This document shows, one piece after another, positions 1 to 31,428 of a stretch of DNA of 31,428 nucleotides. Each line of letters begins with the position of its first letter. Positions within the stretch are counted from its first letter, which is position 1. Below the pieces are notes generated by a model. That model had not been told where the DNA came from. It ran no database searches and saw only the letters and a list, made by a program, of their open reading frames with translations. Source of the DNA: a virus; IMG/VR virus record IMGVR_UViG_3300036671_000241, positions 1 through 31,428 of that record; one strand, 5' to 3'. Made by a program: the position numbers and the translations under genes.

Positions 1-422
1 CAACAAGACACTAACAGCACCGATTATCGCCACGATCAGCAACACCGGCACTTTGACCTTTCCAACATCAACGGACACGATCGTAGGAAGAGCAACCAGC
101 GATACTTTAACCAATAAGACTCTTACTGCCCCAATAGTCAATCTTGCCTTTAATGCACAGACTGGCACGACTTACACTCTCGTTGCTGGTGACTCAGGAA
201 AACTTGTAACTTCTTCCAACGGCTCAGCCGTCACAGTCACAATTCCTACTGGCGTATTTGCAGCAGGTGAGCAAATTAACATTCAATCAATCGGAGTCGG
301 ACTAACCACAATTTCAGGTGCTTCGGTCACTATTACTTCAACAGGTGCAAGTGCTATCGCGCCAATACTACGAGCAAGATACTCAGCAGCAACAATTATT
401 TGCACAGCGGCTGGAGTCTTTA
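1..422. repeat. Left copy of imperfect terminal direct repeat
   Basis: Aligned by eye with 31007-31428 at a constant offset of 31006 and without gaps. Positions 1-111 and 324-422 match exactly, and 28 substitutions lie between them (about 93% identity overall). In the tail-protein frame only three change an amino acid (Gln/Ser, Ile/Val, Ser/Ala). This looks like natural variation under purifying selection rather than sequencing error. It most likely marks closure of a circular map; a tandem paralogue is the alternative. Confidence 0.9.
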
Positions 423-445
423 CAGTAATCGGAGACATCGCCTAA
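2..445 (+). CDS. Tail fibre-like protein, C-terminal part (5' cut by window edge)
   Basis: This is the end of a structural protein whose complete N-terminus is seen at 30672. The visible part carries the low-complexity motif TLTNKTLTAP, common in phage tail-tip proteins, followed by a Thr/Ser/Gly/Val-rich beta-type domain ending in GVFTVIGDIA. If the genome is circular, the full protein has 259 residues. Its stop overlaps the start of the propeller gene (TAATG at 443-447), so the two are probably translationally coupled. The exact virion role (fibre, collar or tip) cannot be told from sequence. Confidence 0.75.
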   Translation, partial: NKTLTAPIIATISNTGTLTFPTSTDTIVGRATSDTLTNKTLTAPIVNLAFNAQTGTTYTLVAGDSGKLVTSSNGSAVTVTIPTGVFAAGEQINIQSIGVGLTTISGASVTITSTGASAIAPILRARYSAATIICTAAGVFTVIGDIA

Positions 446-1335
446 TGCCTATTCTTGGAATTGTTGCTTCGTTTAGAAAAAGTAGTTCCGCGGGCTTTCC
501 TTGGACTCAACGAACACTGCCAGTTTCTGCAATCTGGACTGCAGTAACCTTTGGCGCTTCAACCTTTGTTGCAGTTGCAGCAAATTCAACAACCGCTGCG
601 ACCTCAGCCGATGGCATCACTTGGACTCAGCGAACACTGCCTGCTTCTCCGACTTGGATTGCTGTTGCGTTTGGCAGTTCAACCTTTGTAGCGATTGGAC
701 GAAATTCCAGCATCGCTGCAACCTCAGCCGATGGCATCACTTGGACTCAGCGAACACTGCCAGTTTCTGCTGGTTGGCAAGCAGTAACATCCAGCGGCTC
801 AACATTTGTTGCCGTTTCTGGAAGTTCCAGCATCGCTGCCACCTCTACAGATGGCATCACTTGGACTCAACGAACACTGCCAGTTTCAGCAAATTGGCAA
901 GCAGTAACCTTTGGCGCTTCAACCTTTGTTGCGACAGCGGCTCAATCTTCTATTGCTGCCACCTCTACAGATGGCATCACTTGGACTCAGCGAACACTGC
1001 CATCTACAGGTGAATGGACTGAGGTTGCCTTTGGCGCTTCAACATTTGTTGCTATTCGTGGAGGCTCCAGCATCGCTGCAACCTCTACAGATGGCATCAC
1101 TTGGACTACCCGAACACTCCCAACCTCAGTTGCTTGGGAAGGACTTAGTTTTGGTGCAGGCACATTTGTTACTGTTGGTGATGGCAACACCACTATTGCT
1201 GCCACCTCTACAGATGGCATCACTTGGACTCAGCGAACACTGCCAGTTTCTGCTGACTGGGTTTCAACATTTTTTGGCGCTTCAAAATTTGTTGCCATAG
1301 CAAGATCTAGTTCCATCGCTGCGACTGCACCCTAA
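445..1335 (+). CDS. Seven-bladed beta-propeller tail protein (Asp-box/BNR-like repeats)
   Basis: The start ATG at 445 overlaps the preceding stop; a longer reading from 400 would lie inside the upstream gene. After about 18 leader residues the 296-residue protein is seven tandem units of 40-41 residues with consensus W-T-Q-R-T-L-P, then x-W-x-A-V-x-F-G-x-S-T-F-V-A, then S-S-I-A-A-T-S-x-D-G-I-T-W. The S-x-D-G-x-T-W string matches the Asp-box turn of sialidase/BNR propellers, and seven units fit a closed seven-bladed ring. No sialidase catalytic residues are evident, so binding rather than cleavage is likely. Position directly after the tail fibre gene suggests a receptor- or glycan-binding tip protein; that role is inference. 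Confidence 0.8.
   Translation: MPILGIVASFRKSSSAGFPWTQRTLPVSAIWTAVTFGASTFVAVAANSTTAATSADGITWTQRTLPASPTWIAVAFGSSTFVAIGRNSSIAATSADGITWTQRTLPVSAGWQAVTSSGSTFVAVSGSSSIAATSTDGITWTQRTLPVSANWQAVTFGASTFVATAAQSSIAATSTDGITWTQRTLPSTGEWTEVAFGASTFVAIRGGSSIAATSTDGITWTTRTLPTSVAWEGLSFGAGTFVTVGDGNTTIAATSTDGITWTQRTLPVSADWVSTFFGASKFVAIARSSSIAATAP
502..1335 (+). repeat. Seven tandem 120-bp coding repeats
   Basis: The string TGGACTCARCGAACACTGCC, or a close variant, starts near 502, 622, 742, 862, 982, 1102 and 1225. The period is 120 bp five times and 123 bp once. The DNA is nearly identical in the blade core and variable between cores. Because the repeats are in frame, unequal recombination would add or remove whole blades. 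Confidence 0.9.
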
Positions 1336-1349
1336 GATAAGGATAAAAA

Positions 1350-1610
1350 ATGCGCTATGAAATAACAAATGAAAATGTAGTTTTAGTTTTTAACGATGGC
1401 GATATTATGCCATTTCTAAGCCAGCCAGACTACCCAAATTCAGATAAATGGACAAAAGCGGAAGCAACGGAGTGGGCAGAGATTTACATCGCTTCTCTTG
1501 ATAAGTCGAATTTATTTTATGCACCAGACGGCAGAGGTTTAGCCCGCAAAGCAAAGCCAACAGCTGAGGAAATTGCAGCGTGGGAAGCAAAACAAGAACT
1601 CCGTAAATGA
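1350..1610 (+). CDS. Small protein downstream of tail tip genes, unknown function
   Basis: An 86-residue soluble protein preceded by an AAGGA ribosome site. It has an N-terminal beta-like half (EITNENVVLVFNDGD) and a Lys/Glu/Ala-rich helical C-terminus (PTAEEIAAWEAKQELRK). Small proteins of this size behind tail fibre genes are often assembly chaperones, but I see no motif that proves it. Its stop overlaps the next start by 4 bases (ATGA at 1607). Codons look more AT-rich than in the lysis and early genes. Confidence 0.65.
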   Translation: MRYEITNENVVLVFNDGDIMPFLSQPDYPNSDKWTKAEATEWAEIYIASLDKSNLFYAPDGRGLARKAKPTAEEIAAWEAKQELRK

Positions 1611-1717
1611 AATCGCATAACGGGTGGCCTGCTAGTGATGATCGGGCTGAAATACCGATCAAGACTTTTACAGTAAAAGGAACCGACGTCGTTTATCTGC
1701 TGGAAGTAAACGAGTGA
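1607..1717 (+). CDS. 36-residue protein with M15-peptidase-like leader motif
   Basis: A very short gene held in place by 4-base overlaps at both ends (ATGA with the upstream gene, GTGA with the downstream gene). It reads MKSHNGWPASDD, then I-P-I-K-T-F-T-V-K-G-T, ending LLEVNE. From memory, N-G-W-P-A-S-x-D followed by I-x-x-F-x-V-x-G-T resembles the segment before the zinc-binding core of M15-type D-Ala-D-Ala carboxypeptidase endolysins of actinophages. Here the zinc site and the rest of the enzyme are missing. It may be a decayed lysin remnant or a small standalone protein. Confidence 0.5.
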   Translation: MKSHNGWPASDDRAEIPIKTFTVKGTDVVYLLEVNE

Positions 1718-1926
1718 CCGCGCAGGATTACGCAGCTCTGACCGTTTCACTTCTTAGCATCGGCGGAGCATTCATCGCGATGACCAGATGGCTCGTTAAG
1801 CATTATCTAGCAGAATTAAAACCAAACGGGGGATCCAGCGTGAAGGATCAAGTGAACCGATTGGAAACTAGATTAGATGAAGTTTATCGCCTGCTTCTTA
1901 ACAGCAATAACGATCGCAAGCCTTAG
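1714..1926 (+). CDS. Small membrane protein with C-terminal coiled coil (lysis cassette)
   Basis: A GTG start at 1714 overlaps the previous stop and has GGAAG about 7 bases upstream. The 70-residue product has one hydrophobic segment (about residues 8-27), a basic turn, then a charged helix with heptad-like pattern (VKDQVNRLETRLDEVYRLLL). The N-in membrane anchor plus coiled coil is the build of an i-spanin or of the small membrane proteins next to holins in actinophages. A lipoprotein gene overlaps its 3' end in another frame, as in Rz/Rz1 pairs. Function is inferred from position and architecture only. Confidence 0.65.
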   Translation: MTAQDYAALTVSLLSIGGAFIAMTRWLVKHYLAELKPNGGSSVKDQVNRLETRLDEVYRLLLNSNNDRKP

Positions 1927-2014
1927 CGGATGCGGATACCAGGGATGGGTTCGATATCCCTGCCAGGAGTATGAGAACTGGCAGAAACAAGAGTGCCAAT
2001 GGGCTAAAATCTAA
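1877..2014 (+). CDS. Overlapping 45-residue lipoprotein (Rz1-like position)
   Basis: This short gene starts inside 1714-1926 in a different frame and runs past it. It begins MKFIACFLTAITIASLSGC: a lysine, a hydrophobic core and a lipobox L-S-G-C with the lipidated cysteine at residue 19. The mature part, of about 27 residues, is aromatic- and cysteine-rich (GYQGWVRYPCQ, then ENWQKQECQW). Signal, lipobox and overlap with a membrane/coiled-coil gene before the endolysin are what an o-spanin gene looks like. An actinobacterial host lacks a classical outer membrane, so the role may differ, for example anchoring on the outer face of the cytoplasmic membrane. Confidence 0.7.
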   Translation: MKFIACFLTAITIASLSGCGYQGWVRYPCQEYENWQKQECQWAKI

Positions 2015-2040
2015 ACCTAAGCAGCAAGAAGGGGAAGCAA

Positions 2041-2550
2041 GTGAGTCAATTAAATAAGTTTCTAAAAGTAGCACAATTGGAACTGGGAAACATTGAAGGA
2101 CCAGCAGACAATCAAACCAAGTACCAGAAGGCAAACGTAGCCTGGTGCGGAGCATTCGTGAACTGGTGCGCAAAGCAAGCAGAGGTCAAGATTCCAAACT
2201 GCACATACACGCCAGCAGGAGCGACAGCATTCATGGACAAGAAGGCATGGACTGATGCAGAAGCAGCAGAACCACAGCCAGGAGATATCGTCTTCTTTGA
2301 CTTTCCCGGAGACGCGCTGGACCGCATTTCACACGTTGGAATCGTGATCAGCAATAACGGCAACGGCACAGTAACGACGATAGAAGGCAACACCAGCCCG
2401 GACAAGAAGGGCGATCAACGTAACGGCGGAGAAGTCTGCAAGAAGATACGCGCATATAAGAAGAAGAATCGCGGCAAGGTTCAACCATCCCTGCCAGTAT
2501 TTATCGTAGGATTTGGCCGCCCTAAATTTAAGGAGACAGCAAATGGATAA
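2041..2550 (+). CDS. CHAP-domain endolysin (cysteine peptidase/amidase)
   Basis: A 169-residue muralytic enzyme with a GTG start behind a GAAGGGGAAG ribosome site. The CHAP core is plain: N-x-A-W-C-G-A-F-V with catalytic Cys36, P-G-D-I-V-F-F-D-F at 80-88, S-H-V-G-I-V-I with catalytic His98, and I-E-G-N-T with the acidic/polar third residue at 115-117. CHAP enzymes cut peptide or amide bonds of peptidoglycan. No separate wall-binding repeat is visible; the basic C-terminus (RAYKKKNRGK) may help binding. No signal peptide is seen, so it should need the holin. Its stop lies inside the start region of the next gene. Confidence 0.9.
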   Translation: MSQLNKFLKVAQLELGNIEGPADNQTKYQKANVAWCGAFVNWCAKQAEVKIPNCTYTPAGATAFMDKKAWTDAEAAEPQPGDIVFFDFPGDALDRISHVGIVISNNGNGTVTTIEGNTSPDKKGDQRNGGEVCKKIRAYKKKNRGKVQPSLPVFIVGFGRPKFKETANG

Positions 2551-2737
2551 AGCAAAACTTGAAGCAATCGTAATGACATACCTGCGAGCAGGAGCAGCAG
2601 CAGTCGTAGCTCTTTATCTTGCAGATCCAAACCGCCCACTCAAGGAATATCTTGCAGCAGGAATCGCGGCCGTAGCAGGCCCGATCCTAAAGGCGATAGA
2701 TCCAAAGGCGATCGAGTTCGGACGCGGAGTAAAGTAG
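2543..2737 (+). CDS. Putative holin
   Basis: The start at 2543 is fixed by AAGGAGA 7-8 bases upstream; an earlier in-frame ATG at 2513 lies within the lysin and has no such site. The 64-residue protein has two Ala-rich hydrophobic stretches (about residues 9-23 and 31-46) joined by a turn DPNRPLKEY, and a charged C-terminus. Size, two potential membrane helices and position right after the endolysin fit a small holin. The second segment is only weakly hydrophobic, so a one-span topology is possible. Confidence 0.65.
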   Translation: MDKAKLEAIVMTYLRAGAAAVVALYLADPNRPLKEYLAAGIAAVAGPILKAIDPKAIEFGRGVK

Positions 2738-2740
2738 TCG

Positions 2741-3004
2741 ATGAATCGGGGGGAAATTCTTCAAGAAGCAGCCAGACTCACAGCCAAAGATCGCCAGAAG
2801 ACATACGGCGATCCAAGAACCAACCACTGCCGCATTGCAGACCTATGGTCGACATATCTCGTACACCAGATAAGCCCACAGCAAGTAGCAATCTGCATGG
2901 CGCTCGTTAAAGTTGCACGATTAATTGAAACAGAAACAGAAGACTCCTTCGTGGATTTAGCAGCATACGCAGCGATCGCCGGCGAGATTGCGACCGATCA
3001 ATGA
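2741..3004 (+). CDS. DUF6378-like phage protein
   Basis: An 87-residue protein opening with R-G-E-I-L-Q-E-A-A-R-L-T and containing K-D-R-Q-K-T-Y-G-D-P and a C-terminal D-S-F-V-D-L-A-A-Y-A helix. This is the pattern I recall for the DUF6378 family, widespread in phages and of unknown function. No catalytic residues can be named. It overlaps the first glycosyltransferase by 4 bases (ATGA at 3001), so it is the first gene of the sugar cassette by arrangement. Confidence 0.75.
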   Translation: MNRGEILQEAARLTAKDRQKTYGDPRTNHCRIADLWSTYLVHQISPQQVAICMALVKVARLIETETEDSFVDLAAYAAIAGEIATDQ

Positions 3005-3678
3005 GCGAGATGATTATCCTCGTACCAAGCAGAGGAAGACCCGGCAACGCCGTAGAATTACTGGCAGAGCACGAAAGACTTTCCACACATTCAGACCTTC
3101 TCTTCGTGATCGATGCAAACGATCCAGAGCACGATGCCTACGAATCCAAAGTCGGGGTAGACAAGTGCATAACGATTCAGAACGACACCAGGGGCATGGC
3201 TTATCCGATTAACAAGGCAGCCAGCGCGATCGTCAAAGAAAATAAATATAAATACTTCGCCTTCTTAGGCGATGACCACCGCCCACGCACAGCCGAGTGG
3301 GATCACCTTCTTATCCAGGCGATGCAGAAGCGGCCGTCAATGGCCTACGGCAACGATCTGCTTCAGAAGGAACGACTGCCCACGATGATAGCGATGACAA
3401 GCGACATCGTAAAAGCGCTCGATGGAATGGTTCCGCCAAAGATGAAGCATTTATACCTCGACAATTTCTGGAAGAAGCTAGGCCAGGATTTGAACACAAT
3501 CACATATCTCGATCACGTTATCGTTGAGCACATGCACCCGATTGCAGGCAAAGCGGAATGGGATGAGGGGTACAAGGAAGTCAACGCGGCCGAAATTTAC
3601 TCATTCGACGCGCTCGCTTACCAGAACTACATCCAGAGCGAAGCCTACGAATTGCTACGACGCAAACTCAATCCATGA
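3001..3678 (+). CDS. Glycosyltransferase, GT-A fold (sugar cassette gene 1)
   Basis: A 225-residue protein with the N-terminal strand of family-2-like glycosyltransferases (I-I-L-V-P-S-R-G-R-P-G-N). It then has a nucleotide-sugar type beta-alpha-beta region and F-A-F-L-G-D-D-H-R-P at 87-96, where the Asp-Asp-His replaces the usual metal-binding D-x-D. The C-terminal part holds conserved-looking aromatics and H-M-H-P. It should transfer a sugar from an NDP-sugar; the acceptor is unknown (virion protein, wall glycan or other). It has no membrane segment. It is coupled by 4-base overlaps to both neighbours. Confidence 0.75.
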   Translation: MSEMIILVPSRGRPGNAVELLAEHERLSTHSDLLFVIDANDPEHDAYESKVGVDKCITIQNDTRGMAYPINKAASAIVKENKYKYFAFLGDDHRPRTAEWDHLLIQAMQKRPSMAYGNDLLQKERLPTMIAMTSDIVKALDGMVPPKMKHLYLDNFWKKLGQDLNTITYLDHVIVEHMHPIAGKAEWDEGYKEVNAAEIYSFDALAYQNYIQSEAYELLRRKLNP

Positions 3679-4388
3679 AGCAGCTGATCGCCTTCTCACT
3701 CTACGGAAGCCAGGAGCGATACACGATCGGTGCGATCAAGAACGCAATTCTGGCCACGCGGCACTTTAAGGGATACACGCTCCGCTTTTACACCGGGGCC
3801 AGCGTTCCAGAATCCATCAAGCAAACCCTTCAACTCTTCCCCCACGTGCAGCTCGTAGACCAGGAAGGACCAGAGGATCACAGAGCCAAACTCTGGCGAT
3901 TTCAAGCATTGCAAGATCAGGAATTCGACGTCATTCTCAGCCGCGATGCAGATGCCAGGCTGACCCACAGAGAACGCATTGCACACGAAGAGTTTCTAGC
4001 AAGCGGCCTCAATTTCCACATTATGAAGGACCACCCCACAGGCCACAATTACCAGATCAGCGCCGGCATGTTTGCAGCTCGTACCAGCGCGATCCCGGCA
4101 GAGATTTCATGGCCAGCAGCGAAGGATTATTATATGCAGGATCAAGACTGGCTGGCGGCGACGATTTGGCCCTTGATCAAAGACAGCGCCCTGATCCACG
4201 ATGAGAGCTACCAAACCAAGCCAGAAGGACGCAGTAAGCGCCGCCCATTCCCGATCCGTAAACAGGCAAGCCTGCACCATATCGGGGCAGCCCTTGAAGC
4301 AGATGACCGCTTCCATTTCAGCATTGACCAGTCAACAGCGAAGGCCGAAACTGGCAGTGATAAATACATGGCAGAATGGCTAATATGA
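3675..4388 (+). CDS. Glycosyltransferase with D-x-D motif (sugar cassette gene 2)
   Basis: A 237-residue protein with N-terminal I-A-F-S-L-Y-G and F-D-V-I-L-S-R-D-A-D-A at about 84-94. The S-R-D-x-D string is the metal and nucleotide-sugar site of GT-A enzymes. H-N-Y-Q-I-S-A-G-M-F-A-A-R follows, where such enzymes contact the acceptor. It is unlike the preceding transferase in sequence, so the two probably add different sugars or act on different acceptors. Start and stop overlap the neighbours by 4 bases. Confidence 0.75.
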   Translation: MKQLIAFSLYGSQERYTIGAIKNAILATRHFKGYTLRFYTGASVPESIKQTLQLFPHVQLVDQEGPEDHRAKLWRFQALQDQEFDVILSRDADARLTHRERIAHEEFLASGLNFHIMKDHPTGHNYQISAGMFAARTSAIPAEISWPAAKDYYMQDQDWLAATIWPLIKDSALIHDESYQTKPEGRSKRRPFPIRKQASLHHIGAALEADDRFHFSIDQSTAKAETGSDKYMAEWLI

Positions 4389-5251
4389 AAATTCTTATAA
4401 CAGGAGATGCCGGCTTCGTAGGGCGAGCATTCCACCGAGCACTAGATGGCAAAGGCCATGACATCACTGGCATCGACATCGCAAACGGAATCGATTGCCG
4501 CGACTTCTTCAAGAAGGACGACACGAAGTACGACGTCGTCATTCACCTCGCGGCGATCGTCGGGGGCAGGGCCACGATTGAGGGGAACCCTTTGGCCGTT
4601 GCCAGCGACCTCGCCATCGACGCCGATATGTTTCAGTGGGCGATCAGGACTAAACCAGAGCGCGTCGTTTATTTCAGCAGCTCGGCGGCCTATCCGATTT
4701 ATTTGCAGCGAGCCGCTTATAAGCAACGACTCAACGAGCGAGACATCAACCTAGATCACATAAGAACGCCAGACTTCAGCTACGGATGGGCAAAGTTGAC
4801 CGGCGAAACTTTAGCCAGATACGCAAGGGCAGAGGGAATCAAAGTGACCGTCCTGCGCCCATTTAGCGGATACGGCAGCGACCAGGCGCTCGATTATCCA
4901 TTCCCATCGCTGATAGCACGCGGCAAGGCCAAACAGGATCCGTTCGAAGTGTGGGGAACAGGCCAGCAAGTTCGAGACTTTATCCACATCGACGACGTGG
5001 TCGCAGCTACATTCGTAGCAATCACAAACGACGTGCAGACTTTGAATCTTTGCACCGGCAGACCGACATCTTTCATACAGCTCGCAGAGATGATCATGCT
5101 TGCGCAGGGATATCTGGCCCCAATCAAGAAACACCCGGCCAAGCCCACAGGTGTGGAATACAGAGTCGGAGATCCAACCAGCATGCTGCGCATTTATGAA
5201 CCGAAGATCAGCCTCGAAGAAGGAATAGCCAGGGCGCTGAAGAATGCGTAA
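4385..5251 (+). CDS. NAD-dependent sugar epimerase/dehydratase (extended SDR)
   Basis: The start at 4385 is chosen because its ATG overlaps the previous TGA, as elsewhere here; 4376 would add only three residues. The 288-residue protein has the Rossmann motif G-D-A-G-F-V-G at 7-13, H-L-A-A at 54-57, a serine-rich S-S-S-A-A-Y at 98-103 and the catalytic Y-G-W-A-K at 133-137. R-D-F-I-H-I-D-D-V, typical of NDP-sugar epimerases, follows. It probably prepares the NDP-sugar used by the two transferases upstream. Substrate specificity cannot be read. It is the last plus-strand gene before the convergent terminator. Confidence 0.88.
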   Translation: MKILITGDAGFVGRAFHRALDGKGHDITGIDIANGIDCRDFFKKDDTKYDVVIHLAAIVGGRATIEGNPLAVASDLAIDADMFQWAIRTKPERVVYFSSSAAYPIYLQRAAYKQRLNERDINLDHIRTPDFSYGWAKLTGETLARYARAEGIKVTVLRPFSGYGSDQALDYPFPSLIARGKAKQDPFEVWGTGQQVRDFIHIDDVVAATFVAITNDVQTLNLCTGRPTSFIQLAEMIMLAQGYLAPIKKHPAKPTGVEYRVGDPTSMLRIYEPKISLEEGIARALKNA

Positions 5252-5286
5252 CCAGTATTCGGCCATGATTTAGCAACACGAAAAGA

Positions 5287-5318
5287 CCCCCCAAAGCCAA
5301 GAAACAGGCGATGGGGGG
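5287..5318. terminator. Bidirectional terminator between converging transcription units
   Basis: CCCCCC at 5287-5292 pairs with GGGGGG at 5313-5318, and GCC with GGC inside, around the loop AAGAAACA. On the minus strand the stem is followed by TCTTTT, a clear intrinsic-terminator tail. On the plus strand the tail is the weaker CATTTC. It sits exactly where the plus-strand epimerase and the minus-strand operon meet. Confidence 0.75.
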
Positions 5319-5327
5319 CATTTCGCG

Positions 5328-5570
5328 CTATAGGAGATCGGATGGATCCCGGATGGATCTCATCTCCTTAGCAATAACCCGATTGCCCCAGGAAACCAAG
5401 AACCAATCGGGAAGAACAGGAACGCGCAGTTCTTTCTTTGGCAGCAGCACGATCAGGAAGGACCAGAAGCCAAAGAATAGTCCGAAGGCAAACCAGAACC
5501 AGATACGACGGCCATAAGCCAGCGCCAGAATGCCAGCAACAGGAGCAATAAACAGATTGCACCAGCTCAT
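5328..5570 (-). CDS. Small two-span membrane protein, last gene of minus operon
   Basis: An 80-residue protein with two hydrophobic segments (about residues 5-19 and 23-43, rich in Phe and Trp) and a basic and acidic tail (KKELRVP, then KEMRSIRDP). Its ATG overlaps the stop of the ribbon-helix-helix gene by 4 bases. No family is recognised. Membrane proteins in early phage operons can be superinfection-exclusion or host-takeover factors; that is only a possibility. Confidence 0.65.
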   Translation of the reverse strand: MSWCNLFIAPVAGILALAYGRRIWFWFAFGLFFGFWSFLIVLLPKKELRVPVLPDWFLVSWGNRVIAKEMRSIRDPSDLL

Positions 5571-5698
5571 CGAATATAAGCCTTCAAAGCATCCACGATA
5601 ACCTCGCTGACAGATTTCTGCTCAGCAGCAGCCTGGGCTTTTACAGCAGACCAGAGAGAATCCGAAACTCGGACAGAACGCGCCTTCTTAACGGCCAT
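5567..5698 (-). CDS. 43-residue ribbon-helix-helix DNA-binding protein
   Basis: The protein reads MAVKKARSVRVSDSLW, then a helix, then K-S-V-S-E-V-I-V-D-A-L-K-A-Y. The short basic beta strand (A-R-S-V-R-V-S), helix A, turn and helix B with S-x-x-E-V-I-x-x-A-L fit the CopG/Arc/MetJ ribbon-helix-helix fold at minimal length. A GAGGTGAT ribosome site lies just upstream. It overlaps the preceding gene by 11 bases and the next by 4. No adjacent toxin is obvious, so a phage transcription regulator is more likely than an antitoxin. It may act on the palindromes at 6876-6919. Confidence 0.75.
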   Translation of the reverse strand: MAVKKARSVRVSDSLWSAVKAQAAAEQKSVSEVIVDALKAYIR

Positions 5699-5855
5699 CT
5701 GAGATCACCTCGCCAATCATAACCGAGCAAGATCCGTAGCCAGAACCAGTCCAGCAGAGATTGCGAGTGGCATACGTGAACAGGCTGACTAGCAGCAGGC
5801 CGATCACGATTGCCACCGCCCGGCGACGAAGCACGAATTTAGCATCCATCTTCAT
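5688..5855 (-). CDS. 55-residue single-span membrane protein with Cys-rich outer part
   Basis: It starts MKMDAKFVLRRRAVAI with GGAG about 9 bases upstream. A basic N-terminus is followed by a membrane helix (about residues 13-29) and a short C-terminal part C-W-T-G-S-G-Y-G-S-C-S-V-M. Two cysteines nine residues apart in an exported segment could form a disulphide. I recall similar C-W-T-G-x-G-Y-G strings in small actinophage proteins but cannot name a function. Confidence 0.65.
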   Translation of the reverse strand: MKMDAKFVLRRRAVAIVIGLLLVSLFTYATRNLCWTGSGYGSCSVMIGEVISDGR

Positions 5856-6025
5856 CACTTCACACTCCTCAGAGCTTGTAGATACGAAGGCAACGACGCC
5901 AGGACATTCACCATAACGGCCTCCATTAATTCAGGATCCTGACGATCGGAAGCCTCCTCAAGATTTCGAGCCGCCAGATCCATGCCGGACATTACATCGA
6001 TAAGGACGTTCTTTATTGCACCCAT
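5855..6025 (-). CDS. 56-residue acidic helical protein, unknown
   Basis: It starts MGAIKNVLIDVMSGMD with AAAGGT 7 bases upstream. The product is predicted helical and amphipathic, with E-E-A-S-D-R-Q-D-P-E in the middle. Its stop shares one base with the next start (TGATG). The preceding stop TAA directly abuts its ATG. No family or function is recognised. Confidence 0.6.
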   Translation of the reverse strand: MGAIKNVLIDVMSGMDLAARNLEEASDRQDPELMEAVMVNVLASLPSYLQALRSVK

Positions 6026-6100
6026 TTATTTACCTTTCACTAAAAAAGAATGAAGATCAGCACAGCCAGGGCAAACAGGAAGAAGAGCCTGCTCGCTCAT
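6026..6100 (-). CDS. 24-residue peptide with C-x2-C knuckle
   Basis: A tiny gene whose ATG overlaps the upstream stop by 4 bases and whose stop abuts the next ATG. It reads MSEQALLPVCPGCADLHSF and ends VKGK. C-P-G-C is half of a zinc ribbon. Coupling on both sides is the main evidence that it is translated. It could pair with the zinc-ribbon protein encoded just before it. Confidence 0.45.
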   Translation of the reverse strand: MSEQALLPVCPGCADLHSFLVKGK

Positions 6101-6267
6101 GACTGCACCTCAAAGTTTCGATTCTTACCAGCACAGAAGACGCAGACATTCATCCAGTAGCGCTCGCCATTTGGATGTTGATATTGACGACGGAAGATCG
6201 CCTGCCAGCGACCATCGCAGGCATCGCAATCAGGAAGACCGGCAACTTTCATCTGGGGCTTATTCAT
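6097..6267 (-). CDS. 56-residue zinc-ribbon protein
   Basis: The ATG at 6267 is chosen over 6285 because GGAAGG lies 9 bases upstream of it and the previous stop is 2 bases away. The protein has C-D-A-C near the N-terminus and C-V-F-C near the C-terminus, separated by about 26 residues, with basic residues between (IFRRQYQHPNGERYW). That is a two-knuckle zinc ribbon, likely to bind nucleic acid or RNA polymerase. Partner and function are unknown. Confidence 0.65.
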   Translation of the reverse strand: MNKPQMKVAGLPDCDACDGRWQAIFRRQYQHPNGERYWMNVCVFCAGKNRNFEVQS

Positions 6268-6269
6268 GA

Positions 6270-6545
6270 TCAGCGACCTTCCCATGCAGCTCGTGGAGCA
6301 TAAGGAGAGACAGGAGAGTGGGAACCAACTTCAGAAGTAGCTATCCAGAGAGTAGGCAAACCGCGAGAAACATCTTCCTCATCTTCTTCAGCATCGTCAT
6401 CTTCAGCATCGATCAAAGAAAGACAATCGATGAAAGCAGCCAGAGGATAAGAAGGCTGAGTGGCAACCATTACATCGCACTCTGCCATTTCTGGAAATTC
6501 TTGAACGATATTTTGCAACTGGTCAATGAGATCCATCAAATTCAT
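6270..6545 (-). CDS. 91-residue acidic phage protein with conserved-type N-terminus
   Basis: The ATG at 6545 has GGAG at 8 bases and overlaps the upstream TAA by one base; a GTG at 6554 would be longer but closer to that site. The N-terminal helix L-I-D-Q-L-Q-N-I-V-Q-E-F-P-E followed by C-D-V-M-V-A-T-Q-P-S-Y-P-L resembles a recurring actinophage family of unknown function. A strongly acidic run (DAEDDDAEEDEED) splits it from a C-terminal part with P-T-L-W-I-A-T. The acidic patch could mimic DNA or bind basic host proteins; this is speculation. Confidence 0.65.
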   Translation of the reverse strand: MNLMDLIDQLQNIVQEFPEMAECDVMVATQPSYPLAAFIDCLSLIDAEDDDAEEDEEDVSRGLPTLWIATSEVGSHSPVSPYAPRAAWEGR

Positions 6546-6835
6546 TATAACCACTCCTTAGCAACAGCAACGAGGACAGAAGAAGAAACGCGTCCGGAGA
6601 ATTGTGCAGAAGCAGCGATGGCAAAGTTTTCAGCTTTGTAAATATGGATCACATTATCTTCAATAGCGAAGCGAACACCGGTAACAAAAGTGCCTTTACG
6701 AAAACCGATGAAAGAACCAGGTGGCAACAGATCAACACCGCCGTACATGTTCTCAACAGGAACATCACAAAGGCCATCGATTTCAAGATCAATAGCAGCC
6801 TCAACGATTACATCTTCTAAAGTTTGAACTGACAT
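6545..6835 (-). CDS. First gene of minus operon, 96 residues, unknown
   Basis: The ATG at 6835 follows a G-rich ribosome site (GGGGGG) at 7 bases; a GTG at 6850 lies inside that site and is less likely. The protein has an acidic N-terminal helix (L-E-D-V-I-V-E-A-A-I-D-L-E-I-D) and a beta-rich middle (P-P-G-S-F-I-G-F-R-K-G-T-F-V-T-G). No family is recognised. It is closest to the shared control region and should be the most strongly expressed gene of the unit. Confidence 0.6.
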   Translation of the reverse strand: MSVQTLEDVIVEAAIDLEIDGLCDVPVENMYGGVDLLPPGSFIGFRKGTFVTGVRFAIEDNVIHIYKAENFAIAASAQFSGRVSSSVLVAVAKEWL

Positions 6836-7082
6836 TTTATTACCCCCCACCAGCTAGAGACATTCGCTCTTTGCCGATACGAGTATCTTGGCATACGTCA
6901 GGACGTATGTCCATACGAGAACACGCAGGGAATCCTGTGAATATTTGAAAATTAATGACCTAGCTGAGCGTGAATGGCTTGGCTTTGGCGCAGCAACGGC
7001 GTGGCAAACTCAGAGATTCCTGGAACTCATGCACACTAGGCAATAACCAGGCCACAGGGCCACAAGACATAAAGGAGAACCG
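6836..7082. promoter_or_regulatory. Divergent control region
   Basis: These 247 bases separate the minus-strand operon from the long plus-strand unit and hold no convincing gene. They contain the palindromes listed separately and an AT-rich patch near 6940-6957. The minus-strand promoter and the first plus-strand promoter should both lie here. I could not find a clean -35/-10 pair on either strand, so no promoter hexamers are given. Confidence 0.6.
6876..6919. promoter_or_regulatory. Operator-like palindrome cluster
   Basis: GATAC-GA-GTATC at 6876-6887 and CATACGTC-AG-GACGTATG at 6892-6909 are perfect inverted repeats. ATACGAG occurs as a direct repeat at 6877-6883 and 6913-6919, 36 bases apart. 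Clustered dyads in a divergent intergenic region are typical repressor or activator sites. Candidate binders encoded nearby are the ribbon-helix-helix protein and the WhiB-HTH protein. Confidence 0.65.
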
Positions 7083-7241
7083 ATGGAGATACAGCTCATC
7101 ATTGGAGCAGGAATTACAGCTTCAGGAATTTTGACCGCTTTATTATTGAGATGGCAGAACGATCCGCTCGAAGTAGAAATCAGAGCAGCTCTGCAATATG
7201 AGAGCAAGCAGAACCAGATCGCAAAGGCAATAAAGAAATGA
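7083..7241 (+). CDS. 52-residue membrane-anchored protein, first gene of the plus unit
   Basis: The ATG at 7083 has AAAGGAGA 5-7 bases upstream. The protein reads MEIQLIIGAGITASGILTAL, giving one membrane helix (about residues 4-22), then a charged cytoplasmic helix (R-W-Q-N-D-P-L-E-V-E-I-R-A-A-L, ending KAIKK). Its stop overlaps the next ATG by 4 bases. No family is recognised. Confidence 0.65.
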   Translation: MEIQLIIGAGITASGILTALLLRWQNDPLEVEIRAALQYESKQNQIAKAIKK

Positions 7242-7615
7242 AATATCGCGAGCAGTTGTTTTCAATACATAATCACTCTGACGAACACATTGCCTTATAC
7301 TTAGAGGAACAAGATGCAGTAAAAGATTTACTAGAGGATGTGGCTGGCAATTTCAGCATTAACGCTCTTGATGAGCTGCAAGCGGTGGTAAATAAATCAG
7401 TTAAGGCTGAAAATTACTTTAATGATTTGGAAAATGCTCGTGAAAATATCGGCGAAGGCGCACCGCTACTTTGCAGAATGACTGAAGAAGAAGCGCTGAT
7501 CTTGGCTGAAGATTTAATTCGAGCAGTTAAGTTTGGCAGAATTAGCCGCCAGGCGAAGTTGAATCATCCTTTACTAAGCAACCCTTACCCAGCGCTCAAG
7601 GGAGTTAAGTGGTAA
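7238..7615 (+). CDS. 125-residue helical protein, unknown
   Basis: It starts MKYREQLFSIHNHSDEH and is predicted mostly helical and acidic, with E-E-A-L-I-L-A-E-D-L-I-R-A near the end and a C-terminal W. No motif identifies it. Codon choice (many AAT, GAT, TTA, AAA) looks more AT-rich than the following nuclease gene, which may mean a different origin; this is a visual impression, not a calculation. It is coupled by ATGA to the membrane protein upstream. Confidence 0.6.
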   Translation: MKYREQLFSIHNHSDEHIALYLEEQDAVKDLLEDVAGNFSINALDELQAVVNKSVKAENYFNDLENARENIGEGAPLLCRMTEEEALILAEDLIRAVKFGRISRQAKLNHPLLSNPYPALKGVKW

Positions 7616-7618
7616 CAA

Positions 7619-7969
7619 ATGGCAAATCCAAATGGACGCAAAGGCGCACTCTTCGAAACAGAGGTAATGAAGTGGCTGCGTTCAGTTGGAGCGATCGCAG
7701 AACGACTCACGAAAGCAGGAAGCAAAGACGAAGGCGACATCGTCTGCATCGTTGCCGGCAAGACTTACATCTTGGAGTTGAAGAATCGAAAGACAATATC
7801 GCTGCCAGTATTCTGGGAAGAAGCAACGACGGAAGCAATCAACTACGCTAAGGCCAGAGGACTAGACCAAACACCCCCGGCTTACGTGATCATCAAACGC
7901 CGCCATGCCGGAATCGAAAAAGCCTGGGTTGTTGAGAACTTAGAGCAATGGATCGAGCGCCATGATTAG
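7619..7969 (+). CDS. Hjc-like Holliday-junction resolvase / PD-(D/E)xK nuclease
   Basis: A 116-residue protein with the archaeal-type resolvase order: G-R-K-G-A-L-F-E near residue 6-13, catalytic Asp40 in E-G-D-I-V, then Y-I-L-E-L-K with Glu53 and Lys55. The C-terminal half carries A-Y-V-I-I-K and W-V-V. Such enzymes cut branched DNA during recombination or before packaging. It overlaps the WhiB gene by 8 bases. A related restriction-like nuclease role cannot be excluded. Confidence 0.75.
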   Translation: MANPNGRKGALFETEVMKWLRSVGAIAERLTKAGSKDEGDIVCIVAGKTYILELKNRKTISLPVFWEEATTEAINYAKARGLDQTPPAYVIIKRRHAGIEKAWVVENLEQWIERHD

Positions 7970-8426
7970 AACCAGAGACTTCTTGCCATTCGTGCAATTA
8001 TTCGAAAACCCAGCCTGCCGAGAGATCGGCGATCCTGATTATTTCTTCCCGGAAGGGAAAGCAGAAGAGGCAGAGCGCCTCCCAAACCTTCGCAGAATCT
8101 GCGGAGATTGTACAGACAGAAAGGAATGCTTGGCATACGCCATCAAAGAAGAGATCCAACATGGCATCTGGGGCGGCAAGACGCCGACCGAGAGAGGCCA
8201 TAACCTGCGACGAAACGAGAAGCAGACTAGAGACAATCGAGTCATCAAGCTTCGAGATCAGGGAATCTCAACCGACGAAATCGCCAACAAAGTAGGCATC
8301 AGAGTGACGCAGGTTTACCGCATTTTCACTGAAGCAAACAAGGCGAGAAAGCGAGAAGAGCAATCAAACGAGAAAACAGTTATCCACTCCGGCGCTTTAT
8401 CTTCATCATTGGAATTACGACGATGA
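7962..8426 (+). CDS. WhiB-family iron-sulphur regulator fused to a helix-turn-helix
   Basis: The N-terminal ~85 residues are WhiB-like. Cys19, Cys47, Cys50 and Cys56 give the C-x27-C-x2-C-x5-C cluster site, followed by G-I-W-G-G at 68-72 and a basic stretch. WhiB proteins bind a 4Fe-4S cluster and contact the host sigma factor. Residues 92-122 form a second domain (V-I-K-L-R-D-Q-G-I-S-T-D-E-I-A then V-G-I-R-V-T-Q-V-Y-R-I-F), a helix-turn-helix like that of resolvases or sigma region 4. The fusion would let one protein touch both RNA polymerase and a specific DNA site. It overlaps both neighbours and lies in the early region. Confidence 0.88.
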   Translation: MIRTRDFLPFVQLFENPACREIGDPDYFFPEGKAEEAERLPNLRRICGDCTDRKECLAYAIKEEIQHGIWGGKTPTERGHNLRRNEKQTRDNRVIKLRDQGISTDEIANKVGIRVTQVYRIFTEANKARKREEQSNEKTVIHSGALSSSLELRR

Positions 8427-8812
8427 CGAGCTCATTGGCGGCGGCAGCATTAGCACCAGCACCGGCGACGCCAGTCGTCATATTCGAGCAGAGGACAGCG
8501 ATGCAACACATCGATCCTAAGGCGCTCGCGAGAGAATTGTTGCAGCCACAACAATATAAATGCTTCGCGCAATTGATCGGCAAGGAGAGCGCGTGGCAAT
8601 CCGTCAATAACCCCACCAGCTCTGCAAAGGGAGTGGGGCAACTCCTTGCCGGCACATACAAAAATCTAGGGATGCGACACCCGGAATCAAAAGTGAGCCA
8701 GACGATCGCAGCCTTAGCCTACATCGGAAGACGATACGGATCCGGCGGCCCCTGCGCAGCCTGGTCACATTGGCAAAAGCAGAAAACAAAGACCGGCTAC
8801 GGCTGGTATTAA
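8423..8812 (+). CDS. Lysozyme-fold (transglycosylase-like) wall hydrolase
   Basis: A 129-residue protein whose core I-G-K-E-S-A-W-Q-S-V-N-N-P-T-S-S-A-K-G-V-G-Q holds the catalytic Glu55. It continues to A-Y-I-G-R-R-Y-G and ends A-A-W-S-H-W-Q, G-W-Y, the pattern of actinobacterial lytic-transglycosylase/aggregation-factor domains. The first 20 residues are Ala/Pro-rich and hydrophobic and may form an atypical export signal. It is far from the lysis cassette and overlaps the WhiB gene by 4 bases, so an entry, exit or wall-remodelling role in the early phase is possible. Confidence 0.75.
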   Translation: MTSSLAAAALAPAPATPVVIFEQRTAMQHIDPKALARELLQPQQYKCFAQLIGKESAWQSVNNPTSSAKGVGQLLAGTYKNLGMRHPESKVSQTIAALAYIGRRYGSGGPCAAWSHWQKQKTKTGYGWY

Positions 8813-8821
8813 GGGGGACGA

Positions 8822-9136
8822 ATGACAATTGAAATAGAGAACGGCGTCGTTGATTTCGACGACGGAGTGGGGCAATGGCTTCGCCAATACAAGGAAGCCC
8901 AGGCCGAAGTAAAAAAATGGCAGGAAGTAGCAGACATCGCAAGATCGCACCTTGAATCCGCGATGGGAGATGCAGAGCTTGCCATGTTTCAGAATCGACC
9001 AGTCGTCAGATGGACCAGGGTGGAAAGCCGCCGATTCGACACAAAGAAGGCCAGGGAGATCTTGCCAGCGCAAGTGATCGACCTTCTCGAAGTGATCAGC
9101 ACAGCCCGGCGATTTACGATCGTGGAGCAAGACTGA
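8822..9136 (+). CDS. Exonuclease-associated early protein
   Basis: A 104-residue protein with a long helix (R-Q-Y-K-E-A-Q-A-E-V-K-K-W-Q-E) and a C-terminal segment P-V-V-R-W-T-R-V-E-S-R-R-F-D-T-K-K-A. The D-G-x-P-V-x-x-W ... F-D-T-K pattern is familiar from phage proteins next to, or fused to, YqaJ/RecB-type recombination exonucleases. One gene further on is a Cas4-like exonuclease, which supports a shared recombination role. There is no catalytic motif of its own. Its ribosome site is GGGGG. Confidence 0.65.
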   Translation: MTIEIENGVVDFDDGVGQWLRQYKEAQAEVKKWQEVADIARSHLESAMGDAELAMFQNRPVVRWTRVESRRFDTKKAREILPAQVIDLLEVISTARRFTIVEQD

Positions 9137-9225
9137 TGAGCATGCCAACAATTATCCCGATGCCGGGAACGACGCAAGACCCCATATTCAACCCATACGA
9201 AGACGACGAAGAGGACGACGAATAG
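9136..9225 (+). CDS. 29-residue peptide with acidic tail
   Basis: The ATG shares one base with the previous stop (TGATG) and its TAG directly abuts the next ATG. The peptide is Pro/Met-rich (MSMPTIIPMPGTTQDP) and ends Y-E-D-D-E-E-D-D-E. Tight packing between two real genes is the main support. Function is unknown. Confidence 0.5.
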   Translation: MSMPTIIPMPGTTQDPIFNPYEDDEEDDE

Positions 9226-9963
9226 ATGTTCGTATCACCGCACGCACCAGGCAAAGCCCTCGGCGATGAATTGGCAACAATTATCACGAAGGCAGGAACA
9301 TGGACGCCTCGATCAAAGCAGGTCTACATAGGCCCATCCGAGATCGGCCACGAATGCACCAGGCGCATCGCCTACAAGTTGCTCGACTGGGATAAAGCAA
9401 ACGAGATCCCAGGCGGCGGAAACTGGGCAGCGCAAGTGGGAACAGCGATCCATTCGCATCTGGCGGAGATCTTTGGCAAGCTCGAAGACTACGACGTAGA
9501 ACAGAAGGTCACGATCCGGGGCAACCTTTCAGGAACCGTAGACCTCTTCGACAAGCGGCGCGGCATCGTTATGGATTGGAAGACCACAGGCAGCACAGGA
9601 CTGGAGAAGCGCCGTAAAGAAGGAGCAACCGAGCAGCAGCTCGTGCAAGTGCAGCTCTATGGATTCGGCAAAGCCAGAGAAGGCGCAGAAGTTAAACAAG
9701 TGGCGCTGATTTATTTACCGACAGGCGGCAGCCTCGACGACATGCATGTAGAACTTCACGATTACGATGAATCAATTGCGATTAAGGCACTGGAGCGACT
9801 CGACGCCGTCTACGGATTACTTTCAACCGTTGACGTCGAAGGCAGCCCGGACCTTTGGCAATTGATACCAGCGAAGCCCGATAGACTTTGCAATTACTGC
9901 CCTTATTTCCAGCCTTTCAGCACAGATTTATCGAAGGCATGCAACGGAGATACCACAGCATGA
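9226..9963 (+). CDS. Cas4/RecB-like PD-(D/E)xK exonuclease with iron-sulphur cysteines
   Basis: The 245-residue protein shows in order: Cys44 in H-E-C-T-R-R, G-T-A-I-H at 72-76, G-T-V-D-L-F-D with Asp106, M-D-W-K-T-T with Asp117 and Lys119, Q-V-Q-L-Y near 141-145, and Cys222-x2-Cys225 plus Cys239. One N-terminal and three C-terminal cysteines around a RecB-like nuclease core are the Cas4/AddB signature. It should resect DNA ends to give single strands. Together with the ssDNA-binding-like protein after it, it looks like a phage recombination pair. No CRISPR array or other cas gene is present. Confidence 0.85.
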   Translation: MFVSPHAPGKALGDELATIITKAGTWTPRSKQVYIGPSEIGHECTRRIAYKLLDWDKANEIPGGGNWAAQVGTAIHSHLAEIFGKLEDYDVEQKVTIRGNLSGTVDLFDKRRGIVMDWKTTGSTGLEKRRKEGATEQQLVQVQLYGFGKAREGAEVKQVALIYLPTGGSLDDMHVELHDYDESIAIKALERLDAVYGLLSTVDVEGSPDLWQLIPAKPDRLCNYCPYFQPFSTDLSKACNGDTTA

Positions 9964-10124
9964 TCGAGAAGACAATCTCGGACATCGCCAAAGAAATAGC
10001 GGAGAATAATCCGCCCTCGGAGTTGGAAAACCAACAGACAAGCAACACCCAAGTAAAGGGGGAAAGCGAATGGACTTCGCTGAAATATCCACAGGCGGCG
10101 ACCAGCCAAAGGTCGCAGATCTAG
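9960..10124 (+). CDS. 54-residue linker protein, unknown
   Basis: The ATG overlaps the nuclease stop by 4 bases. It reads MIEKTISDIAKEIAENNPP, then a Gln/Ser/Thr-rich tail. It overlaps the following gene by 55 bases in another frame, a larger overlap than elsewhere, and its last third looks like a shadow of that gene. The N-terminal helix supports real translation, so it may be a short real protein with a non-conserved end. Confidence 0.4.
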   Translation: MIEKTISDIAKEIAENNPPSELENQQTSNTQVKGESEWTSLKYPQAATSQRSQI

Positions 10125-10546
10125 CAAACCAATTGCTGATCATTGAACCAACAGAATATAAGGCCAGCATTCAAACAGTGCATGGCGAGACAGATGCGAT
10201 CGAAGTACGAGTAACCAACCTCGACACAGGAGAGATCTATGACGACCTTCTCTTCTTCAACGTTGCACTTAAGAACGCACTGAAGAACAAGATCGGCCAG
10301 AAGGTTCTAGCACGCATCGGCCAGGGAACAGCAAAGCCAGGCAAGTCTGCTCCCTGGATCCTGATTGATGCAACCGGCAACCCGGCAGACTTAGCAAAGG
10401 CAAATGCCTTCGTTGCATCTGCCCCGGCGCAGCAAGTGGCAACGGCAGCAGCTGCACCAGCAGAGCCAAAGCAAGTGGTGACAGCAGACGCGCTGACGCC
10501 TGAAGTCTTGGCACTTTTGGCGCAGCTTGGAGCAAAGCCAGCCTAG
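10070..10546 (+). CDS. Single-stranded DNA-binding-like protein
   Basis: A 158-residue protein with AAGGGGGAAA ribosome site. The N-terminal ~100 residues look like an OB-fold: beta-rich I-E-V-R-V-T-N-L-D-T-G-E-I-Y-D-D-L-L-F-F-N, then V-L-A-R-I-G-Q-G-T and W-I-L-I-D-A. This is the pattern I know from actinophage proteins annotated as ssDNA-binding. An Ala/Gln/Pro-rich linker leads to a helical tip (T-P-E-V-L-A-L-L-A-Q-L-G). The tip is not the acidic type of bacterial SSB, so partner contacts probably differ. Its place between exonuclease and primase-helicase fits replication and recombination. Confidence 0.7.
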   Translation: MDFAEISTGGDQPKVADLANQLLIIEPTEYKASIQTVHGETDAIEVRVTNLDTGEIYDDLLFFNVALKNALKNKIGQKVLARIGQGTAKPGKSAPWILIDATGNPADLAKANAFVASAPAQQVATAAAAPAEPKQVVTADALTPEVLALLAQLGAKPA

Positions 10547-10557
10547 CCAAACCATTC

Positions 10558-10643
10558 CTGAGATGGCCTCCCACTCAGGGAAGGCGCGTGGGCCAGGTGG
10601 CCGTAGGGGAAACGAATCGGTTCGAGTCTGATTTCACGCACGC
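10558..10643 (+). ncRNA. tRNA-like structured RNA candidate without anticodon arm
   Basis: In the 139-base gap between genes, ATCGG-TTCGAGT-CTGAT at 10616-10632 is a textbook T-arm (5-bp stem, 7-base T-loop). TTCACGC at 10633-10639 pairs with GCGTGGG at 10586-10592 as a 7-bp acceptor stem with two G-U pairs, followed by unpaired A. Only 23 bases lie between acceptor and T-arm, holding GGCC-AGGT-GGCC with a D-loop-like AGGTGG but no room for an anticodon arm. An upstream hairpin CCTGAG/CTCAGG (10558-10580) precedes it. It may be a tRNA mimic, a decayed tRNA or a leader structure. Confidence 0.4.
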
Positions 10644-10685
10644 AAGATTCAAAGCAGCAAGTAAATAATCATCAAGGGGGCGAAC

Positions 10686-10820
10686 ATGAGCGGCACACCT
10701 AAACCAAATACAAATCCGCCGATTTGCAAACAGTGCAATGCTGAAGCAAATTGGGATAGCAAATGGGCTGACTGGTCGTGTTTTTTATGCCATCAAGAAG
10801 AAGAAGAAGAAGAAGAATGA
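10686..10820 (+). CDS. 44-residue zinc-ribbon protein with poly-Glu tail
   Basis: The ATG follows AAGGGGGCGAAC. The protein has C-K-Q-C, a Trp-rich middle (A-N-W-D-S-K-W-A-D-W-S) and C-F-L-C, so two zinc knuckles. It ends in seven glutamates encoded by a GAA run. The stop overlaps the primase start by 4 bases. It probably binds nucleic acid or a replication partner; no family is recognised. Confidence 0.65.
   Translation: MSGTPKPNTNPPICKQCNAEANWDSKWADWSCFLCHQEEEEEEE
10797..10817 (+). repeat. (GAA)7 microsatellite before the primase-helicase start
   Basis: Seven perfect GAA triplets encode the poly-Glu tail of the small zinc protein and run directly into the ATG of the primase-helicase. The purine-rich run is the only ribosome-site-like sequence available to that start. 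Slippage by whole triplets would change the tail and shift nothing else. Confidence 0.85.
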
Positions 10821-12886
10821 AGAATGAAACGCTAACCACAGCGCTCCGATTTGCAACAGCAGGCATCTGCGCCGTTCCAGTAGCAGCTGACGGATCCAAG
10901 CGGCCAGGACTTTCTTCATGGACGACTTACCAGAAGAAAAGACCGACACCGGATGAATTAATGGAATGGTTTGGCAAGAAGCAGGACGGCGTGGGAATTA
11001 TCTGCGGCGCAGTTTCTGGCAACCTTGAAATGCTAGAGCTCGAAGGCAGGGCCGTAGCCAAGAAGTTACACATTGAACTCCGCCAGATATTCGAGAGCAG
11101 CGAGCATGGTCACCTTTGGACGCAGCTCGTCAACGGCTACATGGAGACGACACCAGCAGGCGGCATTCACTGGCTCTACAGGATCAGCGACGGCAAAGTG
11201 CCAGGCAATACAAAGATCGCACAGGCAGCAGGAGAAGACGGCGGATGTTTGGCAGAAACACGTGGCGAAGGCGGCTTCGTGATCACAGCGCCATCGGGCG
11301 GCAAGTGCCACCCTTCCGGCAACCCCTGGCAGATGAGCGCAGGATCCATTGAGACAATTCCAACATTTACGCTAGAAGAACGAGCGATCATCCATCAATA
11401 TTTCGCCCTCTTTGACGAGATGCCAAAGGCCGAATGGATCGGCGAAGAGATCAAACCGCGCAAAGAAGGCGGCCAGGCAACACCAGGAGATGAGTACGAA
11501 GAAACCGTAACCTGGGAAGCCATTCTCGAACCACTCGGATGGACGAAGATTTATAGCAAAGGCGAATCGACAGCCTGGCGGCGTCCGGGCAAGTCCGAAG
11601 GCATATCGGCGACGACGAATTTTAATGGCAACGGCAAGCTCTTCGTTTTCAGCACCTCGACCATCTTTAAAGCGCAGAGCAGCTACTCGAAATTTGCCGC
11701 TTACACCCAGATAGAGCACCAGGGGGATTTTAAGGCAGCAGCTTCACATCTGCGATCGCAGGGCTTCGGAGCCAAGACAGAACTGCGCACCGATTGGCAG
11801 CAGATAGAAGCCCGCAATCCGAGCCACGTGCAGCTACATGACGAGAACGAAGAGATTGCCACCAGCTCGTGGATCCCACAGGACATCACCGACATGCAGC
11901 TCGAAGATGAACCACCGCCATCGATTCTCAAGCGAGAAGACGGAAACTTCATCCTTTATGCAAACAAGATAAACGCCATCTTCGGGGAAAGCGAAAGCGG
12001 CAAGACTTGGATCGCAATCGAAGCGGTGCGCCAGGAACTCGCCAAAGATAACTGCGTCTTTTATTTAGACTTCGAAGACAGCGCTCGCGGAATCAGAGGA
12101 CGGCTCAAGACGATGGGAGTGGCAGCAAAGGGGCTGCGACATTTCAGATACGCAAACCCCGACGAAGGAATCACCAGGGGAATCGTGGAAGTCATTCAAA
12201 GCGAGATCCAGATCCATAAACCGAGCCTGATCGTTATCGACGGCGTCAACGCAGCGATGAACCTGCTAGGGCTTGATTTGGAGAAGAACAAGGACGCGAC
12301 AACTTTCTCGCAGCTCATCCTTCGCCCATTGAGAATGGAGAACGCCTGCATCTTGACCATTGACCATGTCACAAAGAGTAAGGACACCAGAGGCAACTAC
12401 GCCATCGGAGCACAGGCAAAGAGAGCAGACATTGACGGCGTAGCGATCGCAGTCGACGTAGCGATGCCATTCGGCCGGGGCTTGGACGGCTGCCTGAACC
12501 TCAAAGTAACCAAAGACCGGCCAGGCTTCGTCCGCGCCATCTGCCAAGACGCCAAAGACCTCGGAGTGGCAAACTTGAAGAGCAATAAGGACGGAACGAT
12601 CACCGTCACGATTAGCGGCGGCACGATCGTGGTGACGACGAAGGAGCAGAAGCTTCAGGAGATCTCCAACTTCTTCGAGAGTATGGGAATCGAGATGGGC
12701 CAGAACGACATCCGCAAAGGACTACGCCAAGAAGGGATCGAGATCGGCAACCAGGAACTAGGGCAAGCATTGGAGCAGCTCATCACCGGTGGCTTCGTGG
12801 AATTCAGGAAGAACGGACAGAAGTACTTCTACAAATTCAAGAACCAATTCATGATCGGCGACGTGAACGCATGGGAAGCAGAATAA
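10817..12886 (+). CDS. Primase-polymerase / helicase replication protein
   Basis: The ATG at 10817 overlaps the preceding stop; an earlier start at 10778 would read through the GAA run as arginines and is rejected. The 689-residue protein has an N-terminal bifunctional primase-polymerase domain: P-V-A-A-D-G-S-K-R-P, acidic L-E-L-E-G near 73-77, G-G-I-H-W at 115-119 and E-T-R-G-E-G-G-F at 147-154. A RecA-type ATPase follows, with Walker A G-E-S-E-S-G-K-T near 389-396, Walker B L-I-V-I-D-G near 470 and a D-H-V-T-K sensor region. The C-terminus is helix-turn-helix-like. It should prime and unwind at the origin just downstream. No DNA polymerase gene is seen, so the host replisome must extend. 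Confidence 0.88.
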   Translation: MKNETLTTALRFATAGICAVPVAADGSKRPGLSSWTTYQKKRPTPDELMEWFGKKQDGVGIICGAVSGNLEMLELEGRAVAKKLHIELRQIFESSEHGHLWTQLVNGYMETTPAGGIHWLYRISDGKVPGNTKIAQAAGEDGGCLAETRGEGGFVITAPSGGKCHPSGNPWQMSAGSIETIPTFTLEERAIIHQYFALFDEMPKAEWIGEEIKPRKEGGQATPGDEYEETVTWEAILEPLGWTKIYSKGESTAWRRPGKSEGISATTNFNGNGKLFVFSTSTIFKAQSSYSKFAAYTQIEHQGDFKAAASHLRSQGFGAKTELRTDWQQIEARNPSHVQLHDENEEIATSSWIPQDITDMQLEDEPPPSILKREDGNFILYANKINAIFGESESGKTWIAIEAVRQELAKDNCVFYLDFEDSARGIRGRLKTMGVAAKGLRHFRYANPDEGITRGIVEVIQSEIQIHKPSLIVIDGVNAAMNLLGLDLEKNKDATTFSQLILRPLRMENACILTIDHVTKSKDTRGNYAIGAQAKRADIDGVAIAVDVAMPFGRGLDGCLNLKVTKDRPGFVRAICQDAKDLGVANLKSNKDGTITVTISGGTIVVTTKEQKLQEISNFFESMGIEMGQNDIRKGLRQEGIEIGNQELGQALEQLITGGFVEFRKNGQKYFYKFKNQFMIGDVNAWEAE

Positions 12887-13039
12887 GCGGCCTGTGGATA
12901 ACTCAACTGTTCCGCCGTTCCGCACTGTTCCGCACTGTTCCGCAGAACGGCAGGGCAGAGCGACCAAACTGTTCCGCTGTTCCCCCCCTATAAGGGGGGA
13001 ACGCGGAACAGTGGAACAGCAGCCTGAAGGAACAGATGA
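12887..13039. other. Candidate replication origin: DnaA box, iterons and long dyad
   Basis: TGTGGATAA at 12893-12901 is a perfect consensus DnaA box. GTTCCGC follows at 12909, 12917, 12927 and 12937, the last three 10 bases apart, and again at 12971, with the inverse GCGGAAC at 13003. The segment 12970-13010 folds into a near-perfect hairpin (CTGTTCCGC, GTTCCCCCC arms, loop around TATA). Direct iterons, a DnaA site and a dyad right after the primase-helicase gene are the usual parts of a phage or plasmid origin. The hairpin could also terminate transcription, but no T-run follows. Confidence 0.65.
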
Positions 13040-13414
13040 ATGAAAGATTCAAACTTTAAAGCCGAATATTGCGCAGCCTGTGGAAAACTTATCTGGCAAG
13101 GGATGACCGTCGGATTCCAGATCAAACTCAACCCCGGAGCCTTAAGCATTCAGGAAGAGATCATGAAACGAATCGCAGGATTAAGAACCTTTCAACTGCA
13201 TAGGACGGCCGTATCATTTGAAGCAGAGCTGCGATCGCTGAACACCATCAAAGCCAGCCAGGGAAGAGAGCAGATTATTCTGGCCAGTCACAGCTGCACC
13301 AGGACGAAGGAGATCTTCAGACTCAAAGACCAAGAACCAGGGGAAGAAGAGATCCCGGATTATTGGAACAGAAGCAAGAAGCCAGCACTAGACCAGGAAG
13401 GGATACCGTTCTGA
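13040..13414 (+). CDS. 124-residue zinc-knuckle protein, unknown
   Basis: The second of two nearby ATGs (13036, 13040) is in the coding frame, with GAAGGA at about 8 bases. The N-terminus has Y-C-A-A-C-G-K-L-I-W-Q-G-M, a C-x2-C knuckle; later residues include S-H-S-C-T that could complete a metal site. The C-terminus is charged and probably flexible. It sits directly behind the origin candidate, so a replication or DNA-binding accessory role is possible. Its stop overlaps the next start by one base. Confidence 0.6.
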   Translation: MKDSNFKAEYCAACGKLIWQGMTVGFQIKLNPGALSIQEEIMKRIAGLRTFQLHRTAVSFEAELRSLNTIKASQGREQIILASHSCTRTKEIFRLKDQEPGEEEIPDYWNRSKKPALDQEGIPF

Positions 13415-14151
13415 TGGATTGCACAATCTGTACTAAGAAGACCGAGCACCCAGGAGCCTGCCCGAAGTGCGCGAGCAAGACCAGAAACCAGATCGCAGAG
13501 CTTCCACAGCTGCACAAAGAAGCCGGCCAATTCCTTCACCCATCTCGGACAGGATCAGGAGCAACGAGTACCGAGAGAAGCATCGGCATCAACGTCAGCG
13601 CCCTCGACTTCTCGATGGCTACCGAGTTGCTGCGGATCCTTCACTCATGGGAAGCAACCATACGATTCAGAAGAAGCCTGACACCGCCGGCGATGTTGAT
13701 CAGAGAACCAACCACTGAGAGCGAAGTCTTGGCATCGGCAACCTTTCACCTGACACATCTCAACTGGACATTGACCCAGGAGTGGGCAGCAGACTTCGCA
13801 GCAGAGATCCAGATCATCCACGCCAAAGGAAGAGCAGCAGCCAAACGATTCTCAGAACAGCCAAGACGAATCCCTTGTCCAACAGATGACTGCAAGAAGT
13901 ACGTGGTGATCGACGCCGAGAATTTAAGGGCAGAGGTTTCATGCTTCGGATGTAAACAGGGCTGGACGGTGCTGCGATTGGTAGCATTGGCCATGAGCAA
14001 CCCACACAAAACCTTCTTCTTAGATGTTGAAGCAATATCAATGTGGCTAGGAATAACAGAGAGAGAAGTTTATAGAACGATAAAGAAGAACGACATCCAG
14101 AGAACAGGAACTCTTTATGACATCGCAGCAATCATCAAAGCAAGATCATGA
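13414..14151 (+). CDS. Zinc-finger/helix-turn-helix DNA-binding protein
   Basis: The start at 13414 overlaps the upstream TGA; an in-frame ATG at 13363 lies inside the previous gene. The 245-residue protein begins with two knuckles (C-T-I-C, C-P-K-C). A helical middle with A-T-F-H-L-T-H-L follows. A second ribbon (I-P-C-P-T-D-D-C then S-C-F-G-C) precedes a C-terminal winged-helix-like part (M-W-L-G-I-T-E-R-E-V-Y-R-T-I-K). Such zinc/HTH proteins are common in actinophages and usually annotated only as DNA-binding. It may regulate late genes or help replication. Confidence 0.7.
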   Translation: MDCTICTKKTEHPGACPKCASKTRNQIAELPQLHKEAGQFLHPSRTGSGATSTERSIGINVSALDFSMATELLRILHSWEATIRFRRSLTPPAMLIREPTTESEVLASATFHLTHLNWTLTQEWAADFAAEIQIIHAKGRAAAKRFSEQPRRIPCPTDDCKKYVVIDAENLRAEVSCFGCKQGWTVLRLVALAMSNPHKTFFLDVEAISMWLGITEREVYRTIKKNDIQRTGTLYDIAAIIKARS

Positions 14152-14240
14152 ATGAATATATACAACCGTCAATCCAATCTGATACGCTTGCGCTAGCAGA
14201 CGTCACCATCCCAGGAACAACAAGGGATACCAAATGCTAA
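14148..14240 (+). CDS. 30-residue peptide, unknown
   Basis: Its ATG overlaps the previous stop by 4 bases and its end overlaps the next gene by 7. It reads MNEYIQPSIQSDTLALADV, then T-I-P-G-T-T-R-D-T-K-C. There are no motifs. Placement between coupled genes is the only support, and it might serve merely to pass ribosomes on to 14234. Confidence 0.4.
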   Translation: MNEYIQPSIQSDTLALADVTIPGTTRDTKC

Positions 14241-14434
14241 GCATCAACATACGCATCGGCGACGTGGCAACAGATCTAACTACAGACAACAACTTATCCC
14301 TTGACGCCGTCGAGTCATTACTTAACAGAGTAGTAGCAGCAACACTCCAGTCGTATCTATCACTACCGGAGAAGGACAGACTCGCCCTTTACGGATCGGA
14401 CTACGATGACGAATTCGATGGAGATGAAGAATGA
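14234..14434 (+). CDS. 66-residue acidic protein, unknown
   Basis: AAGGGAT precedes the ATG. The product has an N-terminal beta segment (L-S-I-N-I-R-I-G-D), a helix (L-D-A-V-E-S-L-L-N-R-V-V) and a strongly acidic tail (D-Y-D-D-E-F-D-G-D-E-E). No family is recognised. It overlaps the endonuclease VII gene. Confidence 0.55.
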   Translation: MLSINIRIGDVATDLTTDNNLSLDAVESLLNRVVAATLQSYLSLPEKDRLALYGSDYDDEFDGDEE

Positions 14435-14795
14435 AAGAACATGCATCAGATGCAAAAAAACAAAATTACCAAACCTATTCTCTAAAGATAGAAGAAGAGC
14501 AGATGGATTGCTTAAGTTATGTAATAATTGCAGGAGCATCGATCGCAGGATTATTCGTAAGGCGAATAAGAATCGCCAGGCAATACTCGAAGAGCAGAAC
14601 CATGCGTGCGCTATCTGTGGCGTCCATATTGAAGAGAGCACGACGAAATTCGTAATTGATCACAATCATCAAACGAATCAAGTGCGTGGAATTCTTTGCA
14701 GCAACTGCAACGTTGGACTGGGATACTTTAAAGACCACACCGGCAGACTTGGCCAAGCGATCAAGTATCTAATGGATTACGATGGCCTTACCTAG
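14424..14795 (+). CDS. Recombination endonuclease VII (HNH-type junction nuclease)
   Basis: The 123-residue protein has zinc knuckles at Cys7/Cys10 and Cys33/Cys36 around K-K-T-K-L-P-N-L-F-S. The endonuclease VII core follows: C-A-I-C at 62-65, V-I-D-H-N-H at 77-82, R-G-I-L-C-S-N-C-N-V-G-L-G at 88-100. T4 endonuclease VII resolves branched DNA before packaging. The start is uncertain: in-frame ATGs lie at 14406, 14418 and 14424, and 14424 gives the usual family N-terminus. The best ribosome site (GGAG, 14420-14423) instead suits an out-of-frame ATG at 14431. Confidence 0.88.
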   Translation: MKNERTCIRCKKTKLPNLFSKDRRRADGLLKLCNNCRSIDRRIIRKANKNRQAILEEQNHACAICGVHIEESTTKFVIDHNHQTNQVRGILCSNCNVGLGYFKDHTGRLGQAIKYLMDYDGLT

Positions 14796-15090
14796 ACCAT
14801 GCAAAGACTGCGGAACCATTGCACGCGCAGCTCGATGCGCAGAGTGCGATCGCATTCATAAGAAGATTCAAGAAGCCCGGCGGCCCACACGTGCGCAGCG
14901 CGGCTACGACTACCACTGGCGGCAGATCAGCAAAGCGCTTCGAGAAGAGCAACCCTGGTGTTCCAATTGCGGCAGGACCAAAGACCTAACCCTTGACCAC
15001 ATCAAATCCCTGGCCGAAGGCGGCCTGACAATCAGATCCAATCTTGAAGTCTTATGCCGAAAGTGCAATTCAAGTAAAGGCAATCGATAA
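14782..15090 (+). CDS. HNH endonuclease with N-terminal zinc knuckles
   Basis: A 102-residue protein with C-K-D-C and C-A-E-C knuckles in the first 22 residues and a basic linker. The HNH core is C-S-N-C-G at 60-64, L-T-L-D-H-I at 69-74, S-N-L-E-V-L-C-R-K-C-N at 86-96. HNH enzymes of this type encoded upstream of terminase genes assist genome cutting at packaging in many cos-type phages. It overlaps endonuclease VII by 14 bases. A selfish intron-less homing role is possible but less likely in this position. Confidence 0.85.
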   Translation: MALPRPCKDCGTIARAARCAECDRIHKKIQEARRPTRAQRGYDYHWRQISKALREEQPWCSNCGRTKDLTLDHIKSLAEGGLTIRSNLEVLCRKCNSSKGNR

Positions 15091-15242
15091 CCGCACGCAC
15101 ACCCCCCACCCGGCAGATCCCGGTACGGCCTGTAACCACAAGGCGCAAGGGGGGGATCAACCCTGACGCCCCTGAAACGCGCACCGTCGCAGTTCAGAGG
15201 TTTTCAGGGTTTGACCAGTTAAACTATAAACAAGGGGGAACA
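15091..15242. other. G/C-tract intergenic region between HNH and late genes
   Basis: These 152 bases have no gene. They hold a C-run (CACCCCCCACCC near 15110) facing a G-run (AAGGGGGGG near 15147), then GTTTGACCAGTTAAACTATA and the AAGGGGG ribosome site of the next gene. TATAAA near 15225 could be a -10 element, but a matching -35 is not clear. The position beside HNH and packaging genes makes it one of few places where a cos or late promoter could lie. Confidence 0.4.
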
Positions 15243-15566
15243 ATGACTAAATGTGAGAACGGAACGGCCAGCATACGCTGCGATGGCGTAGGAAATTTCT
15301 GGATTGATACCTTAATTGGCGAAATGATTCTTTGTTGGAAGTGTTATCAAGAAGACAACTCGCACAATATGCCACTAATCCGCGAGCAGATAGCCAAAGA
15401 TATCGAGGCTAAATACTGTGCGGCTAGTGATGATGCCGATGACGAGCCCTTCATACCTGAATATAAAGGCGATTTAGGATGCTTCGGCGCAAACGAGGAG
15501 CATTGCGACATAATAAAAGAGTGTGCCGCTATCGTTCGGGGCGAGGTGGGGAAAAATGATAAATGA
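15243..15566 (+). CDS. 107-residue cysteine-rich protein, unknown
   Basis: AAGGGGG precedes the ATG. It contains C-E-N-G-T-A-S-I-R-C, W-I-D-T-L-I-G-E-M-I-L-C-W-K-C-Y, a typical phage zinc-ribbon layout, followed by an acidic region (S-D-D-A-D-D-E-P) and further cysteines. No enzyme motif is seen. Codons are more AT-rich than in the flanking methylase gene, by eye. It overlaps the methylase start by 11 bases. Confidence 0.6.
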   Translation: MTKCENGTASIRCDGVGNFWIDTLIGEMILCWKCYQEDNSHNMPLIREQIAKDIEAKYCAASDDADDEPFIPEYKGDLGCFGANEEHCDIIKECAAIVRGEVGKNDK

Positions 15567-16881
15567 AAGTTTAAAGAGCTTAGCCACTCCGATCGACGAT
15601 TTACACACGCTGCCCGGCAATCCACGCAGGGGTGACATCGCAGCCGTAGCACGATCGCTTGAGCGCTTCGGCCAGCGAAAGCCGATCGTTGCTAAACACA
15701 GCGACGGAACCATCATCGCCGGCAACCACACATGGCAAGCAGCCAAGCAACTAGGCTGGACAGAGATCGCCGTCGTTTGGACGGACGACGATGACAACAC
15801 CGCGCACGCATTTGCACTGGCCGATAACAGAACGGCAGAACTTGGAACCTACGATGAGGACGCGCTCCGAGAGATGATCGCGCAGCTCGTAAACGTAGAT
15901 CCAGAATTAGTAAGCGACGCAGGATACAGCCAGGAAGCGATTGCAGAGATTCTCAAGATTCCGGTCGAAGAGATTCCAATGACCGGCGACTTAGATGCAG
16001 CACCAGCGAAGTCAAGAACGGCCCACAGCATCGAAGGCGACACCTGGATACTTGGACCGCACCGATTAGTTATTGGCGATTCAACAGATCCACAAATTCT
16101 AGCGAAGGCACTCAACGGAAGACTTTCAGATTGTATCTTTACAGATCCGCCATACAACGTCGGCTATACTGGCGGAACGAATGAGAGTCTGACAATTCAG
16201 AACGACTCGATGAGCGATCTAGAATTTGAATCTTTTCTACTTGCAACATACGCAGCGATGTACGCAAACGCGAAAGAAGGCTGCCCAATTTATGTCTGCC
16301 ACGCAGATGGAAGCAGCGTCACATTTAGATCAGCATTCAAGACTTCAGGATTTATGCTCAAGCAAATTCTTATCTGGGTGAAAGACAACTTCACACTCAG
16401 CCGCCAGGACTACAACTGGCAACACGAACCAATCATCTACGGATGGAAGCCAGGAGCAGCTCATCCCTGGTTTGGCCCATTCAACGATTCAACCGTTCTA
16501 GACTTTGCAACCAAAGACCTAGACACATTGAGTAAGACGCAGCTTGTAAAGATAATCGAAACATCTAGGGAGTCTTCAACAATCATCCGGGAACCGCGTC
16601 CACGTAGAAATTCAGAACACCCGACCATGAAGCCCATCAATCTAATAACTCGCGTATTAAACAATTCGGCTAATCGTGAGTCGGTTGTTCTGGATCCCTT
16701 TGGCGGATCAGGATCGACACTAGTAGCAGCGCACACTTTAGGAATGACGGCAGCGCTTGTAGAATTAGATCCGATATACGCAGACGTTATCTGCAAGCGA
16801 TGGCAGGAGCTGACCGGCATCCTTCCAATCAATGAACTGACCGGCAAACCTTACGATTTCATAGGAAGCGACAATGCCTAA
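15556..16881 (+). CDS. ParB-domain / DNA methyltransferase fusion
   Basis: The ATG at 15556 has GAGGTGGGG upstream; a reading from 15523 would lack a ribosome site. The 441-residue protein starts with a ParB/Srx-like domain (L-P-G-N-P-R-R-G-D, A-G-N-H-T-W-Q-A-A, A-D-N-R-T-A-E-L within about 95 residues). It continues into an amino-methyltransferase of the N4/N6 beta class, with catalytic D-P-P-Y near 196-199 placed before the cofactor site D-P-F-G-G-S-G-S near 379-386. These enzymes methylate adenine or cytosine amino groups, often to evade restriction or mark packaging sites. The target is not readable. No restriction enzyme partner is present. Confidence 0.9.
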   Translation: MINESLKSLATPIDDLHTLPGNPRRGDIAAVARSLERFGQRKPIVAKHSDGTIIAGNHTWQAAKQLGWTEIAVVWTDDDDNTAHAFALADNRTAELGTYDEDALREMIAQLVNVDPELVSDAGYSQEAIAEILKIPVEEIPMTGDLDAAPAKSRTAHSIEGDTWILGPHRLVIGDSTDPQILAKALNGRLSDCIFTDPPYNVGYTGGTNESLTIQNDSMSDLEFESFLLATYAAMYANAKEGCPIYVCHADGSSVTFRSAFKTSGFMLKQILIWVKDNFTLSRQDYNWQHEPIIYGWKPGAAHPWFGPFNDSTVLDFATKDLDTLSKTQLVKIIETSRESSTIIREPRPRRNSEHPTMKPINLITRVLNNSANRESVVLDPFGGSGSTLVAAHTLGMTAALVELDPIYADVICKRWQELTGILPINELTGKPYDFIGSDNA

Positions 16882-17311
16882 TCCCCCAAAACCAATAGAG
16901 CAGAAGCGCAAACTTGGCAACCCAGGAAAGCGACCACTTCCAGATAGAGCAAAGCTGATCGCATTACCAATGGCGCAGCAAACACCAGACCCACTGCGCC
17001 CACTTGGAGCAGAAGGCCAGAACATGTGGGAACGAATCTGGCACGCAGGCCGCGCCTGGATTTCTTTAACGACAGACATCGAGCACGTCATGATTCTCTG
17101 CGAGACGATGGACGAGCGAGTACAGCTTCGAGCCTTAGTATTTCGCGGCGGAGAATGGAGAGATCGCGTGGCATTACGCCAGCTCGATCACCAGATAACC
17201 GCCATGCTTTCGCTGATCGCATTTAACCCGGTTGAGCGTTCAAGACTTGGACTAGCAGAAGTGCAAGCGCAGACGCGCATCCAGGAATTGATGACGCGAT
17301 CACGTGGGTAA
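16874..17311 (+). CDS. terS: Terminase small subunit, P27 family
   Basis: A 145-residue protein beginning P-N-P-P-K-P-I-E-Q-K-R-K-L-G-N-P-G-K-R-P, the Pro/Lys-rich opening of P27-type small terminases. W-E-R-I-W in the middle and a helical C-terminus with Q-A-Q-T-R-I-Q-E-L-M follow. It recognises the packaging site and loads the large subunit. It overlaps the methylase and large-terminase genes by 8 bases each. Confidence 0.85.
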   Translation: MPNPPKPIEQKRKLGNPGKRPLPDRAKLIALPMAQQTPDPLRPLGAEGQNMWERIWHAGRAWISLTTDIEHVMILCETMDERVQLRALVFRGGEWRDRVALRQLDHQITAMLSLIAFNPVERSRLGLAEVQAQTRIQELMTRSRG

Positions 17312-18839
17312 AAAGAAAATACATTCATGGCCGCCGCGTTGGATGACGCCGGTGGATTTGGCCGATCGCAAACGCGGAGACGGCCCACTTTATTCTGAAT
17401 TCGCAGAAGCAGTCTGTCGAGTAACCAAAGACTCCGTCGCAGCACCAGCAGGAGAACTGCTTCGATTGCGAGATTGGCAGAAGGAACTTCTCAACTACAC
17501 ACTTGCAAGAAGAGCAGATGGCAGATTTAAACACAGAGTCGCCCTGGTTGGAATGGGACGCAAGAACGGCAAGTCCGCGCTCGCAGCTTCGATGGGATTA
17601 TCAGCGCTCACACTTGGCGGCAACGGTTCAGAGATTTATTCGTGCGCAGCAGATCGAGATCAAGCAAGAATCGTATTCGGAACAGCCAAGCGAATGGTTG
17701 AACTAGACTCGGAACTTTCTTCGATGTTCACTCTTTACCGAGACGTGATCGAATACAAGGACAAGGGATCCGTTTACCGAGCACTCTCGGCAGAGGCATA
17801 CACGAAAGAAGGACTCAACCCTTCGCCCATTGTTATCTTTGACGAAGTGCATGCGCAGCCAAACCGAGAACTCTGGGATGTTATGTCGCTCGCCGGCGGA
17901 GCAAGATCAGATTCACTTCTTCTCGGCATAACGACAGCAGGAGTAAAGACGCAAGCAAACGGCCAGGACAGCCTCGCCTATTCTTTATATCAATATGGCC
18001 AGAAGCTCGTCAAAGGCGAGCTTGTGGATCCGTCCTTCTTCTTTGCCTGGTGGGAACCGAAGAACCCAGAAGCAGACCACCGAGACAAGCAACTCTGGAT
18101 TGAATCAAACCCAGGCTTCGCAGACATCGTAGACGCCGAAGATTTCGAGAGCGCAGTATTGAGAACGCCAGAGGCAGAATTCAGAACCAAGCGCACTAAT
18201 TGCTTCGTATCAACAGCAACCGCGTGGCTTCCAACAGGATCCTGGGAAGCATTGATCGACAAGGAAAGAACGCCAGAGCCAGGCGAAGAAGTTATTCTGG
18301 CATTTGACGGAGCGTTCTCCAACGACAGCACAGCGCTCGTAGCCTGGCTGCTTGGCGGAGAGAAGCCCCATCTTATGGTTATAGGAATCTGGGAAAGACC
18401 AGAAGACGCAGAACAGGGATGGCACGTGCCAGTAGCAGAAGTCGAAGAGACGATCATCGACACATTCAGAAACAGCAACTACCAAACCAAAGAGATCGTC
18501 TTCGACCCGGCAAGATGGCAGCGAACATTCATGGTGCTAGACGAGCAAGGCATGCCAGTCGTTTCTTATCCAAACAGCGCAGAGCGAATGGTTCCAGCAA
18601 CTCAAAAATTCTACGAAGCCGTAGTGAATAAAACCTTCACCCACGATGGCGATGAAAGAATGGCAAGGCACATAACCAACTGCGTGACGAAACAATCTTC
18701 TCGCGGCGTTATGGTGGCGAAGGCAAGCTCGAAGCGGAAAGTGGACGCCGCCGTAGCAGCAATCTTTGGATACGACAGAGCAACTCAACCAGCAGAACCG
18801 AAGCCACCAGTGACTCGATTCTTCTCGGTTCAACTTTAG
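17304..18839 (+). CDS. terL: Terminase large subunit
   Basis: A 511-residue packaging motor with a GTG start overlapping the small subunit. The ATPase half has Walker A G-M-G-R-K-N-G-K-S at 83-91 and Walker B I-V-I-F-D-E at 176-181, followed by V-H-A-Q. The nuclease half begins near L-A-F-D-G-A-F-S-N-D-S-T, whose aspartates bind metal. Organisation fits the Terminase_1 family of HK97-like siphoviruses. It cuts the concatemer and pumps DNA into the prohead. Confidence 0.93.
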   Translation: MGKKKIHSWPPRWMTPVDLADRKRGDGPLYSEFAEAVCRVTKDSVAAPAGELLRLRDWQKELLNYTLARRADGRFKHRVALVGMGRKNGKSALAASMGLSALTLGGNGSEIYSCAADRDQARIVFGTAKRMVELDSELSSMFTLYRDVIEYKDKGSVYRALSAEAYTKEGLNPSPIVIFDEVHAQPNRELWDVMSLAGGARSDSLLLGITTAGVKTQANGQDSLAYSLYQYGQKLVKGELVDPSFFFAWWEPKNPEADHRDKQLWIESNPGFADIVDAEDFESAVLRTPEAEFRTKRTNCFVSTATAWLPTGSWEALIDKERTPEPGEEVILAFDGAFSNDSTALVAWLLGGEKPHLMVIGIWERPEDAEQGWHVPVAEVEETIIDTFRNSNYQTKEIVFDPARWQRTFMVLDEQGMPVVSYPNSAERMVPATQKFYEAVVNKTFTHDGDERMARHITNCVTKQSSRGVMVAKASSKRKVDAAVAAIFGYDRATQPAEPKPPVTRFFSVQL

Positions 18840-18846
18840 GAGAGCA

Positions 18847-18987
18847 ATGAAAAAAATAGACTTCTCACTTATGGCAGAATTAACCGGGGTAACGTTGGCA
18901 ACCATAGGAATCGGAATGCTCTCTTTACCGATCGCACTAATTACACTAGGCGCATTCCTAGTATGGATAACAGAAAAGGCTAACTGA
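18847..18987 (+). CDS. 46-residue membrane protein between terminase and portal
   Basis: The ATG at 18847 follows TAGGAGAGCA. The product has a short charged start (MKKIDFSLMAE) and a long hydrophobic stretch (T-L-A-T-I-G-I-G-M-L, L-P-I-A-L-I-T-L-G-A-F-L-V), one long or two short membrane helices. Its stop shares one base with the portal start. No function is recognised. Confidence 0.65.
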   Translation: MKKIDFSLMAELTGVTLATIGIGMLSLPIALITLGAFLVWITEKAN

Positions 18988-20381
18988 TGAGTCTATCGAA
19001 AAGAATAAAGGCAGCAGCGCAACGACGAGCAAACGATAATCAATACGTCGAGCCAATTATTCCAGGACGCCCGGCTTACATGGCCCCATCAGGAATCGAA
19101 GTCAACGCAGACTCAGCGATCCGCATGTCCACAGTTTATGCATGCGTGCGACTTCTCGGCGATACGATTTCCTCATTGCCAGTCGGCGCTTATGTTCGCA
19201 GAGGTCGCAATAGGTTACCTTATGCAACCGTTTATGGACAGCAACCAGCATGGATCAACAAGCCAAACCCAGAAGCATCGCGCCTGGAATTTTACGAGCA
19301 GATAATCGCTTCACTTAATATTCATGGCAACGCATATATCCTTTCAGTTCGCGACGACATGGACGAAGTGGCTGAGGTTTATTGCGTCCACCCAGACGAC
19401 GTGCGCATCGAAAGACCAGCACCAGGCGAGCCAATTATTTACAAAATGAAAGACCGCGAAGGATCCTTCTCTCGCGTTCTCACATCACGCGAGATCAAAC
19501 ACATTCCACTCTTTAGACTTCCCGGATCCTTCTACGGCCTCGGACCAATTGGCGCAGCTCGTCTGACGATCGGCGCAGCGATGGCAGCAGACACATACGC
19601 AGCCGCATACTTTGGCAACGCTGCAAACCCAGGCGGAGTAATTGAAGTGCCAGGAGAACTGACAGAAGAGCAGGCAAGCGATATCGGCCGCGATTGGAAC
19701 ATCACGCACACAGGACCGTACCGCGCAGGCAAGATCGGAATCCTTTCAGGCGGCGCATCATTCCGGCCACTCACACTAAACGCAGCAGACGCACAGCTTC
19801 TCGAAGCCCGGCGATTTAACGTCGAGGACATTGCAAGATTATTCAGAGTACCGATCAGCCTGCTAGGACATCCAGTAGCAGGAGCGATGTCATTTGCCAG
19901 CGTTGAAGCGCAGAACTTATCATTCGTGCAGCATTCACTTCGCCCATTATTAGAACGAATCGAACAATCACTCTCGGAGTTATTGCCAGAACCAGATGGC
20001 TTTATCAAATTTAATCTTGACGCATTGCTTCGAGGAACGACACTAGAGCGCTTCGATGCATACACGAAGGGGCTGCGTGAAGGGTTCCTATCTCTAAACG
20101 ATGTGCGATCCTATGAAGATTTATCTCCACTCGGAGAACCAGGAGATCAATACCGAGTGCCGCTGCAAAATATCGACGCAGCAGATGCACGCGATGTAGG
20201 ACTCAAACTTCGAGCAGAGATAGCAGCATCACTGATCCAGGTCGGCTTCGAACCAAAGTCAGTAACAGAAGCCGTAGGATTACCAGACATAGCACATACA
20301 GGAGTGCCAAGCAGCCAGCTCCAGCAAGTCTCAGCAATTGATCCTGCAGACCCGTCATCAGTTTATGAGGTCGAGCAGTGA
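18987..20381 (+). CDS. Portal protein, HK97 family
   Basis: A 464-residue protein with the family hallmarks: S-T-V-Y-A-C-V-R-L-L-G-D-T-I-S-S-L-P near 48-65, N-K-P-N-P, N-I-H-G-N-A-Y, and D-I-A-R-L-F-R-V-P-I-S-L-L-G in the second half. F-D-A-Y-T-K-G-L-R-E-G-F-L-S-L-N-D-V-R follows at the end of the core. Twelve copies form the ring at the head vertex through which terminase packages DNA. The C-terminal ~80 residues are variable. It overlaps the protease gene by 4 bases. Confidence 0.92.
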   Translation: MSLSKRIKAAAQRRANDNQYVEPIIPGRPAYMAPSGIEVNADSAIRMSTVYACVRLLGDTISSLPVGAYVRRGRNRLPYATVYGQQPAWINKPNPEASRLEFYEQIIASLNIHGNAYILSVRDDMDEVAEVYCVHPDDVRIERPAPGEPIIYKMKDREGSFSRVLTSREIKHIPLFRLPGSFYGLGPIGAARLTIGAAMAADTYAAAYFGNAANPGGVIEVPGELTEEQASDIGRDWNITHTGPYRAGKIGILSGGASFRPLTLNAADAQLLEARRFNVEDIARLFRVPISLLGHPVAGAMSFASVEAQNLSFVQHSLRPLLERIEQSLSELLPEPDGFIKFNLDALLRGTTLERFDAYTKGLREGFLSLNDVRSYEDLSPLGEPGDQYRVPLQNIDAADARDVGLKLRAEIAASLIQVGFEPKSVTEAVGLPDIAHTGVPSSQLQQVSAIDPADPSSVYEVEQ

Positions 20382-21718
20382 TCGCTGCACAATTTATACA
20401 AGACAACGCAGAACGTGGCCTGAAATATTTAGCAGAAGGCTACGGCGGAGATGGACTGACAGAAGGAACGAAGAGCGCAGCTCGTGAAATGGCAGCCGGT
20501 AATGTCAGCGAAAACAAGATCAGGAAAATGGCCCCCTGGTTTGCCAGACACAAAGTAGACGGCCAAGCTCCAAAGAACAGCAACGAATCCGATCCAGAAT
20601 ATCCCGGCGCAGGATTAGTCGCCTGGCTTTTATGGGGTGGAGATTTAAACTTCAGCGACCGAGCACAGGACTGGGCGCAGAGAAAAATAGACGCACTCGA
20701 CGCGGAAGCAGACTCAAGGAGAAAAATGAAAAAAATCGAACGCCGCACCTTTACGATCAAGAACGTAGAAGCAAGACAAGCAGAAGACGGAAGCATGCGC
20801 CTATCTGGATACGCAGCAGTTTTCAACGACGCCAGCGTGCCGCTTCCATTTATCGAGACAATCGCACCCGGAGCATTTCGTAAGACCCTTACCGAGACGC
20901 CAGATGTTCGACTTTTAATCAACCATGAAGGCCTGCCACTGGCACGCACGAAGAACGGAACCCTGCGCCTGCAAGAAGATGAGACAGGACTTTATATGGA
21001 CGCCGATCTTCCAGACACCCAGGCAGCTCGTGATCTCTACACATTGGTAGAACGCGGCGACGTCGATCAGATGAGCTTTTCATTCCGAGTAATCCGACAG
21101 AAATATAACGAAGGAAGGACAGAGCGAACCCTGATGGAATTATCACTAGCAGATGGCGACGTTTCAGTCGTGACCTACCCGGCCTATCCAACGACAAGCG
21201 TGGAAGCCAGAGAACAGATCCGAGCAGCGATGCAAGCTGTCAAAGAAGGACGCGATATAAGTCCAGAAACGAAGATGGTTCTAGAAAATATATTCTCCGA
21301 TCTTTCAGAAGGTCACGAATACATTATGAAAGCAGCTCAAATTATGTCTGAATTTATGGAGATGGAAGATTCGACTTACATGGAAGAAGAAGATCGCGCA
21401 GTTGATACAGTCGGCAGCTTCGTCTCCTGGGATTCTTCCGGTGGCACAGCACGCGGCAAAATCGTACGCGTTGTTCGAGAAGGCTCGCTCAATGTTCCAG
21501 AAACAGATTTTATGATTAACGCAGAAGAAGACGATCCTGCTGTTTTGATTCGCCTCTATCGCGAACTGCGAGATGGCTATATTGCGACAGATACGCTCGT
21601 AGGACACAAGGCATCAACACTCACACTGATCGATGCATTGCCAGAACCAAGTCCTGAAGAGGCAAGTCGCAAGATTTCGCTACGACTTGCGCAAGCAATC
21701 GTAAATAATACAAAGTAG
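20378..21718 (+). CDS. Three-domain HK97-type prohead protease
   Basis: A GTG start overlaps the portal stop. Of 446 residues, about 1-115 form a helical domain (A-A-R-E-M-A-A-G-N, W-F-A-R-H, W-L-L-W-G-G-D). About 120-270 are the U35-type protease (G-Y-A-A-V-F-N, I-A-P-G-A-F, catalytic His in L-I-N-H-E-G, catalytic Ser in D-Q-M-S-F-S-F). About 340-430 are a Tudor-like domain (S-F-V-S-W-D-S-S-G-G-T-A-R-G-K-I, then T-D-T-L-V-G-H-K-A-S-T-L). The protease should trim the capsid delta region during maturation. Flanking domains similar to XkdF-type proteins may act as scaffold or anchor. An internal ATG at 20727 could give protease without the first domain. Confidence 0.85.
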   Translation: MIAAQFIQDNAERGLKYLAEGYGGDGLTEGTKSAAREMAAGNVSENKIRKMAPWFARHKVDGQAPKNSNESDPEYPGAGLVAWLLWGGDLNFSDRAQDWAQRKIDALDAEADSRRKMKKIERRTFTIKNVEARQAEDGSMRLSGYAAVFNDASVPLPFIETIAPGAFRKTLTETPDVRLLINHEGLPLARTKNGTLRLQEDETGLYMDADLPDTQAARDLYTLVERGDVDQMSFSFRVIRQKYNEGRTERTLMELSLADGDVSVVTYPAYPTTSVEAREQIRAAMQAVKEGRDISPETKMVLENIFSDLSEGHEYIMKAAQIMSEFMEMEDSTYMEEEDRAVDTVGSFVSWDSSGGTARGKIVRVVREGSLNVPETDFMINAEEDDPAVLIRLYRELRDGYIATDTLVGHKASTLTLIDALPEPSPEEASRKISLRLAQAIVNNTK

Positions 21719-21722
21719 AATT

Positions 21723-21738
21723 CTGCTGCAATCAGCAG
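21723..21738 (+). other. Small stem-loop before the capsid gene
   Basis: CTGCTG-CAAT-CAGCAG is a perfect 6-bp hairpin 5 bases after the protease stop, with no T-run, in the 113-base gap before the capsid gene. It may protect the capsid mRNA 5' end or mark an RNA processing site. The rest of the gap shows only the AAGGAGAT ribosome site. Confidence 0.5.
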
Positions 21739-21831
21739 ATACAAAGCCGGAGCGCCTCTCGCACCCAACATGCGCCGCGAGATGAAGTGAAACCACTTTG
21801 ATCCAAACCATAATCAGAAGGAGATCAACAC

Positions 21832-23187
21832 ATGTCAAAGTCTTTCCTTGATAAGTTGATCGAGCGTCGTGATGCAGTCAAGTCAGAGATGGACGCAGTT
21901 CTCGAAGCAGTAGCAGAAGAGAACCGCACTGACCTAACAGCAGATGAAACCGAAAAGGTGGATTCACTCGTTGAAGAATCACGTTCACTCGATACAAAAA
22001 TCGATAAGATGAAAGCGCAAGCAGATGCAGATGTTAAGGCATCAGAGATCCGCTCAGCAGTAGCTGACGTAGCAATGCCACGTGCAACAGGCAGCGCGAC
22101 AGTTACACGCGAAGAGCGCACATATTCACCAGCATCAGATGCATCATTCGTAAAAGATGCATTTAACGCACAGTTCGCAAACGACTATGCAGCAAACGAT
22201 CGCCTCGCACGCCACATGCGTGAAGAGTCAATCGAGCGCCGCGATGTTGGAACGGCACAATTTGAAGGTCTTGTAATTCCACAATACCTCATCGACCTTG
22301 CAGCTCCATTCGCACGTGCAGGCCGCCCTTTCGCAGACTTTGCAACTAACAAGATGGCACTACCGCCAAGCGGAATGACCCTGAATATAAGTCGCATGAC
22401 GACCGGAAGTTCGACGGCCGTACAAGTTACACAGAACGATTCAGTATCAGAGACAGATGTCGATGACACATTGCTCACAATTAATGTGCGCACAATTGCA
22501 GGCCAGCAAGATATCTCACGCCAGGCAATCGAAAGAGGAACAGGCATCGACACATTCGTCATCGCCGACCTCATCAAGTCATGGCATACAACACTTGACT
22601 CACAGATCCTAAACGGTGCAGGAACAGCCGGCACAATCAAGGGCCTTCGTGCATCAGGTGGAAATGCAATCACATTCACATCAACAGCGCCAACAGTCGG
22701 ATTGCTTTATCCAAAGCTCGCTGACGCAATTCAGCAAGTCCAGACAAACGCATTCGTCTCACCGACACACTTCGTGGTTCACCCACGTCGCCTCGCATTC
22801 CTTCTAGCAGCAGTGGACAGCACAAATCGTCCACTCGTTGTGCCAGCAGCAAACGGCCCAATGAACGCAGCAGGAGTCGGTGCTGGAGTTTCACAATACG
22901 GAAACTCCGGATACCAAATGCTCGGACTTCCAATCATCACCGATGCAAGCATCGGAACCACATACGGAGCAGCAACCAACCAGGATGAAATCTATTGCGT
23001 AACAGCAAGCGAATCACATCTCTGGGAGCAGCCAGGATCTCCATTCGCACTTCGCTTCGATGCGACAGGCGCAGGAAACCTCACACTCAAGTCTGTCGTT
23101 TACGGCTACGCCGCATATACAGCAGAGCGCTACCCACTTGCAGCCTCGATTATTTCAGGCACAGGTCTAAGCGCACCAACCTTCTAA
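21832..23187 (+). CDS. Major capsid protein, HK97 fold
   Basis: A 451-residue protein with a strong ribosome site (AAGGAGAT). The first ~65 residues are a charged coiled coil (K-L-I-E-R-R-D-A-V-K-S-E-M, S-L-D-T-K-I-D-K-M), the scaffold-like delta region. The HK97 core begins after about residue 130 with V-I-P-Q-Y-L-I-D-L and continues I-S-R-Q-A-I-E-R-G and H-P-R-R-L-A-F-L-L. Cleavage by the upstream protease probably falls between these parts. A strong hairpin follows the gene. Confidence 0.92.
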   Translation: MSKSFLDKLIERRDAVKSEMDAVLEAVAEENRTDLTADETEKVDSLVEESRSLDTKIDKMKAQADADVKASEIRSAVADVAMPRATGSATVTREERTYSPASDASFVKDAFNAQFANDYAANDRLARHMREESIERRDVGTAQFEGLVIPQYLIDLAAPFARAGRPFADFATNKMALPPSGMTLNISRMTTGSSTAVQVTQNDSVSETDVDDTLLTINVRTIAGQQDISRQAIERGTGIDTFVIADLIKSWHTTLDSQILNGAGTAGTIKGLRASGGNAITFTSTAPTVGLLYPKLADAIQQVQTNAFVSPTHFVVHPRRLAFLLAAVDSTNRPLVVPAANGPMNAAGVGAGVSQYGNSGYQMLGLPIITDASIGTTYGAATNQDEIYCVTASESHLWEQPGSPFALRFDATGAGNLTLKSVVYGYAAYTAERYPLAASIISGTGLSAPTF

Positions 23188-23206
23188 ACGAAGGAACGCA
23201 CTAATT

Positions 23207-23254
23207 GTGCAGGGCGAGTGGTCCACCCCCCGAATCACTCGCCCTGCACTTCTT
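23207..23254 (+). terminator. Strong hairpin terminator/attenuator after the capsid gene
   Basis: GTGCAGGGCGAGTG at 23207-23220 pairs perfectly over 14 bases with 23236-23249 around a 15-base C-rich loop, followed by TTCTT. It lies 20 bases behind the capsid stop. It should end or dampen transcription, or stabilise the capsid mRNA, so that capsid protein is made in excess over the connector and tail genes. Confidence 0.8.
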
Positions 23255-23268
23255 AACAGGGGGAAGCA

Positions 23269-23952
23269 ATGAAGACAGCACACAAAGTAACAATCGGTTC
23301 GTGCGATCCAGGATCCGTAAATGGATCCTTCGCATATCGACTCATTCAGTTAGCGCAAGCCAGGAGCAGCAGGCTCGGACCATTCGTAAGAATCAAAGGC
23401 TCCGGACTTTTATCCAAGCAGCGAAACCGCATGGTGAAACAATTTCTGGATAACACAAATAGCGACTGGCTTCTTATGTTGGACTCAGATGAGCAGCTGA
23501 CCGCACAAGCATTCGACGCCTTGATAGATACAGCTCACGATAAAGAACGGCCGATCGTTGCAGGATTAGTATTCGCAGGATTTGGAGTGCCAGGAAAGCC
23601 GTACCCAAAACCAGTACCGGCAATCTTCCAGGATTCAGATAAAGGATTTTTACCACTTTTTAAATACGACAAGAACGCAGTCTTCGAGATTGACGCAGCA
23701 GGAACTGGGTGCTTACTGGTTCACCGAAGCGTTCTGGAGAAGATGCGAGAAGTAGCAGATTCAAACCAGGGAACGGACTGGTGCTGGTTCTGGGATGGAC
23801 CAGTAAACGGAGAATGGATCGGCGAGGATTTATTATTCTGTAGAAGGGCAAAGGCGCTCGGATTTACAATCCACGTGAACACAGCCGCCGTACTTCCGCA
23901 TCAGAAGAGTTTCTGGATGGAAGAGGTTCATAATGATATTTGGCAAGATTGA
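23269..23952 (+). CDS. Glycosyltransferase-like protein in the head module
   Basis: AGGGGGAAGCA precedes the ATG. The 227-residue protein shows a GT-A core: K-Q-R-N-R-M-V at the donor-binding start, W-L-L-M-L-D-S-D-E-Q with the D-x-D metal site at about 67-76, G-T-G-C-L-L-V-H-R-S, and G-E-D-L-L-F-C-R-R-A-K-A-L-G as acid/base region. It ends H-Q-K-S-F-W. It differs from both transferases at 3001-4388. Sitting right after the capsid gene, it might glycosylate the capsid; that is inference. Confidence 0.78.
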   Translation: MKTAHKVTIGSCDPGSVNGSFAYRLIQLAQARSSRLGPFVRIKGSGLLSKQRNRMVKQFLDNTNSDWLLMLDSDEQLTAQAFDALIDTAHDKERPIVAGLVFAGFGVPGKPYPKPVPAIFQDSDKGFLPLFKYDKNAVFEIDAAGTGCLLVHRSVLEKMREVADSNQGTDWCWFWDGPVNGEWIGEDLLFCRRAKALGFTIHVNTAAVLPHQKSFWMEEVHNDIWQD

Positions 23953-24058
23953 GAAGATTCGGCGCAAGCCGATAAAAGAAACAGCAACAGCCGATCCCAA
24001 ACTAGAGCGAGCGATGCTGCCAAAACCGGAAAGAAGGACGAAGCGTGGCCCTAACTAA
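23933..24058 (+). CDS. 41-residue basic protein
   Basis: The ATG at 23933 has GGAAGAGG upstream and lies within the end of the transferase gene; it overlaps the connector gene by 14 bases. It reads MIFGKIEKIRRKPIKETA, with a Pro/Lys/Arg tail (L-P-K-P-E-R-R-T-K-R-G-P-N). It is strongly positively charged and might bind DNA or the capsid interior. No family is recognised. Confidence 0.55.
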   Translation: MIFGKIEKIRRKPIKETATADPKLERAMLPKPERRTKRGPN

Positions 24059-24653
24059 TTGCTACTGCACACTTGCGGAATTGAAGGCATCACTGGCGAT
24101 CACAGACGCGGTCGACGATTTGCCACTGGAAGCAGCGATCACAGCAACGAGCAGGATGATCGATGATTACACCGGCCGATTCTTTTACAGGAACGGAACC
24201 ACCCAGGCTCCAGTCGCTCGTTATTACACCCCACTCGATCCCTGGACGATGAACATGGACGACAGCTACACGATCACCGAAGTGGCCACAGATGACAACT
24301 TCAACCAGACATGGGATACCGTCTGGGAAACGAGTGACTACATGCTTGAGCCAGTAAATAACCCACAGCGCGGCTGGCCAGTAACCAGGATCCTCGCCAT
24401 CGGCCGTTACGTTTGGCCTTATTATTTGCCGCAATCTTGCAGGATTACAGGAATCTGGGGATGGGAAGCAACACCAGCAGAGGTCAACATGGCAACCTTG
24501 ATCCAAGCAGCTCGACTGTTCACACGCCGCCAGTCGCCATTCGGGATCGCAGGAAGCCCGGACTTAGGCACAGTGCGCCTGACCGCAAAGCTCGACGCAG
24601 ACGTTGAAGCCTTGCTGCGACCATTTAAGAAGAATAACGGACTGGCAAAATAA
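24045..24653 (+). CDS. Head-tail connector (HK97 gp6-like adaptor)
   Basis: A 202-residue protein with a GTG start behind GAAGGACGAAGC. It opens C-T-L-A-E-L-K-A-S-L-A-I, then I-T-A-T-S-R-M-I-D-D-Y-T-G-R-F-F-Y, the helical adaptor layout of gp6-type proteins. A beta insert follows, then a C-terminal helix with A-A-R-L-F-T-R-R-Q-S-P-F-G. It should form the ring below the portal. Its stop shares one base with the next start (TAATG). Confidence 0.75.
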   Translation: MALTNCYCTLAELKASLAITDAVDDLPLEAAITATSRMIDDYTGRFFYRNGTTQAPVARYYTPLDPWTMNMDDSYTITEVATDDNFNQTWDTVWETSDYMLEPVNNPQRGWPVTRILAIGRYVWPYYLPQSCRITGIWGWEATPAEVNMATLIQAARLFTRRQSPFGIAGSPDLGTVRLTAKLDADVEALLRPFKKNNGLAK

Positions 24654-25057
24654 TGCCGATGCAACCAAGCCAAGTCCGAGACGCACTCAAAACCAGACTT
24701 CAAACCATCGCAGGCCTTCGCGTCTACGAAGTCATACCGGAACCAGTAACACCGCCATGCGCAATCGTGGGTCAGTTAGATTTCACATTCGATATCGATA
24801 ACGCCAGAGGGCTAGATCTGGCAAACGTTGATATTTATGTGATCGTCCAGCGCTTCTCAGAGCGAGCAGGCCAGGACAAGCTCGATGGATACCTCGCTGG
24901 CACAGGAGCAACATCCATCAAAGCAGCGATCGAAGGAGACAGAACGCTCGGCGGAACATGCCAGACATTGCGAGTAACCAGCGCAGAGTCCGGAACATAC
25001 GACTCGCAATCAAACACATTTCTCTCGTACCGCTACCGCCTAACAATCTGGGGATAA
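24653..25057 (+). CDS. Tail terminator / tail completion-like protein
   Basis: A 134-residue protein: N-terminal helix (P-S-Q-V-R-D-A-L-K-T-R-L-Q-T-I), then P-E-P-V-T-P-P-C-A-I-V, a beta core with D-I-Y-V-I-V-Q-R, and Y-R-Y-R-L-T-I-W-G at the end. This is the usual form of siphovirus tail-completion proteins, which cap the tail tube at the head. The order connector, completion, tube proteins supports it. Confidence 0.65.
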   Translation: MPMQPSQVRDALKTRLQTIAGLRVYEVIPEPVTPPCAIVGQLDFTFDIDNARGLDLANVDIYVIVQRFSERAGQDKLDGYLAGTGATSIKAAIEGDRTLGGTCQTLRVTSAESGTYDSQSNTFLSYRYRLTIWG

Positions 25058-25067
25058 GGAGAACCAC

Positions 25068-25262
25068 ATGACATACATAATAATCTCAAGCAGAGAAGTC
25101 TGCGGAAAAACCAAAGGCGATATAATCGCTGATAAAGAATTGCAAGATGCAGGAATTAGCGCAGAAAGTCTGATCGCAGGAAACCACATCAAAGCAAGCA
25201 ATACCACAGCACCAGCAAACCTACCCATCAAACCCGAAACAGAAGAAGGAGCGACTAAATAA
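25068..25262 (+). CDS. 64-residue protein before the tube genes, unknown
   Basis: AAGGAGAACCAC gives a strong start. It reads MTYIIISSREVCGKTKGD, then K-E-L-Q-D-A-G-I-S-A-E-S-L-I-A-G-N-H-I, and a Pro/Thr/Glu-rich tail. The fold looks like a small winged unit (strand, helix, strand), known in short proteins of tail modules. Function is unknown. Its stop shares one base with the first tube gene. Confidence 0.65.
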   Translation: MTYIIISSREVCGKTKGDIIADKELQDAGISAESLIAGNHIKASNTTAPANLPIKPETEEGATK

Positions 25263-25672
25263 TGGCTCGCATAGTTCTCACTAACGCATTTATCTCCGTC
25301 GGCGGAGTCGATCTGAGCGATCTAGTCGCTTCAGTAACATTGAATTCCACATTCGACGTAGTCGAAACCACAGCATTCACATCAACAGCAGCGAAGACAC
25401 GCGTTGCAGGCTTGGCAGACAATTCGATCACTCTCGAATTTCACCAGGATTATGCAACCAACGAAGTGGAGCAAACAATATATCCACTTCTCGGACAAGC
25501 ATCAACAGTTATCGTGAAGCCAAACGGCAGCACTACCAGCGCATTCAATCCGTCATACACCGCAAGTGCTATTATTTCTGAGTGGACTCCGATCAACGGA
25601 TCCGTCGGTGAATTGGCAACAGCAAGTGTGACGTGGCCAGTAACCGGAGCAATCACTAAGGCGGTCGCATAA
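25262..25672 (+). CDS. Major tail tube protein, copy 1
   Basis: A 136-residue protein with L-T-N-A-F-I-S-V-G-G-V-D-L-S-D at the start, then T-L-N-S-T-F-D-V-V-E-T-T-A-F, a typical tube-protein strand pattern. W-P-V-T-G-A-I-T-K ends it. This family forms the hexameric rings of the siphovirus tail. It is followed immediately by a clear paralogue (25672), about 70% identical by eye. Stop and start share one base. Confidence 0.82.
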   Translation: MARIVLTNAFISVGGVDLSDLVASVTLNSTFDVVETTAFTSTAAKTRVAGLADNSITLEFHQDYATNEVEQTIYPLLGQASTVIVKPNGSTTSAFNPSYTASAIISEWTPINGSVGELATASVTWPVTGAITKAVA

Positions 25673-26076
25673 TGGCAAGACTCGTACTAACAAACGCATC
25701 CGTTGTATTCGGCAGCACTGATCTGAGCGATTTTATTTCTAGCATCACGCTGAATTCAACATTCGATATCGTCGAAACAACTGCATTCGGAAACACAGCA
25801 AAGACACGTGTGGCCGGATTAGCAGACAATTCCATAACTCTGGAATTTCACCAGGATTATGCAACCAACGAAGTAGAGCAAACAATTTATCCGTTACTTG
25901 GAACAGCAGTCAGCGTAGTAGCAAAACCAGTAGCAGGAACAACAACAGCAATAAATCCGCAATACGCATTCTCAGCGCTTGTCTCGGAATGGACTCCCCT
26001 AAATGGATCCGTCGGAGAGCTAGCAACCGCTTCGGTTACATGGCCGATAAGCGGAGCAATAACAAAAACAACCTAA
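25672..26076 (+). CDS. Major tail tube protein, copy 2
   Basis: A 134-residue paralogue of copy 1. The central block from A-K-T-R-V-A-G-L-A-D to T-I-Y-P-L-L-G is identical in protein, while the DNA differs at many silent sites, so the duplication is old. N-terminal and loop residues near 80-100 differ. Either both build a mixed tube, or one is a special ring or decoration. Its codon pattern matches copy 1. Confidence 0.82.
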   Translation: MARLVLTNASVVFGSTDLSDFISSITLNSTFDIVETTAFGNTAKTRVAGLADNSITLEFHQDYATNEVEQTIYPLLGTAVSVVAKPVAGTTTAINPQYAFSALVSEWTPLNGSVGELATASVTWPISGAITKTT

Positions 26077-26097
26077 GTAAAAGAGGGGGAATAAAAT

Positions 26098-26376
26098 ATG
26101 GATGGATTAAATATAAAAGTCAAACTGATCGATGGCGTAGAGAAAACTTTCTCATTGCGACCACGCATCATCGTCGACTTTGAACAGAAGTACGGAAAAG
26201 GTCTAGCCAAACTTATCGGCGAAGAACAGAGGCTCGAACACGTCTACTATCTCGCTTGGCTCGCATTGAAGACAAACGGAGTCGTCGTGAAACCATTCGG
26301 ACCGGAGTTCTTAGATACGCTCGAAGGAGTTCAACTAGATTCAGACCCAAATTCAGAATCCACAGAGACAGCCTGA
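26098..26376 (+). CDS. Tail assembly chaperone, short form (G-like)
   Basis: A GAGGGGG ribosome site precedes the ATG. The 92-residue protein has a beta-rich opening (N-I-K-V-K-L-I-D-G-V-E-K-T-F-S), then R-I-I-V-D-F-E-Q-K-Y-G-K-G, typical of actinophage tail chaperones. It lies between tube protein and tape measure, the fixed place of this gene. A slippery site near its end gives a longer product. Confidence 0.82.
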   Translation: MDGLNIKVKLIDGVEKTFSLRPRIIVDFEQKYGKGLAKLIGEEQRLEHVYYLAWLALKTNGVVVKPFGPEFLDTLEGVQLDSDPNSESTETA

Positions 26377-26513
26377 CCTATTCAATAGCAGCAGTTTCTG
26401 TGGAGACAGGAATAGATCCGATCTCTTTATTGGATGCACCAGATGGAATCCTTGAAGCGATCGTGATTTATCTCAAAGAAAAGGCAAAGGCGGCAAACAA
26501 GCATGGCCAGTGA
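26098..26513 (+). CDS. Tail assembly chaperone, -1 frameshift form (G-T-like)
   Basis: Ribosomes slipping back one base at 26346-26352 leave the short frame at codon 85 and continue F-R-I-H-R-D-S-L-T-Y-S-I-A-A-V to the stop at 26511-26513, giving 138 residues (join 26098-26352 and 26352-26513). The extension has a helical end (L-E-A-I-V-I-Y-L-K-E-K-A-K). The second frame has no plausible start of its own after the slip. Two-product chaperones by -1 shift are the rule in long-tailed phages and bind the tape measure. Confidence 0.78.
26346..26352 (+). promoter_or_regulatory. -1 frameshift slippery heptamer CCCAAAT
   Basis: Read in the short frame as gaC CCA AAT, it fits X-XXY-YYZ exactly (CCC, AAA, T). 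Both tRNAs can re-pair on CCC AAA after slipping. The downstream frame stays open to 26513. No strong stimulatory hairpin was found by eye. Confidence 0.78.
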
Positions 26514-27054
26514 TGTAGTCGTAATAAACGGCATCAAAGAAACCACCGCCGCCTTGAAGAAATTCGACAAGGACGCAGCTCGTCGGCTGAACAAAGTTAT
26601 CAACGACGAGCTGCGTCGAGCCGAAGGAGATGCCAAAGAATCCATCCCAGATAAACCACCCATGAGTGGATGGCGATCAACAGCTGCAAAGAACCCACAG
26701 AAGAGCGTTCGCGGTGGCCAGGGCTGGCCAGCATGGGATCCGCAAGCGATCCGCCAGGGAATCGTGAAGACTCGCTCAGAAGGCCGCGTGAGGTCGGATT
26801 ACACCACTAGCGCTGGCGCATTATTTAACAAGACCGCATCCGGCGTGATCTTTGAAGTTGCAGGACGTAAATCACCAGGAGAGGGAACAGGCCGCCAGCT
26901 GATCGGCGTACTGAATCAACGCTTCAGGAAAGCATCACGCGGAATATGGGCAGTCATTGACCGAGATACCCCTAGAATTTATGCCAATATCAGGAACGCA
27001 ATGGACGAAGCAGAGAAGACCCTGAAATTAAACTTCAATAAAGAGAAGGGATAA
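26503..27054 (+). CDS. Tail component protein, HK97 gp10-like
   Basis: A 183-residue protein: G-I-K-E-T-T-A-A-L-K-K-F-D-K-D-A-A-R-R-L-N-K, then E-L-R-R-A-E-G-D-A-K-E-S-I-P, as in gp10-type tail or head-tail joining proteins. A Gly/Arg/Trp-rich middle and a C-terminal helix (A-M-D-E-A-E-K-T-L-K) follow. Such genes usually precede the tube gene, but here it lies after the chaperones and just before the tape measure. It overlaps the frameshift product by 11 bases. The family call is from general pattern only. Confidence 0.55.
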   Translation: MASDVVVINGIKETTAALKKFDKDAARRLNKVINDELRRAEGDAKESIPDKPPMSGWRSTAAKNPQKSVRGGQGWPAWDPQAIRQGIVKTRSEGRVRSDYTTSAGALFNKTASGVIFEVAGRKSPGEGTGRQLIGVLNQRFRKASRGIWAVIDRDTPRIYANIRNAMDEAEKTLKLNFNKEKG

Positions 27055-27060
27055 CCGAGC

Positions 27061-29403
27061 ATGGCAGTAGGAGCAGTAGTCGCCCGGATTCTCACTCAAT
27101 ATTCTGACAAGGGAAGCAAGGCAGCATCCAGGGATATAAATAAACTTGGAAAATCTTTCGATAAGTTTGCAGGGAAAACAGCAAAGGCCTTCGGATTAGC
27201 GGCAGCAGCAGGAGCAGCATTCGCAGTCAAGATCGGCATCGATTCCGTCAAGGCAGCGATCGCAGATCAGAAATCACAGGCTCTACTTGCCAATTCACTC
27301 AAGAATACAACAGGGGCAACAGACGCCGCGATCGCATCGGCAGAATCGTACATAGACAAAATTCAGCGCACCTTCGGAGTCGTCGATGACGACTTAAGGC
27401 CAGCGCTTGCAAAATTATCTGGTGTCACCGGAGATATCACTGCGGCGCAAGGACTTCTAGGCGTAGCACTTGATCTTTCAGCAGGAGCAGGCATCAGCCT
27501 AGAATCATCCGTTGCAGCGATTACAAAGGCAAGCCAGGGCAACTTCGGAGCGCTCACAAAGATGGGCGTACCGATCGATGAAAATACAAAGAAGACGAAA
27601 GACTTCGCAGCCGTTCTCGGAATCTTAGATAAGCAGTTCGGTGGATCAGCAGCAACCAGGGCAAACACGTTCGAATTTAGAATGAAGCGCCTGGGCATTG
27701 CATTCGACGAAGCGAAAGAAACACTAGGCACAGCGCTCATGCCTACACTTGAAGAATTATTCACAGTCATGGTCACGAAAGTTATTCCAGCGATACAAAC
27801 TTTTCTCACCGAGAACGGCGACAAGCTCGTCGGCGTTATGACAAAAGCGATCAAGGCAGTCATAGGCTTTGGCTTTACGATTTTTAAGATATTTGCATTC
27901 GTAGCAAAGCATAAAACCGTCTTCGTAACACTTGGCGCACTCTTCGCAGCAACATTCGTAGCAGGTAAAGTCATGGCATTTGTAACAGCCATCCAGGGAT
28001 TGATTAAGGCTTACCAGGCAATCAGAGCAGCAGCAATAGGAGCAGCAGCAGCACAGGCAGCAGCGACCGGCGGAATTTCAGTCGCAGCAGCAGTCGCTGG
28101 AGTTGCCGCATTCGCAGCAACGCTCGGTGGACTTTATCTCGTCGTCAAAAAAGCAAACGGCGAGATGACAAAGATGGAAGGAAAAGGCGACGATTTAGAA
28201 TTCTCATTCGAGGGTTTGAATGGAACGACTGACGACTTCCTGAAAAATCTCAAAGGACTCAATGTCGATCTTGGCAAGGCAGGAAAGAATACAAAGGTAC
28301 TCACAGCAGCAGACCTCAAGCTTCTAGCAACTCAGCGAGCGCTGGCTGCTTTGGCAAAGTTCAAGATCAAGCCAACGACAGAAACAGATCCGATCCAATT
28401 AGAAGCAGCACGCCTGAACCTTATAAAGCAAGCAAATATCCAGGAATCAGTTCGCGTCCAAGCAATCCTCGCAAACCTGGAAGCGCAGCTCAAGGCAAAC
28501 GATGCCATCAAGCGATACACCGACCTGCTAGGCGTCGTTGCAGATTCCAAGATTTCGCCAGAAGAAGTAATAATTCTTTCTCAGAAGTGGGGAATCAGCA
28601 AAGAAGCAGTCGTCGCATACACCAGTGCCATCTTTGCAGTAAACGACGGCAAGATAACAAAGACAGAAGTCGAAGCCCTTGCAACACAATGGGGAGTAAC
28701 AAAGAATCAAGCGCAGGTTTATCTAGACTTCTTCGCAGCTCTTAACGACGGCAAACTTGATCCCACAGAGATCAACCAACTGGCAACCAAGTGGGGGCTG
28801 ACGAATAAACAAGTCACCGATTACGCCACAAAAATATCAGCAGGCGTCAGCCCTTCCGATCTTTGGCCCACACCTGGAAACCAAGCAGAGCAATCATGGA
28901 AGAACGCGCTCACAGCACTCAATGCCTACGTTGCAGCATCGGGAGCAAAGATCGCAGCTCCAGCACCGACACCGACAGCACCGCCGATGGCAGGAACGCC
29001 GCTGCCGCCAGGATTCAAGCCTTCAGTAGTTCTCCCACCTCCAATATTTCAACCAGGACAGCCAGGCTTTATCGGGCCAGTTTTACCAAAGACAGCAACA
29101 CCAGCACCGACGACGAGCAACTTCACCGACCGAAGCCTTGAAAGCAAGTTAAGAGGGATGGGGATGGCTGTTCTGGGCGAAGGCGGAATTGTAAACAGCC
29201 CTACCGCCGCCTTGATCGGCGAAGCAGGACCAGAAGCAGTAATACCGCTAAGCCGCATGGGATCGATGGGTGGTTCAAGCGTTAACATCGTGATCAACGG
29301 AAGCGTGACCAGCGAAGGCGACCTCGTGAACGCGATCCGTAACGCGATCCTTCAGGGCCAAAATAACGGCCAGGCAATAACCAAGACAGCGATCCAACTC
29401 TGA
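27061..29403 (+). CDS. Tape measure protein with internal EF-hand-like repeats
   Basis: A 780-residue protein. The N-terminus (V-A-R-I-L-T-Q-Y-S-D-K-G-S-K-A-A) and long helical part are typical. Hydrophobic segments lie near 280-310 and 335-362 (V-F-V-T-L-G-A-L-F-A-A-T-F; A-A-V-A-G-V-A-A-F-A-A-T-L-G-G). Residues 495-595 hold three 34-residue repeats with D-G-K-I-x-x-x-E. A Pro-rich linker precedes the classic end G-E-G-G-I-V, G-E-A-G-P-E-A-V-I-P-L. It sets tail length and is probably ejected to form a channel in the host membrane. It is the largest gene here. Confidence 0.92.
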   Translation: MAVGAVVARILTQYSDKGSKAASRDINKLGKSFDKFAGKTAKAFGLAAAAGAAFAVKIGIDSVKAAIADQKSQALLANSLKNTTGATDAAIASAESYIDKIQRTFGVVDDDLRPALAKLSGVTGDITAAQGLLGVALDLSAGAGISLESSVAAITKASQGNFGALTKMGVPIDENTKKTKDFAAVLGILDKQFGGSAATRANTFEFRMKRLGIAFDEAKETLGTALMPTLEELFTVMVTKVIPAIQTFLTENGDKLVGVMTKAIKAVIGFGFTIFKIFAFVAKHKTVFVTLGALFAATFVAGKVMAFVTAIQGLIKAYQAIRAAAIGAAAAQAAATGGISVAAAVAGVAAFAATLGGLYLVVKKANGEMTKMEGKGDDLEFSFEGLNGTTDDFLKNLKGLNVDLGKAGKNTKVLTAADLKLLATQRALAALAKFKIKPTTETDPIQLEAARLNLIKQANIQESVRVQAILANLEAQLKANDAIKRYTDLLGVVADSKISPEEVIILSQKWGISKEAVVAYTSAIFAVNDGKITKTEVEALATQWGVTKNQAQVYLDFFAALNDGKLDPTEINQLATKWGLTNKQVTDYATKISAGVSPSDLWPTPGNQAEQSWKNALTALNAYVAASGAKIAAPAPTPTAPPMAGTPLPPGFKPSVVLPPPIFQPGQPGFIGPVLPKTATPAPTTSNFTDRSLESKLRGMGMAVLGEGGIVNSPTAALIGEAGPEAVIPLSRMGSMGGSSVNIVINGSVTSEGDLVNAIRNAILQGQNNGQAITKTAIQL

Positions 29404-30659
29404 TGGCAGGCATTCCACAGCTCGGAGCACAGATCGACTTCGTCAACGGCCCGGCGTTTATCTCGGCCGCCTTCACATTAGACGATGCAATCAAGGGCAT
29501 ACTAGGAACAGGCCAGCTCGCAGACGCCGATGACTCGGTCGACATTTCAGACATTATCCTGCGCTCATCCATTCGCAGAGGAAGAAACCGAATCCTAAAC
29601 AAATTTGAAGCAGGCACAGCAATCGTCGAGATCAAGGATGAGACAGGCGACTGGAACCCGGCTAATACGGCAGGGCCTTATTACGGCAAACTCGTACCGT
29701 TGCGCAAGATAAGAATCTACGCAGATTATGAAGGCATTCGTTACTATTTATTTTCAGGATTTATCACCAGCTACGATACGACATTCGCTCTGGGAACCGA
29801 TGAAGTTTCCAAAGTAGTCCTGCAATGCGTGGATGGCTTCCGCCTTCTTAACAATGCAGCGATAACCACAGTCCCAGATAGCGGAGCAGGGCAACTAAGC
29901 GGAACACGCATCAACAAGCTGCTCGACGTCGTCGACTGGCCACTATTCCAAAGAGATATCAACGCCGGCGATAGCACGATGCAGGCGGATCCAGGAACAG
30001 CAGAGAGAACCGTCCTGGAAGCAATTCAAACGGTGGAAAGCAGCGAATTCGGTGGCTTCTTCCTGGACGCAGAAGGGAATGCGACGTTTTACTCAAGAAC
30101 GACAGTAAGCCAGTACGCAGACTCGACACCGACAGTTTTCAGCGATGACGGCACAGGAATCGGATATGCGCAGATCGATCTGGCATTCGATGACACCTTG
30201 ATTGTAAACGACGTATCGGTTCAGAGACTCAACGGCACAAATCAAGTGGTTTCTGATCAGATATCGATCGATAACTACTTCATCCATTCAGGAGCCAGGA
30301 CAGGCATTCTGGTGCAAACAGATACCGAATCGCTAAACCAAGCAATCATGATTCTAGACGCACGCAAAGACGCCACTCTTCGTATTGATTCCATGACCCT
30401 AAACCTTGTCGACGATGGCCAGATAGCACGAAACGTCGCAGGCATTGAACTAGAGATATTTGACCTTGTAAATATCACGAAAGCAATGCCCGGATCCACA
30501 TCGATCACTAGCGAATTATTCGTGCAAGGGCTGCAACACGACATAACAAGGACAACCTTTACCACTAAGATATTGACCAGTGAACCAATTATCCAAGCAA
30601 TTATACTAGACAGCACATCGCAGGGAATTCTGAACGTTGCAGGCGTTCTAAGTTACTAA
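29403..30659 (+). CDS. Minor tail protein (distal tail / hub-like)
   Basis: A 418-residue protein starting in the tape-measure stop (TGATG). It has S-S-I-R-R-G-R-N, K-F-E-A-G-T-A-I-V-E-I-K-D-E-T-G-D-W-N-P, then L-R-K-I-R-I-Y-A-D-Y and Y-L-F-S-G-F-I-T-S-Y, which mark the minor tail or baseplate proteins that follow the tape measure in actinophages. The C-terminal half is beta-rich. It probably forms the tail-tip hub on which the fibre protein assembles. No enzyme motif is seen. Confidence 0.75.
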   Translation: MAGIPQLGAQIDFVNGPAFISAAFTLDDAIKGILGTGQLADADDSVDISDIILRSSIRRGRNRILNKFEAGTAIVEIKDETGDWNPANTAGPYYGKLVPLRKIRIYADYEGIRYYLFSGFITSYDTTFALGTDEVSKVVLQCVDGFRLLNNAAITTVPDSGAGQLSGTRINKLLDVVDWPLFQRDINAGDSTMQADPGTAERTVLEAIQTVESSEFGGFFLDAEGNATFYSRTTVSQYADSTPTVFSDDGTGIGYAQIDLAFDDTLIVNDVSVQRLNGTNQVVSDQISIDNYFIHSGARTGILVQTDTESLNQAIMILDARKDATLRIDSMTLNLVDDGQIARNVAGIELEIFDLVNITKAMPGSTSITSELFVQGLQHDITRTTFTTKILTSEPIIQAIILDSTSQGILNVAGVLSY

Positions 30660-30671
30660 GAAGGAGAAATC

Positions 30672-31428
30672 ATGGCAGGAGCAGGCTACAAGTTATTTGC
30701 AACAGGAGACGTGCTGACAGCAGCGCAAGTCAATACTTTTCTGATGCAGCAGACAGTGATGGTATTTGCCGACTCCACAGCTCGAACCACAGCCCTGACG
30801 GGCGTGCTTGCAGAAGGCATGGTTACATATCTCCAGGATACAAACGCCCTGGAAGTTTATGACGGATCCTCATTTATTGGAGCAACAGGCGACATCACCG
30901 GCCTCACCGCTAGCACAGGCATCACGATCACCAGTGCGACAGGACCAGTACCAACCATAGCGATCGATTCAACCGTTGCCACTTTAAACGGCAGCCAGAC
31001 TTTAACCAACAAGACACTAACAGCACCGATTATCGCCACGATCAGCAACACCGGCACTTTGACCTTTCCAACATCAACGGACACGATCGTAGGAAGAGCA
31101 ACCAGCGATACTTTAACTAATAAAACTCTTACTGCCCCGATAGTCAATCTTGCCTTTAACGCACAAACTGGAACAACATACACTTTAGTTGCTGGTGACT
31201 CAGGAAAACTTGTAACTTCTTCCAACGGCTCAGCAGTTACCGTAACAATTCCTACTGGCGTATTTGCAGCAGGTGAGTCTATAAATGTGCAATCAATTGG
31301 CGTTGGACTGACCACAATTTCAGGAGCAGCGGTCACTATTACTTCAACAGGTGCAAGTGCTATCGCGCCAATACTACGAGCAAGATACTCAGCAGCAACA
31401 ATTATTTGCACAGCGGCTGGAGTCTTTA
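30672..31428 (+). CDS. Tail fibre-like protein, N-terminal part (3' cut by window edge)
   Basis: AAGAAGGAGAAATC gives a strong start at 30672. It reads MAGAGYKLFATGDVLTAAQV, then M-V-T-Y-L-Q-D-T-N-A-L-E-V-Y-D-G-S-S-F, the N-terminal docking domain often seen in actinophage tail-tip genes. Two T-L-T-N-K-T-L-T-A-P units follow. From 31008 it matches the protein at 2-445 except for three residues. With a circular map it would end after V-I-G-D-I-A at 445, giving 259 residues. Confidence 0.8.
   Translation, partial: MAGAGYKLFATGDVLTAAQVNTFLMQQTVMVFADSTARTTALTGVLAEGMVTYLQDTNALEVYDGSSFIGATGDITGLTASTGITITSATGPVPTIAIDSTVATLNGSQTLTNKTLTAPIIATISNTGTLTFPTSTDTIVGRATSDTLTNKTLTAPIVNLAFNAQTGTTYTLVAGDSGKLVTSSNGSAVTVTIPTGVFAAGESINVQSIGVGLTTISGAAVTITSTGASAIAPILRARYSAATIICTAAGVF
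31007..31428. repeat. Right copy of imperfect terminal direct repeat
   Basis: It matches 1-422 without gaps, with 28 substitutions confined to the part corresponding to 112-323. Exact flanks of 111 and 99 bases surround the variable centre. See the left copy for interpretation. Confidence 0.9.

Follow-up and report, generated by a model that had tools for sequence, protein, structure and literature searches.

In overlapped two-component spanins of the lambda Rz/Rz1 type, a small lipoprotein with an LSGC-type lipobox starts out of frame within the gene of a single-transmembrane (TM) coiled-coil protein, close to the endolysin gene; published spanins cover 62–300 residues, with up to four cysteines in the o-spanin (PMC6139136). 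A second arrangement is that of LysF1a/LysF1b in the lysis cassette of the F1 mycobacteriophages, i.e. in actinophages, where a 1TM protein with a charged helical C-terminus, predicted to be N-out–C-in, accompanies an N-in–C-in 2TM protein (PMC13056207). A third is provided by the phages LanE43AprE7 and LanE43AprF5 (OX376640 and OX376641), which were cultured on ‘Ca. Planktophila’ and lyse their host (PMC10202952). The window, by which we mean the whole stretch of DNA analysed here (an IMG/VR virus record of 31,428 bp), shares its gene order with the first of these systems and genes with the third. Its cassette region (1714–2737) and one marker gene contain the following features.

1714–1926, plus strand: membrane protein of 70 aa with a GTG start, one N-terminal TM segment and then a predicted coiled coil (phrog_9869, function unknown, E 4e-12)
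1877–2014, plus strand: lipoprotein ORF of 45 aa with an ATG start and the lipobox LSGC, beginning MKFIACFLTAITIASLSGC, shortened by a deletion and in a different frame from the membrane gene
1877–1926, plus strand: 50-nt out-of-frame overlap between the C-terminus of the membrane protein and the signal peptide of the lipoprotein
1991–1998, plus strand: deletion junction GAGTGCCA, the one remaining copy of a direct repeat (291-bp repeat spacing in locus L085)
1999–2040, plus strand: 3′ remnant of a deleted 2TM gene of the phrog_25359 type, without a start codon (DNA alignment with L085, L086 and L088)
2041–2550, plus strand: endolysin of 169 aa, CHAP/NlpC-P60 type (PF05257, E 3e-13; PHROG endolysin families, E 5e-23)
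2543–2737, plus strand: small holin-like membrane protein of 64 aa, phrog_37724-like (43% identity to its counterpart in Planktophila phage AprF5)
7962–8426, plus strand: WhiB gene (PF02467, E 7e-14)

An earlier note on this DNA had described, within 1714–2014, a 45-residue lipoprotein ORF, its LSGC lipobox, its different frame, its overlap with the membrane gene and the endolysin just after it, and all of this holds, coordinates included. The note had also argued for an actinobacterial host on the strength of the WhiB gene. WhiB is regarded as an actinophage marker (PMC10202952), and together with the coiled-coil gene, which is common to the window and the cultured Planktophila phages, it makes the window phage very probably an actinophage. 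The coiled-coil homologue of these phages is 49% identical to that of the window. In OX376641, the one record from which gene order was read, it precedes an endolysin candidate and then a 61-aa homologue of the 64-aa holin-like gene. In the unannotated AprF5 record (OX376641) these three genes, with an endolysin candidate of 167 aa that has no Pfam match, lie at 4001–4910 (locus L324).

Three further observations concern the window as a whole. The WhiB ORF encodes a fusion, with PF02467 at residues 15–78 and a resolvase-type helix-turn-helix (PF02796) at residues 89–123. At 470–1335 on the plus strand, before the lysis cassette, a propeller-like unit of about 40 aa (DGITWTQRTLP...) is repeated in tandem about seven times. 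Finally, the two ends of the window (1–422 and 31007–31428) match each other in direct orientation, with 93.4% identity over 422 bp. They lie within a repeat-rich tail-fibre-like gene and are either repeats internal to a single gene family or a terminal redundancy whose copies have diverged.

The lipoprotein ORF is incomplete. Compared with its closest relative among the matches listed (L085, whose contig also carries L007), the window is shorter by exactly 291 bp. In L085, the 8-bp sequence GAGTGCCA occurs twice with a spacing of 291 bp, within the lipoprotein gene and again in the 3′ end of the gene that follows it; the window keeps a single copy. The deletion removed the C-terminal half of the lipoprotein (PPQC...GQCTKDLLPE), including two of the four conserved cysteines of the mature protein, and nearly all of the next gene, which encodes a two-TM protein of 94 aa (phrog_25359); no phrog_25359-like frame is present anywhere in the window. 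The ORF now ends in ...ECQWAKI: its N-terminal 41 or so residues are those of the family, and WAKI is an out-of-frame read of the tail of the deleted gene. The 45-residue lipoprotein of the earlier note is thus present as an ORF, although not as a natural length, as relatives have roughly 60–75 aa. We conclude with high confidence, as regards its anatomy, that it represents the N-terminal half of a widespread phage lipoprotein, left behind by a deletion. The deletion appears to be private to this phage, an assembly error being the less likely explanation. The junction sequence was found in none of the other IMG/VR viral contigs, as would be expected of an assembly or library chimera from a phage that really carries the full unit. 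Yet the junction falls exactly at an 8-bp direct repeat with 291-bp spacing, as is typical of genuine repeat-mediated deletion, the repeat is short for an assembly-graph error and relatives without the module are common, so we regard a chimera as highly unlikely.

From the window sequence alone, the lipoprotein ORF does not rise above chance: a lipobox-ORF scan gave one hit, compared with a mean of 0.67 and a maximum of three in 30 first-order Markov sequences of equal length. Comparison with relatives, on the other hand, shows the frame to be genuine. The cysteine at the lipobox position upstream of the RYxCQ core is missing in just one of 196 loci, a lipobox-like tetrapeptide, which o-spanins carry along with a signal peptide, is present across 138 distinct relatives (LSGC in the window), and the spacing of the four cysteines after the lipid-bearing one is identical in 135 of 138 distinct mature sequences. 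Outside the overlap the median dN/dS of the core is 0.13 (242 pairs, which are not independent), and this part of the protein is under purifying selection. Within the overlap, dN/dS is 0.7–1.2 and uninformative, and a signal-peptide-like hydrophobic alternative frame survives in some relatives that lack the module (L023, L026 and L030); conservation of the overlap therefore proves little by itself. The checks that the earlier note had proposed on lipobox and overlap turned up no refuting stops, lost cysteines or lost overlap among close relatives.

The family to which this lipoprotein belongs (core SGC-GYxG-RYxCQ-NW-C-PPxC-GxC-DL) is large, unnamed and widespread in freshwater phages. Two IMG/VR scans with a family alignment gave at least 581 and at least 588 confirmed stretches; such IMG/VR counts are samples, since the best 80 matches were examined and near-identical contigs recur. 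The mature part matched no named family in Pfam, PHROGs, NCBIfam or PADLOC, and no description of the family was found in the literature searched, which is not proof that none has been published. A scan of genome contigs returned just two phage-like contigs, both binned in MAGs, and 369 genomes of the class around the genome of L244 (a beta-proteobacterial MAG contig) gave no match beyond that genome itself. One family member, at 2828–3016 of MW202675 (L002), has no lipobox; a plain TM segment precedes its conserved RYPCQ domain. Several weaker matches were set aside: those to Rhizobium and Klebsiella phages with the short query are due to chance (E 3–8), the Rhizobium record that was checked being in the wrong reading frame; a match to LptM is confined to the signal peptide and below the cut-off; and PDB profile matches to antibody light chains and heliorhodopsin are due to chance.

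We then asked which neighbour the lipoprotein is inherited with. IMG/VR contains at least 592 relatives of the coiled-coil gene, and over a third of the best 80 carry the same overlapping lipoprotein. Seventy-five coiled-coil loci have 800 nt or more of downstream sequence; 28 of them carry both the lipoprotein and the 2TM gene and 47 carry neither, with no discordant case (Fisher p 3e-21, relatedness ignored); in the loci without the module, the endolysin directly follows the coiled-coil gene. The module state changes at least nine times on the gene tree. Independent pairs on well-supported branches were concordant in five cases out of five (sign test p 0.0625), a number too small for significance. 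The linkage extends well beyond these loci: the 2TM gene is nearby in 78 of 80 distant lipoprotein loci, the contigs of the other two stopping soon after the lipoprotein, and starting from the 2TM gene, where upstream DNA is available, a lipoprotein is found in 60 of 60 loci (58 by pattern and two by eye, RYECQLAENW variants). Both genes occur in the same four of 50,697 phage records, and in L007 the start codon of the 2TM gene lies inside the last codons of the lipoprotein gene (8-nt overlap). The upstream neighbours of the lipoprotein, on the other hand, differ (the coiled-coil gene, another TM/coiled-coil gene, a 60-aa TM gene or a holin-like gene). From this linkage we conclude with high confidence that the constant partner of the lipoprotein is the downstream 2TM protein, not the coiled-coil protein. 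In L164 (3962–5162), a GH25 lysozyme gene sits between the two, overlapping each by 4 nt. At either end of a 54-kb contig in a ‘Paceibacterota’ MAG (L245, G002:C142) there is a piece of the 2TM gene, so this contig is probably a circular phage genome that was binned wrongly.

The 2TM protein matches phrog_25359 (PHROGs v4), a family of unknown function that the literature searched links to no lipoprotein family, with E 3e-17 in DSL-LC01, 5e-13 in ct7L0027 and 9e-13 in L244. Its AlphaFold model consists of two helices (8–41 and 49–77; pLDDT 74), and in the alignment the most conserved residues fall in the short loop, F[VI]TQP-x-ND. Model and alignment together show the features of a class II holin (short, two TM helices, charged C-terminus). 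No significant match to a holin family was found in Pfam, PHROGs or NCBIfam, the best weak ones being Phage_holin_3_6 (E 0.02) and the phrog_9987 holin (E 0.07). The lipoprotein was modelled poorly, without a confident fold (AlphaFold pLDDT 73, pTM 0.34).

These results bear directly on the proposal of the earlier note that the membrane gene and the lipoprotein form a spanin-like pair, with the coiled-coil protein as i-spanin and the lipoprotein as o-spanin, acting either at the cytoplasmic membrane or on a host envelope of unusual type. The overlapping out-of-frame gene order, the conserved lipobox and the lysis cassette are all those of a spanin, and the external residues, about 45 + 27 in the window and 45 + 46 in relatives, sum to about 72–91, which lies inside the reported 62–300 (PMC6139136). 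External length and cysteine number, which are within published ranges (PMC6139136), were accordingly dropped as arguments against a spanin. So was topology as proof: all 74 of 74 coiled-coil homologues have no K/R before the TM segment and at least two just after it, from which the positive-inside rule predicts N-out/C-in instead of the N-in/C-out, periplasmic coiled coil of an i-spanin, but the true Rz of L244, inspected by eye, would come out wrongly under this rule as well. What speaks against the pair is its inheritance. The lipoprotein is missing from the 47 module-less coiled-coil loci, many distant loci have the lipoprotein without the coiled-coil gene, unrelated genes stand upstream of family members, and the copy in the window is a shortened remnant. 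Moreover, in L244 and L246 (MW202462), which have distant homologues, the gene immediately after the lipoprotein–2TM pair is an Rz (phrog_2466, E 2e-16; phrog_1327, E 1e-12; PF03245 above its cut-off in L244 only) that contains an embedded proline-rich lipoprotein of the Rz1 type. The lipoprotein family is thus not the spanin in these two phages, which bears on the family and not directly on the window. WhiB and the cultured relatives (PMC10202952) further point to a monoderm host, and both lipoprotein and 2TM gene are absent from OX376640 and OX376641. Co-occurrence, coexistence with Rz/Rz1 and absence from the cultured phages led us to reject the pair: the overlap is not supported as a spanin, a reading we now consider very improbable.

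What, then, might the intact unit do? Tentatively, and at somewhat less than an even chance, we favour an accessory lysis module, consisting of a holin-like 2TM effector and an antiholin-like lipoprotein regulator, that is inactivated in the window. The 2TM protein would reside in the cytoplasmic membrane, with a long predicted helix on either side of the conserved F[VI]TQP-x-ND loop, and probably N-in/C-in like class II holins. The lipoprotein would be exported and held on the outer face by its lipid anchor, probably with two disulfides; it could bind the 2TM protein at its short external loop and, as an external antiholin, modulate the timing of membrane opening or collapse. Because both proteins would act at the cytoplasmic membrane, the unit would suit monoderm and diderm hosts alike. 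The 2TM protein may nonetheless not be the holin, as the cassettes already have a separate holin-like gene. In the window phage the unit would be inactive, and lysis would proceed via the coiled-coil membrane protein, the CHAP endolysin and the 64-aa holin-like protein, a layout that matches the cultured Planktophila phages; since these lyse their host without the unit, it is dispensable for lysis in that lineage.

The position of the pair close to at least seven unrelated types of peptidoglycan enzyme (CHAP, GH25, VanY, transglycosylase, GH19, M23+LysM and M15) speaks for this lysis module. The main rival is superinfection exclusion, or receptor or injection blocking, by a surface lipoprotein and a small 2TM protein carried as accessory cargo in the late operon. 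It has analogues in the T5 Llp and phi80 Cor lipoproteins and in T4 Imm, and it fits the anatomy nearly as well as the lysis module: the lipoprotein is short and Cys-rich, the distribution is accessory, with its nine or more changes, and the phages concerned have different host types. The weak match to the Cor family is confined to the signal peptide, however (phrog_1119, E 0.019, residues 1–20 only), the mature protein being unmatched; the PADLOC search gave no match, and the constant position beside lysis genes of different types speaks against such cargo. We consider exclusion unlikely. The same accessory character, with conservation among phages that vary in size and probably in host, would also suit a general modifier of the host envelope, a moron-like lipoprotein pair separate from both lysis timing and exclusion; set against the strong synteny with endolysins, this seems distinctly unlikely. 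On the reading as a lysis module, it is possible rather than probable that an undescribed, obligate lipoprotein–2TM module sets lysis timing at the cytoplasmic membrane in phages whose hosts are monoderm Actinobacteria as well as in those of diderm bacteria, with a lipoprotein antiholin family new to the literature searched and the window phage as a natural knockout. Whatever its function, the lipoprotein family with its obligate partner marks an accessory module of the lysis region in abundant freshwater phages.

Among the described systems, the coiled-coil gene resembles LysF1b in layout, a likeness that may serve as a lead. In the excerpt of that source (PMC13056207), the genes of LysF1a and LysF1b follow one another without an intervening lipoprotein gene, whereas the window has lost its 2TM gene and its proteins are shorter. 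With regard to Rz/Rz1 (PMC6139136), the locus has the gene order but not the inheritance: the pair is not co-inherited, the obligate partner of the lipoprotein is the 2TM protein, homologues coexist with true Rz/Rz1 and the host is probably monoderm. An overlap that looks like Rz/Rz1 can thus be an accident of gene order, which calls for caution in annotating spanins in actinophages.
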